Of a stretch of 64,000 nt of DNA, positions 1 to 64,000 are shown one piece after another. This stretch comes from an uncultured Flavobacteriales bacterium. Lineage in GTDB: Bacteria; Bacteroidota; Bacteroidia; Flavobacteriales_G; Salibacteraceae. Numbering within the stretch: position 1 is the stretch's first letter; every line of letters starts with the position of its first letter. The notes under the pieces are model-generated. The model did not search any database, had not been told where the DNA came from, and was given only the letters and a program-made list of their open reading frames with translations. The DNA is taken from NCBI GenBank assembly GCA_937121175.1, contig CAKZKD010000002.1, positions 248,001 through 312,000 of the forward strand, given 5' to 3'. The position numbers and the translations under genes are program-made.

Positions 1-1023
1 AAGCAGTTTAAACCCAACGCTGTAGTAATTGCCGATGAGTCCAAGTTTGAGGAGGTAAAAGATGCACTCTGGGACGAAGACATTAAAGTTTTTGCCGGTT
101 CCAATGCCTTAGCTCAGGTAGTTGAAATGAGTGAGATTGATGTTGTGCTTACAGCGTTAGTGGGCTATGCCGGATTAAAGCCAACTTTAGCGGCAATAAA
201 TGCGGGTAAAAATATTGCTCTAGCCAACAAAGAAACCTTGGTTGTAGCCGGGGAAATAGTAACTCAATTGGCGCGTGAGAAAGGAGTGAATATCTACCCA
301 GTTGACTCTGAACATTCTGCAATTTTTCAGTGTTTGGCAGGAGAGTTTCACAATAAAATTGAGAAAATATATCTGACCGCATCAGGAGGCCCATTTAGAG
401 GTAAATCAATTGATGATTTAAAATCGGTTACGAAAGCGCAAGCTCTCAAACATCCCAATTGGGACATGGGCGCAAAAATTACTATTGATTCTGCAAGTCT
501 TATGAACAAAGGCCTAGAGGTGATTGAGGCTAAATGGTTATTTGCGCTGGAAACCGACCAAATCGACGTAATTGTTCATCCCCAGTCTATAATTCATTCC
601 ATTGTGCAGTTTGAAGATGGAAGTATGAAAGCCCAAATGGGATTGCCCGATATGAAACTTCCTATTCAGTATGCGTTGGCATACCCGAATAGAATATCGA
701 GCGATTTTCCACGGTTCAATTTTATGGATTACCCTACACTTACTTTCGAGCAGCCCGATAGAAAAACCTTTAGAAACCTTGATTTAGCATTTCAAGCCCT
801 TGATAAAAAAGGAAACGCCGCATGTGTTTTAAATGCAGCGAACGAAGTCACCGTTCAAGCATTTTTGGAAGATAAAATCAAGTTTTTGGACATAGCAGCC
901 ATCAATGAAAAAACGATGGAATTGGTTGATTTTGTTGGAAAACCGAGCTACGATGACTACGTACAAACGGATATCGACGCCAGAGTGCGTGCTACAGAAC
1001 TCGTTTCCAAAGGTTTGGATTAA
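1..1023 (+). CDS. dxr: 1-deoxy-D-xylulose 5-phosphate reductoisomerase, 5'-truncated by window edge
   Basis: This is the second enzyme of the MEP isoprenoid pathway; it turns DXP into 2-C-methyl-D-erythritol 4-phosphate with NADPH and a divalent metal. The frame is open from base 1 (KQFKPNAVVIADE...), so the gene begins before the window and the ATG at 127 is internal. Visible family signatures are the NKETLV segment, VDSEHSAIFQCL, the ASGGPFRG loop, SLMNKGLEVIEA with the metal-site glutamates, and NAANEVTVQAFL near the end. About 340 of the usual 380-400 residues are present. rseP follows 90 bp downstream on the same strand. It shows that the organism has at least part of the MEP route, which matters because an HMG-CoA reductase lies at the other end of the window. 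Confidence 0.96.
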   Translation, partial: KQFKPNAVVIADESKFEEVKDALWDEDIKVFAGSNALAQVVEMSEIDVVLTALVGYAGLKPTLAAINAGKNIALANKETLVVAGEIVTQLAREKGVNIYPVDSEHSAIFQCLAGEFHNKIEKIYLTASGGPFRGKSIDDLKSVTKAQALKHPNWDMGAKITIDSASLMNKGLEVIEAKWLFALETDQIDVIVHPQSIIHSIVQFEDGSMKAQMGLPDMKLPIQYALAYPNRISSDFPRFNFMDYPTLTFEQPDRKTFRNLDLAFQALDKKGNAACVLNAANEVTVQAFLEDKIKFLDIAAINEKTMELVDFVGKPSYDDYVQTDIDARVRATELVSKGLD

Positions 1024-1083
1024 CCTTTTTTATCCAGTACCCTGCATATTCATCGCAGAATATTTCGTCACCTTGAACCAAAT

Positions 1084-1097
1084 GCGCAAATTTGCGC
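1084..1097. promoter_or_regulatory. 14-bp perfect palindrome upstream of rseP
   Basis: GCGCAAATTTGCGC is a perfect 14-bp palindrome ending 16 bp before the rseP start codon. The position would suit a repressor site or an element overlapping the promoter (the TTTGC part resembles a Bacteroidota -7 box). No regulator can be named from the sequence. Confidence 0.3.
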
Positions 1098-1113
1098 GCT
1101 CAAAGAATAATCC

Positions 1114-2460
1114 ATGGAAGAAATTTTAATAAAAGCAGCACAATTCTTTTTGAGTTTGTCAATTCTTATTGTACTGCACGAGCTAGGACACTTTTTACCC
1201 GCTAAGTATTTCGGAGCTAGAGTAGAAAAGTTCTACATGTTCTTTGATTGGAAGTTTTCCCTTTTTAAGTTCAAAAGAGGCGAAACCGAATACGGAATTG
1301 GTTGGATACCCCTTGGCGGTTACGTGAAAATTGCCGGAATGGTAGATGAGTCTATGGATACCGACCAACTTAAAAACGAACCAGAATCATGGGAATTTAG
1401 AAGTAAACCCGCCTGGCAACGACTTATTATTCTGATGGGTGGAGTTACGGTAAACGTGATTTTAGCCATGTTTATTCACTCTCTAGTTTTATTTGCCTGG
1501 GGCGAAAAGTACTTACCGAACGAAAACCTTACTGATGGAGTTTGGGTTATGGATCCAATTGTTGAAGATATAGGATTTCTGAACGGAGATAAGATTTTAG
1601 ACATCAACGGAAACAAAGTAGAGCGTTTTTCAGCTATTACCGGCGAAATGCTTTTTGGCGGTAACGTAAGAGTAGAAAGAGAAGGTGGCGCAGTTGAATC
1701 CCTTACTATACCTGAGGATTTCATTGAAAAGCTGATTGACAACAAGAAAAAATTGTTGTTTTTATATCGAATGCCCTTCATTATTTCGGCTGTTCCGGAA
1801 GAGAGTCACAACCTTGAAGCTGGTTTACAACCCAAGGATATTGTAGTAGCTATCAACGGTGAACGGTTTAATTATTTTGATGAATACAAGGCACAGTTGC
1901 AAGGCTATAAAGGAGCTGAAGTTACACTTACCATTCAGCGGGATGGAGAGGAGCTAAACAAACAAGTCACCATCAACGAAAAAGGTCAAATAGGTGTGTT
2001 AAACACGTTATTGGGTCTTGAAGATTTACAGAAACTAGGTTACTACGAATTAGAAACGAAGGAATTTGGATTTTTTGCTGCTTTTCCGGCAGGTGTTGCC
2101 AAAGCAACGAACCAAATCAATGGTTATTTAAAACAACTGAAACTAATTTTTACACCAAGCACAGGCGCATATAAAGGTGTTGGCGGTTTTGGTACAATTG
2201 GCGGTCTTTTTCCTCCGGTTTGGGATTGGCAATCGTTTTGGGAAATCACCGCTTTTTTAAGTGTAATGTTGGCAGTAATGAATCTACTCCCGATTCCTGC
2301 TTTAGATGGGGGGCATGTAATGTTTACCCTTTACGAAATGATTACGCGTAGAAAGCCGAATGAGAAGTTTTTAGAATACGCTCAAATGGCTGGAATCATT
2401 TTCTTGTTAGCCGTTTTTGTGTTGGCAAACGGTAACGACGTACTTAAAATGTTCAATTAA
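1114..2460 (+). CDS. rseP: RseP-type site-2 intramembrane zinc protease
   Basis: Inner-membrane metalloprotease of the site-2 family, which cuts transmembrane segments of anti-sigma factors and leftover signal peptides. The zinc motif HELGH is at residues 22-26 inside the first membrane helix. The third metal ligand is in the LDGGH motif near residue 398 (NLLPIPALDGG). PDZ-like sequence lies between them (roughly 110-290), with two candidate repeats (near ILDINGNKV and IVVAINGER). The length of 448 is normal. It starts at ATG 1114, 90 bp after dxr, with a palindrome between. The family link to anti-sigma cleavage is relevant because three sigma/anti-sigma-like pairs are in the same window, but whether this enzyme acts on them is unknown. 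Confidence 0.95.
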   Translation: MEEILIKAAQFFLSLSILIVLHELGHFLPAKYFGARVEKFYMFFDWKFSLFKFKRGETEYGIGWIPLGGYVKIAGMVDESMDTDQLKNEPESWEFRSKPAWQRLIILMGGVTVNVILAMFIHSLVLFAWGEKYLPNENLTDGVWVMDPIVEDIGFLNGDKILDINGNKVERFSAITGEMLFGGNVRVEREGGAVESLTIPEDFIEKLIDNKKKLLFLYRMPFIISAVPEESHNLEAGLQPKDIVVAINGERFNYFDEYKAQLQGYKGAEVTLTIQRDGEELNKQVTINEKGQIGVLNTLLGLEDLQKLGYYELETKEFGFFAAFPAGVAKATNQINGYLKQLKLIFTPSTGAYKGVGGFGTIGGLFPPVWDWQSFWEITAFLSVMLAVMNLLPIPALDGGHVMFTLYEMITRRKPNEKFLEYAQMAGIIFLLAVFVLANGNDVLKMFN

Positions 2461-2501
2461 CGAACTGCACGTTTTCAAACCACAATTTGCTGTGAACAAA
2501 A

Positions 2502-2517
2502 GCCTTATTAATAAGGC
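2502..2517. promoter_or_regulatory. 16-bp perfect palindrome before the 2551 gene
   Basis: GCCTTATTAATAAGGC is a perfect palindrome 33 bp before the start of the secreted unknown gene at 2551 and 41 bp after rseP. It lacks a T-run, so it is a poor terminator; an operator is possible. TAGGC...GCCTA just downstream (2531-2552) gives a second, weaker inverted pair. Confidence 0.2.
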
Positions 2518-2550
2518 ACAAAGCTTGATTAGGCCTGCTAATTTTAGCCT

Positions 2551-3414
2551 ATGATTTCTACGATAAAACCTCGTTTACTATTTACCGTTTTGGTGCTTTT
2601 TTCGGCAAGCCTGTTGTTTGCACAAGACGAAACCTTAGGAGCGTTTCAAAACAAAGTAGCCAAGTTTAAGGACGATACTGTTTGGACACCTGCGGCGCAA
2701 CCAACTTTAATGGTCATTCCTTTTGAACCTATGATGTACCGTTCTAGTATTGACCGAAGTATTGGCCAAACTGATGGCACAACCTACAAGCAAATTGTAG
2801 GGAATTTCCGTAAAGGACTCGATAATTTATTGTTCATAGAAACGGATGCGCAGTACAGAGTAATTCGATTGTTGGTAGATGATGAAGATCGAAAAAAAGA
2901 CCTTTATACAGTTTATAGTAAGTCAAGCGGGGAATACCGAGTGTTACAAAAAGAACCAGAAGAAGCTCCGAAAAAGATAAACCTGCCTAAGCTCAAGAAA
3001 AAAGAGGAAGAAAAACCAAAACCACACGGTACAAGAATGGAAAACGGCCAAATAAAAAGTGATAATGACGGTCAGGAGCGTTTTATGGCTCGAAAAATTA
3101 ACGATGAAGAGCTGTTTACATACTTACACGGAAAGTATGGGTCGGTGTTGTATGTATTCATCAATCAATTCGATATTGGACCAATGGCTGGGTTGGATTA
3201 TCGAGCATTTGAAGGCGACGAATATCAGCGAGAAATAAAAGTGCATTATTCGATTTATACCCACGAGCATGAAATTTTTTCTGGAGTGGCGCGCACTTAT
3301 TTTTCAAGTACGGTGAATAACCAAAAAGATATCATTGTAGAGAATATGCCTAACTTGGCGCGGCAAATAGCAAAGAGTATTCCGGTTCTAATTTCGTCCG
3401 AAAAAGCTAAATAA
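2551..3414 (+). CDS. secreted protein of unknown function
   Basis: I do not recognise the family. The product is 287 residues with an N-terminal signal peptide (hydrophobic stretch at about 9-24 ending SLLFAQ, cleavage probably after FAQ), so it is exported to the periplasm or outer membrane. The middle (about 130-165) is very rich in Lys, Glu and Pro (KKKEEEKPKP), suggesting a flexible linker between two more ordered halves. No membrane helix follows the signal. Its stop codon overlaps the start of the antiporter gene (TAATG), so the two are probably translated together. Confidence 0.75.
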   Translation: MISTIKPRLLFTVLVLFSASLLFAQDETLGAFQNKVAKFKDDTVWTPAAQPTLMVIPFEPMMYRSSIDRSIGQTDGTTYKQIVGNFRKGLDNLLFIETDAQYRVIRLLVDDEDRKKDLYTVYSKSSGEYRVLQKEPEEAPKKINLPKLKKKEEEKPKPHGTRMENGQIKSDNDGQERFMARKINDEELFTYLHGKYGSVLYVFINQFDIGPMAGLDYRAFEGDEYQREIKVHYSIYTHEHEIFSGVARTYFSSTVNNQKDIIVENMPNLARQIAKSIPVLISSEKAK

Positions 3415-4754
3415 TGGGAGTTAATCCGTACATTCTAATCATAGTTTTATGTGGCCTGGTTATCGTTTCCTATCTATACAATGTGTTGGCTAAGAAAACC
3501 AATATTCCTTCTGTCATTATGCTCATCGGAACAGGGATTTTAATCACCCAATCTTTGGATTATTTCGATAGCCCATTGGAGAGTACAAACTGGTTTCCAA
3601 TACTTGAGTTATTGGGAATTGTTGGTTTGGTTATGATTGTTTTGGAGGCGGCATTAGATCTGGAATTAACTAAAGAAAAATGGCCAATCATTTGGAAGTC
3701 ATTTGTAGTTGCGCTTTGCGCGTTATTTGTTACGTCAGCAGCTTTCACCTTTCTTGTACAGTTCTTTTTTGTAGCCGAATTAAAAAGCGCTTTAATATAT
3801 GCGATTCCGTTGGCTATTACAAGTAGCGCCATTGTAATTCCAAGTGTAGTAAACCTTACTGAGGAGCCAAAAGAATTTTTGATTTATGAGTCAACATTCT
3901 CGGATATATTGGGCATTATGACCTTCTATTTTGTTTTGCAAGGTTACAATGCACCAGAAGGTGAAAGCATTGCAAGTGCAATCTTGCTCAACATAGGCCT
4001 AACTTTATTGGTAGCTATTGTATTGAGCTATATTTTGACCTACGTTTTTCAAAAAATCAATTCGAATACCAAGCTGTTTCTCTTGATTTCTGTGCTTATG
4101 ATGCTTTATGCGGTAGGTAAATTGATGCACATTAGTTCGCTGCTTATCATTTTGTTTTTTGGCTTGCTGATTAATAACCACAAACTGTTTTTTATTGGTT
4201 TTATGAAGAAGCACGCTAACGATGAAAAAATTGCTGAAACGCTCGATTATTTTAAAGTTATTACGTTAGAAACCTCCTTTGTTGTTCGAACATTTTTCTT
4301 TGTTGTCTTTGGCATGAGCATAGCAATAGCCTCATTAATCAACATTGAAGTTCTCATTTTGGCATTGATATTCCTGGGCGTTCTTTTCATTATTCGCTAC
4401 TTGTTTTTTAGGCTATTTGCCAACTCATTTATGTTACCCTCGCTCTTTGTTTCACCTAGAGGTTTAATCACGATAATGCTCTTTTTCAGTATTCCATCAG
4501 AATACTCGGTTTCGTTGTTCGATAATGGCGTTTTATTGTACATGATTCTTATCAGTAGTGGAATAATGACATTAGCTTTGCTGACTAGAGATAAAGAAGA
4601 AAATTTACCGGGAATCTTAAAAGCAACAAGCCGTTTTATGAAAGACTCACAGGAGTTTAAAGTGGCTCACCCTGTAGATATTGAATCTAAAATTGTTGCT
4701 CACGAATTAGAGCAAGATGAAAACACAAATAATAAAGACGAAAACAAAGATTGA
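3414..4754 (+). CDS. cation:proton antiporter family membrane protein
   Basis: A polytopic inner-membrane protein of 446 residues with about 11-12 hydrophobic segments and a hydrophilic, acidic C-terminal tail (about 410-446). The overall pattern matches sodium or potassium/proton antiporters of the CPA group: an early helix pair with NIPSVIMLIGTGIL, an acidic residue in LVMIVLEAALDLEL, and the helix containing SSAIVIPSV followed by the ESTFSDILG segment. Exchange of Na+ or K+ for H+ is inferred from the family; the ion is not visible. It overlaps the preceding gene by one base and precedes the dehydrogenase gene by two bases, so 2551-6286 looks like one operon. Confidence 0.85.
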   Translation: MGVNPYILIIVLCGLVIVSYLYNVLAKKTNIPSVIMLIGTGILITQSLDYFDSPLESTNWFPILELLGIVGLVMIVLEAALDLELTKEKWPIIWKSFVVALCALFVTSAAFTFLVQFFFVAELKSALIYAIPLAITSSAIVIPSVVNLTEEPKEFLIYESTFSDILGIMTFYFVLQGYNAPEGESIASAILLNIGLTLLVAIVLSYILTYVFQKINSNTKLFLLISVLMMLYAVGKLMHISSLLIILFFGLLINNHKLFFIGFMKKHANDEKIAETLDYFKVITLETSFVVRTFFFVVFGMSIAIASLINIEVLILALIFLGVLFIIRYLFFRLFANSFMLPSLFVSPRGLITIMLFFSIPSEYSVSLFDNGVLLYMILISSGIMTLALLTRDKEENLPGILKATSRFMKDSQEFKVAHPVDIESKIVAHELEQDENTNNKDENKD

Positions 4755-4756
4755 AC

Positions 4757-6286
4757 ATGAATATTTCTGAAACATTAAAGGTACTAGGAATAGAAGAGCT
4801 GAACCAAGGAACCAGTACAGGTAAAAATTGGTTGTCAAGTTCGGACTACATATCTTCATATTCACCAATAGATGGAAAGTTAATTGGTAAAGTGTCGGTA
4901 ACAACTGCTGATGATTATGAAAAAGTAATTCAAGAGGCTCAAAAAGGATTTCAAGAATGGCGTTTGATTCCAGCGCCAAAACGTGGAGAAATTGTGCGTT
5001 TGTTTGGCGAAAAACTAAGAGAGAAAAAAGAAGCGCTCGGAATGTTGGTTACCTATGAAATGGGTAAATCGTACCAAGAAGGTTTGGGTGAAGTTCAAGA
5101 AATGATAGACATCTGCGACTTTGCAGTTGGTTTGTCTCGACAGTTGTATGGGCTAACCATGCACTCCGAAAGACCGGGACACAGAATGTACGAGCAATGG
5201 CATCCTATTGGTGTTGTCGGAATTATATCAGCGTTTAATTTCCCTGTAGCAGTTTGGTGCTGGAATACTGCACTTGCCTGGGTCAGTGGCGATACTTGCG
5301 TTTGGAAAGCATCCGAAAAAGCACCATTGTGTTCAGTAGCTTGTCAAAAGCTATTTGCCGAGGTATTGGAGGAGAATAATTTACCAGAAGGATTGTGCTG
5401 TATCGTCAATGGCGATTATAAAGTGGGTGAATTAATGACCAAAGACACACGAATTCCTTTGGTTTCAGCAACGGGTTCCATCCGGATGGGAAAAATAGTT
5501 GGCGCAGAAGTAGCCAAACGATTAGGGCGCTCTTTACTTGAATTGGGAGGAAATAACGCGATAATAATTACACCTGAGGCTGACATTGATATTACTGTCA
5601 TAGGAGCTGTATTTGGTGCTGTAGGTACTGCTGGTCAACGTTGTACTTCTACCCGAAGATTGATTATTCATGACAGCATTTACGATACAGTTGTCGATAA
5701 GCTAAAATCTGCGTACCAGCAACTAAAAGTTGGCGATCCATTGGATACGACAAATCACGTTGGTCCACTTATCGATACTGATGCTGTAAAAATGTACAAC
5801 GATGCTTTGGAGCAAGTAAAAGCTTCTGGAGGAAATATCTTGGTGGAAGGCGGAGTGCTTTCTGGTGAAGGATACGAATCTGGGTGTTACGTAAAGCCTG
5901 CAATCGCAGAAGCGAAAAACGAAATGCAAATTGTTCAAGACGAAACTTTTGCTCCTATTCTTTACGTGATGAAGTACAGCGAATTGGAAGAAGCAATTGC
6001 TATTCAGAATGGTGTAAAACAAGGTCTTTCTTCAGCTATTATGACTACAAACATGCGCGAAGCAGAGCGGTTTTTATCTGCAGCTGGTTCAGATTGTGGT
6101 ATTGCCAATGTAAATATTGGAACATCGGGCGCTGAAATTGGTGGAGCATTTGGTGGAGAAAAAGAAACTGGCGGTGGCCGTGAGTCTGGTTCTGATGCAT
6201 GGAAAGCATACATGAGAAGACAAACAAACACCATCAATTATTCAACAGAATTGCCATTGGCACAAGGTATTAAATTCGATTTTTAG
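4757..6286 (+). CDS. antiquitin-like aldehyde dehydrogenase (ALDH7 type)
   Basis: NAD(P)-dependent aldehyde dehydrogenase of 509 residues, most like the ALDH7/antiquitin group that oxidises alpha-aminoadipic semialdehyde in lysine breakdown. Seen in the sequence: the NFPVAVW segment near residue 165 (cofactor site), the general-base glutamate in LLELGGNNA, the catalytic cysteine in GTAGQRCTSTRR (about residue 300), and GGAFGGEKETGGGRESGSD near the end, typical of ALDH7. I choose ATG 4757, two bases after the antiporter stop; a TTG at 4751 would give two more residues and overlap. The exact substrate is inferred from resemblance. Its stop codon overlaps that of the convergent gene at 6283 by four bases. 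Confidence 0.93.
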   Translation: MNISETLKVLGIEELNQGTSTGKNWLSSSDYISSYSPIDGKLIGKVSVTTADDYEKVIQEAQKGFQEWRLIPAPKRGEIVRLFGEKLREKKEALGMLVTYEMGKSYQEGLGEVQEMIDICDFAVGLSRQLYGLTMHSERPGHRMYEQWHPIGVVGIISAFNFPVAVWCWNTALAWVSGDTCVWKASEKAPLCSVACQKLFAEVLEENNLPEGLCCIVNGDYKVGELMTKDTRIPLVSATGSIRMGKIVGAEVAKRLGRSLLELGGNNAIIITPEADIDITVIGAVFGAVGTAGQRCTSTRRLIIHDSIYDTVVDKLKSAYQQLKVGDPLDTTNHVGPLIDTDAVKMYNDALEQVKASGGNILVEGGVLSGEGYESGCYVKPAIAEAKNEMQIVQDETFAPILYVMKYSELEEAIAIQNGVKQGLSSAIMTTNMREAERFLSAAGSDCGIANVNIGTSGAEIGGAFGGEKETGGGRESGSDAWKAYMRRQTNTINYSTELPLAQGIKFDF

Positions 6287-7878
6287 AACTCGAATCTTAA
6301 CCCTAAAAGGCCTCCTAGTCTCGTTGCTGGGAGGTCTTTGTTTTTTAATGGCGCTATGGTTTGCTGTCTTAAATTCGGCTGAACCGTTAGTGCCATATTA
6401 GGCTTTAAGTAATATCCGAAAGTCAATCCAACATTAAAAGCCAATGTGGTTTTGTTTGCAAAATCACTTCCCGATAAGCTCACTACTTGATTTGTTTCGT
6501 TGTCAAAGAACTCACCACGGGCATTCACTAAAACCCCAAGGTCTAAACCAAAACTACCGCCCACAAAACACTTTTTTATGGGATACTCATAGCCGATAAA
6601 CAGGGGGATATATGCGTACTGTAATTGGTAATTCATGTTGGACGAAGTATTGATTACAACGTCTTCAGAAGTTGTAGTGGTATCGTAAACCGTTGAGAAA
6701 GAAGTGTCAAGAGAGTACTCAGGGGTTCCCGATTGAAATACGATATCAGAACCAACAGGAACACGAATTACCGGAGTTTTAATGAGCGTACTGTCTATTC
6801 TGTCAATAATTTCTCTTGAGGATATGTCTTGATTAATATTGGTCTTAATAGTGGATGCTTCAACCGTTAGGTTGCCGCTCAATTGATTAAAATTAACACC
6901 AATTCCAGCTACAACTCCTTTGTATTTTATACCACCAACAACACCAAGTTGCAAGTCGTTCACTGTACCGTAATCGAGCCGGTAAGATGAACTTCCATCT
7001 TGAATTTCGGTGTTTTTTTGCTTTAAAGATGAATGATAACCTACTACAGGGGTAATGAAGTATTTCAGCTTAATTTCATCTTTTACAGGAGAACCAAATT
7101 CTGTTTCATAGTCGTCTGGCTCATCTGCAACCTCCATTAAACTCAGTTTATCGGAGTTTGATTCAAAAGGAATAATTGCGGAAAGAGGAATTATTGAAGC
7201 AATTGCATTTTTGTTGGTAGAATTTTCCTCAACGGCGATAAAATTTTGAGACTCTGGCCTCATAACATTTGATTTATCATCCTCTTCACTTGTAAAGCTA
7301 CTTTCGATATTTTCTGTATTATAAGCTATTTCAGGTTCCGTAATATTTTCAGAATTTACCTGCTCAGGTTCTAAATCGACTAACGACTCAATTGGGACAG
7401 CAACAGCAACAGTAGGCTTAGCCTTTTTTTCTTCTATTTCATTAGGTAATGGCGCAACTTCAGTATTTGCTGAAGGATTATTATACGATTCAATTACTTC
7501 AAATTTCGGAGCATCAGTTCTTTCAACTGTTTTTCCGTTTGAATTAGGTGTGACGGTTTCATTTTCATTATTTAATTCAATTGCTGCTTTTTCCAACTTA
7601 GGTTTAGTTAAACTAGGTTTAGTGGCACTCAGTTCGCTAATCATCGCAGCGGTTTTCTTGTTATTTAAATTATCTGCTTTGGGGGCGAATAAATATACGC
7701 CAGTCGCAAGAGTAATTAGAACTGCACTTGCGCCTACACCCCACCAGAAAATGAAGCCTCTTTTTTTCTTTCGTTGATCTATCATAGCGCCCATTTGATC
7801 CCAATACTTGGCATCAAAAGCTACATCTCCTTTCGGAAATGCCGCGCGTGATAAATTATCTATGTCGTTATCTATCAT
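6283..7878 (-). CDS. putative dual-membrane-spanning anti-sigma protein with C-terminal outer-membrane beta-barrel (module A)
   Basis: 531 residues in four parts. Residues 1-40 are a short cytosolic stretch with A13F14 and Y25W26xxM29. A single hydrophobic helix lies at about 41-65 after a KKKR cluster (inside-positive). A long polar, acidic, Pro/Ser/Glu-rich linker runs from about 66 to 265. A region of alternating amphipathic strands (about 270-531) ends in aromatic F, as outer-membrane barrels do (LRFEF). One chain would thus be anchored in both membranes. It overlaps the sigma gene by four bases (ATGA), so it is presumably the partner and restrainer of that sigma factor. This resembles the dual-membrane-spanning anti-sigma factors reported in Bacteroides, as far as I recall. 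Function is inferred; the domain order is seen. A paralogue is at 11369-12805. Confidence 0.75.
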   Translation of the reverse strand: MIDNDIDNLSRAAFPKGDVAFDAKYWDQMGAMIDQRKKKRGFIFWWGVGASAVLITLATGVYLFAPKADNLNNKKTAAMISELSATKPSLTKPKLEKAAIELNNENETVTPNSNGKTVERTDAPKFEVIESYNNPSANTEVAPLPNEIEEKKAKPTVAVAVPIESLVDLEPEQVNSENITEPEIAYNTENIESSFTSEEDDKSNVMRPESQNFIAVEENSTNKNAIASIIPLSAIIPFESNSDKLSLMEVADEPDDYETEFGSPVKDEIKLKYFITPVVGYHSSLKQKNTEIQDGSSSYRLDYGTVNDLQLGVVGGIKYKGVVAGIGVNFNQLSGNLTVEASTIKTNINQDISSREIIDRIDSTLIKTPVIRVPVGSDIVFQSGTPEYSLDTSFSTVYDTTTTSEDVVINTSSNMNYQLQYAYIPLFIGYEYPIKKCFVGGSFGLDLGVLVNARGEFFDNETNQVVSLSGSDFANKTTLAFNVGLTFGYYLKPNMALTVQPNLRQQTIAPLKNKDLPATRLGGLLGLRFEF

Positions 7879-8453
7879 AATACTAGACTTGATACAAATT
7901 TCAATGAGCCTTTAAGCACATCCTTTAATATTTTTCGGGCATTGTTTACGTGCCATTTCGAAGTTCCTTCTTTCATTCCCAAGTTATCCGCAATCTCTTG
8001 ATGCGATAACCCCTCCAAAATAAATAGTTGGAAAACCTCTTGAGTAGTTGCTGGAAGATTCAGTATTTCTTTTTTTACCAATTCAAGGGCCTCGGCGGAG
8101 TACATTCCATCCTCGTCTAACTCAATTTCATGTATCCCATGTTTCTCCAAGGTTTCGTCCTCGGCAACTTCAACATGTTTTTTACGCGTTTGGTCTTTTC
8201 GGTATTCATTAATACAATGATTAACGGTTACCCTTCTTGCCCAAGCCATAAAAGGCACCTTTGGATTTTGTTTTTCTACGTTTTCAAGAATTTTAAAAAA
8301 CGCCTCGTTAAGAAGGGCCGCTGCATCATCTTTGCTGTTAGCAAACCGATAGCAAATACTAATTAATGGGCTAAAGCAAAACTTATAAAGCTCTTCTTGA
8401 GCTTTTCTATCGCCTTTTATACAGGCCTCTATCAGCTGCCTATTTGGATTCAT
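7875..8453 (-). CDS. ECF-type RNA polymerase sigma factor (module A)
   Basis: A 192-residue sigma-70 family factor with only regions 2 and 4. Region 2 is at about 10-90 (LYKFCFSPLISICYRF, then FMAWARRVTVNHCINEYRK for -10 recognition and melting). Region 4 is at about 125-180 (LPATTQEVFQLFILEGLSHQEIA, with helix-turn-helix ending EGTSKWHVNNAR). The EGTSKWH segment replaces the commoner EGTVKSRL. It is cotranscribed with the upstream T9SS gene (18 bp gap) and overlaps the downstream transenvelope protein by ATGA, the classic sigma/anti-sigma arrangement. It is clearly paralogous to the sigma factor at 12802, which has the same length, supporting duplication of the whole module. Confidence 0.92.
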   Translation of the reverse strand: MNPNRQLIEACIKGDRKAQEELYKFCFSPLISICYRFANSKDDAAALLNEAFFKILENVEKQNPKVPFMAWARRVTVNHCINEYRKDQTRKKHVEVAEDETLEKHGIHEIELDEDGMYSAEALELVKKEILNLPATTQEVFQLFILEGLSHQEIADNLGMKEGTSKWHVNNARKILKDVLKGSLKFVSSLVL

Positions 8454-8471
8454 TAATGCTTTCGCTTCCGC

Positions 8472-9959
8472 TTACTTCTTAAGTAGTTTTATACTATAAT
8501 CTTCGCTTTTTGAGTGGACGTTTAAAAAATAAATACCCTTTGGCCAGTCTTCGGTACTGATGATATTATCTTGTTCCGTAGTTAAATTGAAATCTCCAAT
8601 TTTTTGTCCCAGAGCATTAATTAACTCAATCTGGGTGTTTTCCAGGACATCAATATTTAGTTGATTCCTGAAGGGGTTTGGGAAAGCCACAAGAGTACGA
8701 ACAGGTGCTAATTCTTCTTTACCCACAAACAATTCAGACCCAATACCGAGTTGATTTCCGGTAATCGAAACATCGGTAACCTCTTCGGTGGAAGCGGATA
8801 ATTCTACTTGTATTGGTGTGGTCGGAATTCCACATTGGTCTAGCCACACCAAATATTTTCCAATTGGCAGGTTTCTAAATTCAAACAATCCGTTCGAAGC
8901 ATAAGTGTGACTGATTGGGTTTTCATTTTCATCGAGAAGTAAGATTCCAGTGCCTGAAAAACCAGGCGTTTGAAGTTCATTTGCTATAGTCACAGTACCC
9001 GATATTTTGCCGTTTCCACTAAGTTGTTTTTTGGCAATGAGGTTGATTTCTATACTGGATGGGTTTGCTGTGTGCGGACCAATTGAAAAACTGGAATTAC
9101 CTGACCATAATACCCCAGAAGGATAGTAAGTAGCAACAAATCCATCATTATTAGATTTAGGAATAGCCTTAAGCAAATACTCTGAAGGTACTTTTTTGGG
9201 GAATGTGAATAATCCAGTTCTATCCAATGAAACGGTATCAACGAAAACCATTTTTTGTTTCGTAAAATCGTATTCATACCTCAAGAGATAAACCTGACTG
9301 GATGTCATTATTTGGCTATTGAATTTAATAGTGCCCGAATAATTATTGGGTGGAGGCGGACAATAGTTGAAATTAAAGTCGAGACTATCTCCGGGAGAAA
9401 ATGGGAGAGAAAGTTGCTGATTAGTTCCATTACAGTCTGTGAGTTCAACAAATACATTTCCAGCCCCAGTGACAGAAACTTGACGCGCAAAAAAGCCGTT
9501 TGAATCTACTAAAACAGAATCCGTGGTGCCGCCATTAATGGTATATCTGACCATTATTGCAGAAAGCGGTTGTGGACGGTTAAATACATTTCCTTTAATT
9601 ACAAAATGTTGAACTGGTGGAGTGGTTACGCAACTATTTATGTCAATATTGATGACGGTGTCGTTTGGAGTGAATCTGCTTTGGTTTTTTGCAGTGTCAG
9701 TTGGGATACACCTAAAGTTAGTGTACGAAACTTCAATGAATCCATTTGAAAGAGAAGGATAAATGGTTACCTCGTAATGGCCTAGCGAATCAGTAAATGC
9801 AATGGTATCATTGTTATTACTATAGGACACCTGAACACGCATTCCAGTACTTACAGGAATAGAACCACTGGTAACCGTTCCTTCAACAATAATTGGAGCG
9901 GCAAAAGCGCCGCTCCAAATTAGTATTGAAAGTAGAAATAGTTGAAGTTTCTTAAACAA
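8472..9959 (-). CDS. T9SS-exported protein with Ig/carboxypeptidase-regulatory-like repeats (module A)
   Basis: 495 residues with a signal peptide (about 1-20, ending GAFA). Two or three beta-sandwich-like repeats each end in a DxNFNYC-type motif. A carboxypeptidase-regulatory-like fold follows (about 330-400, NGLFEFRNLPIGKY). The C-terminus is a type A T9SS sorting domain (about 425-495, FPNPFRNQLNI, then GIYFLNV and a basic end KLLKK). The protein is therefore expected on the cell surface or released. The start is TTG at 9959, four bases after the preceding gene's stop; no ATG fits the signal peptide. It is related in domain order and motifs to the products of 9964-11247 and 13384-14859. 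Function is unknown; the sigma pair next to it suggests it is a ligand, sensor or target of that pathway. Confidence 0.82.
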   Translation of the reverse strand: MFKKLQLFLLSILIWSGAFAAPIIVEGTVTSGSIPVSTGMRVQVSYSNNNDTIAFTDSLGHYEVTIYPSLSNGFIEVSYTNFRCIPTDTAKNQSRFTPNDTVINIDINSCVTTPPVQHFVIKGNVFNRPQPLSAIMVRYTINGGTTDSVLVDSNGFFARQVSVTGAGNVFVELTDCNGTNQQLSLPFSPGDSLDFNFNYCPPPPNNYSGTIKFNSQIMTSSQVYLLRYEYDFTKQKMVFVDTVSLDRTGLFTFPKKVPSEYLLKAIPKSNNDGFVATYYPSGVLWSGNSSFSIGPHTANPSSIEINLIAKKQLSGNGKISGTVTIANELQTPGFSGTGILLLDENENPISHTYASNGLFEFRNLPIGKYLVWLDQCGIPTTPIQVELSASTEEVTDVSITGNQLGIGSELFVGKEELAPVRTLVAFPNPFRNQLNIDVLENTQIELINALGQKIGDFNLTTEQDNIISTEDWPKGIYFLNVHSKSEDYSIKLLKK

Positions 9960-9963
9960 AATA

Positions 9964-11247
9964 CTAGTGCTTAGTTACTTTGAATGTTTTAGCAGCATCA
10001 GCAGTCTGAACCTGAATAAAGTATGTACCTGAAGTCAAGTCTGACATTGGTACTTCAATTGTCTCAGCATCGTTAGCAGAAATAGAATCAATAGTTTTAC
10101 CTGTGATATCAACAACTGTAACAGAAACGTTAGAAACGCTTGTTCCTAAAGAAATCGTAAGCTTATCTGATACAGGGTTTGGAAAACCAGACCAAGCAGA
10201 AGAAACGATTTCATTGATGGACTGAACTACTTCAACATCAGTAGTTACACCAGCAGAGGTCACGGAAACTTTTACACCTTCTTCACTAGGTTTTTCAGCA
10301 CTTAAAGTAACATCGGTCGTTACTGTAGTTAAACCAGGGATTTCAGTATAAACTGTGTAAGTTCCGTAAGCAAGGTTTTCAATTTTGAATTTTCCATCAG
10401 CAGCAGAACGAGTGTAGGCAACAGGATTTCCGTTTTGCATTACCATTACTTGTGCGTTTGCAATTGGGTCGCCTTCAGCAGCATTTTTGTTTGCTCCTTG
10501 TGAAACAAGTCCACCAATAAAACCAGGGCCGCCAGGATTGCTGCCAGACACTAGGTTTATATTGTGATTGTACGTTTGGTTACCACCTGTAGGTATCACA
10601 ACAGCGTTAGACCAGTTTAATGCACCCGTAGCATAAGTTGGTAGGTGATTTCCAAAATCAGGGTCAGCAGCATTTAAGTATGCTTTAACCATGTGAGTAC
10701 TGTTGCTATCAGCAATGGTGAAAGAGTATGTTCCACTGTCGCTTGGGCCTACAACCACAGTATCAACAGCAGTCAAAAGTCCGTTATCGTTTTTGATAAG
10801 TAAAGCAGTCGCGCTACTTGCTAACCCACGCAAAGGAACGCTAACGTTGATGTTTCCTGAAACTGTAGATAGGGCTGGGGTTGGTGGAGGTGTTGAATTG
10901 CAATAATTGAAATTCACGATTACTTGTCTTCTTAGTGAAGAAATGGTCACTGAGTCTTGCAGTGTATCGCCTTTACAATCGACTGTCCAAACCCAGTAAG
11001 TTTGAGGGTCGTTATAGGTGGAAATAGATACGGAATACCTACCCTGTGCTCCAGGGCCACCCGATGTAAAATCCATTGCGTTATAAAATCCAACATTTCC
11101 ACCAAGCGAATCGACATAGACCGCCGAGGTGTCACCAGCCTTCATGCCCAATAAAGTTCCCGTAATTGTTGCGGTGTACTGTGCATTTGAGGTATAAAAA
11201 CCGAACAAAGCCACACAGCTTAAAATAATTGTGTTAAGAGTTTTCAT
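9964..11247 (-). CDS. T9SS-exported protein, paralogue of its neighbours (module A, first gene)
   Basis: 427 residues with a signal peptide (about 1-22, ending TSNAQ). It has Ig-like sequence with the VNFNYC motif near residue 95, a segment with YATGALNWSNA matching LWS motifs in its paralogues, and a regulatory-like domain (DGKFKIENLAYGTYTVYTE). The C-terminal type A sorting domain has FPNPVSDKLTISL and a GTYFIQV strand. It is the first gene of module A. The 121 bp upstream (11248-11368) separate it from module B and are AT-rich, with TATATTTA in the minus direction as the best promoter candidate. The start is ATG 11247. The role is unknown; surface location is inferred from the sorting domain. 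Confidence 0.82.
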   Translation of the reverse strand: MKTLNTIILSCVALFGFYTSNAQYTATITGTLLGMKAGDTSAVYVDSLGGNVGFYNAMDFTSGGPGAQGRYSVSISTYNDPQTYWVWTVDCKGDTLQDSVTISSLRRQVIVNFNYCNSTPPPTPALSTVSGNINVSVPLRGLASSATALLIKNDNGLLTAVDTVVVGPSDSGTYSFTIADSNSTHMVKAYLNAADPDFGNHLPTYATGALNWSNAVVIPTGGNQTYNHNINLVSGSNPGGPGFIGGLVSQGANKNAAEGDPIANAQVMVMQNGNPVAYTRSAADGKFKIENLAYGTYTVYTEIPGLTTVTTDVTLSAEKPSEEGVKVSVTSAGVTTDVEVVQSINEIVSSAWSGFPNPVSDKLTISLGTSVSNVSVTVVDITGKTIDSISANDAETIEVPMSDLTSGTYFIQVQTADAAKTFKVTKH

Positions 11248-11368
11248 TTTTTTTGTTTTTAAAGTTTTAGTAAATATAAAGTTAGACGTCTTTCAATAGA
11301 ATGACCGTAGGTTTAGAAAAGGTTTGGTATAAAGCTTAAAAAAATTTATTGCACTGATTGTCAGTTGT

Positions 11369-12805
11369 TTAAAACTGATACCGCAAAGAAACTTTACCAC
11401 CAAGACCTGAAATGTTTTGGGGTTTTATGTCTTTAAACGCGCCAACAAGTGTGCTGGAGTAAATAGGTTGACCAATTACCGAAATGGTTGGAGTAATATT
11501 ATAACCAACTCCAACCGACAACTGGTAACTTAATGTTATATGGTTTAAATCCTTTGAAGTGATGATGGTTTTTAATTCTTCAGATTCTTGGTTATACTTA
11601 AAGCCATTATAATTAGACAATACACCCAGTTGGATACCCACATTGGCATATGCAAAAAAACGTTTGTATTCAATTTCATAACCAACTTGAACAGGAATGC
11701 TCACATAGTTCAATTGATAAGCAAGAGCAACGTTGTGATCGGTAGTAGTTGAGTTTTGCGAAACGGTTGTATCGTATTCAGTCACAAAGTTTGAGTCAAT
11801 GTAATAAACAGCTTCTTCAATTCCAAAGCTCGAAGAACCAGCATTGTGGGTTTCCTCATATTGATAATGAGAAAAAGTTGAATCTACACTTTCCAAGTAG
11901 GTATTGGACTCTATTTGGACTTCTTCGGTTGTCGTTTTGTCAGAGAACTTGTAAGAATAGGTTTTTGATAAGTTAGAAACACCAACTCCAGAAGCCACCG
12001 TAAATCCTTTGTGCTTTATACCAACAACAATTTCTCCACCACTTAAGTTAAATGAATTGTATTGGGTTTCAAATTCTTCAGGAATGGTGTTCTGCTCGAA
12101 ATTACCTTGTTGCAATTGTAAATAATAGGCACCACCTTGAATGAAGAATTGCATAAGTGATGTTTTTTTCACCTTCTGACCGAACTCTGTTTTGTCAGTA
12201 AGAAAGCTTTGGTCGATTTCATTAAATAGCGGCTCATTCAACGAAGAAAGTGAAATCGATTTTAATTTTTCCATTTCAATTTGAGAGTTATTCGATACTA
12301 CGTCCGTTAAAATTGAATTATCAGTAGAAGTTGGCGCTTCTTCAATATCCGTTTTATTAGACAAATAGGACTCCTGAGCAATTCTTAAAGCGGAATTTTT
12401 TTCGGAGTTGAACATCGTTTTGCGAACGCTTTTTTCAGAATGTTTAAAACCGTTGTTTACAGAATTTACTGTTGATTTCACTACAACAACCTCTTCAACA
12501 GTAGTTTCCGCTTGTTCAATATCCGATTGCTTCTTTAGATTAGTAGGATTTGTATTTGCCACGGTAACAGTTGCTTGCGCTAAATCATTAGAAACCAAAG
12601 CTGTATCTTCTAACTTAATCGAGTTAGAGCTAAAGAGAAATGGAAAAGTAAAAACAGCAATAAAACCCAAGGCTTTTTGAATCCTAAAACCACCAGAAGT
12701 GGTTCCGAGTTGAGCTTCCATATCTTTCCAGTACGCGTCTTTATACGTATAATTTTCAGAGCGAAAAGCGGACTTAAATAGCCTATCTATTGGGTTTAGG
12801 CTCAT
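11369..12805 (-). CDS. putative dual-membrane-spanning anti-sigma protein with C-terminal beta-barrel (module B)
   Basis: 478 residues with the same architecture as the protein at 6283. A cytosolic N-terminus (1-42) carries A13F14 and Y25W26xxM29 at the very same positions. One hydrophobic helix lies at about 43-60. A polar Ser/Thr/Glu-rich linker runs from about 61 to 215. The beta-strand-rich barrel (about 219-478) ends in aromatic F (SLRYQF). The barrel contains a PVQVGYEIEYKRFFAYANVG stretch equivalent to PLFIGYEYPIKKCFVGGSFG in the module A protein. It overlaps the sigma gene by ATGA. The linker is shorter than in module A by some 50 residues, and linker sequence is not conserved, whereas both ends are. 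Predicted to link outer-membrane sensing to sigma release; this is inference. Confidence 0.75.
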   Translation of the reverse strand: MSLNPIDRLFKSAFRSENYTYKDAYWKDMEAQLGTTSGGFRIQKALGFIAVFTFPFLFSSNSIKLEDTALVSNDLAQATVTVANTNPTNLKKQSDIEQAETTVEEVVVVKSTVNSVNNGFKHSEKSVRKTMFNSEKNSALRIAQESYLSNKTDIEEAPTSTDNSILTDVVSNNSQIEMEKLKSISLSSLNEPLFNEIDQSFLTDKTEFGQKVKKTSLMQFFIQGGAYYLQLQQGNFEQNTIPEEFETQYNSFNLSGGEIVVGIKHKGFTVASGVGVSNLSKTYSYKFSDKTTTEEVQIESNTYLESVDSTFSHYQYEETHNAGSSSFGIEEAVYYIDSNFVTEYDTTVSQNSTTTDHNVALAYQLNYVSIPVQVGYEIEYKRFFAYANVGIQLGVLSNYNGFKYNQESEELKTIITSKDLNHITLSYQLSVGVGYNITPTISVIGQPIYSSTLVGAFKDIKPQNISGLGGKVSLRYQF

Positions 12806-13380
12806 AAAGCTATTCTACTAATTCTATTCTGTGAATCAACTATCATTTCCTTCAATTTACCCCGAGCATTATTCAAATGCCATTTTGAGGTTCCTTCCGA
12901 AATTTTTAGAATTTCTGCAATCTCTTTATGACTGTAGCCTTCTAGTATGTATAGTTGAAACACTTCTTGAGAACTAGCGGGAACTTTCTTGAGTAGTTCC
13001 TTGAGCTTCTTTAGTGTTATGCCTACGTGATCTTCCTCTTCTATTTCAAAAGCGTGAATGCTTGGCTCACGAACGTATTCGTCGTCGTATGAGAGCACCT
13101 CGGGTTTAGAACGCAGTTTCCTATAATCGTTGATACAACAATTAATAGTTATACGTTTTGCCCATGCTTCAAAAGGGATACTAGGGTCAAGAGATTCTAT
13201 GTTCGTTAAAATTTTTAGGAATGCGTCATTTAGAATTGCAACTCCATCTTCTTCGTTGTTTTTGTAACGCATGCAAATATTAAGTAAGGGCTGAAAACAT
13301 GCTTTGTAAAGAGCCTGTTGAGCCATTCGCTCGCCTCTCTTGCACGCCTTTAAAACCTTGTCTTTTACTACTATTCGCAT
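12802..13380 (-). CDS. ECF-type RNA polymerase sigma factor (module B)
   Basis: 192 residues, paralogue of the factor at 7875. Region 2 spans about 12-90 (LYKACFQPLLNICMRY; FEAWAKRITINCCINDYRK). Region 4 spans about 125-180 (VPASSQEVFQLYILEGYSHKEIA; EGTSKWHLNNAR). The two factors share the unusual EGTSKWH recognition-helix region and the EVFQL.ILEG core, so their target promoters may overlap. It starts at ATG 13380, three bases after the stop of the upstream T9SS gene, and overlaps the transenvelope protein gene by four bases. Autoregulation of the operon would be typical of ECF systems but cannot be seen directly. Confidence 0.92.
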   Translation of the reverse strand: MRIVVKDKVLKACKRGERMAQQALYKACFQPLLNICMRYKNNEEDGVAILNDAFLKILTNIESLDPSIPFEAWAKRITINCCINDYRKLRSKPEVLSYDDEYVREPSIHAFEIEEEDHVGITLKKLKELLKKVPASSQEVFQLYILEGYSHKEIAEILKISEGTSKWHLNNARGKLKEMIVDSQNRISRIAL

Positions 13381-13383
13381 TTG

Positions 13384-14859
13384 TTATTTGATTATTTTTC
13401 TGGTATCGATAAGAAGACCATTTTCAAAAACATTTACTACATAAAATCCTCTTTCCCAGAGGGTCGTATGTATTATAGACGATGAAAAGGGAGGAAAGGT
13501 TGCCTCAAAAATAATTTTTCCTGATATATCAATTATTTGTATTTGTTTCTCATGCTTATCGGTTACCGTATAATTGATTTCATTTTGGAACGGGTTTGGA
13601 AAGAGTTCAACGAAACCTGTTGTAGTTTCAATTTCGCCCTTGGATAGTATTAGTTCATGGGTCACTTCTTTTTTATTAACTATAATTTTCAAGTCGGTTG
13701 CTTGCTCTGAATCATTAATAGTAATATCGATAGGGTTGGTTGGTAAACCAACTACATCGGTGTAAAGGGTGTAGGTTCCTTCAGGAATATTATTAAAAAT
13801 AAACGAGCCATCTTCCTCACAATTTCCTACGTCAATTATTCGCCCAATTGAATTTTGAAGGTAAACCGAGTGATTTTCTTCCTTGTTTTCACGAGTATCC
13901 AACACAAAACCAGCAATACTAGAATTACCGTAGTTTAATGCCATAGGGGCGACGGGTATATTAATGATTTTTACTGAATCATTACCAAGTGATATGATTG
14001 AACCCTGACTCCAAAGTGGAGATCCTCCATAATAAGATGGCCTTGCAGGAGTGCCTTTATTTGGGGTGGCTTTAATTAAATATTTACTGTCTCTGTTTAA
14101 TAAAAACATGAAGGTTCCTTCAATATCGGATTCAGTACTTGCAAGAAATTCTAATTGCTGATTTTGTTTGTTTTGTTGATATAGGCGTAAATGAAAGTCA
14201 TTTTTTTTCATTTTCAATTGGTTGTTAATTACCCTTCCTGTAAGTATTTTGAAGTTTCCGCCGTTGCAATAATTAAAATTCAACTCCGTGGTGTCTTCAA
14301 TATTGTAAAATGAACTTTGTTGAATTTCTTGGTCATCACAATTTGTAGTGATGGCATAAAGAAGCCCACTAGATTGAGCTGCTGAAACTATTGTTTTAAT
14401 GTACAAACCATTGCTATCTGTGACAGCGCTATCAGCAATCGCTTGCGGCGAATTGAAACAAAATTTGACCTTTTGATTGGGCATTGGCCTTCCTTGGTAT
14501 GTAACAATTCCTTTAACTGTAGTTCGTTGAACAGAGGCACAGCGGTTAAAAACTATTTCGAAACTAGTAGATTGGGAATTATACTCTTTGAAGGCAGAAA
14601 GAGTGTCACCAAGGCAATTAATGGTAAATGCGGCAAATACGCCATTCGAATTGTTTGCCTGAAGCAAAATGCTATACTTACCTAGATTATCTGTTGTGGT
14701 ATATGTTTGAAAACCAGAACCAGTGAAATAAACCTTATGGAACCCTACTGGACTGTTAAATTGATTAACGAATCCCTTTACTTCTAATGTCGTTCCTGAA
14801 ACTACCTGAGCAGCAATAGTAAAAACCAAAAAAATAGAATATGCTATCGTCTTTTTCAA
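13384..14859 (-). CDS. T9SS-exported protein (module B), paralogue of 8472 and 9964 products
   Basis: 491 residues: signal peptide (about 1-22), Ig-like repeats closing with LNFNYC (near 195), a segment with YGGSPLWSQGS, a regulatory-like domain (DGSFIFNNIPEGTYTLYTD) and a type A T9SS sorting domain (LFPNPFQNEINYTV, then GFYVVNV and RKIIK). The start is TTG 14859: the codons just upstream have no ATG, and a signal peptide begins exactly there (MKKTIAYS if read as Met). First gene of module B; sigma factor and transenvelope protein follow without gaps. A cell-surface role is inferred from the sorting domain; the ligand or function is unknown. Confidence 0.8.
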   Translation of the reverse strand: MKKTIAYSIFLVFTIAAQVVSGTTLEVKGFVNQFNSPVGFHKVYFTGSGFQTYTTTDNLGKYSILLQANNSNGVFAAFTINCLGDTLSAFKEYNSQSTSFEIVFNRCASVQRTTVKGIVTYQGRPMPNQKVKFCFNSPQAIADSAVTDSNGLYIKTIVSAAQSSGLLYAITTNCDDQEIQQSSFYNIEDTTELNFNYCNGGNFKILTGRVINNQLKMKKNDFHLRLYQQNKQNQQLEFLASTESDIEGTFMFLLNRDSKYLIKATPNKGTPARPSYYGGSPLWSQGSIISLGNDSVKIINIPVAPMALNYGNSSIAGFVLDTRENKEENHSVYLQNSIGRIIDVGNCEEDGSFIFNNIPEGTYTLYTDVVGLPTNPIDITINDSEQATDLKIIVNKKEVTHELILSKGEIETTTGFVELFPNPFQNEINYTVTDKHEKQIQIIDISGKIIFEATFPPFSSSIIHTTLWERGFYVVNVFENGLLIDTRKIIK

Positions 14860-14913
14860 CTATATAAGGTGTAATGGGTATTTTATGATACGGCTCGAAA
14901 AGAATTAGGTTGG

Positions 14914-15465
14914 CTATCTGGCAGAAACAGTTATGTTTTGAGTCAATCGAAACTGAATATCTTCTTTTAGCATAGGAAGTTTTTCTTTTAAGCCAAACAG
15001 ATTTAGTGATATTAGACCTGTTCCCGTAATTAAATAAGACTGAGAGTTACTTCCTACTTGCATGTTCGATGTGAGTTGAATGGGCAATTTTTCGACAATT
15101 CCATTAATAATGGCCACGCAAGTTATGGTTGCAGGAGTTTTACTTACGCTTATAGCATTGAGTTCAAAGGGATCTAAAACCATTTCAACAATAAACGGAG
15201 CGTATTCAGCTTCTTGAAGTGCTTCATCAAATTCTAAATTGTCCGACTTTATAGTAGTGGGGTCAAAAGTTAGTGTGGATAAGTTTTGATTTGCATCAAT
15301 AACTACTTGAGCGTCTTTAGTTACCCCATTTATGGCAATATTATTTACATCAATTGTTTTAATTTCTAGAGAAACTGCGCCGGTTTGAATGCCGACCTGT
15401 CCATTCGCATTAACTGAAAAAAATGTAATCGAAAGAACTAAAGGAAATAAAATTAGGTGTTTCAT
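14914..15465 (-). CDS. secreted protein, possibly YceI-like
   Basis: 183 residues with a signal peptide (about 1-22, ending VNANGQ). The body has features that faintly recall YceI-type lipocalin-like proteins: a TLTFDPTTIKSDNLEFDEAL stretch, and a final strand LTQNITVSAR. No lipobox and no membrane helix are seen. YceI proteins bind isoprenoid-type lipids in the periplasm, but the match here is weak and may be wrong. It lies between module B and dprA with 48-54 bp gaps on either side, so it may have its own promoter. Confidence 0.6.
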   Translation of the reverse strand: MKHLILFPLVLSITFFSVNANGQVGIQTGAVSLEIKTIDVNNIAINGVTKDAQVVIDANQNLSTLTFDPTTIKSDNLEFDEALQEAEYAPFIVEMVLDPFELNAISVSKTPATITCVAIINGIVEKLPIQLTSNMQVGSNSQSYLITGTGLISLNLFGLKEKLPMLKEDIQFRLTQNITVSAR

Positions 15466-15513
15466 TTAGCAAGAAAAATTTAAAGCGTGTCAGTAAAGGT
15501 ATGTAATTGCGAC

Positions 15514-16608
15514 TTATAATTTGTACACGTTACCGGGAAGGCTTTTAATTACACCTTTTAGTTCAAGTTGTAAAAGACACGTTGCTAGGTTGCTACTTGA
15601 AGAACCGATTAATGCTGCTATTTCATCTCGTTTTAATGCGCCTTGTTCTGCCAACGCGCTTTTAATTTTCAACTCATCTTCGGTTAGGTCAATTAATAAC
15701 TCCATTTGGGTGGTTTTTTTGTTTGGCTCCATTTCCCAACCCATGGCTTTAATAATGTCCTCTGCTGATAAAACTAGTCCTGCAACATTTTTTTGAATCA
15801 ACAAATTACACCCCTCAGAAAAAGTGTCATTTGCTTTTCCGGGTATTGCAAAAACATCTCTATTGTATCCAGATGCTTGGTAGGCTGTTATCAAAGCACC
15901 ACCTTTGCTTTTAGACTCAACTACTAGTGTTGCATCTGACATTCCTGCAACTATTCTGTTTCTTCTTGGAAAATTTTCTCGGTTTGGAATCGTCCCACTA
16001 GTAAATTCAGTAAGAAGGCCTCCATTTTCCTCCATTTCTTTTGCAAGTCTTGTATGCTCTTTAGGGTAAACCTTGTCTAATCCATGTGCGACCGTTCCTA
16101 TAGTTTGAATATTATTTTGCACTGCTGATTGATGTGCCTGGGCGTCAATTCCGAAGGCTAAACCGCTGCAGATTATAATATTATAATCTTTGAAGCTAGT
16201 TACAATTTGATTTGTTATTTCCTTTCCATAAGGTGTTGCCCTGCGCGTACCAACAATGCTTAGAACTTTGTCAGCGTTCATGTTTACAGTTCCCTTCGAG
16301 TAAAGAACAATAGGATGGTCTGGGCAATGTAATAATCGCCTCGGAAAACTTTCATTTTGGTAATAATGTACCTGTATGCCGGTGTCAGAAATGAATTTCA
16401 ATTCTTTTTCTGCCTTCTCGAAAACAGCTTTATTTGTCAAAGAATTAACAGCAACAGAACCAATATCTGGAATTTTGCGAAGTACACTCTTTTTCTCCGC
16501 AAAGACTTGTTTGGCTGAACCGCAGTATTTAATTAAGTTTTTGGCTCTTTTCGGACCAACACCGTCTAATAGGGAGAGGGCAATTTCGAATAGGTAGTCG
16601 GATGAGAT
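15514..16608 (-). CDS. dprA: DNA-processing protein DprA with no canonical start codon for its full-length form
   Basis: DprA binds single-stranded DNA and loads RecA during natural transformation. The Rossmann-like core is plain (VGTRRATPYGKEI, ICSGLAFGIDAQAHQSA, TVAHGLDKVYPKEH, NRENFPRRNRIVAGMSDATLVVES), as is the C-terminal winged helix (about the last 60 residues). The reading frame continues upstream of the first usual start (TTG at 16440) through a typical helix-hairpin-helix N-terminus (LLDGVGPKRAKNLIKYCG) to a stop at 16623-16621. It has no ATG, GTG or TTG in that stretch. I place the start at ATC 16608, where ISSDYLFEIAL lines up with usual N-termini; ATA 16620 is the other choice. 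Either a rare start codon or a sequence error explains this. Confidence 0.88.
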   Translation of the reverse strand: MSSDYLFEIALSLLDGVGPKRAKNLIKYCGSAKQVFAEKKSVLRKIPDIGSVAVNSLTNKAVFEKAEKELKFISDTGIQVHYYQNESFPRRLLHCPDHPIVLYSKGTVNMNADKVLSIVGTRRATPYGKEITNQIVTSFKDYNIIICSGLAFGIDAQAHQSAVQNNIQTIGTVAHGLDKVYPKEHTRLAKEMEENGGLLTEFTSGTIPNRENFPRRNRIVAGMSDATLVVESKSKGGALITAYQASGYNRDVFAIPGKANDTFSEGCNLLIQKNVAGLVLSAEDIIKAMGWEMEPNKKTTQMELLIDLTEDELKIKSALAEQGALKRDEIAALIGSSSSNLATCLLQLELKGVIKSLPGNVYKL

Positions 16609-16635
16609 GGTTGAAAATATTTAAGGTTTATTGAT

Positions 16636-17079
16636 TTATTCTTTAAAACCCACAATTATTGAAACACAACCACTTGCCGGAATGTCTGTCATATTTTCAG
16701 AGTCTTCTGGAGCGATAACACTTACCATTAAATCCTGAGTTGAATTCACTCTAAAATCCCAATTATTTTTTCCAGCATCAAGAGAATTAAACAGCAAATT
16801 GCCGTCATTATCCCTAACTTTAAAGTGAACGGAGTCTCCTAATACATTATGAGAACATACCATTAAACGGTAATCGAGTAGGGAGTAAAAAGTCATTATT
16901 AAACTAGCGGAATCTCCCTCAAATAAGGTCGCATTATTTATTTGGCCATTGTTAGTAAATGGAGAAAGGTTAGGTAAGCATTGTTTTTCTGTAAATCTTT
17001 TACATTGTGCATGTGAACTTGAAGCAAAAAATGCACAAACAACAAAGCAAAGCGAAAAACTGAGGACCAATTTACTCAT
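16636..17079 (-). CDS. small secreted protein of unknown function
   Basis: 147 residues with a signal peptide (about 1-24, ending SSHAQ). After it come a Cys-rich start (QCKRF, KQCLP), a Cys in MVCSHNVLGD and one in ASGCVSIIVGF, so two disulphides are possible. The rest looks like a small beta-rich domain. I do not recognise the family. It sits 10 bp after the lipoprotein gene at 17090 and about 27 bp before dprA on the same strand, so these three may be one transcript. Confidence 0.7.
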   Translation of the reverse strand: MSKLVLSFSLCFVVCAFFASSSHAQCKRFTEKQCLPNLSPFTNNGQINNATLFEGDSASLIMTFYSLLDYRLMVCSHNVLGDSVHFKVRDNDGNLLFNSLDAGKNNWDFRVNSTQDLMVSVIAPEDSENMTDIPASGCVSIIVGFKE

Positions 17080-17089
17080 AGCGCAACCA

Positions 17090-17995
17090 TTAAATATATT
17101 TAGTTCTTACTTCACTAATTTCAGTGACTATTTGTTTCAAAACGCCATCGGGGTATTTATAAACTTTTTTGTTTCCAACAACTTCTAAGCCGTCAACATC
17201 AACAGTTTTTACTTGACGCTCAATTTTAACTTCAATTTTATTAAAGCTTTTTTGAAGCTTCTTTAAATCTTGAGTCATTTCAGCTAAAATTTTAGGGTCT
17301 TTAAAAGACAATAGATATTTTATCAACTGTTTGAGTGAAACTCTTTGTTCCGCAATTCTATCAGCCAGTTGGTCTTCAGAATTATCGATATCAACTAACG
17401 AACTAGCAATATGCAGTCCTTCAATCCAGCCACCAGCAGCAACTAATGCGGCAACGCTTTCTCTTTCGTTTTCTTTAAGTTGAGCGTTTGCTTCCCAATA
17501 CGAATCAGATAGGTACTTTAAGACAGAGTCTTCATTGTTAATGTGCTGCTCAATAAGCTCGATAAACTGTGCAGTAAAAATATTGCTTAGGCTTAAGTCT
17601 TCTGAAATTTGTTGAACCGCAGAAAAGTATTCAAGGCAATCTTGCTGTTGTTTAAATGAATTCGCATAACTCAAATCCGCCACATAAATGCCCAAAGCAA
17701 TGGCTTTTTGCACAGATGTCGTGTAAGATGATACGCTTGAAGAAGGGTTTAAAAAACTCTTGTTGTAAATAGCCCCAGATTTCTTTAAGATTCTAGCGGT
17801 TTCAATAGGTGAGGGCAATGCAAAAAACACAATTTTGGCTCTCTGAAATCGAGCTTTATCCTTTGTGTTGACATCTAAATCAGGGTCAACAATTTTTTCT
17901 GTAGGTGGTGTTTCTACGTGATCGTTATTGCTACAAGAGGCAGCAAAAAGCACTGTTAATACCCCCAAGAGGATATGTTTATATGCGTTCGTCAT
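17090..17995 (-). CDS. lipoprotein of unknown function
   Basis: 301 residues from ATG 17995. This start puts a lipoprotein signal peptide at the N-terminus with lipobox FAASC (Cys about 22). The ATG at 18022 would add nine residues before it. The mature part is largely alpha-helical, with a charged, Lys/Glu-rich helical C-terminal third that could form a coiled coil (about 225-290). No known motif is visible. It probably sits in the outer membrane facing the periplasm. It heads a minus-strand group with 16636 and dprA and is divergent from tatD. Confidence 0.72.
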   Translation of the reverse strand: MTNAYKHILLGVLTVLFAASCSNNDHVETPPTEKIVDPDLDVNTKDKARFQRAKIVFFALPSPIETARILKKSGAIYNKSFLNPSSSVSSYTTSVQKAIALGIYVADLSYANSFKQQQDCLEYFSAVQQISEDLSLSNIFTAQFIELIEQHINNEDSVLKYLSDSYWEANAQLKENERESVAALVAAGGWIEGLHIASSLVDIDNSEDQLADRIAEQRVSLKQLIKYLLSFKDPKILAEMTQDLKKLQKSFNKIEVKIERQVKTVDVDGLEVVGNKKVYKYPDGVLKQIVTEISEVRTKYI

Positions 17996-18111
17996 TTTTA
18001 ATCGCTCTTTAAAATTCGCCATTCTAGCAAATGTAGTAATTATTACAGTCGAGTCTTTTCACATCATAAAATGATACTAAGAGTAGGCTAAAACCTTGTT
18101 ATTATTGCGAA

Positions 18112-18900
18112 ATGAAATTTACAGACACCCATTGTCATATTTATTCTGATCAATTTGAAACTGACATTGAAGATGTAATTGAGGCCGCTCAGAATCAAGG
18201 TGTAGGTCGATTTCTACTTCCTGCAATTGATGCTTCTCATTCAGAAAAATTAGAGAATCTTGCAGCGAACCACGACAACGTTTATCCAATGTTTGGCCTT
18301 CATCCGTGTTCAGTAAACTCCAATTATTTAGACGAACTAACGGTAGTTGAAAATCAACTTTTTAGCTCAAAAAACACCAAGCAACCAGTTGCTGTAGGTG
18401 AGATTGGCATTGACTTGTATTGGGATAAAACCTTTTTAAGTGAACAAAAACAGGCGTTAGAAATTCAGGTGAACTGGGCAAAGAAACTGAAATTGCCAAT
18501 TGTAATTCACGTTAGAGATGCTTTTGACGAAATATTTGAGGTCATTGACGAATTAAATGACGATAACTTAACCGGCGTTTTTCATTGTTTTACGGGTAAT
18601 GTTAACCAAGCAAAACACATATTAAATTATGGAGGATTTAAACTTGGAATTGGAGGAGTGCTTACCTTTAAAAATTCTGGCCTTGATAAAGTGATAGAAA
18701 ACATTGATTTAGAGCATCTTTTACTTGAAACCGATAGCCCATACCTTGCCCCGCACCCACATCGGGGAAAAAGAAATGAGCCGAGTTATATTCCGTTGAT
18801 AGCAAGAAAGCTAGCAGAAACAAAGGGAGTTTTAATTGAAGAGGTTTCAAGAATTACAGAGAGAAATACTAACGAAATCTTTTTTCCAACCGAATTGTAA
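18112..18900 (+). CDS. tatD: TatD-family metal-dependent hydrolase / DNase
   Basis: 262-residue TIM-barrel metalloenzyme of the TatD family; members remove nucleotides from DNA 3' ends and some hydrolyse other substrates. Seen: the first metal motif THCHIYSDQF (residues 5-9 region), the AVGEIGIDLYW strand with Glu ligand, the HVRDAFDE and FHCFTGN histidine motifs, and LETDSPYLAPHPHRGKRNEP with the last Asp ligand. Length and order are as in the family. It starts at ATG 18112, and the asparaginase gene follows after 33 bp. Confidence 0.93.
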   Translation: MKFTDTHCHIYSDQFETDIEDVIEAAQNQGVGRFLLPAIDASHSEKLENLAANHDNVYPMFGLHPCSVNSNYLDELTVVENQLFSSKNTKQPVAVGEIGIDLYWDKTFLSEQKQALEIQVNWAKKLKLPIVIHVRDAFDEIFEVIDELNDDNLTGVFHCFTGNVNQAKHILNYGGFKLGIGGVLTFKNSGLDKVIENIDLEHLLLETDSPYLAPHPHRGKRNEPSYIPLIARKLAETKGVLIEEVSRITERNTNEIFFPTEL

Positions 18901-18933
18901 AACTACTTTTGAATCAATAGAAAGACTGGACAA

Positions 18934-19959
18934 TTGAACGCATCAATACTCATTATATATACAGGTGGCACCATAGGGATGATACAAGACCCTGTGTCTA
19001 TGGCGTTGCGTCCGTTTAGCTTGGAGCATCTTTTAGAAACTATTCCAGAATTACAACGATTCAATTTTAATATCCATTCAAGTTCTTTCGATGAACCCAT
19101 TGACAGTTCGAATGCTACACCTGAATTGTGGTCCAATTTAGTTTCCATTATTGAAGAAAACTATAGCCAATACGATGGCTTCGTAATTCTGCATGGTACA
19201 GACACCATGGCCTATACCGCTTCGGCTTTGAGCTTTGCACTGGAGGGCTTGTCTAAACCTGTAGTCATTACGGGTTCACAACTACCTATTGGAATGTTAC
19301 GAACGGATGGAAAGGAAAACCTAATTTCTTCTATTGAAATTGCTGCTACCTTGCCACAGTTATTTGCAGAAAAACGAGGAGAGGTATGCATTTATTTCGA
19401 CGGGTTTTTGTTTCGTGGAAATAGAACCATAAAATCGAGTACTCAGCATTTCGAGGCATTTGAATCGCCTAATTATCCGCCACTCGCCGATGTTGGCGTT
19501 GAGGTAAAGTTTGAGTCCGACCATTTTTTACCTAAAAGAGAAGGAACTTTCGTACCCCACAAATCATTTTCGGATAAAGTAGGTGTATTGTACCTGTTTC
19601 CTGGAATTACTAGAGAAACGGTAAAAGCGACTTTTTATAATGACGAGAATGAGCTGTATATTTTAAGAACGTACGGCTCAGGAAACGGACCCTCCGAACC
19701 TTGGTTTTTGAATTTAATTGAAGAGCAGGTTTCAAAAGGAAAAATAGTTTTGAATATTACACAATGCGATAGAGGTACGGTGCACCAAGGAAAATATGAG
19801 GCAAGTGGCGCATTTAAATCGCTTGGTGTGGTCGGTGGTTTGGATATGACATTCGAGTCTGCCGTAACGAAGTCTATGTTTTTGTTGGGGCAAAACTTGA
19901 GTCAAAAAGAACTCAAACAAAAATTAATAGAGCCGCTCTGCGGTGAACTTTCAATATGA
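18934..19959 (+). CDS. ansA: type I L-asparaginase (TTG start)
   Basis: 341 residues of the asparaginase/glutaminase family; hydrolyses L-asparagine to aspartate and ammonia. The two catalytic threonine motifs are TGGTIGM near residue 10 and HGTDTMAYTAS near 90, and TGSQLPI follows. It has no signal peptide, so the enzyme is cytosolic, as for type I. The start is TTG 18934: the frame has a stop at 18910-18912, and no ATG lies between it and the first catalytic motif. Its stop overlaps the start of the next gene by ATGA. Confidence 0.93.
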   Translation: MNASILIIYTGGTIGMIQDPVSMALRPFSLEHLLETIPELQRFNFNIHSSSFDEPIDSSNATPELWSNLVSIIEENYSQYDGFVILHGTDTMAYTASALSFALEGLSKPVVITGSQLPIGMLRTDGKENLISSIEIAATLPQLFAEKRGEVCIYFDGFLFRGNRTIKSSTQHFEAFESPNYPPLADVGVEVKFESDHFLPKREGTFVPHKSFSDKVGVLYLFPGITRETVKATFYNDENELYILRTYGSGNGPSEPWFLNLIEEQVSKGKIVLNITQCDRGTVHQGKYEASGAFKSLGVVGGLDMTFESAVTKSMFLLGQNLSQKELKQKLIEPLCGELSI

Positions 19960-21902
19960 ATTTTTGGAAATCACATAAAAACGCAATTCTAATATTAAGC
20001 GCTCTCGCTTTTGTGTTGTATGCGAATACAATTTCGCACGAATTTGTGCTGGATGATAAAATCGTAATCACTGAAAACCAATTTACCAAACAAGGTTTTT
20101 CTGGAATCGGAGACATTTTTAGCCACGACAGCATGACGGGTTTTTTTGGTAAGGACAAAAACTTGGTTGCTGGTGGTCGTTATCGCCCGTTGAGTATGGC
20201 GGTGCACGCAATAGAATGGGAAATATTTGGGGAGAACCCCACCATGTATCACTTTATCAATGTGCTTTGTTATTTGCTTACAGGTGTTCTTTTATTTTAC
20301 GTCTTATTGATTTTTTTTCCAGCTAGTTCAACTGTATCAGCGGGAATCGCATTTGTATCAACGACGATTTTTATTGCACACCCATTGCATACAGAGGTTG
20401 TCGCTAACATTAAAAGTAGAGATGAACTTATGAGCATATTATTGGCCATAGCGGCATTCGCTGGAGTCTTAAAATGGTTACAAGAAAAGAAATCGATTTG
20501 GTTGGTTGTTTCTTCTGTTCTCTTTTTGTTAAGCCTACTTTCGAAAGAATCATCGGTTGTATTTGTAGGCCTCGTTCCGTTAGCCATTTATACGCTAATG
20601 CCGAAAAGAAGTATAAAAGATGCTGTAATGGCTGCCCTTCCTTTTTTGTTAATGACCCTGGTGTATTTAGCAATACGTTTTGCTGTAATCGGGTCAGCCA
20701 AAACCGAAATTGCCAAAGAATTGATGAATAACCCATTTTTGAACGCAAGTAGCAGCGAGCAATATGCAACCATTTTCTTGACTCTAGTTTATTACTTAAA
20801 ACTTACGTTTCTACCTCATCCATTAACTCATGATTACTACCCAACTCAAATACCAATTGTTGAGTGGGATAATGGTTTGGTTATCGTTTCGGTTTTGGCG
20901 CACATTGCGCTAATTATTATTGGTTTGATTGGCCTCAGAAAGAGAAACGTAATTGGTTTTGCTGTTTTTACGTACATAGGTGGCCTTATCCTTTATTCCA
21001 ATATTCTTTTTCCGATAGGCACATTTATGAACGAACGGTTTTTGTATGTCCCTACCATCGGAATGGCTGTGCTGATTGGTTACGGGCTATCAAAATTGAA
21101 AAACAAAAAATTGTCAATTGCCTTGGCATCGGTAGTTGTTTTGAGTTACGGATTTAAAACAGTGGATAGGAATTTTGCCTGGAAAAGTGATGAGACGTTG
21201 GCATTAACCGATGTTGAAATATCATCTGAAAGTGCAAAATGCAATATGGCCGCTGGGTTAGCAAAAATTGATTTGGCAAAAGAAGAACGTTCAGATATTA
21301 AGAAGAAAAAACACCTTGTAGAAGGTTTGGGGTACCTAAAAAAGTCGCTTGAAATTTACCCAAATTACTTTCCACCAATGATGTTATCCGGAAATGCGTA
21401 CAGTATGTTAGATGAATATCAGACCGCACTCGGGTTTTATAAAAATTGCCTCATTTTAAGTCCGGGACACAATCATGCGTTACAGAATTTACAATATGTT
21501 GCTCACGAAGCAACTACGGACGGTCAATATCCTATTGCTGAAGAAGCATTGCTGTTGTACTTAAAGCATGATGAGGCAAATGCCTCGATAAACGAAAAGC
21601 TTGGAGAATTGTACGGTAAAGACTTACAGCAACCCCAAAAAGGGCTACCGTATTTATTAAGAGCGAACGAATTGAATCCAGAAGAAGATGGAATTGTTCA
21701 GAAAATTGGAGTCGCGTATGCAATCAGTGGAAATAATGAAGAAGCCATAAAATGGTTTGAGAAAGGAGTTCAACTGGACCCCGAAAATGCTCGACTTTGG
21801 TTGAATTTAGGAGTAGCATATCAGTACGTAGGTCAGCTAGATAAAGCGCAGGAGTACATGAATAAAGCATTCGAATTAGAGCCAGAATTAAGGAACAGTT
21901 GA
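19956..21902 (+). CDS. GT-C-like membrane protein with C-terminal TPR repeats (TMTC-type)
   Basis: 648 residues. The first two thirds (about 1-410) hold around ten membrane helices with an early luminal/periplasmic loop containing an acidic pair (FVLDDK, residues about 30-35) and RYRPLSMAVHAIEW, the pattern of GT-C glycosyltransferases related to protein O-mannosyltransferases. The C-terminal part (about 430-645) is made of TPR repeats (for example YAISGNNEEAIKWFEKGVQL and NLGVAYQYVGQLDKAQEYM). The combination is that of TMTC-like proteins. A sugar-lipid donor and protein acceptor are inferred from the family only. It overlaps the asparaginase gene by four bases. Confidence 0.82.
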   Translation: MNFWKSHKNAILILSALAFVLYANTISHEFVLDDKIVITENQFTKQGFSGIGDIFSHDSMTGFFGKDKNLVAGGRYRPLSMAVHAIEWEIFGENPTMYHFINVLCYLLTGVLLFYVLLIFFPASSTVSAGIAFVSTTIFIAHPLHTEVVANIKSRDELMSILLAIAAFAGVLKWLQEKKSIWLVVSSVLFLLSLLSKESSVVFVGLVPLAIYTLMPKRSIKDAVMAALPFLLMTLVYLAIRFAVIGSAKTEIAKELMNNPFLNASSSEQYATIFLTLVYYLKLTFLPHPLTHDYYPTQIPIVEWDNGLVIVSVLAHIALIIIGLIGLRKRNVIGFAVFTYIGGLILYSNILFPIGTFMNERFLYVPTIGMAVLIGYGLSKLKNKKLSIALASVVVLSYGFKTVDRNFAWKSDETLALTDVEISSESAKCNMAAGLAKIDLAKEERSDIKKKKHLVEGLGYLKKSLEIYPNYFPPMMLSGNAYSMLDEYQTALGFYKNCLILSPGHNHALQNLQYVAHEATTDGQYPIAEEALLLYLKHDEANASINEKLGELYGKDLQQPQKGLPYLLRANELNPEEDGIVQKIGVAYAISGNNEEAIKWFEKGVQLDPENARLWLNLGVAYQYVGQLDKAQEYMNKAFELEPELRNS

Positions 21903-22014
21903 CAATATAAAATGTCATCAAATGTTTAAGTACTGCGAATAGGCTTTTAAGATTGCAAAAATTTTGTAATTTGCGCCCGCTTTAAGAGGTAACTCCTGTT
22001 ATTTAAAGCACAAA

Positions 22015-22102
22015 GGAGAGGTGCAGGAGTGGCTGAACTGGCTCGCCTGGAAAGCGTGTAAACCCCAAAAGGGTTTCGAGGGTTCGAATCCCTCTCTCTC
22101 CG
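22015..22102 (+). tRNA. tRNA-Ser (GGA anticodon)
   Basis: Class II tRNA. The 7-bp acceptor stem is GGAGAGG with TCTCTCC (last pair G-T). The T arm is GAGGG-TTCGAAT-CCCTC at 22078-22094. The anticodon loop is CTGGAAA with GGA at 22049-22051. A long variable arm contains CCCC...GGGG-like pairing. The discriminator is G at 22102 and CCA is not encoded. It reads UCC/UCU serine codons. Confidence 0.95.
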
Positions 22103-22164
22103 CTGAATAATGAGTAATTAATTAATTGAAATAAATAAGTAAACAATTCAAACACTAATAGATT

Positions 22165-23037
22165 ATGAATAAGCTATTCTCAATTTTGGCTGTCTTTGCC
22201 CTTTTAAACTTCGGGTACGTATCCAATTCTTATGCTCAAACTGAAGAAGCATCAGAAGAAGCAACTACAGAAGAAGTAACTGCCGATGCTGGTGGTGAAG
22301 AAATGACTGATTCGGCCGCCGAAGCTGCAACAGAAGAACCAATGATAGAAGAAGAACCAATGGAAGAGGCTGCCCCTGCAGAGGAAGAAGTTGCTGCTCC
22401 AGAAAAAAGCTTCCACCAAGTTGTAAAAGATAAATTTATCGCGGGTGGCCCTGGGTTTATGTCTTTCGTTTTGGTTTGCCTAATTCTAGGATTAGCAATT
22501 TGTATTGAAAGAATTTTGTATTTAACAATGGCTACAACAAACACTAAGCAGTTAGTAGAAAATGTAGAAGCAGCGCTCAAGAGTGGAGGTGTTGAAGCCG
22601 CTAAAGAAGTTTGTAGAAATACAAAAGGGCCTGTTGCCTCTATTTTCTATCAAGGTTTAGATCGTTCAAGTGAAGGAATCGACATGGTTGAAAAGTCAGT
22701 TGTAGCTTACGGTTCTGTTCAAATGGGATTGTTAGAAAAGGGACTTTCTTGGATTTCATTATTTATCGCACTTGCGCCAATGCTTGGTTTCTTTGGAACG
22801 GTAGTAGGTATGATTGGTGCATTCGACGCGATTGCTGAAGCGAACAACATTTCTCCGGGTATTGTTGCAGGAGGTATTGGAGTTGCACTTATTACAACGG
22901 TATCTGGTCTATTAGTAGCAATGGTTCTTCAAGTATTTTATAACTATATTGTTGCAAAAGTTGATTCTATCGTAAACGATATGGAAGATGCTTCAATTTC
23001 TTTGGTTGATTTATTAATCAAGCACCAAACTAAGTAA
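22165..23037 (+). CDS. exbB: MotA/TolQ/ExbB-family proton channel protein with acidic N-terminal extension
   Basis: 290 residues. A signal-like hydrophobic segment (1-24, ending SYAQ) is followed by a strongly acidic, Ala/Glu/Pro-rich stretch (about 25-75). The ExbB core then has three membrane helices (about 95-120, 185-215, 230-260) with the conserved APMLGFFGTVVGMIGAFDAI segment. It works with ExbD proteins to turn the proton gradient into motion for outer-membrane uptake or related machines. It is the first gene of a four-gene set ending at a terminator (24536), starting 62 bp after tRNA-Ser. Confidence 0.9.
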   Translation: MNKLFSILAVFALLNFGYVSNSYAQTEEASEEATTEEVTADAGGEEMTDSAAEAATEEPMIEEEPMEEAAPAEEEVAAPEKSFHQVVKDKFIAGGPGFMSFVLVCLILGLAICIERILYLTMATTNTKQLVENVEAALKSGGVEAAKEVCRNTKGPVASIFYQGLDRSSEGIDMVEKSVVAYGSVQMGLLEKGLSWISLFIALAPMLGFFGTVVGMIGAFDAIAEANNISPGIVAGGIGVALITTVSGLLVAMVLQVFYNYIVAKVDSIVNDMEDASISLVDLLIKHQTK

Positions 23038-23044
23038 TAGAAGG

Positions 23045-23443
23045 ATGGAGAAAATTAGTTCAATTACATTATATGTTCTTCTAGCTTTAGGCGCATTAGT
23101 ATTTTTACTAGGCGTTGCAGGCGAGAGCTATGAGCCAATGATTTTCGTTGCTTATATATTCTCAATTGTTGCAGCTGGAGGAGCTTTGGTAAGCGCAGCT
23201 CTAGGAGCGGCGGCTAAGCCAGAGTCGATTAAAGGTGCAGCTATTGGAATAGGTGCAATGGTTTTAGTTCTTGGAATTTCTTACGCTATGGCGGACGGAA
23301 CAGTGCTAGAATACTACCCTGAAGGAACTACTGAAAGTGCTACTAAATTATCTGGTGCTGGATTGTACGCGTTATACATTCTTACATTTTTAGCGGTAGC
23401 GAGTGTACTATATTCAGGAGTAGCTCGTTACATTAAACGATAA
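23045..23443 (+). CDS. small four-helix membrane protein between exbB and exbD
   Basis: 132 residues with about four hydrophobic segments (7-25, 33-55, 68-88, 108-128) rich in Ala and Gly, and a basic end (RYIKR). I do not recognise a named family. The tight placement (7 bp after exbB, 11 bp before exbD) suggests it is an accessory part of the ExbB/ExbD complex. The possible role is inferred from position only. Confidence 0.78.
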
Positions 23444-23454
23444 AGGAAAAAATT

Positions 23455-24048
23455 ATGGCTGGAAAAAAAGCTCCACCCGAAATAAATGCTTCTTCGATGG
23501 CGGATATCGCCTTCCTACTGTTGGTGTTCTTCTTGGTTACCACAACCATGGATACCGATTTAGGACTGTCGAGGCTTTTACCTCCTCCACTTCCGGATGA
23601 GATAGAAGAGCCGCCAGACATCAAACAGCGTAATGTGTTTGAAGTATTGGTAAACTCAAATGACCAGGTGATGGTCGAAGGTGATGTAATGCAAATTTCT
23701 GAACTTACGGAAGCAACTAAGGAGTTTGTAAAGAATCCGAATAACGATTTAGATTTACCTGAAAAGGAATTGAGAACAGTTGATTTCTTCGGAAATGTTG
23801 AAGTTTCTAAGCAGGTAATTTCTCTGCAAAACGATAATGGAACTTCCTACAATATGTACATCCAAGTTCAAAACGAATTGGCTCGTGCATACAATGAGCT
23901 TAGAAATGAGCTTTCAATGGAGAAGTTTGGAAAGACGTATGATTATTACCTAGAAACAGGTGATAAGCCTAAGGTAAAAGCTATTCGTAAAATCTATCCG
24001 CAGCGTATTTCTGAGGCGGAGCCTAAAAATGTTGGAGGAGTTGAGTAA
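23455..24048 (+). CDS. exbD: ExbD/TolR-family protein (first copy)
   Basis: 197 residues with one membrane helix near the N-terminus (about 19-38). It holds the key Asp of this family in [17 protein letters not shown] (D17 region), which carries protons through the ExbB channel. A periplasmic domain follows (about 45-197), longer than usual by a middle insertion around residues 85-150. It overlaps the next exbD gene (TAATG). Two unlike ExbD copies in tandem are common in this phylum. Confidence 0.9.
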
Positions 24049-24512
24049 TGTCTAAGTTTAACAAGGATAAGGAAAAGTCAACACCTCAAGTTTCCACAGC
24101 TTCGTTGCCAGATATCGTTTTTATGTTGCTCTTCTTTTTTATGGTTTCTACTGTAATGAGAGAAGTGGATTTGAAGGTGAAAATGGAACAACCTGAAGCA
24201 TCCGAAATCAAGAAATTGGAGAATAAGAACCTGGTAAATTACATTTACATTGGTTCACCAACCGAAGCTAAAAAGTACGGTACTTCCCCAAGAATTCAAT
24301 TGAACGATGCTTTCGCTACAGTTAAGGATGTTCAACCTTACATTGAAACAAAACGTTCGGAAGTTAATGAGGAAGAAATTCCATTATTAACAACTTCGTT
24401 AAAAGTGGACGGCGATACTGAAATGAGAATAGTTACAGATGTTAAGCAGGAGCTAAGAGAAGCACAAGCTTTGAAAATTTCATATTCCACAAGAGAAAAA
24501 GTGGTTAAGTAA
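24048..24512 (+). CDS. exbD: ExbD/TolR-family protein (second copy)
   Basis: 154 residues; a single N-terminal membrane helix (about 20-40) with the proton-carrying Asp in SLPDIVFMLLFFFMVST, then a periplasmic domain of usual size. Its start overlaps the stop of the first exbD. It probably forms the second, different subunit of an ExbB-ExbD heteromer. The operon ends 24 bp later in a strong terminator. Confidence 0.9.
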   Translation: MSKFNKDKEKSTPQVSTASLPDIVFMLLFFFMVSTVMREVDLKVKMEQPEASEIKKLENKNLVNYIYIGSPTEAKKYGTSPRIQLNDAFATVKDVQPYIETKRSEVNEEEIPLLTTSLKVDGDTEMRIVTDVKQELREAQALKISYSTREKVVK

Positions 24513-24535
24513 TTACCACACGATAAATACTATTA

Positions 24536-24563
24536 CAAAAAGGGGCTTTTAGCCCCTTTTTTT
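24536..24563 (+). terminator. rho-independent terminator of the exbB-exbD operon
   Basis: The hairpin AGGGGC-TTTT-AGCCCCT is preceded by A's and followed by seven T's. It sits 24 bp after the second exbD stop. Confidence 0.88.
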
Positions 24564-24599
24564 GTACTACAACCTTAAACCAGCCGTTCGCCAGAACAA

Positions 24600-24607
24600 T
24601 ATCTTTG
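24600..24607 (+). promoter_or_regulatory. TAnnTTTG promoter box just before the large outer-membrane protein gene
   Basis: TATCTTTG fits the Bacteroidota -7 box exactly. It ends only four bases before the GTG start at 24612, so transcription from it would begin at or very near the start codon and give a leaderless message. No clear TTTG -33 element was found upstream. Confidence 0.45.
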
Positions 24608-24611
24608 ACGA

Positions 24612-27600
24612 GTGTTAGGTAATCGATTATGTATTCTGTTTGTTTTAGCGGTGGTGTGCTTTGCTTCGTTCAATACTACTGCACAAACATCTTCCATCGA
24701 AAAACCTGTTTCAAGTTCAGAGGATACTGTTCGCCTAGATTCTCTGTCTATTATTTCCAGCACGTTTTCACTTAAAGATGAAAACGGAAATACAATTGAT
24801 ACTAATCTTTACACGCTTGATAACCTAAATGGACTGCTCATTTGGAAGCAAGATAAGTTGACCAACGAAGTGAATGCCAAAGCAAGCTTCAAGACTTTTC
24901 CATTTTCTTTTTATGCTCCTTATGCTCGAAAAACGTCGAAAATGATTCGCGGCCAAAACTTTGTGTCTCAAGACCCTTTTCGATATACGGTTCAACCTAA
25001 AACCACTTCTGAATTAATGGAGCTTGGTGGGCTCGAAAAGAGTGGAAGTATAAGTCGCGGAGTTGGTTTTGGAAACAATAGAGACCTTAGTGTAAGTTCA
25101 AGTATGAATCTTCAGTTTTCAGGGAAGATTGCAAATAACCTATTTGTTACGGCCGCTATTTCTGATGAAAACATCCCTATTCAACCAGAAGGAAATACTC
25201 AGCAATTGCAAGACTTCGACCAAGTTTACATTAAGGTTTATAATGACCAAGCAAGCCTTACCGCAGGTGATTTTAGGTTGGAGTCAGGCAAGAGCTATTT
25301 TATGAAGTACAACAAAAAAGCACAAGGGCTTACCTCAAACCTAAAAGTCGAAATTCCCACCACAAAAGATTCAGTTCCTCACGAAATGGATATTAAACTG
25401 AGCGGTGCTATTTCTCGTGGAAAGTTCGCTCGAAACATAATTCAAGGTGTGGAAGGTAACCAAGGTCCATACCGTTTGAGAGGCGAAGAAAACGAACCGT
25501 TTATCATTATTCTTTCAGGAACTGAGCGCGTTTACATTGATGGAAAGTTGCTTACTCGTGGACAAAGTGAAGATTATGTTATTAATTACAATACGGCGGA
25601 AATCTCTTTTACTGCGCGCCAATTGATAACCAAAGACAAGAGGATTATTGTGGAGTTTCAATACAGCGACCAAAACTACACACGCACTCTTTTCCAGTTT
25701 AGCGACGAATACAAGTACAAAAAATTGGAATTAAATTTTAATCTATACTCTGAGCAAGATGCTAAAAATCAAAGTTTACAGCAGGATTTGAGCGATGAAC
25801 AGAAACTGATTCTAGCCGATGTTGGAGACAGTTTAAATCAAGCATTTTCAAATAGCGCACGGCAAGTTGAGTTTTCGGATAATGAAGTGCTTTATCGATT
25901 AACCGATAGCCTGGGATACGATTCGGTGTATGTGTTTTCAATAGATCCTGATAGCGCTAAATGGCGAGTTACATTCACCAACGTTGGTGCTGGAAACGGA
26001 GATTATATTTTGCTGAACTCTACTGCAAACGGCAGAGTTTTTCAATGGGTAGAACCATCCTCTTTTGGTTCTCGAGGAGATTATGCTCCTATCGTGGTTT
26101 TGTATAGCCCCAAACAAAGACAACTGATTTCCCTAGGCGGTAAATATGCATTTTCGGATATCTCCGAAGCGACTTTTGAAGGAGCAATTAGTAACAACGA
26201 CGTAAACACATTTTCTAATGAAGATACTCAAAATGACATAGGCTATGCCTTTAAAACAGATTGGAAAAAAGGGTTCCGATTATCTGATAAGAATAAAGGC
26301 TGGGTGCTTAGTCCAATTGTTGGACTAGAACATTGGGGTCAGAATTTCACAGAAATTGAACGAATTCGGACCGTTGAATTTTACAGAGATTGGAACATTC
26401 GGAATTTGAATTTGACCAACGAACAAAACATTTATCACGGTGGATTATTATTGGAACAGAAGAAAAACACCAAAATTCTTTATAAATATGAAGGGTTTGA
26501 AGCCGAAAGCGATTTCAACGCCCAGCGTCATAACTTGAATGCAGCGGTAAATTACGAAGGTATTTCGGCTACTATAGATGCAAGTGCCATGGAATCCGGA
26601 GGAACACTCTCTAATACTTCTTTCACGCGCCATAAGGCATTTATTAAGAAGAAAGTGGGACCAGTGAACATAGGGTACAAAGACGACCGTGAAGACAATC
26701 GAATAAAAGATATAAAGGCCGATACCTTGAGTGCGGGAGCCTACCAGTTCTGGGAGCGGGAGTACTTTACACAATCGTTGGATAGCGCTAAAAATTTCTA
26801 TAAAGTGTTTTTTGGACATCGTGAAGATTATGCCTCAGCGGAAAACGAAATGAGAATGGCCACTTATGCTGAAAATTACGGTGCAGAATACCAATGGAAA
26901 AGCTTTAGACCTTTTACGGCCGGAATTAAAACAGTTTATAGAACCCTAGAAATTAGAGACCAACAACTGACTGCAGAAAATGCGGACGAAAGTTTTTTGA
27001 GTAGAGTAGAATACAACCTCCGATTATGGAAAGGGGCGTTGGTTGCTGGTTCATTTTACGAAGTAGGTTCAGGACTTGAAGCAAAAAGAGAATACAAATA
27101 CATTGAGGTACCGGCCGGGCAGGGACAATACACGTGGATAGACGCAAACGACAACGGCATTCAAGAAATAAACGAATTTGAGATTGCGGTGTTTAATGAT
27201 GAAGCCAAATACATCCGAATTTTCATACTCACAGATGACTATGTAAAGGTTTTTACCAATCAGTTTAACCAAACGTTGAATATTAATCCGAGCAGAGTCT
27301 GGAACAACAAAACAGGTGTACTCAAACTGCTTTCCGCTTTTTCGAATCAAACGGCGTACCGAATGGATAGAAAAACGCAACGCGATGATTTTGATGCACG
27401 GTTCAATCCATTGCCGGATGTGGGAATAGATTCACAGCTGGTTAGCTTGAACTCATCGTTCAGAAACACTATTTATTTAAACCGTTCTCATCCTGTTTTC
27501 GGTTTAGACTTTACTTATCAAGACATAAAAGGAAGAACGTTATTGAGTAGTGGTTTAGAAACTAGAACGAACGTATTTCGCTTAGGTAGAGCCCGTTGGA

Positions 27601-28094
27601 ATATTACAAGAATGTTCTTGCTGGAAATCGAAGGAAAATTCGGAGAAAAAACCAGCGAAGCAGACTTTGTAACCACTCGAAATTTCAATATTGATTACTG
27701 GAGCACATTACCGAAACTGACCTTTCAACCAGGAGTGAGCTACCGAATTTCTTTATTGTACGAATACAAGCAAAAAGTAAACGCACCTGATTTGGGTGGA
27801 GAAATAGCGATACACCATAAAGCGGGAATTGAAAGTCGTTTTCAAAAAGTAGGAAAAGGAAGTTTATTGTTGGAGGTGGCTTACATTCAAATAGAGTATG
27901 ATGGACTTATAAACGGGTCAATTGATTACGAAATGCTTGAAGGGCTGCAAGCTGGTGATAACGGTACATGGCAGGCAACCTATCAACGAAACATCGGCAA
28001 ATACTTACAATTGAATGTTAGCTACAACGGTAGGTCCTCAGAGGGTTCAAGGTCTATTCACACTGGTACGGTGCGTATGCGGGCTTATTTTTAG
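24612..28094 (+). CDS. large predicted outer-membrane beta-barrel protein of unknown function
   Basis: 1160 residues from a GTG start (a stop lies in frame just upstream at 24606 and no ATG fits the signal peptide). The signal peptide is about 1-25 (ending FNTTAQ). The N-terminal third has a repeated surface-protein style motif (GTERVYIDGKLLTRG then DYVINYNTAEISF and IIVEFQYSD) seen in large Bacteroidota envelope proteins. The remainder is rich in alternating aromatic strands, ending MRAYF with a terminal Phe as in barrels. No plug or TonB box is evident, so it is not an ordinary TonB receptor. Function unknown; it follows the ExbB/ExbD set but is separated by a terminator. Confidence 0.78.
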   Translation: MLGNRLCILFVLAVVCFASFNTTAQTSSIEKPVSSSEDTVRLDSLSIISSTFSLKDENGNTIDTNLYTLDNLNGLLIWKQDKLTNEVNAKASFKTFPFSFYAPYARKTSKMIRGQNFVSQDPFRYTVQPKTTSELMELGGLEKSGSISRGVGFGNNRDLSVSSSMNLQFSGKIANNLFVTAAISDENIPIQPEGNTQQLQDFDQVYIKVYNDQASLTAGDFRLESGKSYFMKYNKKAQGLTSNLKVEIPTTKDSVPHEMDIKLSGAISRGKFARNIIQGVEGNQGPYRLRGEENEPFIIILSGTERVYIDGKLLTRGQSEDYVINYNTAEISFTARQLITKDKRIIVEFQYSDQNYTRTLFQFSDEYKYKKLELNFNLYSEQDAKNQSLQQDLSDEQKLILADVGDSLNQAFSNSARQVEFSDNEVLYRLTDSLGYDSVYVFSIDPDSAKWRVTFTNVGAGNGDYILLNSTANGRVFQWVEPSSFGSRGDYAPIVVLYSPKQRQLISLGGKYAFSDISEATFEGAISNNDVNTFSNEDTQNDIGYAFKTDWKKGFRLSDKNKGWVLSPIVGLEHWGQNFTEIERIRTVEFYRDWNIRNLNLTNEQNIYHGGLLLEQKKNTKILYKYEGFEAESDFNAQRHNLNAAVNYEGISATIDASAMESGGTLSNTSFTRHKAFIKKKVGPVNIGYKDDREDNRIKDIKADTLSAGAYQFWEREYFTQSLDSAKNFYKVFFGHREDYASAENEMRMATYAENYGAEYQWKSFRPFTAGIKTVYRTLEIRDQQLTAENADESFLSRVEYNLRLWKGALVAGSFYEVGSGLEAKREYKYIEVPAGQGQYTWIDANDNGIQEINEFEIAVFNDEAKYIRIFILTDDYVKVFTNQFNQTLNINPSRVWNNKTGVLKLLSAFSNQTAYRMDRKTQRDDFDARFNPLPDVGIDSQLVSLNSSFRNTIYLNRSHPVFGLDFTYQDIKGRTLLSSGLETRTNVFRLGRARWNITRMFLLEIEGKFGEKTSEADFVTTRNFNIDYWSTLPKLTFQPGVSYRISLLYEYKQKVNAPDLGGEIAIHHKAGIESRFQKVGKGSLLLEVAYIQIEYDGLINGSIDYEMLEGLQAGDNGTWQATYQRNIGKYLQLNVSYNGRSSEGSRSIHTGTVRMRAYF

Positions 28095-28171
28095 TTGTTG
28101 AGCTGAAGAATTGAGGAAGGATCACATTGCTCTGTTATGATTTCACCTACTTATTCGGACTTAACCACCAC

Positions 28172-28300
28172 TCCATTATTCCTTGCTTGACAAGGAATCT
28201 ATTCTACCGTTTCAATCCAAAAAACTTCAGAGAATTACGTTGGATAGATTAGAATATTTGGGATTCAAGATATAGATTCCTGCTTTTGCAGGAATGACGA
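28172..28300. repeat. REPIN-like element: two inverted palindromic units
   Basis: The 255-bp gap between the genes at 24612 and 28350 holds two short hairpins, ATTCCTTG-CTTGA-CAAGGAAT (28178-28198) and ATTCCTGC-TTTT-GCAGGAAT (28276-28295). The flanks of the second, read in reverse complement, match those of the first (CATT before, CTAT after). The pair is therefore an inverted repeat of palindromes, like REP doublets in other bacteria. The rest of the gap shows nothing else. Confidence 0.6.
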
Positions 28301-28349
28301 CTTACGGTTGTTTTTTTATTTAGTACTATTTTAATCTAAATACGGCCGC

Positions 28350-29249
28350 CTACCCAATTTCCTCATTAAATACAGTCGGTTTGTTTTCGACCCTATACCT
28401 CCTATAAAACTGCAATACCAAACCAACAAATATGGCCGTACCCGCTATAGTCAGCGCTAATTGGCTGGATGAGGTTGAATCGGCCCCCATTTCTTCAACG
28501 GCATCAATTCCATAGAAGTACACAAAAACCACCGTAATACCATTATGGAAAAAGTGGGCAATGATTGGATACCAAAGCGACTTACTCCAATAGAATAAAT
28601 AACCAAATAATACACCTAAGAGCATGCGCGGAAAAAAACCACTGAATTGAAAATGGATAGCGCTAAAAACAATTGCCGATATCCAGATCGCCGAATGGTG
28701 ATTTTGTAGTTTCTCAAAAAGAAGTTTTTGAATTAAGCCTCGAAAAAGGATTTCCTCAGCTAGTGCAGCAACCAAGGCAATCACGATAATATTTACTGCT
28801 AAATCTCCAATTGTAGGCATTTGTAAAAAGCGTTTGACGGTACTTTCAATCTGTTTTTCGTACTCAACCATTGCATCCGGAAGAGGAAGAGACAAGTTCC
28901 ACTCTGCTATTAAACCATTCAATGGAAAAAAACTAATGACCATTAAGCTTACCAGAAATACACCTAAAAAATTTACATTCTTTTGAAGCTGCAGATAACT
29001 CGTCGGTCGTTCTTTAAGAATGTAAATAAACAGGAACACAGGAATCATGTACGTTCCAAGGCTGCTGAATACTTGAACTATTTTTAACCCTAGAACTGCG
29101 GTGTAATTTGAGGCGTTTTGTAATTCAGCAAGGCTCAAATCGAAAAGGAGTATCGCTAATCCGTACCCGATTAATGAGAAAAAAATGAGGCAAACAAGAA
29201 TGAGTACAATGAGCATTACCAATTTGGAAACAAACGACATACTTCTCAT
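28350..29249 (-). CDS. CPBP-family intramembrane metalloprotease
   Basis: About 299 residues with eight or so membrane helices. The family motifs are EEILFRG (glutamate pair and Arg), FSAIHFQFSG (first His) and HFFHNG (final His/Asn), forming the metal-dependent active site of CAAX-protease-like (Abi) proteins. Roles in bacteria include processing of small peptides and self-immunity; none can be assigned here. I start at ATG 29249: the earlier TTG 29288 lies inside a TACCTTTG promoter box on this strand (29293-29286), so it cannot be transcribed as a start. ATG 29240 is also possible. It is divergent from dusB. Confidence 0.88.
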   Translation of the reverse strand: MRSMSFVSKLVMLIVLILVCLIFFSLIGYGLAILLFDLSLAELQNASNYTAVLGLKIVQVFSSLGTYMIPVFLFIYILKERPTSYLQLQKNVNFLGVFLVSLMVISFFPLNGLIAEWNLSLPLPDAMVEYEKQIESTVKRFLQMPTIGDLAVNIIVIALVAALAEEILFRGLIQKLLFEKLQNHHSAIWISAIVFSAIHFQFSGFFPRMLLGVLFGYLFYWSKSLWYPIIAHFFHNGITVVFVYFYGIDAVEEMGADSTSSSQLALTIAGTAIFVGLVLQFYRRYRVENKPTVFNEEIG

Positions 29250-29285
29250 AAATGAATGTTTAAGGCCTACTTTTGCAGGCCAAAA

Positions 29286-29293
29286 CAAAGGTA
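29286..29293 (-). promoter_or_regulatory. TAnnTTTG promoter box for the CPBP protease gene
   Basis: TACCTTTG on the minus strand fits the phylum's -7 box. It lies about 37 bp upstream of ATG 29249 and overlaps the divergent start region of dusB. Confidence 0.45.
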
Positions 29294-29297
29294 AACT

Positions 29298-30284
29298 TTG
29301 GTAAAGATAGCAGACATAGAGCTCGGAGAATTTCCATTATTGCTTGCACCCATGGAGGATGTTAGTGATCCGCCGTTTCGTGCCTTGTGCAAAAAACATG
29401 GTGCTGATGTTATGTACACCGAATTTATTTCGAGTGAAGGTCTAATTCGGGATGCGGTAAAAAGTGTTGAAAAACTGGACATCTACGAATACGAACGCCC
29501 AGTTGGTATTCAGGTTTTTGGAAATGAAATATCCAGCATGATTGAAGCCACCAAAATCATTGACCAAACCAACCCAGACATTATTGATATCAATTACGGA
29601 TGTCCAGTAAAAAAAGTAGCTTGTAAAGGCTCTGGAGCAGGTATTTTGCAAGATATTCCTAAGATGATTCGATTGACCAAAGCCATTGTTGATGCTACAG
29701 ATAAGCCCGTTACGGTGAAAACTAGACTAGGCTGGGACGATAATACGAAGTACATAGTTGAGGTTGCCGAAGCTTTGCAAGATATTGGCATTAAGGCAAT
29801 TTCTATTCATGGCAGAACGCGTAAGCAGATGTACAAAGGAGAAGCTGATTGGACACTTATTGGGGAAGTAAAAAACAATCCTAGAATGCACATTCCTGTA
29901 TTTGGTAATGGAGATATCGATTCGGGAGAAAAAGCCGTAGCTGCAAAAAACAAGTATGGAGTTGACGGAATAATGATTGGCCGAGCTAGTATTGGGTATC
30001 CGTGGATATTTGAGGAAATAAAACACTACATGGAACACGGTGTAAATCCTGAACCACCAACTCTGGAGCAGCGTGTTGATGTTGCTCGAAAACACGTTCA
30101 AATGTCCGTGGACTGGAAAGGACCACGTTTAGGAATAGTAGAAACTCGAAGACATTACGGGAATTATTTCAGACACATTCCTCATTTCAAGGAATTTCGT
30201 TCGAGGTTGGTCACAGGAGAAACACTAGAAGAAATCGAACTAACTTTGGACGAGATTTTGGAAACATTTTCTGAGCCAGTATAG
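29298..30284 (+). CDS. dusB: tRNA-dihydrouridine synthase DusB (TTG start)
   Basis: 328-residue flavin enzyme that reduces certain uridines in tRNA D-loops. Seen: LLLAPMEDVSDPPFR at the start of the TIM barrel, DINYGCPVKK with the catalytic Cys, VTVKTRLGWDD, ISIHGRTRKQMYKG, and GNGDIDS with MIGRASIGYPWIF for FMN phosphate binding. The C-terminal helical part has KHVQMSVDWKGP and RRHYGNYFR. The start is TTG 29298; a stop in frame sits at 29292 and the next Met would remove the first barrel strand. queA follows after 8 bp. Confidence 0.94.
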   Translation: MVKIADIELGEFPLLLAPMEDVSDPPFRALCKKHGADVMYTEFISSEGLIRDAVKSVEKLDIYEYERPVGIQVFGNEISSMIEATKIIDQTNPDIIDINYGCPVKKVACKGSGAGILQDIPKMIRLTKAIVDATDKPVTVKTRLGWDDNTKYIVEVAEALQDIGIKAISIHGRTRKQMYKGEADWTLIGEVKNNPRMHIPVFGNGDIDSGEKAVAAKNKYGVDGIMIGRASIGYPWIFEEIKHYMEHGVNPEPPTLEQRVDVARKHVQMSVDWKGPRLGIVETRRHYGNYFRHIPHFKEFRSRLVTGETLEEIELTLDEILETFSEPV

Positions 30285-30292
30285 CCGTACCA

Positions 30293-31480
30293 ATGGTTAA
30301 AGACTTAAAAATAGAAGACTTTACATACCATCTTCCTGAAGAGAAAATTGCTTTGTATCCGTTGGATAAGCGTGATGAAAGTAAACTACTTCAATTCGAA
30401 AATGGGGAAATAACAAGCAATCATTTCAAGGATTTAGCAGAATTCCTTCCTTCGAAATCGGGGTTATTCATGAATAATTCAAAAGTTATTTATGCTAGAC
30501 TCAATTTCTTTAAAGAAACAGGCGCGAGAATCGAGGTTTTCTGTCTAGAACCATCAAACACTGACCCAAGCACTGCAATGGCTGCTCTATCAAATTCCAG
30601 TTGGAATTGTTTAATTGGAAACAAGAAAAAGTGGAAAGGTGAAGTCCTGGAAATGCAGCTTGAAGGAGACATTACCTTACATGCTGAGTTGGTTGAATCT
30701 AGAGATAACAATGTTGTTGCATTTAGTTGGAATGGTCAATCGACATTTGCGGATATTCTACAACTTGCCGGTAAAGTTCCACTTCCTCCCTACATGAACA
30801 GAGAAGCGGAAGCGGAAGATTACGACAGATATCAAACGGTTTATAGCAAAATTGAGGGTTCAGTTGCAGCTCCAACTGCTGGGTTGCACTTTACGGAAAA
30901 TGTATTGAGTTCTTTGAAGCAAAAGAACATTTCGGTTGATGAGTTCACATTGCATGTAGGGGCAGGAACATTTCGACCAGTTAAATCAGACACGATTGGC
31001 GAGCACGATATGCACCGTGAATATGCAGAAGTGAGCAAAGAATCGTTGGAGTGCCTTCTGAACTTAGTGAACGAGAACAGACCTATAATTTGTGTAGGAA
31101 CAACAACCCTTAGAACGTTAGAAAGTTTGTATTGGGCTGGTGTTAGAGTACTCACAGATAAAGGAATCGACGTTGAACAATGGGATCCTTACGAATTAAA
31201 AAAGACATTTAATCGTCAAGAAATTTTGGAAGCGTTGATGCATAAATCAACAGAAACTAATAACCGATTGTATTTTAAAACAGGAATACTCATAGCACCT
31301 GGTTATCCGTTTCAGTTTATGAACGGGCTGATTACTAATTTCCACCAACCCAATAGTACTTTGCTCCTATTGGTGGCCGCTATTATTGGCAACGATTGGA
31401 AAAAGGTGTACGACTTTGCATTGAAAAACGATTACCGGTTTTTGAGTTACGGGGATAGTTCACTATTGTGGTTGAAATAG
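30293..31480 (+). CDS. queA: S-adenosylmethionine:tRNA ribosyltransferase-isomerase (QueA-like)
   Basis: 395 residues. It transfers and rearranges the ribosyl part of SAM onto 7-aminomethyl-7-deazaguanine in tRNA to make epoxyqueuosine. Typical stretches are YHLPEEKIALYPLDKRDES near the start, PLPPYMNREAEAEDYDRYQTV, GSVAAPTAGLHFT, LHVGAGTFRPVK and TNFHQPNSTLLLLVAA with RFLSYGDSSLL at the end. Bacteroidota proteins of this kind are often somewhat longer than E. coli QueA, as here. It is in tandem with dusB, another tRNA-modifying gene (8 bp gap), and ends 1 bp before the convergent EamA gene. Confidence 0.92.
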   Translation: MVKDLKIEDFTYHLPEEKIALYPLDKRDESKLLQFENGEITSNHFKDLAEFLPSKSGLFMNNSKVIYARLNFFKETGARIEVFCLEPSNTDPSTAMAALSNSSWNCLIGNKKKWKGEVLEMQLEGDITLHAELVESRDNNVVAFSWNGQSTFADILQLAGKVPLPPYMNREAEAEDYDRYQTVYSKIEGSVAAPTAGLHFTENVLSSLKQKNISVDEFTLHVGAGTFRPVKSDTIGEHDMHREYAEVSKESLECLLNLVNENRPIICVGTTTLRTLESLYWAGVRVLTDKGIDVEQWDPYELKKTFNRQEILEALMHKSTETNNRLYFKTGILIAPGYPFQFMNGLITNFHQPNSTLLLLVAAIIGNDWKKVYDFALKNDYRFLSYGDSSLLWLK

Positions 31481-31481
31481 C

Positions 31482-32327
31482 TTAATCCTGTCGCAAAACA
31501 TTCAACAGCACTCCTGCCAGCACCAAAGCAATTCCTACAAACATTCCCCACTCGTATTCTACACCGAAAATAAAAAAATCGAAGGCAAGGGCATAGAAAA
31601 TACCCGTGTATTTCATGCTTGTAATAACTGTTGCTTTGTCGGCGTGCAGTGCTTTGGTCATAAATACCTGTCCGATTTGGGTAAAAACACCCATCAAAAT
31701 TATGGTTAACCAATCAATGCCTGCAGGCCAAACCCAACCGTTTAGGGAGAGTAGCAGCATTATTGGAATAGCAACTAGCGGAAAATAAAATACTATTACC
31801 ACAGGTCGGTCAGTTGCGCGAAGCACCCGAATACAGTTGTATGCCAGCCCTGCAAAAATGGCTGATGCAATTCCAGCCGCCATGTACATTGGTTTTAGGT
31901 CAGGATTAAATCCTTTAACTACAACGATGCCCAGAATAGACAACCCGAAATACAGCCAACGCTTTTTGGGCATTGGTTCGTTGAGCATTTTAATAGCAAA
32001 AACGGAAGTAAAAATGGGGGATAAGTACTGCAAAACAGCTGCAGTTGAGATTGGCAAGTTTTGAATGGTGAAAAAGTAGAGTGTTAATGCTATGGTGCCG
32101 AAAAGGCCGCGTAGAATCAGAAATTTCTTGTTCACCCCAAAAGGAGATATTCCCGCTTGAAGAATTACAACCAAACTCAGAGTCAAGGATACGATGGATC
32201 GGAATAAAACGATTTCTGTGGTTGGTAAATGCACGAGATACTTTACACAGAGCTGCATTAGGGCGAACCCTAAAACAGAAATCATCATGTATTTTACGCC
32301 TTGAGACAAGGCGGCAAAGGTGTACAA
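31482..32327 (-). CDS. EamA/DMT-family transporter
   Basis: 281 residues with ten hydrophobic helices in two related halves, the pattern of drug/metabolite transporters (EamA). Seen: LPTTEIVLFRSIVSL after the first helix, LPISTAAVLQYLSPIFTSVFA at helices 3-4, and LNEPMPKKRW. The substrate is unknown. The start is TTG 32327; the ATG pair in KYMMISV (15-16) would remove the first part and is the alternative. A decayed piece of a close relative of its 5' end lies 1.9 kb away at 34167. Confidence 0.88.
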   Translation of the reverse strand: MYTFAALSQGVKYMMISVLGFALMQLCVKYLVHLPTTEIVLFRSIVSLTLSLVVILQAGISPFGVNKKFLILRGLFGTIALTLYFFTIQNLPISTAAVLQYLSPIFTSVFAIKMLNEPMPKKRWLYFGLSILGIVVVKGFNPDLKPMYMAAGIASAIFAGLAYNCIRVLRATDRPVVIVFYFPLVAIPIMLLLSLNGWVWPAGIDWLTIILMGVFTQIGQVFMTKALHADKATVITSMKYTGIFYALAFDFFIFGVEYEWGMFVGIALVLAGVLLNVLRQD

Positions 32328-32455
32328 TTTGACGAATTGGAAAATGCGGTAGATTGAGACATAAAAACAGTCCTATTCTTTAACCAATAGTTTGAGTGAA
32401 AGCTATAAGGCGTTGATTATCAGGGTTTGGTTATAAACATATAATAGTTAATTAA

Positions 32456-32463
32456 TACCTTTG
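32456..32463 (+). promoter_or_regulatory. TAnnTTTG promoter box for the lipoprotein-OMP pair
   Basis: TACCTTTG fits the phylum's -7 box. It leaves a leader of about 60 bases before ATG 32531. The best -33 TTTG (32426-32429) is spaced 26 bp away, longer than usual, so only the -7 box is convincing. The 203-bp gap 32328-32530 shows nothing else. Confidence 0.45.
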
Positions 32464-32530
32464 TATATATTAGAATCCATTTTAGGATCGTTTCACCTTC
32501 GCACTATGTTAAATTAAAAACTAAATTATT

Positions 32531-33049
32531 ATGAAAAGAAAATTAATGTTTGCTACGCTTGGTTTAGCGGCGCTATCCACGGCTTTTGTTTCGTGTAAAA
32601 AAGATGAAGAGGAAAAACCAGAACCAGCGGCTCCTGTAACTGCAACTTCTACAATTAAAGGTAAAATTATGGTAAATACCAATTTACGTAATGATACTGC
32701 GGGTATTAGCAAAACTGCTACTACTTATGATACTCCAGCTGCAGGTGTTGGTGTAACTGCTCAAATAGACACAAGAGAATGGGTTAACAACGCAGTTTCT
32801 GGTTCTGGATCTAACGGATATGAGTACCCAAAGAAAACGTACACAGCTACTACTGATGGTAATGGTGAGTTTTCTTTAGATGTTGAAGTATCTGAAAAAG
32901 GTGGAACGGTTGAAATTTATTTCTCGGACTATTTTGCGGTTCAAACTACTGCTGACTCTGTAGATGTGAATAAAGTATTTAGTGAGCCTATGAAAACTAT
33001 TACTGCGCTTCCAGGTGTAACAAAGCAATATAATTTCGAATTAAACTAA
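32531..33049 (+). CDS. lipoprotein of unknown function
   Basis: 172 residues. The lipoprotein signal has lipobox AFVSC (Cys 22) followed by KKDEEEKPEP, a charged tail that in Bacteroidota often favours surface display. The mature part looks like a single beta-sandwich (CarboxypepD-like: TSTIKGKIMV at the start, TTDGNGEFSLDVEV and a final YNFELN strand). It is followed after 18 bp by an outer-membrane protein gene, suggesting that the two products act together. Confidence 0.78.
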   Translation: MKRKLMFATLGLAALSTAFVSCKKDEEEKPEPAAPVTATSTIKGKIMVNTNLRNDTAGISKTATTYDTPAAGVGVTAQIDTREWVNNAVSGSGSNGYEYPKKTYTATTDGNGEFSLDVEVSEKGGTVEIYFSDYFAVQTTADSVDVNKVFSEPMKTITALPGVTKQYNFELN

Positions 33050-33067
33050 ATCTAGAAAGCGATAGAT

Positions 33068-33952
33068 ATGAAAAAGCAATTTTTAATTGTGGCGCTTTCA
33101 GGTATAGTTGGGACAACTTTTGGACAAGATGCAGCTCCGGCTGAAAAGAAATCTTCTTCAAGTTCTGACCCAATGGTTAATAAGAAAGGCCACGTTATTC
33201 TGCCAGAGGCAGGTGACATAGGAATAGGAATGGACGCAATTCCATTTTTTAGGTACGCAGGTAATTTGATGAATGCAAATACGAACAATAGCCCAACTAC
33301 AGGCTTTGCTCGTGTGCAAGAATCAACTATTCAAAACACGCTTTACGGAAAGTATTATTTAGAAGATAATATGGCCATTAGAGCAAGGTTGAGAGTTGGG
33401 TATAATACCAGAAATCAGAATGCTTATATACGTGAAGATGGTGTTGGTTTGAATATTCCGGATGCATTTGTTGAGGACACGAGAGTTACCAAAACAAGTC
33501 AAAATGCGGTTGGTGCAGGTATTGAAATGAGACGAGGTCATAATCGTTTGCAAGGTTATTATGGTGGTGAGGCTATTGTTAGCTGGGGAAGCACTAGAGA
33601 TAGCATGACTTACGGCAATGATTTGAGTGCATTAAATGCGACTCCTACAAGCACAAATTTTATTGGATTGAACAATCAAAACAGAAGAGTTCTTTCAAGA
33701 AAATCTGGTCAAGTTTTTGGCTGGGGTGTACGTGCTTTTGGAGGTGTTGAGTATTTTCTTGCTCCAAAAATTTCAATTGGAGCTGAATTCGGTTGGGGTT
33801 TGCAAGTAACTAATTTCAAGGATAATGAAACTACTTACGAGCGTTATACCACAGAATACGAAGTATATACCATTAATGATGGTAGCACTAGAACGATAAA
33901 TTTAGATACCGATAATTTCGACGGTTCTATAAACGTTTTCTTCCACTTCTAG
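33068..33952 (+). CDS. predicted outer-membrane beta-barrel protein
   Basis: 294 residues with a signal peptide (about 1-20, ending GTTFGQ). Then follow a short Ser/Lys-rich linker, GDIGIGMDAIPFFRYAGN, and alternating strands with many Gly and aromatic residues (YYLEDNMAIRARLRVGY, WGVRAFGGVEYFLAP, ISIGAEFGWG). It ends in SINVFFHF with terminal Phe, the usual barrel end signal. The fold resembles small porin-like barrels with eight or more strands. No specific function is visible. It is cotranscribed with the lipoprotein gene and ends in a terminator. Confidence 0.8.
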   Translation: MKKQFLIVALSGIVGTTFGQDAAPAEKKSSSSSDPMVNKKGHVILPEAGDIGIGMDAIPFFRYAGNLMNANTNNSPTTGFARVQESTIQNTLYGKYYLEDNMAIRARLRVGYNTRNQNAYIREDGVGLNIPDAFVEDTRVTKTSQNAVGAGIEMRRGHNRLQGYYGGEAIVSWGSTRDSMTYGNDLSALNATPTSTNFIGLNNQNRRVLSRKSGQVFGWGVRAFGGVEYFLAPKISIGAEFGWGLQVTNFKDNETTYERYTTEYEVYTINDGSTRTINLDTDNFDGSINVFFHF

Positions 33953-33973
33953 GAAGTAAAAAACACTAAAATT

Positions 33974-34010
33974 AAAACCCCTTTTCGTTCATTCGGAGAG
34001 GGGTTTTTTG
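33974..34010 (+). terminator. rho-independent terminator after the OMP gene
   Basis: AACCCC-TTTTCG and CGGAGAGGGGTT form a GC-rich hairpin ending in TTTTTTG, 22 bp after the OMP stop. Confidence 0.85.
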
Positions 34011-34166
34011 TTGATTTTGAGTTAAATATTGAATTGACAAAGATTTTACCTTACCAGTGAAAATAAACCCCTGAATAACAAAGCAACTTATGTTGAAATT
34101 CCGCTGCTTGTGGGGTAAGATTTGGTCAAAAGAAGCTAAAGCTCTCATTACTAAACGGGGTATCAA

Positions 34167-34267
34167 TTGGTAAATGAACTAAGTCCTTGACGCAAATCTG
34201 CATAAGGGCAAACACCAAAACAGAAATCATCATGTATTTTATCCCTTTTGATAAGGCGGTAAAGGTG
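34167..34267 (-). pseudogene. remnant of an EamA transporter gene, 5' end only
   Basis: This 101-bp stretch aligns without gaps to 32222-32322, the start of the EamA gene at 31482, with about 82 of 101 bases the same. It keeps that gene's frame, reading TALSKGIKYMMISV where the gene has AALSQGVKYMMISV. Nothing similar follows on either side, so it is a decayed duplicate or the edge of an old rearrangement. In the rest of the 484-bp gap 33953-34436 I see the terminator at 33974 and otherwise nothing clear. Confidence 0.75.
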
Positions 34268-34436
34268 GTTTGGATTATTACAAGTAAAAATCTTTAGTCA
34301 AATTATTTTCAACCACTCCTTCAACAATTTAGAATTCCTTAGTTACTCGTTCGTAAAAAAAATGGAACCACTCACCAAAAAGAATACTGTTCGCAGAGAC
34401 AATAATTATATGATTGAATAACGAAAAACTTTTACT

Positions 34437-36941
34437 ATGAAAAAGACCATTACTACTTTGCTGATTTCTCTTTTAATTATATCCGGTCATGTTGGCTATT
34501 CTCAATTCGAAATTTTTAGCGATGACTGGGAAAGTTATTTTCAATTTAGGCCTCTAAACTGTATTGAATGGGAAAATGATACAGTCCTATGGGTTGGGGG
34601 TACCAATTTTTTAGGGAAAGTTCAAAACAAAAAGGAGATCGAATTCACGACACAAAACTCAAGCCTAATAGACGACAATATACAGCACTTAAAATACAGA
34701 AATGGGGTTTTGTGGCTAAGTACACCTTCTGGTTTAACTAAATTGCAAAACGGAGTTTTTACTCATTATTCAACTACAAATGGGCTATTGAACAACTCAG
34801 TTTTGGCCCTAGATATTGATTCTAAAAATAACGTTTGGGTTGCAACGCCATCCGGAATATCCATGTTTGATGGTTCTACGTTTAACAATTATCCTTCTAT
34901 CAAAGCTACAAACTTGGCCATTTCTGCTGGTGACACAGTTTATGTTTGTGGTAATTCTCTACGAACTGATGGTCAAGCAAACGATATATTCTATTATCAC
35001 AGTGGTACTTGGAATACGAGCTCAATTGATAATACCCCTTCCGATTTGGGAATAGTCAAATTGCACTCTACTTATCTGCGAAATGTTTATTTAACCTCAG
35101 TAAACAAGGGTGCTATACAAGTACAAGGCGAAAAGTTGTTTGGTAATTCTCGAGAATTAAATTTTTACAAAAACCAAAACAACTATGCAACGCTTGTATC
35201 AGAAAATTTAAACGGTTTATATGTGTTTTATGAGAATCGGTTGGGCAATATTGGTGGAATAGTGAACTGGGATGGAAACGATTCTACAATTATTGGTGCA
35301 GAAGATGTAAAATATTTAGCGGGGTATAAAAATAAGCTAGCCTGTGGTTTTCAAAGAGGGGTTCGTATTCAAATCAAAAACTCAAAGGAGCTTTACGAAT
35401 ACGAAGAACTAGATCTAAATAATATTAAAATGGGTGTTAATGGAGATGGAACATTATTCAACTCCGGTAACTATTATAATTACCCAAAATTTGAAATTGG
35501 AAAAGAACAGATTTCGGGTTTAACCAGAGGAAATATTTGGCTGGGAGCTAAAGAAAAGTCAGGATTAAAAAGATTTGCTGGCAGTAATATTCAATCCGGT
35601 TTTGATTTTTGGTCCGGTACAATGCGTAATAATTTTAGGGTAAAAAACAGACGTCCAATTGTAAAAGTTAATAAGTCCACGATTGATTTTCACATGAAAA
35701 ACTACAATTCGGCTGGATATTCAATACCACTTGAAATTAAAAATTGGCCTGCAAACGGGGATTCTGCATTGGGTGAAGCTAAAAACTTAGCACCTTTTGT
35801 AGATGCCAATTCCAACGGATATTATGATCCTGAAAATGGAGACTATCCATGTATCAAGGGAGATCAAGCAATATATTTTATTTTTAATGACAATGAAAAC
35901 GTTCACACTGCTTCGGGAGCGGTATCATTATTTGTTGAAATTCACGGAATGGCGTATTGTTGGAACTCTTTGGCAGACCCCGCTCTTCAAAATGCCGTAT
36001 TTGTAGATTACACAATTATCAATCGGTCGAAAAATGATTATGTATCCTTCTTGTTTGGTCAAGAAGTGCACTCACAGCTTGGCAACCCATCGGACGATTT
36101 TGTTGGCTTTGATAGTACTTTGCAATGCGGCTATACCTATAATTCAGATTTAGTAGACGAAAAGTATCTGGGTTACCAAACATTTGAATCAAATCCACCG
36201 GCTATAGCCTATGGGATTATAGACAACAGAGCGGGTTCTTTTGTCTCTTTCAATGATAAAAATGGCGTTAATGGCATTCCTCGTAATGGTGTGGAATACT
36301 TCAACGTAATCACCGGCAATTGGCGAAATGGAGACAATATCAAGTATGGAGGAAATGGCATATCTTTTCAAGGCCAGAAAACAAAATTGATGTTCACGGG
36401 AGATCCCTTGGCAAATACTGGTTGGAACGAAATAAAAGAAGGAAATACCCCAGGTAACAGAAAGACTATCCTAGCCTCTCAAGAATTGTCATTAAACTCT
36501 GGTGACCAAAAAACGTTCACATTAGCTTTTGTATTTGGGCAAGAAGTTACTCCAGGCTCAAACAGCCACCTTCGAAATATTACATTGGCAAAAGCAAATT
36601 TCGCCGCAGCAAAGAGCTATATTCAAAGCCAAACTTCAAGTTGTGACTATTCTTCTGTTTGGGCTTCAAATAATAATGCAAACAGTTCCACTTCAGACAC
36701 AGAATCTGGTTTCTATACATTTCCAAACCCAACCTCAGGCTCAATTAATATTAGGTCTGAAGAGAATTTGGTAGAAGTACAAATCTTGAGTACTGCTGGT
36801 CTATTGTTACAAAGTTTTAATCAGCAATCAAGTTTTAATGAATTAACACTACCTCTGGATTTTACTGATGGTTTGTATCTGGTACGCTGGTTTTCAGAAA
36901 ACGGAAAAACGGGTATAAATCGTGTGGTGTTGAACCACTAA
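34437..36941 (+). CDS. T9SS-exported protein with N-terminal propeller-like repeats
   Basis: 834 residues with a signal peptide (about 1-22, ending GYSQ). The first third (about 45-330) has repeats such as GVLWLSTPSGLTKLQNG and NNVWVATPSGISMFDGS, typical of the two-component-regulator propeller repeat. The middle (about 390-730) contains DANSNGYYDPENGDYP and other long beta-rich sequence without a name I know. A type A T9SS sorting domain closes it (about 760-834, FPNPTSGSINI, GLYLVRW). Expected on the cell surface. It stands alone and ends directly against the convergent gene at 36942. Confidence 0.82.
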   Translation: MKKTITTLLISLLIISGHVGYSQFEIFSDDWESYFQFRPLNCIEWENDTVLWVGGTNFLGKVQNKKEIEFTTQNSSLIDDNIQHLKYRNGVLWLSTPSGLTKLQNGVFTHYSTTNGLLNNSVLALDIDSKNNVWVATPSGISMFDGSTFNNYPSIKATNLAISAGDTVYVCGNSLRTDGQANDIFYYHSGTWNTSSIDNTPSDLGIVKLHSTYLRNVYLTSVNKGAIQVQGEKLFGNSRELNFYKNQNNYATLVSENLNGLYVFYENRLGNIGGIVNWDGNDSTIIGAEDVKYLAGYKNKLACGFQRGVRIQIKNSKELYEYEELDLNNIKMGVNGDGTLFNSGNYYNYPKFEIGKEQISGLTRGNIWLGAKEKSGLKRFAGSNIQSGFDFWSGTMRNNFRVKNRRPIVKVNKSTIDFHMKNYNSAGYSIPLEIKNWPANGDSALGEAKNLAPFVDANSNGYYDPENGDYPCIKGDQAIYFIFNDNENVHTASGAVSLFVEIHGMAYCWNSLADPALQNAVFVDYTIINRSKNDYVSFLFGQEVHSQLGNPSDDFVGFDSTLQCGYTYNSDLVDEKYLGYQTFESNPPAIAYGIIDNRAGSFVSFNDKNGVNGIPRNGVEYFNVITGNWRNGDNIKYGGNGISFQGQKTKLMFTGDPLANTGWNEIKEGNTPGNRKTILASQELSLNSGDQKTFTLAFVFGQEVTPGSNSHLRNITLAKANFAAAKSYIQSQTSSCDYSSVWASNNNANSSTSDTESGFYTFPNPTSGSINIRSEENLVEVQILSTAGLLLQSFNQQSSFNELTLPLDFTDGLYLVRWFSENGKTGINRVVLNH

Positions 36942-37997
36942 CTACCTCTTCTCTCGATTAAAATACACCTTGTAGAAATACATGTCCTTTTCAGCGTCGT
37001 AGCCTCTTTCTAAAAATTTATCACCAGAATTTGCGTCGTTGAAATTCATCTTGATTTGAATATTAGTATCCAAATCAATTACGTTTTTAATCTTTCGCTT
37101 TTCCTTTTTTAAGGTGTCTTCTGCAATCTCAAATCCATCTATGGTGTCTATTTGACGCTCTTCTTTATACACCTGTTGGTAGTCCTCAAAACGGTCTTTT
37201 AATTCTACTGGAGAATCTTTAAACAGTTCATCCTTGAATTCATCCATCGAAAATTGCTCTTGATGGGCGATGGCGTCAACTGATTTAGCCATAAACATGG
37301 CCTGATCTTTTGGGTTGCCCTCGGCACGCACTACTTCTTTCGAAAAATCTTTGCACAGGTTGATTACGTTTTTTGTCAAGAAAATATCGTTTTTATCATC
37401 TTCGAGCCCTAAAAAATCGTCCTTCCAATATTGTGTATCGTAGTTGTTTTGATCCACTATCATTACTCGGAACCCTGACTCCTCTTCCGTATTGAAAATT
37501 ATACAACCCTTATCCAATTTCTTTACATCGATACCTTTTTCTAGGTCGAGCATTACAAAGTTCCCCTTGTCCCTTGCTCGAATGAAAGTGTCTTTTTGTT
37601 CCGATTTAAATATTCCAACGGCGTCAACGAGCTCACCTTCAAGAATAACATCGCTAAATTTTGCTATGTAAACTTCACCAGATTTTATATGAGGATGTTC
37701 AGACTGGTTGTACAAGTGCTTGAGCATATTTACCGAGTACAAATGAAATTTGTCGGGTTCTTGAAAAATGGTTCTGGCATAACTGAACATTTCATTCATG
37801 TTTAGGTCAACTTCATGTTTGAATTTGTACAAATCTTCCGATTTGAATGGCTTTAAGAAATACTTAAAAAGAACATCTTCCAATTCTTCATGCAAATCAT
37901 ACAGACCCATTGAAGGTGTGCACCCTTCCTCTTTAGACTTATTCCCAACGGCATGAACCGAAAGCATATCCAACTTCGCTTCTGAAATCTCAATCAT
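36942..37997 (-). CDS. nucleoid-associated protein, NdpA/YejK family
   Basis: 351 residues of the 37-kDa nucleoid-associated protein family. The N-terminus (MIEISEAKLDMLSVHAVGNK) and the stretch EVYIAKFSDVILEGELVDAVGIFKSE (split here for length: EVYIAKFSDV, then VDAVGIFKSE) match its usual start and core. The family binds DNA along the chromosome; its precise role is unclear. The protein is soluble, with many Lys and Glu. It has its own 121-bp upstream region, which holds a repeat element (38041). Confidence 0.88.
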   Translation of the reverse strand: MIEISEAKLDMLSVHAVGNKSKEEGCTPSMGLYDLHEELEDVLFKYFLKPFKSEDLYKFKHEVDLNMNEMFSYARTIFQEPDKFHLYSVNMLKHLYNQSEHPHIKSGEVYIAKFSDVILEGELVDAVGIFKSEQKDTFIRARDKGNFVMLDLEKGIDVKKLDKGCIIFNTEEESGFRVMIVDQNNYDTQYWKDDFLGLEDDKNDIFLTKNVINLCKDFSKEVVRAEGNPKDQAMFMAKSVDAIAHQEQFSMDEFKDELFKDSPVELKDRFEDYQQVYKEERQIDTIDGFEIAEDTLKKEKRKIKNVIDLDTNIQIKMNFNDANSGDKFLERGYDAEKDMYFYKVYFNREKR

Positions 37998-38040
37998 GTT
38001 CTAATTTTTATTTTTCAATGTATCCAAAGTTCAATAGGGC

Positions 38041-38096
38041 TGTCAGTTCGAGTGATTCCAAAAGCGGCTTGCCAATTTTGAAATTGTATCGAGAAC
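38041..38096. repeat. imperfect inverted repeat with TCAGTTCGAGTG / TATCGAGAAC arms
   Basis: The arms GTCAGTTCGAGTGATT and AAATTGTATCGAGAAC are partly complementary and enclose GCGGCTTGCC. Elements with these arms (CTGTCAGTTCGAGTG and GTATCGAGAAC) occur scattered between genes in many Flavobacteria, as I recall, so it is probably one copy of a family. Confidence 0.5.
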
Positions 38097-38118
38097 GAAG
38101 ACCTTTTGAATATCGTTT

Positions 38119-39678
38119 TCAATTTAATTTTTTTGCGATTGCCTCGGCAACTTTTTCACCATCAATTGCAGCGGAAACAATACCACCGGCATAACCACCC
38201 CCTTCACCACAAGGATATAAGTTTTCGCATTGGGGGTGTTGCAGGTTTTCTGAATTTCTTGGAATTTTTACCGGAGAAGAGGTTCTTGATTCTACACCTA
38301 ATATTTGTGCTTCGTTGGTGTAATATCCTTGCATTTTTTGGTCGAAAGCCTTAAAGGATTTACGCAATCTTTTCCCAATGTGTTTTGGCAACCATTCGTG
38401 CATTGGCGATGATGTAATTCCGGGTATGTACGAACATTCGTTCAATTCATTTGAAAGTTTTCCTTCCGTAAAATCAACAACCCGTTGAGCCGGAGCAGCT
38501 TGTGTTTTTCCGCCTGCCGTCCAGGCTGCTTTTTCTAAGTATTTCTGAAATTCTAGCCCTGCCATTACACCATATTTTTCATATGACTTTAGGTCCTCTA
38601 ATTCAATAGCAACTACAACCCCAGAATTGGCATATCGAGAATCTCGGGTTGAAGTGCTCATGCCATTCACCACCAATTCGTTTTGAGCAGTTGCAGCAGG
38701 AACAATAAATCCGCCCGGACACATGCAAAAAGAGTACACGCCTCGGCCATTTATTTGCTCAACAGCTGCATATGGAGCGGCAGGTAAGTTTTTGTCTCTC
38801 TTACCCTCGCAGTGATACTGTATTTGGTCAATAATCGGTTGAGGATGTTCCACTCGTACACCCATGGCAAAAGGTTTTGCTTCTAACTCAAGCTTTTTTT
38901 CTTGGAGTAAGTAAAAAATGTCTCGCGCTGAGTGGCCTGTTGCTAAAACCACTGCTTCTGCCTCAATTTTTTCTCCACTCTGGGTAATTAATTCTTTTAC
39001 TTTATTGGAGGAAAGTTTAAAGTCTGTCACTCGGGTTTGGAACAGTATTTCACCTCCTGCTTCAAGAATGGTTTTGCGCATGTCCGCAATAATTTTAGGC
39101 AGTTTGTTAGTGCCAATATGGGGATGTGCATCCACTCGAATATCTGTAGTTGCACCATGCTCAATAAGAATATCTAAAACTCGATTGAGGTCACCGCGCT
39201 TCTTACTTCTGGTATAAAGTTTCCCGTCAGAATATGTACCGGCTCCACCTTCACCAAAACAATAATTTGAGTCGGGGTTGACAATATGCTCCCGGTGCAA
39301 AATGCTGAGGTCTTTTCGGCGAGTAGAAACGTCTTTTCCACGTTCAATGACGATTGGTTTTAATCCTAGTTCTATAAGTCGAAGAGCCGCAAACAGTCCT
39401 GCGGGTCCGCTTCCAATGACGGCGACACGTTTTTTATCTTTTACATTGGGATATATCCGTTTTTTTACCTCTTGGTCACTTGGTTCTTCATTAATAAAAA
39501 CAAGACACTTCAGTCGATACAAAACCTGTTTGGATCGCCCATCAATTGACCTGCGGACAATTCGCACTTCAGAAATTTCCTTCCTAGGAATATTGAGCTT
39601 TACGGCACAAGCATCAGATAGAAGTCCGTTATTATTAGCCACGTTCGGCAATACACCTATTTCTATTTCTTGCTGCAA
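38119..39678 (-). CDS. FAD-dependent dehydrogenase of the COG2509 type
   Basis: 519 residues. The FAD-binding Rossmann motif is at about 88-115 (VAVIGSGPAGLFAALRL). Then come the family stretch NYCFGEGGAGTYSDGKLYTR, VLATGHSARDIFYLL, the Cys-containing YSFCMCPGGFIVPAA, and NLYPCGEGGGYAGGIVSAA before the end. An N-terminal domain of about 80 residues precedes the flavin site. This widespread family is of unproven function. The start is TTG 39678, directly after an in-frame stop. The 190-bp gap upstream (39679-39868) shows only a short palindrome ACATGCATGT. Confidence 0.88.
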   Translation of the reverse strand: MQQEIEIGVLPNVANNNGLLSDACAVKLNIPRKEISEVRIVRRSIDGRSKQVLYRLKCLVFINEEPSDQEVKKRIYPNVKDKKRVAVIGSGPAGLFAALRLIELGLKPIVIERGKDVSTRRKDLSILHREHIVNPDSNYCFGEGGAGTYSDGKLYTRSKKRGDLNRVLDILIEHGATTDIRVDAHPHIGTNKLPKIIADMRKTILEAGGEILFQTRVTDFKLSSNKVKELITQSGEKIEAEAVVLATGHSARDIFYLLQEKKLELEAKPFAMGVRVEHPQPIIDQIQYHCEGKRDKNLPAAPYAAVEQINGRGVYSFCMCPGGFIVPAATAQNELVVNGMSTSTRDSRYANSGVVVAIELEDLKSYEKYGVMAGLEFQKYLEKAAWTAGGKTQAAPAQRVVDFTEGKLSNELNECSYIPGITSSPMHEWLPKHIGKRLRKSFKAFDQKMQGYYTNEAQILGVESRTSSPVKIPRNSENLQHPQCENLYPCGEGGGYAGGIVSAAIDGEKVAEAIAKKLN

Positions 39679-39868
39679 TTAATCTGTGGTATTTACACTA
39701 AAACTGAACGTCCGAAAATACATCATTCAGCCAAGGAGAGGGGTTAAACACATGCATGTTTACAAATCAATTTAAGAGTAAACTTTTGCGCCAAAACTCC
39801 GTTTAATTTAGTGGCTTTCAGTTGGGCTTTAATAACACCTTTGCATAAAATTACCTAACAAAACGACT

Positions 39869-40123
39869 ATGGAAACAAAAGACAACAACTCCTCAGGAGT
39901 ACGGCTTTGGATAATTTTTGGATTGTTTATCGGCTTAATTGTTGGCCTGATTGTTTACGAGGTGCGTCAGTATATAATTGCTAAGGAACAACGAGAAAAT
40001 TTTGAAACCGTTCGGAAAATGCAGTCTGAGCAAATTAAAAAAGTTTACGAAGAAAATTTGAACATTGAGGTTAAAGAAGAGCCTACACCAATGGACACTG
40101 CTGCAATAAGCGATTCTCTTTAG
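39869..40123 (+). CDS. small single-helix membrane protein of unknown function
   Basis: 84 residues with one membrane helix (about 12-31) after a short polar N-terminus. A charged helical tail follows that may form a coiled coil (about 32-75). No family is recognised. ATG 39869 is preceded by CACCTTTG (one mismatch to the phylum's -7 box) about 25 bp upstream. It ends 9 bp before the convergent CDF gene. Confidence 0.6.
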   Translation: METKDNNSSGVRLWIIFGLFIGLIVGLIVYEVRQYIIAKEQRENFETVRKMQSEQIKKVYEENLNIEVKEEPTPMDTAAISDSL

Positions 40124-40132
40124 GTAGATCGG

Positions 40133-41086
40133 TTAGTGTAAAGAGCTATTTCTCTCTCCTTGTTTATTTCCAGGGCCTTCCAGTTCTAATGTAACGTGTT
40201 CAATACCTTTTGAACTAAACAGTTTACGAATTTCCAGCTTTAAATTTTCACTGTTTTCAATGCTAAATTCGCTAGTGTAAAAAACATGCATACTTGCAAT
40301 ATTGAATTCGCCATCTAAAGACCAAACGTGTAAATCATTAACCTTTTCGACGCCCTCAATATTTAGCGCTTCTTTCTGTATTTCTTGTACATCAATATCA
40401 TTAGGTATTGCTTGCAGAAAAATATGCATGATGGATTTTAAGTTCTTTAGTGCATTAAACAAAATATAGCCCGCAATGCACATGGACAAGATTGGATCTA
40501 GAATATACCAATTGGTGTAATAGATGATGATTGAAGCAACCAAAACTGCTACCCAGCCCAAAACATCTTCAAGAAGATGTAACATGACTGTTCGTTGGTT
40601 CAGTGATTTTGAATTTCCTTTGAGCCTAAGCACCGCCAAGCCGTTCATAACCACACCCAAAATGGCAAACCAAATCATTCCAAGCCCATGCACTTCTTCT
40701 GGGTTTATTAATCTGGGGATGGTCTGGGTAATAATAACCACAGACCCCGTGGTAAGAATTACAACATTGAGCAACGCTGCTAGTGTTGAAAGCCTGCGAT
40801 AACCGTAACTAAATTTTTGGTCGCGTTTTTTATCTGATAGTTTTTCAAAGTAATAGGCTGCACCAATGGCCAAGGTGTCACCAAAATCGTGAATTGCATC
40901 AGATAGAATGGCAATGGAATTGGTCATTATTCCACCAATAATTTCAATAATGGTAAAACTCAGATTAAGAAAGAATGCAACTTTTAAATTTTTGGTTATT
41001 GGGTGAACGTGCATGCCAGCATGGTGATGGCTGTGGTCATGGTCGTGACTACAATTCTCTGAATGTTTATGCTCGTGCTCCGCCAT
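40133..41086 (-). CDS. cation diffusion facilitator metal transporter
   Basis: About 317 residues from ATG 41086 (an ATG 41122 upstream adds twelve residues). The His-rich N-terminus (HEHKHSENCSHDHDHSHHH) binds metal. Six membrane helices follow, with transport-site residues SDAIHDFGD in helix 2 and LLEDVLGW in helix 5. A cytosolic domain (about 230-310) contains DLHVWSLDG. The protein exports Zn2+ or similar ions in exchange for protons, by family. It is divergent from the ECF sigma gene at 41193. Confidence 0.92.
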   Translation of the reverse strand: MAEHEHKHSENCSHDHDHSHHHAGMHVHPITKNLKVAFFLNLSFTIIEIIGGIMTNSIAILSDAIHDFGDTLAIGAAYYFEKLSDKKRDQKFSYGYRRLSTLAALLNVVILTTGSVVIITQTIPRLINPEEVHGLGMIWFAILGVVMNGLAVLRLKGNSKSLNQRTVMLHLLEDVLGWVAVLVASIIIYYTNWYILDPILSMCIAGYILFNALKNLKSIMHIFLQAIPNDIDVQEIQKEALNIEGVEKVNDLHVWSLDGEFNIASMHVFYTSEFSIENSENLKLEIRKLFSSKGIEHVTLELEGPGNKQGERNSSLH

Positions 41087-41192
41087 GTTTGACAAAGGTA
41101 GAGTGTACTGGTTGATTTTCATCCATTAACCTCAGTTAACAACCAAATTAAAATTCCGGTTGAACTTTTTTCGTTCGGTGGTGTATCTGCCC

Positions 41193-41780
41193 ATGATTAC
41201 TACAAAAAACAAATTGGACGTATCTACTATTAACGACGAGCAACTGATGGTTTCTATAACAAATGGAAACAATCGAGCTTTCGATGAATTGTATAAGCGC
41301 TATGAGAAAAAGATGTTCTATTTCTTTTATCGAAAGCTGAATAATAATCAAGAAAAAGCAGAGGATTTTTTGCACGACTTGTTTATGAAATTGATTGAGA
41401 AACCAGAGTATTTTAATACTTCAAAATCATTTTCTCCATGGTTTTATAGTGTTGCACACAACATGGTAAAAAACGAATACAAGAAAATGGAAGTGCGAAA
41501 AATTATGGATTCGGAGTCGGATACGCTTCGGATTGTGGCTTCGGATAAAAGCCCGATGATTTCTGCTGAAGATCAGTTGTTTAAAAAACGATTATACGAA
41601 GAGCTTGGAAAATTGAACGCAGACTCAAGCACCGCCTTCTTAATGAAATACCATGAAGGGTATAGTATTGAAGAAATTGCGCAGACGCTCGGAATTAAAG
41701 AAGGAACGGTAAAGTCCAAATTGTTTTATGCGAAACAGTTGCTCTCTGAGAAACTGGACATGTTTAATCCAAAAAATTAA
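41193..41780 (+). CDS. ECF-type RNA polymerase sigma factor
   Basis: 195 residues from ATG 41193 (a TTG at 41160 would add eleven). Region 2 is FDELYKRYEKKMFYFFYRKL with DFLHDLFMKLIE and FSPWFYSVAHNMVKNEYKK. Region 4 has MKYHEGYSIEEIAQTLGIKEGTVKSKLFYAK, given here as YSIEEIAQTLG then EGTVKSKL. It is the ordinary ECF type, unlike the EGTSKWH pair at 7.9 and 12.8 kb. The next gene, four bases on, is a probable anti-sigma factor. Confidence 0.92.
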   Translation: MITTKNKLDVSTINDEQLMVSITNGNNRAFDELYKRYEKKMFYFFYRKLNNNQEKAEDFLHDLFMKLIEKPEYFNTSKSFSPWFYSVAHNMVKNEYKKMEVRKIMDSESDTLRIVASDKSPMISAEDQLFKKRLYEELGKLNADSSTAFLMKYHEGYSIEEIAQTLGIKEGTVKSKLFYAKQLLSEKLDMFNPKN

Positions 41781-41784
41781 GGCG

Positions 41785-42237
41785 ATGGAAGTGAACTTAG
41801 ATCGATATTTTGAATTAGAAGAAAAGTTGGAAACAAATACTATGAATGCGGCTGAAACGAAGGAATGGGAGCGTCTCAACAAAGGGTTGATGAGTAATAG
41901 AAAAATTGAAAATGCACTAGAAAATGATTTTGTTCATCGTGTTACGTCCCAAGTGAAATTAAAACTTGATACCGCCTTTGATGATAAGTTTGGTACAGAC
42001 TCCATTCGTGAAGTCAAACATAATAATGTCATTCCTTTAGATGTAGTAAAAAGACTTTGGCAGCCAACAATAAATTGGGCCGCAATTGCATCCGTTGCGG
42101 CTATTTTTGTGGTTGTATTTATGCTTAAGCCAAATACACCAACTCAAAGTTCTTCAACCACATTATTAGCTGACACTTCGTATCACCAAAGTGTTGACAC
42201 CACAAATAGTTTTAGTGTCGATTCGCTACTTAATTAA
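41785..42237 (+). CDS. probable anti-sigma factor with one membrane helix
   Basis: 150 residues. A cytosolic N-terminal helical region (about 1-90, ending before PTINWAAIA) precedes one membrane helix (about 97-115). A short Ser/Thr-rich periplasmic tail follows. Start ATG 41785, four bases after the sigma stop; the ATG at 41728 in the same frame lies inside the sigma gene. It has no zinc-binding HxxxCxxC motif, so it is not the ZAS type. The role is inferred from position and topology. A hairpin at 42261 follows. Confidence 0.7.
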   Translation: MEVNLDRYFELEEKLETNTMNAAETKEWERLNKGLMSNRKIENALENDFVHRVTSQVKLKLDTAFDDKFGTDSIREVKHNNVIPLDVVKRLWQPTINWAAIASVAAIFVVVFMLKPNTPTQSSSTTLLADTSYHQSVDTTNSFSVDSLLN

Positions 42238-42260
42238 GGGTTAAAAAGCTTTCAACAAAA

Positions 42261-42284
42261 AGGCACATCAAGGATGATGTGCCT
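42261..42284 (-). terminator. hairpin terminator between convergent genes
   Basis: A perfect 10-bp stem (AGGCACATCA with TGATGTGCCT) has a four-base loop. In the minus direction it is followed by TTTTTGTTG, so it fits best as the end of the bacilliredoxin transcript; in the plus direction the T-run is weak. Confidence 0.7.
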
Positions 42285-42307
42285 GTTGCATTTAGGGTTA
42301 TTCGTAT

Positions 42308-42721
42308 TTAGCAGTATTCGTTGAATGCTGCGGTAAGATTTTCAGCAATCATTTCTGCCGGTCTTCCTTCAATGTGGTGACGTTCAATAAAGTGTACCAA
42401 TTTACCATCTTTGAACAACGCCATACTTGGCGAGCTAGGAGGGTAAGGCAACATGAACTTTCGTGCTTGCTCAGTTGCTTCAGCATCAACACCCGCAAAA
42501 ACAGTTGCTAATGTCCCTGGTTTTTTATCATTTTGAACCGCCATTTTAGCAGCAGGACGCGCGTTTGCAGCAGCACAGCCACAAACCGAATTCACTACAA
42601 CCAACACAGTTCCATCATTATTATTTAACGTAGCATCTACTTCGCTTGCCGAAGTCAATTGCTCAAACCCAACGCTCGTTAAGTCTTCTTTCATTGGTGC
42701 TACTAATTCTGGAGGATACAT
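42308..42721 (-). CDS. BrxA/BrxB-type bacilliredoxin
   Basis: 137 residues of the bacilliredoxin (formerly UPF0403) family, thioredoxin-like proteins that act on thiol-modified proteins. The CGC active-site motif is in VNSVCGCAAANARPA (about 53-60). MYPPELVAPMKEDL at the start and RHHIEGRPAEMIAENL near the end are typical. In Firmicutes the family removes bacillithiol; some Bacteroidota also make this thiol. Single gene with its own promoter region and a terminator at 42261. Confidence 0.9.
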   Translation of the reverse strand: MYPPELVAPMKEDLTSVGFEQLTSASEVDATLNNNDGTVLVVVNSVCGCAAANARPAAKMAVQNDKKPGTLATVFAGVDAEATEQARKFMLPYPPSSPSMALFKDGKLVHFIERHHIEGRPAEMIAENLTAAFNEYC

Positions 42722-42789
42722 ACTTATTATTTTAAATTTTCTACAATATTAGCCCATATTACAATGGGGCATTCGTTAAAGTTTCTTGT

Positions 42790-44211
42790 CTATTTAATGT
42801 GCGAAATACGCAACATATTAGACATTCCTTTTCTTGCAATTGGCATACTGGCAATGTGTACCACATAGTCGCCAAATTGGGCATAGGTATATTCTTTCAA
42901 GAAGAGTTTGATTTCATCAATAGTGTGGTCGGTACTTACAAATTCGTTGTAATAAAAAGATTTTACACCCCAAACGAGGCTAAGCATATCCAAGATTTTA
43001 CGATTTGCTGTGAATACAAAGATGAATCCGTTAGGTCGGTAGCTAGCGGTTTTGAAAGCCGTGTAGCCTGAGAAGGTCATCGTAACTACACCGGTAGCTT
43101 TGGCTGCTTTGGCCAACTGTGCTGCACTGTTGCAAATGGAGTCAGTAATGAACCGTTCAGGCACATCTTCAGGAAATATTTCGGTATTGTATATCTGTTC
43201 TGATTGTTCAATGCGCATCACAATTTTCATCATGGTATCAACCACTTCAACTGGATATTTTCCAACTGAGGTTTCTCCACTTAGCATTACGGCATCAGCT
43301 CCATCTAGTACTGCATTTGCAACGTCATTAACTTCGGCTCTGCTAGGTGCAAAACTGTTTATCATCGACTCCATCATTTGAGTCGCAATTATTACTGGCT
43401 TGGCTTTGTTACGACATTGTTGAACAATGCTTTTTTGAATCAATGGAACTTCCTCTAAAGGAATCTCAACGCCCAAATCGCCACGAGCAACCATTAGTGC
43501 ATCGGCCTCTTCGATTATACGTTCAAGGTTTAAAACGGCTTCTGGTTTTTCGATTTTGGCTATTACCTTACTCGATTTTCCTGCTTTTGCAATTCTTGAT
43601 TTTAATTCAATTACGTCGTCTGCGCTGCGCACAAAAGACAAACCAACCCATGGTATATCATGTTCCAAGGCAAACTCTAAATCGACCAAATCTTTTTCGG
43701 TCAAACAAGGCATCGAAATTTTGGTGTCTGGCAAATTCACCCCCTTTCTCGACTTCAAAAGCCCCCCAAAAATGACCTTCGCTTCAATAGTAGATTTGTT
43801 GTCGGATGAAACAATTTCAAATTTGAATTTACCGTCATCCAACAAAATGTTCTCGCCTGGCTTTACATCTCTAGGGAAGTTTTTGTAGTTAATCCAAATT
43901 GCACCATTGTTTGAATCATCGGTTGTGAACTGGAGAATATCGCCAACAGCAACTTCTCGCCCTTCTCCCATCTCGCCAATTCGGATTTTCGGTCCTTGCA
44001 AATCAGCCAAGATTCCTGTGTGAATTTCGAATTCTTCGTCAATACTTCTAACCCGATCAATAACCTCCAAATGGTCTGCATGGGTTCCGTGCGAGAAATT
44101 AATTCTGCAAACATTCACTCCAGTTTGGATGATTTTTTTGAGTGTTTCGCGAGAACTGGTTGCGGGCCCTATGGTCGCAATTATTTTTGTTTTATTGTCT
44201 AAGTATTTCAT
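42790..44211 (-). CDS. pyk: pyruvate kinase
   Basis: 473 residues; makes pyruvate and ATP from phosphoenolpyruvate at the end of glycolysis. Signatures: TIGPATSSRETL and CRINFSHGTH at the N-terminus, DLQGPKIRIGEM, KIEKPEAVLNLE with the active-site Lys, MVARGDLGVEIPLEEVPL, and IIATQMMESMI. The C-terminal domain is normal in size. It overlaps by one base the IPExxxVDY gene upstream, a pairing seen in many Bacteroidota, so the run acpP to pyk is probably one transcript. Confidence 0.97.
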   Translation of the reverse strand: MKYLDNKTKIIATIGPATSSRETLKKIIQTGVNVCRINFSHGTHADHLEVIDRVRSIDEEFEIHTGILADLQGPKIRIGEMGEGREVAVGDILQFTTDDSNNGAIWINYKNFPRDVKPGENILLDDGKFKFEIVSSDNKSTIEAKVIFGGLLKSRKGVNLPDTKISMPCLTEKDLVDLEFALEHDIPWVGLSFVRSADDVIELKSRIAKAGKSSKVIAKIEKPEAVLNLERIIEEADALMVARGDLGVEIPLEEVPLIQKSIVQQCRNKAKPVIIATQMMESMINSFAPSRAEVNDVANAVLDGADAVMLSGETSVGKYPVEVVDTMMKIVMRIEQSEQIYNTEIFPEDVPERFITDSICNSAAQLAKAAKATGVVTMTFSGYTAFKTASYRPNGFIFVFTANRKILDMLSLVWGVKSFYYNEFVSTDHTIDEIKLFLKEYTYAQFGDYVVHIASMPIARKGMSNMLRISHIK

Positions 44212-44621
44212 TATTCCATCAATAAATTTTGCTTTGAGCGCAGTTCTTTAGGATTCACTTCCACTGCAGAAAGCACTTCATTTAGCGAACTAAGTTCGGC
44301 TATAAATTCTTTTTTCTTTGACCGTTCGTAAACTCCGTCAACAATAATAAAATAGTCAACGTCTTTCCGTTCGGGAATTAACAATCCATGATTGCTCCGA
44401 TTCGATAATAGGTAATAAAACAACTCTTGATGTTCAATAGAGTACGTGTAATAAGAAAACTCCTGTGATTCATCACTCGAAGTGATAATATAAGGTTCCT
44501 GTTTTACAAAATCGAACTCAAATTTTTTGTTGAGCGCCCAAGCCAATCTGTAATCTTTAAAATGGCAATACAAACCTATCAGTTGAAAATCATAGTCGTA
44601 TTCAAAGCCTAATGTTGCCAT
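44211..44621 (-). CDS. IPExxxVDY family protein
   Basis: 136 residues carrying the family-naming motif IPERKDVDYF at about 101-110, within LLIPERKDVDYFIIVDG. The family is nearly limited to Bacteroidota, is of unknown function and is usually encoded between rnc and pyk, as here. It is soluble, with no signal or membrane helix. It overlaps pyk by one base. Confidence 0.88.
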   Translation of the reverse strand: MATLGFEYDYDFQLIGLYCHFKDYRLAWALNKKFEFDFVKQEPYIITSSDESQEFSYYTYSIEHQELFYYLLSNRSNHGLLIPERKDVDYFIIVDGVYERSKKKEFIAELSSLNEVLSAVEVNPKELRSKQNLLME

Positions 44622-44688
44622 AGTACAATATTATGCTATTTGAATGGTCAGAAACAGTTCAACAACAGTAACTACAAACTATTAACGT

Positions 44689-45396
44689 TTAAGAAATATT
44701 CAATTCCTGTAATGCTATTTGGCTGGCTAGCTGACTAGCTTCTTTTTTGCTTTTTCCAGTCGCAGTTGCAGTCGATTTCTTGTCCACTAATACTTCAGCT
44801 TTAAAGATTTTTTTATCCTCTTCATTGAGTTCAGTGATAATAAACTCCAAATGATTTTTTTCCTGTTGTGACCATTCCAAAAGGTTGCTTTTAAAATTTG
44901 TGGTTTTCGCTATTAACACCGTTGGGTCAAGGTGTGCAATTATGAACTGTTGAACCGCTTTTTTTGCCACAATCAAATCAGTGTCTAAATAAATAGCACC
45001 AATAAATGCTTCAAGACAATTTCCCGGTATAGAAGTGTTTACCAGAGTTATTTTCCCGTCTGTTTTGATAAGGTCATTCAATCCCATTTTAAGGGCGCAT
45101 TGGTTGAGGTTTTTCCGGTTTACAACCTTCGCTCTCAGCTGCGTAAGAACACCTTCTTGTTCATCTTCGTATTGCTCCATAAGCCACTCGGCAACAACTA
45201 AATCAAGAACGCTGTCGCCCAAAAATTCTAGGCGTTCGTTATTAATTCCACTTTTTTTATTTCTAGTTACGGACCGATGAATTAATGCTTTTTCATAAAG
45301 CGATTCATCATTAGGATAAAAGCCTAATAAGTTGAATACAGTTTGGGAAAATGGAGTGTGATTTTTCTTTTTGGAAAAGAACCCAAAAAGCTTCAC
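44689..45396 (-). CDS. rnc: ribonuclease III (GTG start)
   Basis: 235 residues; cuts double-stranded RNA in rRNA maturation and mRNA decay. The catalytic signature NERLEFLGDSVLDL is present near residue 55, the second acidic site in LEAFIGAIYLD, and a double-stranded-RNA-binding domain at the C-terminus (about 165-235, ATATGKSKKEASQLAS). GTG 45396 directly follows the fabF stop with no gap; no suitable ATG follows. Confidence 0.95.
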   Translation of the reverse strand: MKLFGFFSKKKNHTPFSQTVFNLLGFYPNDESLYEKALIHRSVTRNKKSGINNERLEFLGDSVLDLVVAEWLMEQYEDEQEGVLTQLRAKVVNRKNLNQCALKMGLNDLIKTDGKITLVNTSIPGNCLEAFIGAIYLDTDLIVAKKAVQQFIIAHLDPTVLIAKTTNFKSNLLEWSQQEKNHLEFIITELNEEDKKIFKAEVLVDKKSTATATGKSKKEASQLASQIALQELNIS

Positions 45397-46650
45397 TTAG
45401 CCTTTAAATTTTTTAACTAGGACAGAAGCATTGTGTCCACCGAAACCGAAAGTGTTGCTTAAGGCATAATTAACTTCTCGCTCTTGTGCTTCGTTGAAGG
45501 TGAAATTCAATTTAGAATCCAACTCTGGATCGTCTGTAAAGTGATTAATTGTTGGAGGCACTACATCGTGGTAAACTGAGAAAATTGAAGCGATTGACTC
45601 AATTGCTCCAGCCGCTCCCAGCAAGTGACCCGTCATTGATTTGGTTGATGAAATATTTAAGTTATAGGCATGGTCTTTAAACACGCGTTGTATTGCTTTA
45701 GTTTCAGCAATATCCCCCAATGGAGTAGATGTACCGTGTACATTTATGTAATCAACCTGATCTACATTGAGGTAACCATCAGAAAGTGTGTTGCGCATAA
45801 CGTTCAATGCACCTAGTCCCTCTGGATGAGGAGCTGTAATGTGATGTGCATCAGCAGACATTCCTCCACCAATAACTTCGGCGTAAATTTTTGCGCCTCT
45901 GGCTTTTGCGTGTTCGTATTCTTCAAGAATCAATGCACCAGCACCTTCTCCTAGCACAAATCCCTCTCTGTCCTTATCAAAAGGCCGTGAGGCTGTTTCT
46001 GGAGAATCGTTCCTTGTGGATAAAGCTTTAAGCGCATTAAAACCACCAATTCCAGCTTCAATTACTGAAGCCTCAGAACCACCAGTTACAAATGCATCGG
46101 CTTTACCTAGACGGATATAATTGAATGCATCAATGATTGAATTTGTTGAAGAAGCACAAGCCGAAACCGTACTGTAGTTAGGACCTCTGAATCCATGCTT
46201 CATTGAAATTTGACCACTTGCAATATCAGCAATCATTTTAGGAATAAAGAACGGATTGAAACGAGGTGTTCCATCACCTTCAACAAAGTTTTGAACTTCA
46301 TTTTGGAACGTATGAATACCTCCAATACCTGAAGCCCAAATGACCCCGATACGATCGGGGTCTTGAGTTTCTATACTTAAACCAGCATCGTTTATTGCCT
46401 CTTCAGAAGCAACCATAGCGTATTGTGTAAAAGGATCCATCTTTCGTTGTTCCTTTCTGTGAATAAAATCATTCACGTCAAAGTTTTTCAATTCGCAGGC
46501 GAATTGAGTCTTAAACTGAGATGCATCAAAACGTGTAATAGGAGCGGCGCCACTTACACCGTTAACTAATCCATTCCAATACTCATCGGCATTGTTTCCA
46601 ATAGCCGTAAGAGCACCTATGCCTGTTACTACTACACGCTTTAATTCCAT
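45397..46650 (-). CDS. fabF: beta-ketoacyl-ACP synthase II
   Basis: 417 residues; elongates acyl-ACP with malonyl-ACP in fatty-acid synthesis. Catalytic Cys is in TVSACASSTNSI (about 165), the two His are in NVHGTSTPLGD (about 305) and SMTGHLLGAAG (about 340), and the Gly-rich end is LSNTFGFGGHNASVLV. It lies between acpP (46 bp upstream) and rnc. Confidence 0.97.
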   Translation of the reverse strand: MELKRVVVTGIGALTAIGNNADEYWNGLVNGVSGAAPITRFDASQFKTQFACELKNFDVNDFIHRKEQRKMDPFTQYAMVASEEAINDAGLSIETQDPDRIGVIWASGIGGIHTFQNEVQNFVEGDGTPRFNPFFIPKMIADIASGQISMKHGFRGPNYSTVSACASSTNSIIDAFNYIRLGKADAFVTGGSEASVIEAGIGGFNALKALSTRNDSPETASRPFDKDREGFVLGEGAGALILEEYEHAKARGAKIYAEVIGGGMSADAHHITAPHPEGLGALNVMRNTLSDGYLNVDQVDYINVHGTSTPLGDIAETKAIQRVFKDHAYNLNISSTKSMTGHLLGAAGAIESIASIFSVYHDVVPPTINHFTDDPELDSKLNFTFNEAQEREVNYALSNTFGFGGHNASVLVKKFKG

Positions 46651-46696
46651 ACGCTTACACGATTAGGTTATAAAAATCAATAAAAATAGGGGGCGA

Positions 46697-46933
46697 TTAC
46701 TTTACGTTTTCGCTAATGTATTTTACAGCATCACCAACAGTACCAATATTCTCAGCATGATCATCTGGAATAGCAATGTTGAATTCTTTTTCGAACTCCA
46801 TAATAAGTTCAACGGTGTCTAAAGAATCTGCTCCTAAGTCATTTGTGAAGCTAGCCTCTTGGGTAACTTCTGATTCTTCAACTCCTAATTTATCTACAAT
46901 AATTGCGATCACTTTGTTTGAAACGTCTGACAT
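46697..46933 (-). CDS. acpP: acyl carrier protein
   Basis: 78 residues. [15 protein letters not shown] contains the serine (about 38) to which the phosphopantetheine arm is attached. The small acidic four-helix protein carries acyl chains for fatty-acid synthesis. It heads the run acpP-fabF-rnc-IPExxxVDY-pyk. Confidence 0.98.
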
Positions 46934-46965
46934 TTTAATTCAGTTTTAAATTTTAAATTTATGTT

Positions 46966-46997
46966 GCAAAGAAAAATATTTATTTAAATATAATCAA
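46966..46997 (-). promoter_or_regulatory. probable acpP promoter
   Basis: On the minus strand TTG (46997-46995) is followed after 24 bases by TTTG (46970-46967) and then C. That matches the spacing of the phylum's TTTG-N20-TAnnTTTG promoter, although the TAnn positions read TTTC. The leader would be about 30 bases. Confidence 0.4.
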
Positions 46998-47032
46998 TGT
47001 TTTTTTATTCCCTGATAACCAGTATTTTACGG

Positions 47033-48064
47033 TTAAAAAGCACTTTTAAATTGTTTTAAGAAACGAATATCGTTTTCAAAAAACAGTCGAATATCATCTA
47101 CACCATATCGGTTCATGGCAATTCGTTCTATTCCCATTCCGAAGGCGTAACCCGAATATTCATTTGGGTCAATTCCACAATTTGTAAGAACATTTGGGTC
47201 AACCATTCCGCAACCCATAATCTCTAACCAACCGGTTCCTTTTGTAATTCGGTAATCCGATTCGTTTTCTAAACCCCACCACACATCTACTTCTGCGCTA
47301 GGCTCCGTAAACGGAAAGTATGAAGGCCGCATTCTAATTTTAGCTTTTGGCCCAAAAAATTCACTCGCAAAATACTGCAAAGTCTGCATTAAATCGGCAA
47401 AGCTTACGCCTTTATCAATATAAAGTCCTTCAATCTGATGGAATATGCAGTGGGAACGGGCAGAAATAGCTTCATTCCTAAAAACTTTTCCGGGAGAAAT
47501 TGTTCGAATTGGAGGCTTTCCACCTTCCATAATTCTAACTTGAACCGAACTGGTATGCGTTCGCAATACGAGGTCGTCTTCCCCTCCTTTATTTTCGACA
47601 AAAAAGGTGTCCTGCATATCTCTTGCTGGATGTTCTTCCGGAAAGTTTAATGCAGTAAAGTTGTGCCAGTCGTCTTCTACTTCTGGTCCTTCAGAAATGG
47701 AAAACCCGATACCGGCGAAAATATCAATGATTTCTTGGCGAACCAATGAAATGGGATGACGAGCACCTATTTCTTTATAATTTCCAGGTAAAGTAAGGTC
47801 ATTAATTGAGCCTTCATTATTCGATTGACCTTCAACAGAAGATTTTAATTCTAAAATTTTTTCTTGAGCGAAGTTTTTCAGCTCATTCAATTGCTTACCA
47901 AACTCCTTTTTTTGTTCGTTCGGAACAGATTTAAAAGCACCAAAAAGTTCTTTTAATATTCCTTTTTGACCCAAGTACTTGATGCGTAATTGTTCTGCTT
48001 CATCCGCAGATTTTACGACTACTTTTTCGAGTTCTTGCTTGTATTGTTGAAGTTGTTCTAGCAT
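47033..48064 (-). CDS. pheS: phenylalanyl-tRNA synthetase alpha subunit
   Basis: 343 residues. A coiled-coil N-terminal arm (about 1-90) binds tRNA. The class II motifs are motif 2 in FRNEAISARSHCIFHQIEG (given as FRNEAISARSH) and motif 3 in GMGIERIAMNRYGVDDIR. HPAEDMQDTFF-like RDMQDTFFVEN and WLEIMGCGMVDPNV are typical. It charges tRNA-Phe with the beta subunit, which is not in this window. Start ATG 48064. Confidence 0.97.
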   Translation of the reverse strand: MLEQLQQYKQELEKVVVKSADEAEQLRIKYLGQKGILKELFGAFKSVPNEQKKEFGKQLNELKNFAQEKILELKSSVEGQSNNEGSINDLTLPGNYKEIGARHPISLVRQEIIDIFAGIGFSISEGPEVEDDWHNFTALNFPEEHPARDMQDTFFVENKGGEDDLVLRTHTSSVQVRIMEGGKPPIRTISPGKVFRNEAISARSHCIFHQIEGLYIDKGVSFADLMQTLQYFASEFFGPKAKIRMRPSYFPFTEPSAEVDVWWGLENESDYRITKGTGWLEIMGCGMVDPNVLTNCGIDPNEYSGYAFGMGIERIAMNRYGVDDIRLFFENDIRFLKQFKSAF

Positions 48065-48124
48065 AATTCAGCGGCGGCAAAAATAGTAATCTTCATTGTG
48101 CAGCCAATCTTTGGTATTCTTTTG

Positions 48125-49390
48125 TTAAGCCGTTTCCAATGTGATTAAAGTAATCTCGGGCATTATACCAACTCGGCCAGGAAAGCCTATGAAACCAAAC
48201 CCACGATTTACGTATAAATATTCGTTACCTTCTTGGTACAAGCCCGCCCAGCGCGGGTAGCGGTATTTTACCGGACTCCATTTTATAAAACCTGGTATTT
48301 CTACACCGAATTGCATCCCGTGGGTGTGCCCACTTAGCGTTAAATCAAATTGCTTTTTGTGTGGTCTTACTTTTTCATCCCAATGGCTTGGGTCGTGTGA
48401 GAGTAATACTTTAAAATCTGCATCCGTATTACCAATTGATTTATCCAAATCTCCAACTTGAGGAAAAGGTGGTTTGCCCCAATTTTCTACTCCTACCAAC
48501 TGTATTTTTTCGTTGTTTTTTTCAATGAAAGCATGTTCGTTTTTTAGGAGTTTAAATCCCATTTGTTGATGCACATCATCCATTAGTAGTTGGTCGTTTA
48601 TTCTATCTTCTTCAGTTGACCACTGCCGATAAATGCCGTAATCATGATTTCCTTTGGTGGAATAAACGCCGTATTTCGCCTTCAATTCTTTAAAGACATC
48701 GATAAAAGGAAGCACTTCGGTTGTTTTGCCGTTTACCAAATCGCCTGTAAATGCAATGAGGTCGGGTTGAAGTTCATTGACCATGGCGACACCTTTTTTT
48801 ACTTCTTCTATGTTATCGAAACTACCCGAATGAATGTCTGATAGCTGTGCAATTGTGAATCCATGAAACGATTTTGGAAGGTTGTGGAATTTTAATGTTA
48901 CCCTACGAACTTGGTAGGCATATTTACCAAACGTGATTCCGTTAATCATTGAAATAAATGGGATTCCAGCAATAACAAGCCCGGCATTTTTTACAAACTT
49001 TCTACGCGTTGGGTGGTAGGTAATTTCTTTCTTTTGAAGAAGGTTGACACCAAGAAAGGGTAAACCAATAAGTCCATCAACTAAAACAATTAACCCAAAA
49101 ATTATTTTGCCAATCATCATTGAAAACGAAGCACCCATGAGCCAATTTTGCATTGCACTTGGGAAAACAGGTGGATTATACAATCGATAAAATACAGCAA
49201 TCAACCCCGCAATTACTAGCAGCTCAGATATAAGAACGCCAAATTGAATTTTTCTCCAATAGCTTGTGTCTTTGTACCAACTGCGCAAGCGCATGTAGCT
49301 GATAATGGTTAGAAAAAGGTAAATGCCAATGGCGACTAAAAAAGAAAGTAATCGTGGGTTCATATTCGCCACAAAGGTGGGCTGAAACAT
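48125..49390 (-). CDS. membrane-anchored metallophosphoesterase (YkuE/YaeI-like)
   Basis: 421 residues. Four hydrophobic helices at the N-terminus (about 12-160) are followed by a calcineurin-like phosphoesterase domain with the usual metal motifs: QLSDIHSGSFD, AFTGDLVNG, STKGNHDYG, LSHDPSHWD and LSGHTHGMQFG. The substrate may be a lipid or nucleotide pyrophosphate, by comparison with relatives; this is not certain. ATG 49390 is taken as the start; ATG 49363 just before the first helix is also good. Divergent from moaA. Confidence 0.9.
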   Translation of the reverse strand: MFQPTFVANMNPRLLSFLVAIGIYLFLTIISYMRLRSWYKDTSYWRKIQFGVLISELLVIAGLIAVFYRLYNPPVFPSAMQNWLMGASFSMMIGKIIFGLIVLVDGLIGLPFLGVNLLQKKEITYHPTRRKFVKNAGLVIAGIPFISMINGITFGKYAYQVRRVTLKFHNLPKSFHGFTIAQLSDIHSGSFDNIEEVKKGVAMVNELQPDLIAFTGDLVNGKTTEVLPFIDVFKELKAKYGVYSTKGNHDYGIYRQWSTEEDRINDQLLMDDVHQQMGFKLLKNEHAFIEKNNEKIQLVGVENWGKPPFPQVGDLDKSIGNTDADFKVLLSHDPSHWDEKVRPHKKQFDLTLSGHTHGMQFGVEIPGFIKWSPVKYRYPRWAGLYQEGNEYLYVNRGFGFIGFPGRVGIMPEITLITLETA

Positions 49391-49458
49391 CAGAGTCAAT
49401 TGTTAGAAATAATTAAATCAGGTGTTCTTTAAATGGCCGTTTTCCTGCACGACCCAAT

Positions 49459-49466
49459 TATATTTG
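49459..49466 (+). promoter_or_regulatory. TAnnTTTG promoter box at the moaA start
   Basis: TATATTTG fits the phylum's -7 box and lies five bases before ATG 49472. Transcription would begin at about the start codon. It argues for ATG 49472 over ATG 49433 as the start of moaA. Confidence 0.4.
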
Positions 49467-49471
49467 CCGCC

Positions 49472-50512
49472 ATGCACAATGAATTGGAAGCGATATCGGC
49501 CGATAGCAATCTCTCGATTGAAAACCTAACCGATGCATACAACCGTGAGCATTCATATCTAAGAATTTCGTTAATAGAAAAATGCAACTTGCGGTGCACC
49601 TATTGTATGCCTGAAGAAGGTGTTCAACTCTCGCCGAATGCATCTATAATGTCCGCTGAAGAGGTTTTGGGAATTGCAAAATCGTTTGTAGATTCTGGAG
49701 TAACCAAAATTCGTTTGACGGGAGGTGAGCCATTACTACGCAAAGATTTTGACGTTATTTACATTGGCTTATCCGCCCTTCCAGCGGAAATAAGCATTAC
49801 GACCAATGCTGTTCTCTTAGACAAATATTTGCCGATTTTTAAGGAGAAAGAGATGAAGAGTATCAATATTTCATTGGATACTTTGAGCCGACAAAAATTC
49901 CGAGACATTACACGAAGAGATCAGTTTCAAAAAGTGTTAGATAATATTTATGCAGCGCTTAACGCAGGCATTCAGCCAAGAATAAATGTGGTATTGCTCA
50001 AGGATTTTAATGAAGATGAAATCACCGATTTTATTGAATTAACTAAAGACTTACCAATTGTAATTCGATTTATTGAGTTCATGCCCTTTGAAGGGAATCA
50101 ATGGAAAACGGAGAAACTAGTATCGCTCTCATCTATACTGCAACAAGCTGCCGAAACATTTGGAGCGGGTAAAATAGTTCGTCTGCAAGATAAAGCGAAC
50201 GACACCTCAAAGAATTACCAGATCAAAGGCTTCAGCGGAAGTTTTTCAGTTATTAGCACCGTTACAAATCCATTTTGTGATTCTTGTAATCGTATTCGAT
50301 TAACTGCAAATGGCACCATAAAAAACTGCTTGTTTTCGGACGATGAAGTAAATATTCTGGAAGTATATAGGAAGACCGAACCAATAATGCCCTTGGTAAA
50401 AAAAGCACTGAACGCTAAACATTTGGTACGTGGTGGTATGCAAACACTTGAGCAATTCTCCGACCCGAAAAAAAACCAAGCCAACCGAAGTATGATACTT
50501 ATCGGGGGGTAG
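49472..50512 (+). CDS. moaA: GTP 3',8-cyclase MoaA (molybdenum cofactor synthesis)
   Basis: 346 residues. Radical-SAM enzyme for the first step of molybdopterin formation. The N-terminal iron-sulphur cluster motif is CNLRCTYC (Cys 38, 42, 45), TGGEPLLR follows, and the second cluster's cysteines are in FCDSCNRIRL and IKNCLF. The stretch before YLRISL is longer than in most MoaA proteins even from ATG 49472; ATG 49433 would add thirteen more residues. No other moa gene is adjacent, which is unusual, so the pathway genes must lie elsewhere. Confidence 0.94.
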   Translation: MHNELEAISADSNLSIENLTDAYNREHSYLRISLIEKCNLRCTYCMPEEGVQLSPNASIMSAEEVLGIAKSFVDSGVTKIRLTGGEPLLRKDFDVIYIGLSALPAEISITTNAVLLDKYLPIFKEKEMKSINISLDTLSRQKFRDITRRDQFQKVLDNIYAALNAGIQPRINVVLLKDFNEDEITDFIELTKDLPIVIRFIEFMPFEGNQWKTEKLVSLSSILQQAAETFGAGKIVRLQDKANDTSKNYQIKGFSGSFSVISTVTNPFCDSCNRIRLTANGTIKNCLFSDDEVNILEVYRKTEPIMPLVKKALNAKHLVRGGMQTLEQFSDPKKNQANRSMILIGG

Positions 50513-50830
50513 GCTCGTCTGCGGCGAGAATATGGAGGTTTGAACGTTGAATTTGGCTCGGTTTTAGCGAGTCAAATACCTTTTGTAGTTTCAATATAGC
50601 CGAGGAGTAATTTTCTTTGCGTTTGCATTGTTCAACTCTGCGTTACAACATCTGCGTTCTCTGCGAAATCAGCGGGAGCAATCAACTTTACATGAAAGAG
50701 ATTCTGAATACCTACCTCATACCTCAAGCTTTTCTATCCGGATTCGATAACCCCTTATCAAGCACCAGATCGGCAGCTGTGAGAATGAAGGAAACAGGCC
50801 TCTAGTTACAGACCAGTGAGGTGTTTTTCG
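50513..50830. repeat. 318-bp intergenic stretch with hairpin and repeat-like sequence
   Basis: It contains a hairpin TTTGGCTCG/CGAGTCAAA (50552-50576) and the stretch TCTGCGTTCTCTGCGAAATC (50651-50670) followed by AGCGGGA. Such TCTGCG...AAATCAGCGGG sequences are, as I recall, scattered between genes in several bacterial groups, so this may be a dispersed repeat. A 62-codon frame at 50617-50805 looks like chance. I see no promoter or gene. Confidence 0.4.
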
Positions 50831-51817
50831 CTACAACTCCCTCACCATCAAACTCTCCGCAAAGTCTTTGAGAATTTTTTTACGGCTATCATCAGCAGAA
50901 ATGCTATTTAGTGCAATTCCTGCGTTAACATAAAAGGTATTCATGTCAGCCTTGGCTCTGTTCCGAATATCAAGCGCATTAAATACCGTTTTCACTTGCT
51001 CAATTTTTTTAGAGCCATCAATGCTTGTGCTGTTGTATAAATCAACTAATTCTTGCCGCTGAGTTTCATTAGAAATGGAGTAGGCTTTTGCAAATAAATA
51101 CGTCTTTTTACAAGCTAAAACATCACCCCCAACTTGTTTCCCAAACTTTTCGGGGTCGCCAAATAAATCAAGAATATCGTCTTGCAGTTGAAAGGCAATT
51201 CCAAAGTTTTTTCCGAAATCGTACATTAGGTTAGCATCATTCTCTGAAGCCCCAGCCATAATCGCTCCTATGCGCAGGCTTTCTCCTAATAGCACAGCGG
51301 TTTTGAGTTCTATCATCCCCAGATAATCATCTAGGCTCACGGTTGGTTTAATCTCAAAATCCATGTCCAATTGCTGACCTTCGCATACCTCAATTGCGGT
51401 TTTATTGAAGTTGGAAAACAAGGAATGGAATTTTGAATCGGTATTTTTACTCAAGTATTGGTAAGCTAAAATCATCATGGCATCACCTGAAAGAATTCCG
51501 GTGTTTTCATCCCATTTTTTGTGCACCGTGGCATGGCCTCTTCGAAGTGGTGCTTCGTCCATTATATCGTCATGAACTAACGTGAAGTTATGAAAAACCT
51601 CTACCGCAATAGCTTGATTAATAGCTATTTCTGTGTCAGCGCCAAATAATTCTGCGGCAGCTAAGGTGCAAACCGGGCGCACTCGTTTTCCGCCTAATTC
51701 CATGATGTATTGAATAGGCTCGTACAGTTGTACGGGTTGATTTTTAAACTCAGTGAGTTTTATTTTTTCTTCGAAGAAGTTTCTTAGCTCTTCAATGGAG
51801 TGCTGAGTAGTTGCCAT
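50831..51817 (-). CDS. polyprenyl diphosphate synthase, probably C20 (GGPP-type)
   Basis: 328 residues; joins isopentenyl units into a longer prenyl diphosphate. The first Asp-rich motif DDIMD is at 83-87 and the second is in QLQDDILDLFGDP at about 215. GGKRVRPVC and the KTAVLLGES helix are typical. The fifth residue before the first motif is Phe 78 and the fourth is Thr, with no insertion in the motif. In known enzymes this pattern goes with geranylgeranyl diphosphate (C20), so that is my guess for the product. Last gene of the minus-strand run starting at 57439; it begins one base after the rfbA stop. Confidence 0.92.
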   Translation of the reverse strand: MATTQHSIEELRNFFEEKIKLTEFKNQPVQLYEPIQYIMELGGKRVRPVCTLAAAELFGADTEIAINQAIAVEVFHNFTLVHDDIMDEAPLRRGHATVHKKWDENTGILSGDAMMILAYQYLSKNTDSKFHSLFSNFNKTAIEVCEGQQLDMDFEIKPTVSLDDYLGMIELKTAVLLGESLRIGAIMAGASENDANLMYDFGKNFGIAFQLQDDILDLFGDPEKFGKQVGGDVLACKKTYLFAKAYSISNETQRQELVDLYNSTSIDGSKKIEQVKTVFNALDIRNRAKADMNTFYVNAGIALNSISADDSRKKILKDFAESLMVREL

Positions 51818-52681
51818 TTAATCTTTTAGAAGCGTGAGTAGATATTTTCCGTATCCACTTTTAACCAACGGCTGGGCGATTTGTTCAAGTTGCTCATCAT
51901 TTATAAAGCCCATGTGCCACGCAATTTCTTCTATACACGAAATCTTCGTGCCTTGTCGTTTCTCGATAACTTCAACATATTGGCTTGCTTGATTCAGTGA
52001 GTCTATAGTGCCAGTATCCAGCCACGCTGTTCCTCTATCAAGCACTGAAACTTTTAATTTTCCTTGGGCGAGGTACTCCTTGTTTACATCGGTAATCTCG
52101 TATTCGCCCCGTGCAGAAGGCTCCAAGTTTTTCGCAATGTCAATCACCGAATTATCGTAATAATACAGTCCTGGAACGGCAAAGTTTGATTTAGGATGCT
52201 CTGGTTTTTCTTCTATGGAAAGTGCAGTATAATCTTCGTCAAAATCAACAACACCATAACGTTCTGGGTCAGATACCCGATAGGCAAAAATTACTCCTCC
52301 GTCTGGAGTAGTGCATGAACGAAGCTTTTGTGGTAGCCCAGAGCCGTAAAAAATATTATCTCCAAGAATTAAAGATGCACTGTCTTTTCCTATGAATTCT
52401 TCTCCAATTACAAAGGCTTGCGCTAGTCCATTAGGAACTTCTTGAACAGCATAACTAAAACTACACCCAAGTGCAGAGCCATCTCCAAGCAAACGCTCGA
52501 ATAACGGTAAGTCATGAGGTGTACTGATAATTAAAATATCTCGTATTCCGGCCAATAAATGCAATGAAAGCGGATAATAAATCATTGGTTTATCATAAAT
52601 CGGCATGATTTGCTTGCTTATTGCCAAGGTAAGAGGGTGAAGACGAGTTCCAGAACCTCCAGCGAGAATAATTCCTTTCAT
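51818..52681 (-). CDS. rfbA: glucose-1-phosphate thymidylyltransferase
   Basis: 287 residues; makes dTDP-glucose from glucose-1-phosphate and dTTP, the first step toward dTDP-rhamnose and other deoxysugars. The nucleotide-binding signature is [12 protein letters not shown] (about 6-17), then [25 protein letters not shown], and [10 protein letters not shown] near 220. Complete and of usual length. The other dTDP-sugar genes (rfbB, C, D) are absent here, so rfbA is isolated within a lipid-themed operon. Confidence 0.95.
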
Positions 52682-52704
52682 GGGTTTAATTTAGAAGCAC
52701 GAAT

Positions 52705-53166
52705 TTACTTAAACTCAATTTTACAGTTGAGCCATTCGTCATCAATTAAGGTTTTGTGTTTTTTATAGAAGTTGATTGCAGGTTCGTTCCAGTTCAGCAC
52801 TTGCCATTCTAAGCGTTTTACACCGGCCTTTTCAGATATAGAAATGAGTTCTTTTAGCAACAAACTACCTATGCCTTGCATGCGTTCACTTTCTTTTACA
52901 ATAATGTCTTCGAGGTATAAACAGCGCCCTTTCCAAGTGGAATATTTAGTGTAATACAAAGCAATTCCGGCAACTTTTCCGTCTTTTTCAGCTACCAAAA
53001 AATCGAAGATTTTATTTGACCCAAACCCGTCTTCAAGCAATATTTCTTCGGTTACAATCACCGCATTAGGCTCGCGTTCGTATGCAGCCAGTTCTTTAAT
53101 TAGGTTTAATAGTTCTGGAATATCCGAAGGGGTTCCTTTTCGTAAGTGAATGTTGTTTGAACTCAT
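52705..53166 (-). CDS. GNAT-family N-acetyltransferase
   Basis: 153 residues with the GNAT fold of diamine-acetyltransferase type: LRKGTPSDIPELLNLIKELA at the start (read as LRKGTPSDIP), CLYLEDIIVKESERMQGIGS with the acetyl-CoA loop (R/Q-x-x-G-x-G/S as MQGIGS), and VLNWNEPAINFYKKH at the end. The substrate is probably an amine. It overlaps the AMP-ligase gene by four bases, so it may act on the same product. Confidence 0.88.
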   Translation of the reverse strand: MSSNNIHLRKGTPSDIPELLNLIKELAAYEREPNAVIVTEEILLEDGFGSNKIFDFLVAEKDGKVAGIALYYTKYSTWKGRCLYLEDIIVKESERMQGIGSLLLKELISISEKAGVKRLEWQVLNWNEPAINFYKKHKTLIDDEWLNCKIEFK

Positions 53167-54659
53167 GTGGTCAAAATTAACTTCAATTTCCCATAATCAA
53201 TCTTTGAATTATGCCTAGGGTCGCGGGGGATTTTTTCAATCAATTTGATTTCGTCAAACTCGAATGATTTTAGCAATAGTAATAACTCCTTTTCACCCAT
53301 TTTCGATTCCAATATAATTGCGATTTTAGAATTTATTTCCAGCATAGTTCCCATCGTAACTCCCATAATTTGTTGCAATTGATTTTCGATTATAAATGGA
53401 CTAATCAGCTTTCCATTTTTAGAAATCAGTTGAGCACACCTGCCTGTTAAATACAATTCGCCGTTTTTAATAAAACCAGAGTCTCCAGTGCGATGCCAAA
53501 TTTTATTGTATTCAATTATTTTATTGCGATTAAATGCTTTTTGGTTGTTGAAATAAGCAGCCAAAACGTGATGCCCCGAGACAATAATTTCTCCGATTGA
53601 ACCATTGGAAAATGAATAGTTTTCTAACGATTCGTTTTCAGAAAGGGTGATAACTTCTTCAGTGCTTTTAATGATTCGAACTTCTGCATTTGGATACAAT
53701 TGACCTACAGGTAATCCGCTATCTAAAGTCTCATTTTGACTCAATGTTTTTGCCGAAATAGAGCTAATGGGTTCAGCTTCTGTAGAGCCATAAGCAATAA
53801 TGGAATCTGTATCCGGAAAAGCATTGCAATACAATTTCGCCTCAGAAGGAAAAACTGGCGCTCCTCCTGTAAATAGCTTTTCAAGCTTGGGCAGTTTAAT
53901 TCTGTTTTCAACGCTAAATTCAGCCAAACGTTTTATAAAAAATGGTGAGGCAGTAATTCTAGAAACGTTGTTTTTAATCAGCTGGTTAATGATTTTTTTG
54001 GGGTCTAAATTATTGGGTTTGGTTTGCTTGTAATCGGCAATGATTGAAGTGCAACCAACACCCAAGTTGACAAAGAGGACAATGGGTAAAATTGGCATAT
54101 CAATATCGGTTGGTTTTGGTTGTATTTCATGAAGCAAAGCCTTGAACTGTTCGTTCAAAAATACATGTGAGCGTAAAGCTGCCTTTGGTGTTCCTGTGCT
54201 GCCTGTGGTAAACGTGATTAGGGCTGGAGTGTCTCCAATTAGGTCAAGCGGAGCAAGCGTTCCATATTCTCGTTTATTTGGATTTAGTTTAACCGGAATC
54301 TTGCGCAATTCTTTGGAAAAGAGAGCAAGCAAACGAACTTTTGTTCCTGCAATGAAACCTTTACACTGGGCAATTTCGCAACAGATATCAAGGCGTTTTT
54401 TATTTACCCATTCGTCTAGAAAAACGGCTGTGGCACCAATGTAAAACAAGGCAAGCACTGTTCGGTATAAATCAATACTCATGGGAATAAAAACCAACAC
54501 TCGGTCGCCTTTCTGAATTCCTTTATTTTGAAAATATAGCGCTGTTTCTTGAACCTCTTTGCTCAGTGTGGCGAAGGTGATTTCTTTGTTCTTTTCAATA
54601 ATAGCCTTTTGGTTGGGATAGGCTTCTGAGGCCTCAAGAAATAGGTTTACGATGTTCAT
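53163..54659 (-). CDS. AMP-forming acyl/aryl ligase (OleC-like)
   Basis: 498 residues of the acyl-adenylate-forming family. The P-loop is TFTTGSTGTPKAALR (about 148-162), the A5-like motif is AYGSTEAEP (about 295), and the A7-like motif HRTGDSGFI with a final GKL region is present. The order resembles fatty acyl-AMP ligases of the OleC type, which make beta-lactones or acyl-CoA. The natural substrate is unknown. The C-terminal lysine region is short and ends SKIDYGKLKLIL. It overlaps both neighbours by four bases (ATGA). Confidence 0.88.
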   Translation of the reverse strand: MNIVNLFLEASEAYPNQKAIIEKNKEITFATLSKEVQETALYFQNKGIQKGDRVLVFIPMSIDLYRTVLALFYIGATAVFLDEWVNKKRLDICCEIAQCKGFIAGTKVRLLALFSKELRKIPVKLNPNKREYGTLAPLDLIGDTPALITFTTGSTGTPKAALRSHVFLNEQFKALLHEIQPKPTDIDMPILPIVLFVNLGVGCTSIIADYKQTKPNNLDPKKIINQLIKNNVSRITASPFFIKRLAEFSVENRIKLPKLEKLFTGGAPVFPSEAKLYCNAFPDTDSIIAYGSTEAEPISSISAKTLSQNETLDSGLPVGQLYPNAEVRIIKSTEEVITLSENESLENYSFSNGSIGEIIVSGHHVLAAYFNNQKAFNRNKIIEYNKIWHRTGDSGFIKNGELYLTGRCAQLISKNGKLISPFIIENQLQQIMGVTMGTMLEINSKIAIILESKMGEKELLLLLKSFEFDEIKLIEKIPRDPRHNSKIDYGKLKLILTT

Positions 54660-55681
54660 AATTCCATGCCGTAAAGTGAATAATTCTTATAGAACCCTCC
54701 GTCCGTAGCGTATTTGTCTGAAATAGCACGAGAGGCATTATCCTTAATCATAAACGCATGAATCACTTTTTTGTAGCCCATTTTTTTTGCCAATTGAACG
54801 GTTTTACCCGCTAGATAGCTACCGATTCCTCGAAAACTGGAGTCCTTTTTTCTGGCCATTGATTTCACAATTAAAGTAGTTGGTGGTTTTTTAGATTCAA
54901 AATGGTCAGGAATCGAAAAAATAAAGGCTTCAATTTCTTCGGATTTATTTTCAACTATCCAAACCAATTTTGGGTCAATAAAAGCCTGAATTTTCTTGTA
55001 CTTAGCAACAAATTCGGCAACGGATATTGGGGTAAATAGAAAATTATTGGAGAAGGCTTCCAAGCTAAATCGCGCGAGCTTTTCAAATTCGTTTTCAATG
55101 TCCTGCATGTACAGGTTTCTAAAAACAGCACCTTTTTCGGTAAATATTTTTTCAAATTTTTCGAGTTGATTGGTGTCAACGTTTAGTTTTTCGTCCAAGT
55201 TAGAGAAGTAATCCGAGATTACTGAAAACCCAGCCTTTTGAAACTGTGTATTGTAATAATCGTGGTGATAAGGTTCCATAAAAAAGTTCCGAAAGTCGTT
55301 GTTGGAGCTAAATCGGTGGCTGTTCCATGTTGAACCCTCCATAGGGCCAAGGAGATATTTATAGCCTTTTTCTTGTGCAAGGGTTTTGGTATGTTCCAAT
55401 AATAGTTCGCTTGTTTCTGGGTCGTTTTCACATTCGTAGCTCCCAATGCAAGCCGCAGGCATTTCATTGTACTTAAGCTCTGGGTTTTCATAAAATGCAA
55501 ATCGGCCACAAGCTTCGCCGTCCTTTAGCAAAACATATAATCCTTCCAAAAATGTTTCAACTGGGTCGTGACCAAGTATAAACCGTGGGCTATTTTCCTT
55601 GTACAATTTCTTTGGCAATTCGCTGAATAGCTCGAAGTTGGGTTCTCCAAAATTTGTTTTTATGAATTCAAATTGGCTCAT
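54656..55681 (-). CDS. acyl-CoA N-acyltransferase-like protein
   Basis: 341 residues. It looks like two GNAT-like halves: RFAFYENPELKYNEMPAACIGSYEC in the first (around 80-110), and SMARKKDSSFRGIGSYLAGKTVQLA in the second (around 275-300, an acetyl-CoA loop as RGIGSYLA). LLGPMEGSTWNSHRF (about 140) is a stretch seen in similar Bacteroidota proteins. The acyl group and acceptor are unknown. It overlaps the ligase gene downstream and the kinase-like gene upstream by four bases each. Confidence 0.75.
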   Translation of the reverse strand: MSQFEFIKTNFGEPNFELFSELPKKLYKENSPRFILGHDPVETFLEGLYVLLKDGEACGRFAFYENPELKYNEMPAACIGSYECENDPETSELLLEHTKTLAQEKGYKYLLGPMEGSTWNSHRFSSNNDFRNFFMEPYHHDYYNTQFQKAGFSVISDYFSNLDEKLNVDTNQLEKFEKIFTEKGAVFRNLYMQDIENEFEKLARFSLEAFSNNFLFTPISVAEFVAKYKKIQAFIDPKLVWIVENKSEEIEAFIFSIPDHFESKKPPTTLIVKSMARKKDSSFRGIGSYLAGKTVQLAKKMGYKKVIHAFMIKDNASRAISDKYATDGGFYKNYSLYGMEL

Positions 55682-56355
55682 GCAATGTAGAATTCTTTAA
55701 GTGAAATTAAAACCAGTAGTGCACTCATTGGAATGGTAAAGTTATCCCATCCGTTGTGAGAAAATGCTTCGGCAAAAACAGAAACTAAAGCTACCGAAAT
55801 AGCAGTTATTATCGCAACTGAAACACCTGTTTTTTGTTGAAGAATTAGCAGCGCAAATGATATAAGAAAGGCAACAAAAATGAATGCCAAGGAGCCTGCA
55901 ACCGTCTTTGTGTGACCCAAAATGACATATGGCTTCCAACGGTATTTTTTACCTGCCAATGCAGCTGCGGGGTCAGCAAAAGCAAGTACCAAAATGGGCA
56001 AATAATAAAATGAGTGTTGGTCGTAATATTGGTAAACCAAATAGCAGATATAAACCACTATGGGAAACAAAAAGCTGCCTCTAGTTAGCCGTTTTACACC
56101 ATTTATGGAAGGCAGTAAATTGAAGATTTGACTTATAATTAGAATCAATAAAAAGCTAGCACAAAGCAGCATTACTAGCCAATGATTTTCAATTAATGGA
56201 GGAAACAACATGGTAAGCAGACCTGTGGACAAGTGCACGTATTTGCGGGTAAGTTCTGGGTGTACTTTTTTTACGTGATACAACCACTCAGCTGTGGCAA
56301 ATAGCACCAGAAAAACACCTGCTAGGATTATTGTATTTATTAGGTTTTGATTCAT
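55678..56355 (-). CDS. phytol/dolichol-kinase-like membrane protein (CTP-type family)
   Basis: 225 residues with about seven membrane helices. The family signature TRKYVHLSTGLL (about 36-47), then LAFADPAAALAGKKYRW (about 125-141) and GHTKTVAGSLAFI (about 147-159), is that of phytol, farnesol and dolichol kinases and the related CDP-diglyceride synthases. Members phosphorylate an isoprenoid alcohol using CTP. The start is ATG 56355, four bases after the fic stop; it overlaps the next gene by four bases. A role on a long prenyl alcohol would fit the prenyl synthase at the end of the operon. Confidence 0.82.
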   Translation of the reverse strand: MNQNLINTIILAGVFLVLFATAEWLYHVKKVHPELTRKYVHLSTGLLTMLFPPLIENHWLVMLLCASFLLILIISQIFNLLPSINGVKRLTRGSFLFPIVVYICYLVYQYYDQHSFYYLPILVLAFADPAAALAGKKYRWKPYVILGHTKTVAGSLAFIFVAFLISFALLILQQKTGVSVAIITAISVALVSVFAEAFSHNGWDNFTIPMSALLVLISLKEFYIA

Positions 56356-56359
56356 TCTA

Positions 56360-57439
56360 CTACTTTAGAATATCGAGTAAAGCATGATTCAAATACAGTT
56401 TTTCTTTTCCTAGTTGTTCACTTTGTAGAAATCCTGCTTTTTCTAATTCCATTAAATAGTTGCCAACAGTTTTTAAGTTTCCAATTCCAGCTTCTACTAA
56501 AAATTGCCTTTTTGTGTAGGGTAGATTAAATAAAATTTCTATTAAATCCTTTGAGTAAACTTTGGGTAGTTTTTGCTTTATTTCTTTTTCATACTCGCTC
56601 ATTTTTAATTCAATAGAAGCAATTCTTTTTCTGTCTTCAAGAGCGGTTTGCTCAACCATATCCAGCATGTAAATAATCCACTCCTCCCATTTGCCTTTTT
56701 CGGTTACCGCTCTCAGTTTGGAGTAATATTCGTTTTTGTTTTCAATAATATAGCGACTCAGAAAAAGTGCTGGAAGCTCTAATAAGTTGGTCAATTTTAG
56801 ATAAAGTAAAATGATAATTCTACCCGTTCTGCCATTTCCGTCTAAGAATGGGTGAATTGCCTCGAATTGATAATGAATGATTGCCATTTTTATTAATGGG
56901 TCAAGTGAATCGTTTGCGTGAATAAAATCCTCAAGGTTTTTGAGCTTGGCCCTGATAACCGACTCGCCTTCGGGCGGGGTGTAAACTACTTTTTTTGTGG
57001 CAGGGTTCATTAACTGAGTACCTGGAGCATTTCTTATTTCTGCAGTTGATACTTTAATTATCTGCATTAGTTTAATGAATAGATTGGTAGTTAGAATTGG
57101 CTTTTTATTCATGGCTTCTACACCAAACCACAGGGCATTTTTATAATGCAAAACCTCTTTTACGGCTGGGTCGATAATCTTTTTTTCGGCAATTGTTGAC
57201 TTAAATAATTCGTCTTGAGTGGTTATAATATTTTCAATAGCAGAGCTTGCCTGTGCTTCTTGCAGCTGAATGGTATCAATGAAAAGAGAGGGGTTTGGTA
57301 AATTGGTTACCGCCCCTTTCAACTCTGAAAGTGCGCGACTTGCAGCGATTGTTTTTTTTAGAATTGTCGGTGTTTCCACACTAATTTTAAGTGGCAATTC
57401 TGGTAAATCGTTGTACGGTATTTTAGGATTGTATTTCAT
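56360..57439 (-). CDS. Fic-family protein with N-terminal inhibitory motif and C-terminal winged helix
   Basis: 359 residues like the Shewanella-type Fic proteins. A Fic N-terminal region (about 1-100) contains the self-inhibiting motif SSAIEN (65-70, [ST]xxxE[GN]). The catalytic loop HPFLDGNGRTGR is at 196-207 and complete (His, acidic residue, Arg). A winged-helix domain follows (about 290-359, TKRQFLVEAGIGNLKTVGNYL). The enzyme should attach AMP to a Tyr, Ser or Thr of a target once relieved. The winged helix may bind the four half-sites just upstream (57478-57542). It is the first gene of the run down to 50831. Confidence 0.92.
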   Translation of the reverse strand: MKYNPKIPYNDLPELPLKISVETPTILKKTIAASRALSELKGAVTNLPNPSLFIDTIQLQEAQASSAIENIITTQDELFKSTIAEKKIIDPAVKEVLHYKNALWFGVEAMNKKPILTTNLFIKLMQIIKVSTAEIRNAPGTQLMNPATKKVVYTPPEGESVIRAKLKNLEDFIHANDSLDPLIKMAIIHYQFEAIHPFLDGNGRTGRIIILLYLKLTNLLELPALFLSRYIIENKNEYYSKLRAVTEKGKWEEWIIYMLDMVEQTALEDRKRIASIELKMSEYEKEIKQKLPKVYSKDLIEILFNLPYTKRQFLVEAGIGNLKTVGNYLMELEKAGFLQSEQLGKEKLYLNHALLDILK

Positions 57440-57477
57440 TGCATCTGCCCAAGGGCGTTTTTTACACTCGAAAATTA

Positions 57478-57542
57478 AACGAGGGTAAAAATAGGTAAAA
57501 ATTACCCCCGTTCAAGAAACAAGGGTAAATATTACTCTCGTT
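57478..57542 (-). promoter_or_regulatory. two inverted pairs of an 11-bp half-site upstream of fic
   Basis: Four copies of a half-site near AACGAGGGTAA occur: AACGAGGGTAA at 57478-57488, its inverted partner TTACCCCCGTT at 57502-57512, AACAAGGGTAA at 57518-57528 and TTACTCTCGTT at 57532-57542. Read in one direction they are AACGAGGGTAA, AACGGGGGTAA, AACAAGGGTAA and AACGAGAGTAA. The gap between btaA and fic holds nothing else. The array probably overlaps the fic promoter and looks like an operator for a dimeric regulator. Confidence 0.7.
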
Positions 57543-57544
57543 GA

Positions 57545-58639
57545 TTAGCTCGGTTCCTTTTTAAAATCAAGCCTAAACCCAGAATAAAAGAACCCCTTGT
57601 CAATTTTCGTAAGTCGGTTAGAAGTTTCTGTATTATAGACTACTTGGTCATTAACCTCAGCAATTTTTCGTTCTACCATTAAATTCCAGTAGGCAATTCT
57701 AGCCTTAGGGCTTGAATGTTCGACAATATCTGATGCAACCGCAGTGAAAATTTCCGGACTCATGTACTCAAAAATATTGGACAAATTAAATTTATCGAAG
57801 GAGCCATGCACTTTAAACGCCTCTTCGGCAAAGCCCTTAAATGTTTTTAGGTTGTTGACATTTTTTTTAATGGTTTCAAAGTTTTCGGGACGAGCATAAT
57901 GTGGTAGTTCATTTTCAAATTTGCCCTTCATGATAAAATTCAGGAAGTAGTTTTTTTGACAATTTTTAGCGCTTAAATGCTTCTTTGCGGTTCCAAGAAT
58001 AAAAGTAGAAACTGGTATTTTTACTTCATTCAAAAAAGCAGGGTCTCTCCCAAATCGACCCATAACGAACTTGCTGAAAAACACTTTAAAAAGCAAACGC
58101 CAGCGCCAGTTGTTCCAGCGCTTATCAAAGAATTTTTGTTGTTTGTCTTGCGATTTTACACGGAATAAATCGCTTACATTTTGTTTTGATTGAACCAGTG
58201 GCAACACTTTCTTTCGGAACAGTTCAAAGTATTTTTCGAATTTGCCTTCGTAGATAATTCCGTTTTCTATTTGGGTGAGGTTATTGTCCCAATAATTTGC
58301 AGATTCGATTGGCAAAGCACCTTTTACACTGGTATATAAATCACCTCGTTTGGTACTTTTTGAAAACCCAAGAAACTGCAAAAAATCGGTGTAATTCAGC
58401 GATTTAAAAGCTGCCTTTTTAAGCTCAATTAAGTGCAATTGAACTTCGTTTATATCAACAGCTAAAACGAGTTCTGGGTTATTCATGAGCAGCGAAAAGC
58501 TATTGTCACCAGCCGAGCCAATCGAAAAAACACGTTCTCTGGGTTGTACGTTTAACGCTTCGACTAGAATATCAGCATCCTCCCAGCAGTTGGCGTATCG
58601 AATAAAATCGTGACTTGTTTTTTCTAGCTGTTTACTCAT
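57545..58639 (-). CDS. BtaA-type S-adenosylmethionine 3-amino-3-carboxypropyl transferase (DUF3419)
   Basis: 364 residues. It carries the stretches of DUF3419/BtaA: RYANCWEDADILVEAL (about 14-29), RVFSIGSAGDNSFSLL (40-55), VLAVDINEVQLHLIELK (60-76), WRWRLLFKVFFSKFVMG (about 180-196), GRDPAFLNEV and NIFEYMSPE near 290. The family moves the 3-amino-3-carboxypropyl group of SAM to diacylglycerol, the first step in betaine-lipid synthesis. BtaB, the methyltransferase for the second step, is neither next to it nor fused, so the product may be the unmethylated lipid or another molecule. It overlaps the dikinase gene by eight bases. Confidence 0.85.
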   Translation of the reverse strand: MSKQLEKTSHDFIRYANCWEDADILVEALNVQPRERVFSIGSAGDNSFSLLMNNPELVLAVDINEVQLHLIELKKAAFKSLNYTDFLQFLGFSKSTKRGDLYTSVKGALPIESANYWDNNLTQIENGIIYEGKFEKYFELFRKKVLPLVQSKQNVSDLFRVKSQDKQQKFFDKRWNNWRWRLLFKVFFSKFVMGRFGRDPAFLNEVKIPVSTFILGTAKKHLSAKNCQKNYFLNFIMKGKFENELPHYARPENFETIKKNVNNLKTFKGFAEEAFKVHGSFDKFNLSNIFEYMSPEIFTAVASDIVEHSSPKARIAYWNLMVERKIAEVNDQVVYNTETSNRLTKIDKGFFYSGFRLDFKKEPS

Positions 58640-61169
58640 TCGTTACGATTTTAATTTTTCCTGTTGCACCGTCCATTTCTATTTCGTCACCCGTTTTTAA
58701 GGTGCGCAATAATCCCGAAACACTTACAATACAAGGTATGCCCATTTCTCTTGAAACAATAGCAGAATGACTTAACAAGGAACCACGTTCAACAATTATC
58801 GCCGAAGCGGTCGGAAACAGGGTAACCCAACCTGGGTCGGTACTTGAAGTAACTAAAATATCGCCATTTAAAGAATCTAATTCACTCGGGTCCATAATCA
58901 GTCGAACCTTGCCTTTCACTCTTCCAGGGCAACAGCCAATTCCCTCCAAATCCCCTTCAATGGGTTCCATTTTTTCGGTAGAATAAATGTATTCGTCTGT
59001 AAAATTATAGCCGTAAGTAAAGAAACGTTCTTGGGGGATTGGTTGGTTTTTATAGCCTTCAAATTCTTGTTTTCTTGCTTCGATATTGGTTTTTAATTCT
59101 GAATTAAACGGTGTTTTGTCAAGTGCCTTTATTTCATTCAACTCTAAATAAAACACATCTCGAGATTGGTCAATTTTACCTGCTTCTTGCAATTGAACTC
59201 CTATAGCGGACATCATTTTACGCACCATTCCAAAGCCTCGCGTTCTTTCGTACCGCAAGTTTTCTCGGTTGCTTACCAGCTCTCGTGCTTTGTTCAGCAC
59301 CACGTTAAACCACCACTTTTTCAGTCCAGAATTAAGTTTGGATTCAATCGTTTTTTCGGCCTGTTGTCTTAGGTCTACATCTATGGTTGAATTTGTTTTA
59401 CTAGCTGTTATGCCTTGTTGAACATACGATTTCAGGATTTTCAGAAACAATAATGGGTCTTGGTGGTATGATATGGTTTCTAGTTTCAATTCACCGACAC
59501 ATCGTTCGCCAAACTTGAAAATATAGGCATCAATTTTTTGTTTGATTTCAGGATATTGACCCTTTTCAAGTGCGTCCCAAATTTCTTTTGGGTTTTGATT
59601 TTCGAATAGCAGCTTACTCTCTGAATTAGCTGTAATAAGCGAAGCCAGTTCTATACTCTTATGGATAGGCTCTACGGAGATAATATCTTGGCTTCCGCAT
59701 AATAAATCGTTGTGAATATTAGGTTCTTCTGGGCAGATTTTTTGCGTTTGTTTTTGCAACATTCCAAACCAAATCATGGCGAAAAAATCATTGATTAGCG
59801 GTGCCTTCCAAGCCAATAAGAGTCTTGTTTCAAAGGACTTGTATTTGGCAACAATTTCGGGTATTTCAATTTTAGCAAAATCATAACCCTCATATTCAGC
59901 CATAACACCATTTAGGTGTTTCATAAAACGTTTGCGTTCCGAACGCAGATTGAACTGTAGATAAATCATTCTAAAAACCATAAAAACAATGCGCAACCAA
60001 GCTTTGCCCTTATTCATTTTATAGTCTTCTTTTAGCTCGAACCGCTCTTTAACGCCCATCATGTTTTCCATGAATTCCGCGTTGAGCGAGTAGCCAGGAA
60101 CCATGGCCAACATTTTATACCAAGCCAAAAGGTTATAATATACTCGTCCGCGCACCAAGCCGAGGGTATTCTCAAACACTTCTGAATGTCGGTCCAATTC
60201 AGCTTTACTTACGCCTAATAATTCAGTGAATTGCCGATATACATGCTCGTACATTTTTATGATAAACGAGTAGGTGAGTGGAGTCGTAATTCCGGGGTAA
60301 GATTCTATGATATTGCTGTTGTCCCAAAGAATGTATTCTCCCTTTTCGTGGCGCGTGGTTATAGGGCGAGTTTGCAACAAATAAATGGTGTCTTCAAAAA
60401 TCGCGAACTCAATATCTTGCGGAGCATTGAAATGTTGCTCTAGTTTACCGAGCAAATCAGCCAATTCCAATAGGTTTTTATCACTTACCGTAGATTGGTT
60501 TTGAAGTGCTTTTTCAACTTCATTTTTCACAATTCCAGAACCGTCGACATTGCTTTCAAAAAGGTGCGTTTTGGTTGCAATGTCACATTGAATTTCTTGG
60601 TTTTTTATACGAAAAGTGTCGGCATCCAATTCACCAGACACAAGTCCCTCTCCTAATCCATAAACCGAAGAAATTACTGTTGTTTCTTTGTCACCCGAAA
60701 CAGGGTCAAGGCCAAAACCAACGCCAGAAACTTGGCCGTTTACCATTTCTTGAACGATAACGCCAATTCCGGGATTTAAGGTCAATCCATTTTCTTCACG
60801 GTAGTTTCTAACCCGTTCTGAATTGGCAGATGCCCAAACAGCTTGAATTTTTCCCTCAATCTCTGAAGCAGGAACATTCAGAAACGTTTCGAATTGGCCA
60901 GCAAAAGAGAATTTCGCACCGTCTTCGTCTAAACCAGAAGAACGAACTGAATATTTTTTTGCCTTAAAGTCGTTTCCGAAATAGACCGAAATTTCATTCA
61001 GAATTGCTGCAGAATCTACGTTTTCGTTTTGTTGAACTGAAGCAGGAATTACACACCAATTTGGAATATTACATACTAGCTTTTCAAGCGCAAATAAGTT
61101 TTTGGCTTTCCCTCCAACCTCATTTACAGGGAATGAAACCGACTTTTTATGTGCAATAAACTGGTTCAA
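58632..61169 (-). CDS. PEP-synthase/rifampin-phosphotransferase-like dikinase
   Basis: 845 residues from TTG 61169, which overlaps the ubiA stop as TTGA. The ATP-grasp domain is at about 15-290 (VNEVGGKAKNLF, KYSVRSSGLDEDG, FETFLNV, VQEMVNGQVSGVGF, GLGEGLVSG, QTRPIT). A middle region (about 300-720) has no family I can name. The swivel domain is at the end (about 750-840, EMGIPCIV) with a phospho-His motif SLLSHSAIVSRE, His at about 801. The PEP-binding barrel of PEP synthase is missing, so the order is that of rifampin phosphotransferase. It should move phosphate from ATP through His to a substrate held by the middle domain. Lipid or prenyl substrate is inferred from context. Confidence 0.85.
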   Translation of the reverse strand: MNQFIAHKKSVSFPVNEVGGKAKNLFALEKLVCNIPNWCVIPASVQQNENVDSAAILNEISVYFGNDFKAKKYSVRSSGLDEDGAKFSFAGQFETFLNVPASEIEGKIQAVWASANSERVRNYREENGLTLNPGIGVIVQEMVNGQVSGVGFGLDPVSGDKETTVISSVYGLGEGLVSGELDADTFRIKNQEIQCDIATKTHLFESNVDGSGIVKNEVEKALQNQSTVSDKNLLELADLLGKLEQHFNAPQDIEFAIFEDTIYLLQTRPITTRHEKGEYILWDNSNIIESYPGITTPLTYSFIIKMYEHVYRQFTELLGVSKAELDRHSEVFENTLGLVRGRVYYNLLAWYKMLAMVPGYSLNAEFMENMMGVKERFELKEDYKMNKGKAWLRIVFMVFRMIYLQFNLRSERKRFMKHLNGVMAEYEGYDFAKIEIPEIVAKYKSFETRLLLAWKAPLINDFFAMIWFGMLQKQTQKICPEEPNIHNDLLCGSQDIISVEPIHKSIELASLITANSESKLLFENQNPKEIWDALEKGQYPEIKQKIDAYIFKFGERCVGELKLETISYHQDPLLFLKILKSYVQQGITASKTNSTIDVDLRQQAEKTIESKLNSGLKKWWFNVVLNKARELVSNRENLRYERTRGFGMVRKMMSAIGVQLQEAGKIDQSRDVFYLELNEIKALDKTPFNSELKTNIEARKQEFEGYKNQPIPQERFFTYGYNFTDEYIYSTEKMEPIEGDLEGIGCCPGRVKGKVRLIMDPSELDSLNGDILVTSSTDPGWVTLFPTASAIIVERGSLLSHSAIVSREMGIPCIVSVSGLLRTLKTGDEIEMDGATGKIKIVTNE

Positions 61170-62104
61170 TTCAATAAGGCTTTTAGCATTGGAATTCCGC
61201 CCAATCCTAGGTACATAAGAGCCGTCCAAGCAGCAGAAGAATATTCAATGAATTTGCTCATTTTTTCTGTTCGATTTTGACTAAATACCCAAATGAACCC
61301 TGGCAGAGAAAAAACGGCAAATAAGCAACTAAAAACTATAATTGAAAGGCCGCCATAACCGGCGTAATTGGCTGCGCCAATGGCAAGTAAAAGAGTGGTG
61401 AATAATAGCGCCAACCAAATAACTACTCCTCCTTTGGTTCCGTACATTCCGGTATAAGAAACTACTCCCTCTTCTTCGTTTTGTTCAGTTCTGATTTTAC
61501 GTCCAAATTCAAGCACCAACCCATTCATGTAGGATACTGAAAAGAACCAAAGCAGCCCAAAATGAGCAGAACTTCCTTCGAGTAGCCAATCCAATCCGCT
61601 CGAATAAATATCAATTAGCGGAATGATAAACATATGTGAGGTTATGTACAGAATTTGTCGTTTTTTAAGCCATTCTGGAACAAAAAACTCAACCGACATG
61701 AGCAGTAAATAAGCCAATACAACTCCGTAGAGAAAGAGCATATCCAGCTGGAAAATGGCAATGACGGCCACTTGAATTACGGCTACAATCCAACCTATAG
61801 TTTTAAGTTCTTTGAGTGAGATTAGTCCACGCGGAACCGGCAAATATTTGCGGTAGAGGGCATCGTCCTCTTTGTCTTTAAACTCGTCGAAAATGCGAAC
61901 TAGAAAAAACAACGTTACCGTTGCAAAAATGCCAATTAGAAAGTCTTGAGTGGAAATAAAGCCTTCAACTCCACGGCAAATTCTAGAATAAGAAACCGCC
62001 GAAAAAGTAAATGCGGTTATCATCAAACCGTGCGCTAAAAAAGGAAAGCGCTCTTTTTGGTAGATGTAAAATCGTTTGAAGAAAGGGAGGCTATTTTCTT
62101 GCAT
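61166..62104 (-). CDS. UbiA-family prenyltransferase
   Basis: 312 residues from ATG 62104 (inside the end of hmgR; the TTG at 62164 is an unneeded extension). Eight to nine membrane helices. The first Asp-rich motif is RIFDEFKDKEDDALY (D73xxxD77xxxD81) and the second acidic motif is in LEFGRKIRTEQNEEEG (about 205-220). The enzyme joins a prenyl chain from its diphosphate to an acceptor in the membrane. Which acceptor is unknown; archaeal-type DGGGP synthases are one branch of the family. It overlaps hmgR by 14 bases and the dikinase gene by four. Confidence 0.88.
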   Translation of the reverse strand: MQENSLPFFKRFYIYQKERFPFLAHGLMITAFTFSAVSYSRICRGVEGFISTQDFLIGIFATVTLFFLVRIFDEFKDKEDDALYRKYLPVPRGLISLKELKTIGWIVAVIQVAVIAIFQLDMLFLYGVVLAYLLLMSVEFFVPEWLKKRQILYITSHMFIIPLIDIYSSGLDWLLEGSSAHFGLLWFFSVSYMNGLVLEFGRKIRTEQNEEEGVVSYTGMYGTKGGVVIWLALLFTTLLLAIGAANYAGYGGLSIIVFSCLFAVFSLPGFIWVFSQNRTEKMSKFIEYSSAAWTALMYLGLGGIPMLKALLN

Positions 62105-63377
62105 TCTTTCTTCCAAAAATTTTGTGTGCTTTAGTAAAATGACCTGCTGACATAGCCGCTGCAATTGAAATTTCGCCAGCTAAGGCAACTGCGCAGCATA
62201 TTTCTGCAAATTTGGTTGCGTTGCCAACACCAGCGCAATTCATCATTGCTAAACACTCGTTTTGGGTAGCTAATCCAGTGCCTCCTCCAACGGTTCCAAC
62301 AATTAGAGAAGGAAGTGTAAGTGACACATATAGGTCTCCGTTTTCTTTAACCTGCATTCGGGTAATGCCAACTGATGATTCAGAAACACAGGCAGCGTCT
62401 TGACCACAGGCAATAAATAAGGCAGCCAACCCATTTGCAACATGACCTTGCGCACCAATGGCACCACTTTGCACTACGGCTAGGGTGGAGGATTGCCAGT
62501 ATTCTGCAATTCCTTCTGGAGTTGATTTTAAAGTTTTTTCGACTACTGCTTTCGGTAAGTTGACTTCTGCAATTACTTTTTTACCGCGAGCACTACTAAA
62601 CGAGAGTGCGGTGGCTTTTTTGTCGCCAGAATAATTGCTTTCTATGTACCATTCGATAGGAGTAATCGGAAAGTTTTCGAGAATAAATTGGCAAACGTTG
62701 TCTGTACAAATGGTGACCATGTTTTGGCCAGAGGCATCGCCGGTGAAATAGCTAAAAGTTAGAATCACGCTATTTCCCTCAACGTGCGTATGCATTTCAG
62801 AGAGTTGGGCGTAATTACTTGACTCGTTTACCACGCGTTTAAATTCCTCCATATTTTCATGCACCCATTTCACAAAAATCCCATTTTCAGCTAAAGAATT
62901 AAACTTAAAATAAGGACTTCGCTGAACGCTTTGGGCTGTGCTGATTGTAGAGATTCCTCCACTTAATCGGCAGGCTTTCATACCTCGATTATACGATGCC
63001 ACCAATGCACCTTCTGATGTTGCCATGGGAACAAAATATTCACCTTTGGCGTTGGTTCCGTTAATTAGAATTGGGCCAGCGAGCCCAATAGGAATTTGCG
63101 CCATTCCTATGAAATTCTCAATATTTCCTTTCAATTCCTCTGGAGCTTCCATTGGTTTTGGATTGGAAATTTCATTCGTTTTTATACCTTTTTCTTTTAG
63201 ATATGCCAATCGGTTTTCTTGGTCTGTTTTGGAATAGCCAGCCGGAAAAGGGGTTGTATCGAGTTGCTCAATTTGTTCGGGCGAAAGCGGAGCCAATTGC
63301 TTTATAAACTCTTCTGGAGTGTATTGCTCTTCAATTCCTTTTACGACCTTCTGAACTATTTTTTGATTGTGTGACAT
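62091..63377 (-). CDS. hydroxymethylglutaryl-CoA reductase, class I-like
   Basis: 428 residues; reduces HMG-CoA to mevalonate with NAD(P)H. The catalytic residues are all visible: Glu 122 in MATSEGALVAS, Lys 266/267 in SARGKKVIAEV, Asp 327 in CGQDAACVS and His 413 in MSAGHFTKAH. DASGQNM (214-220) replaces the class I DAMGMN motif. GTVGGGTGLATQ (361-372) and the CGQDAA stretch point to class I rather than class II. It begins the lipid-themed run, with a promoter-like region at 63412-63441. The mevalonate made here is unexpected because the same chromosome carries dxr. Confidence 0.93.
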   Translation of the reverse strand: MSHNQKIVQKVVKGIEEQYTPEEFIKQLAPLSPEQIEQLDTTPFPAGYSKTDQENRLAYLKEKGIKTNEISNPKPMEAPEELKGNIENFIGMAQIPIGLAGPILINGTNAKGEYFVPMATSEGALVASYNRGMKACRLSGGISTISTAQSVQRSPYFKFNSLAENGIFVKWVHENMEEFKRVVNESSNYAQLSEMHTHVEGNSVILTFSYFTGDASGQNMVTICTDNVCQFILENFPITPIEWYIESNYSGDKKATALSFSSARGKKVIAEVNLPKAVVEKTLKSTPEGIAEYWQSSTLAVVQSGAIGAQGHVANGLAALFIACGQDAACVSESSVGITRMQVKENGDLYVSLTLPSLIVGTVGGGTGLATQNECLAMMNCAGVGNATKFAEICCAVALAGEISIAAAMSAGHFTKAHKIFGRKNARK

Positions 63378-63411
63378 TCACTGAGTTTTATGAATTCAAA
63401 TATTAAGTTTC

Positions 63412-63441
63412 TAAAGATAGCTTTACTTGCGAATATTGCAA
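63412..63441 (-). promoter_or_regulatory. probable promoter of the hmgR operon
   Basis: On the minus strand TTG (63441-63439), a 19-base spacer, then TATCTTTA (63419-63412) fit the phylum's promoter pattern apart from the last base. The leader would be about 30 bases. The gap 63378-63619 shows nothing else. Confidence 0.45.
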
Positions 63442-63619
63442 CTGAACACCGGGTTATTGCGATAATCAAGAAACGCTTGCAAACTCAAAGTGAAGCCTCT
63501 TTACATGTTCGGTCACGCTGCTTTTATTTCAGAACCTCATCCCAAATTACAACATAAAGCTATAACCCTTTGCGGAAAAGCACCCATCAATACGGAATCG
63601 AATTGGTTCTAATAATTTT

Positions 63620-64000
63620 TTAATTGATAATTATACGACCGGACGGCTTAGAAAGGGAAGCTACAATTTGGTCTAAAGTAATTTGATTTTTCAGCAAATC
63701 GATAGCTTTATCAACTTCACCAGCATCTTGGGCTTCCTTTAATTCTTTGGCATTATCGGATTTCATTTTAGCTACATTTTTTAGCTTAAACGAATAAATT
63801 GCTCCTTCAACCGCACGCTTCAGCTTGGCGGTTTCTTCGGTTACAATAATCTGGTGTTTACTCCAATCATGAAGTTCATATCTAGATGCGAGTAATTCCG
63901 CGGCGAGCCCACTTAATTCGGTATCAGTATCGTTGATTATTGAAGTTACATTCCAATTATCGCTGGCTAGCATTTCCTCCATTTTCGCCAACAATTTTAT
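63620..64000 (-). CDS. dnaG: DNA primase DnaG, C-terminal end (cut by window edge)
   Basis: The frame is open to the end of the window and codes the last 126 or so residues of a helical domain that ends LDQIVASLSKPSGRIIIN. This helicase-binding-like domain and ending fit Bacteroidota primases. HDWSKHQIIVTEE and KNQITLDQIV support the match, but the catalytic part is outside. It is on the same strand as hmgR but separated by 242 bp. Confidence 0.78.
   Translation of the reverse strand: MKLLAKMEEMLASDNWNVTSIINDTDTELSGLAAELLASRYELHDWSKHQIIVTEETAKLKRAVEGAIYSFKLKNVAKMKSDNAKELKEAQDAGEVDKAIDLLKNQITLDQIVASLSKPSGRIIIN

What the first reader, a model, noticed from the sequence alone, without database searches (positions are those of the whole stretch)
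57440..57544. Four-site operator array in front of a Fic gene that has its own winged helix
Two inverted pairs of an AACGAGGGTAA-like half-site fill the only gap in the cluster. Fic protein C-terminal winged helices are suspected DNA binders, so the Fic protein may repress or sense and control the genes downstream (56355 to 50831). AMPylation linked to regulation of a lipid operon would be new.
Basis: partly seen in the sequence, partly recalled or inferred. Interest (0 to 1): 0.6.

Follow-up and report, generated by a model that had tools for sequence, protein, structure and literature searches.

The report
Self-control operator array of SoFic toxin
In front of a bacterial AMP-transferring (Fic) protein of the SoFic anti-phage defence type lies a precisely spaced array of six DNA half-sites over its promoter; the same spacing precedes related genes from flavobacteria to E. 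coli, so this toxin family most likely represses itself by binding there, and it has no special tie to the neighbouring lipid genes.

Summary
The array is real and larger than reported: six 11-bp half-sites, not four, at 57448-57542. On the gene strand they run F-14-R-16-F-24-R-16-F-14-R (start to start), centred on a promoter-like element.

The same geometry lies upstream of SoFic-type fic genes across Bacteroidota, Photorhabdus, Pantoea, Cedecea and E. coli, including the gene of the solved E. coli Sofic (9VJC). It scored z>5 against shuffles in 72 of 144 genes, against 2 of 600 control windows. Half-site letters differ by lineage (CGAGGGTAA versus ATGTCGA) and track the wHTH recognition helix with no cross-over (56/56 and 25/25), although this is one evolutionary switch. 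Neighbouring genes are almost all different, so the array belongs to fic. In its own genome it occurs once.

Best explanation: SoFic dimers bind the array through their wHTH and repress their own promoter, as shown experimentally for the Fic-HTH toxin CccR. The lipid-operon idea is not supported: two relatives carry the same lipid genes in the same order without fic or array, the flanking genes overlapping, so fic plus array is an inserted cassette. Binding itself is untested here.

The parts
57532..57542 (-). half-site F1, AACGAGAGTAA
   Evidence: position in six-site geometry
57518..57528 (+). half-site R1, AACAAGGGTAA
57502..57512 (-). half-site F2, AACGGGGGTAA
57478..57488 (+). half-site R2, AACGAGGGTAA
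   Evidence: PWM score 11.8 at the conserved spacing of 16
57448..57458 (+). half-site R3, CCCAAGGGCGT, weak here; strong in many relatives
   Evidence: recognised by position only
57487..57515 (-). promoter-like element: TTG (57513-57515), 19 bp, TATTTTT (57487-57493), the latter inside the central pair
   Evidence: for the letters; TAnnTTT at this same place in 47 of 72 arrays. That TTG/TAnnTTTG is the Bacteroidota promoter is from my own knowledge
56360..57439 (-). fic gene, 359 aa: Fic_N, Fic (HPFLDGNGRTGR intact; class II inhibitory S-xxx-EN at residues 65-70), C-terminal winged helix; SoFic type
   Evidence: AlphaFold model pLDDT 87.5, Z 46 to Shewanella SoFic structures
56378..56602 (-). 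SoFic-like_C winged helix domain, residues 280-354
   Evidence: Pfam PF21248, 81.2 bits against cut-off 27; model helices and wing
56438..56476 (-). predicted DNA-recognition helix, residues 322-334 (KTVGNYL region)
   Evidence: residues that track operator class
57545..58639 (-). upstream neighbour, DUF3419; host cluster gene, not part of the cassette
55678..56355 (-). downstream neighbour, membrane protein without Pfam match (kinase/cytidylyltransferase-like is my guess); host cluster gene

Best explanation
The array is the autoregulatory operator of a SoFic-type defence toxin. Dimers of the Fic protein bind the six half-sites through their C-terminal winged helices. The half-sites lie on similar faces of the DNA (14 and 24 bp differ by about one turn) and cover the fic promoter, so bound protein blocks transcription of its own toxic gene and keeps its level low; loss or titration of free protein would raise it again. 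Fic and array travel together as a cassette, and here the cassette has inserted between two genes of a lipid-type cluster. Shown here: the array, its conserved geometry, its association with fic and not with neighbours, the empty sites, the helix/half-site match. Inferred: binding by Fic, repression, dimers as the binding unit, defence role.
For: Six-site geometry F14R16F24R16F14R dominates 273 sites at 46 loci: R-F 16 seen 74 times, F-R 14 seen 62, F-R 24 seen 53. Score z>5 in 72 of 144 SoFic-type genes against 2 of 600 control windows, one of which is itself a SoFic-type array. Shifting the central, between-pair or outer spacing by 1 bp cuts the median z from about 10-11 to about 1-4. The same spacings recur with an unrelated half-site, ATGTCGA, in Photorhabdus, Pantoea, Cedecea and E. 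coli; the E. coli gene L152 encodes 9VJC except for the engineered H194A. Operator class and recognition helix agree 56/56 and 25/25 with no cross-over; TGTAC half-sites go with ER[RK] helices in 5 of 9 genes, TGTA[AT]AG half-sites only with [ST]R[PILS]TA helices, 12/12. Neighbours are nearly all different. In 296 Bacteroidota genomes the near-perfect array matches lie at SoFic genes, at truncated SoFic genes (L201 keeps residues 1-55, L203 residues 1-41), or are partial arrays without gene. TAnnTTT lies at one fixed place in the central pair in 47 of 72. Published analogue: CccR binds inverted repeats at its promoter and represses itself (PMC9755527); wild-type EcSofic is toxic and could be cloned only under three lac operators (PMC12249575).
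Against: No binding or expression data for this protein. The clean helix/operator correlation between the two main classes is a single event on the tree, so it is not many independent confirmations. 53 of 144 genes, mostly more distant relatives and including the second SoFic-type gene in this genome, show no such array by any of my criteria; several have other repeats that I did not analyse fully. A few orphan partial arrays exist without a SoFic gene. DNA binding by SoFic had not been shown experimentally as of 2023 (PMC10628234).
Confidence: 0.85

Rival explanations
1. The array is the operator of a different, unlinked transcription factor that controls fic together with other genes (a defence or lipid regulon).
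For: The binder has not been identified by experiment; orphan arrays exist, one about 150 bp upstream of hipBA-like genes (L206).
Against: No second array in the genome; across phyla the array goes with fic while neighbours change; half-site changes go with changes in the Fic recognition helix; orphan arrays are truncated or followed by SoFic remnants.
Confidence: 0.07
2. One reading: Fic senses something and purposely regulates the downstream lipid genes through this array.
For: fic lies 4 bp upstream of the next gene in the same orientation, so its promoter could drive 50831-56355; array unique in the cluster.
Against: Same gene order without fic or array in G005 and G008, where the flanking genes overlap by ATGA; three genomes of the same genus lack this Fic and both flanking genes; no lipid context shared by other array-bearing loci.
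Confidence: 0.05
3. The repeats act as RNA (attenuator or terminator hairpins) or as ends of a mobile element rather than as protein-binding DNA.
For: Palindromic pairs could fold in RNA; fic plus array is clearly mobile; solo partial arrays exist.
Against: The promoter-like element lies inside the array, so half of it is upstream of transcription; half-sites are all alike, not only paired; spacing between pairs (16) is as strict as within pairs; a matching array downstream of fic was met in only one locus, L085.
Confidence: 0.03

Closest known systems
CccR of Yersinia pseudotuberculosis (PMC9755527)
   Same: Fic AMPylator with C-terminal HTH that represses its own promoter by binding inverted repeats near -35/-10; dimer needed for binding
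   Different: Published operator is one pair of AGATAATCAT repeats 26 bp apart; here six half-sites of another sequence at 14/16/24. CccR is described as a secreted T6SS effector. I did not fetch CccR.
EcSofic of E. coli H397 (9VJC, PMC12249575) and Shewanella SoFic (3EQX, 3ZCN)
   Same: Same three-domain architecture and fold; the E. coli gene has the same array geometry upstream
   Different: The paper discusses the C-terminal domain as a switch of toxicity and its main text has no occurrence of DNA-binding, winged or HTH; half-site differs (ATGTCGA); a 47-aa antitoxin AS1 downstream there, none here
CbFic2 of Coxiella burnetii (PMC10628234)
   Same: Fic with winged helix that binds DNA, activity induced by DNA
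   Different: Authors report binding to random DNA sequences; no operator array described; described as having an N-terminal DUF4172 domain
Autorepressed toxin-antitoxin and R-M control systems with several inverted repeats (AbiEi, PMC7319586; C proteins, PMC4321490; abstracts only)
   Same: Dangerous gene kept low by binding to several inverted repeats at its promoter
   Different: There a separate antitoxin or controller binds; here toxin and repressor would be one polypeptide

Membership tests
SoFic-type Fic proteins | Fic_N, Fic and SoFic-like_C domains in one chain | tested here: met
   all three above Pfam cut-offs
SoFic-type Fic proteins | PADLOC SoFic profile over full length | tested here: met
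   E 7.5e-111, residues 11-358
SoFic equivalog NF046030 (NCBIfam) | score over the curated equivalog cut-off of 550 bits | tested here: not met
   421.5 bits: a SoFic-type relative, not an NCBI equivalog
SoFic-type Fic proteins | anti-phage activity by abortive infection | not testable with these tools
   reported for relatives (PMC12249575)
Class II Fic AMPylators | intact HxFx(D/E)GNGRxxR and N-terminal inhibitory (S/T)xxxE(G/N) | tested here: met
   HPFLDGNGRTGR; S65, E69, N70 invariant in the alignment
CccR-type autorepressing Fic | one pair of inverted repeats with 26-bp spacer | tested here: not met
   six half-sites at 14/16/24
CccR-type autorepressing Fic | autorepression through own HTH | not testable with these tools
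   supported only by comparison
Sofic-AS1 or other two-gene toxin-antitoxin | small antitoxin gene beside fic | tested here: not met
   4 bp to the next, 225-aa gene downstream; the 105-bp upstream gap is filled by the array

The most novel reading that the evidence does not exclude
The operator array is also part of the toxin's safety catch: DNA-bound SoFic is held in an inactive domain arrangement, so the array both represses fic and stores inactive toxin, and phage attack (for example loss or modification of host DNA) frees it in one step.
Probability: 0.12. Interest if true: 0.85.

Novelty: new variant of a known kind. Interest (0 to 1): 0.55.

Why it matters
SoFic is a widespread single-gene phage defence whose regulation is described as unclear (PMC12249575), and DNA binding by SoFic had not been shown as of 2023 (PMC10628234). 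A strictly conserved array whose letters change between lineages gives a direct, cheap test in E. coli laboratory strains and predicts which recognition-helix residues set specificity. It also suggests how cells tolerate a toxin that has no separate antitoxin gene, and the array can serve as a marker for intact and decayed copies.

Tried and rejected
Single half-site counts as evidence: rejected, at background. A genome-wide regulon: none found. Viral relatives: none in viral contigs, one 8.8-kb phage record at 47%. Six-site geometry for distant relatives: mostly absent; the inner four-site geometry fits some Campylobacterota and others; other architectures not resolved. Independent-pairs test of helix against operator: too few independent changes for significance. 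The SoFic structures 9TB0, 9TC4, 9TCH and 9TCL appear by sequence, but they were not in the structure library and no titles could be read, so I cannot say whether they contain DNA. Papers: no report of a SoFic operator found in the library searched; preprints and most subscription journals are not held.

Full report
What is there. Comparison with relatives shows two more on the fic side, TTCGAGTGTAA at 57462-57472 and a weak CCCAAGGGCGT at 57448-57458. On the gene strand the six run F1-14-R1-16-F2-24-R2-16-F3-14-R3, start to start, and are symmetric about the centre.

The protein. The gene encodes 359 residues with Fic_N, Fic and SoFic-like_C domains, an intact catalytic motif and a class II inhibitory motif. 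PADLOC calls it SoFic. NCBI's equivalog cut-off is not reached (421.5 of 550 bits), so I call it SoFic-type. The AlphaFold model (pLDDT 87.5) matches Shewanella SoFic at Z 46 over 354-356 residues.

Chance or not. Half-sites alone are at background in window and genome. The geometry is not: z 13.5 against dinucleotide shuffles for the window. Of 144 distinct SoFic-type genes, 72 exceed z 5; of 600 control windows from the same loci 2 do, and one of these is a second array just downstream of fic in L085. Moving the central, outer or between-pair spacing by 1 bp drops the median z from about 10-11 to about 1-4. I chose the geometry on flavobacterial loci, so its recurrence in the other half-site class is the more independent test.

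Same geometry, other letters. Photorhabdus, Pantoea, Cedecea, E. coli and many Bacteroidota have ATGTCGA half-sites at 14, 16 and 24. In E. coli the array is longer, about ten or more half-sites in 240 bp, with 24 and 14 alternating. One of these genes, L152, encodes the protein of structure 9VJC apart from the engineered H194A.

Who binds. The class of half-site agrees with the recognition helix of the same gene's protein: KT.G with CGAGGGTAA in 56 of 56, RQ.A with ATGTCGA in 25 of 25. On a tree built without the winged helix this is one switch, so it is consistent but not repeated evidence. Weaker parallels come from ER[RK] helices with TGTAC half-sites and [ST]R[PILS]TA helices with TGTA[AT]AG. 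Genes beside array-bearing fic genes are almost all unrelated to one another: 65 families among 75 upstream, 63 among 67 downstream. In 296 Bacteroidota genomes, near-perfect array matches lie at SoFic genes, at SoFic genes cut to their first 41 or 55 codons, or are partial arrays with no gene.

Promoter. TAnnTTT lies at one fixed place inside the central pair in 47 of 72 arrays; in the window a TTG lies 19 bp upstream of it. From my own knowledge this fits the Bacteroidota promoter. A protein on the array would cover it.

The lipid genes. In G005 and G008 the stop of the DUF3419 gene and the start of the next gene overlap (ATGA; read), and the PPDK-like, GNAT-like and AMP-binding genes flank them in the window's order, without fic or array. 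The window's fic and array are therefore most simply an insertion between them. The three genomes of the same genus in the sample lack both neighbours and this Fic. A purposeful link between AMPylation and lipid genes is not needed; passive effects on downstream expression remain possible.

Mechanism. Best reading: SoFic dimers occupy the array and hold their own toxic gene down. CccR, a Fic-HTH toxin, does this at its promoter (PMC9755527). EcSofic is toxic enough that it was cloned only behind three lac operators (PMC12249575), so tight control makes sense. Shown: anatomy, conservation, association, empty sites. Inferred: binding, repression, stoichiometry, defence role here.

Novelty. Autorepressing Fic-HTH toxins are known; the fixed multi-site operator of the SoFic family and its spread across phyla were not found in the papers searched. 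That library holds no preprints and few subscription papers, and four recent SoFic structures could not be inspected.

Noticed in passing
G000:C2:351618-352667 (L136, L137), outside the window: A second SoFic-type gene (44% identical) in the same genome has a different recognition helix (VSRQTARKYL) and a set of GTGTACAC-like repeats upstream, not the window geometry; the two paralogues look insulated from each other.
   Followed up: partly
L201 (G054) 2961-3224; L203 (G219) 2989-3210: Arrays followed by truncated SoFic genes that keep only residues 1-55 or 1-41: decayed copies.
   Followed up: yes
L202, L204, L205, L206, L207: Partial arrays without any SoFic gene, mostly lacking the gene-proximal half-sites; L206 lies upstream of a hipBA-like pair. 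Probably relics, but use by other genes is not excluded.
   Followed up: partly
L085 1603-1680: A second array of ATAGTGGTAA-like half-sites directly downstream of a Helicobacteraceae SoFic-type gene.
   Followed up: partly
L152 1150-1430: The E. coli EcSofic gene has an extended array of about ten or more ATGTCGA-like half-sites over 240 bp.
   Followed up: partly
L109, L110: SoFic-type genes apparently directly after or overlapping an HsdM-like coding region, without an array.
   Followed up: no
window 50831-63377: Run of HMG-CoA reductase-like, UbiA, PEP-utilising enzyme, DUF3419, membrane protein, GNAT-like, acyl ligase, nucleotidyltransferase and polyprenyl synthetase genes; partly conserved in order in G005 and G008. 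Product unknown to me.
   Followed up: no
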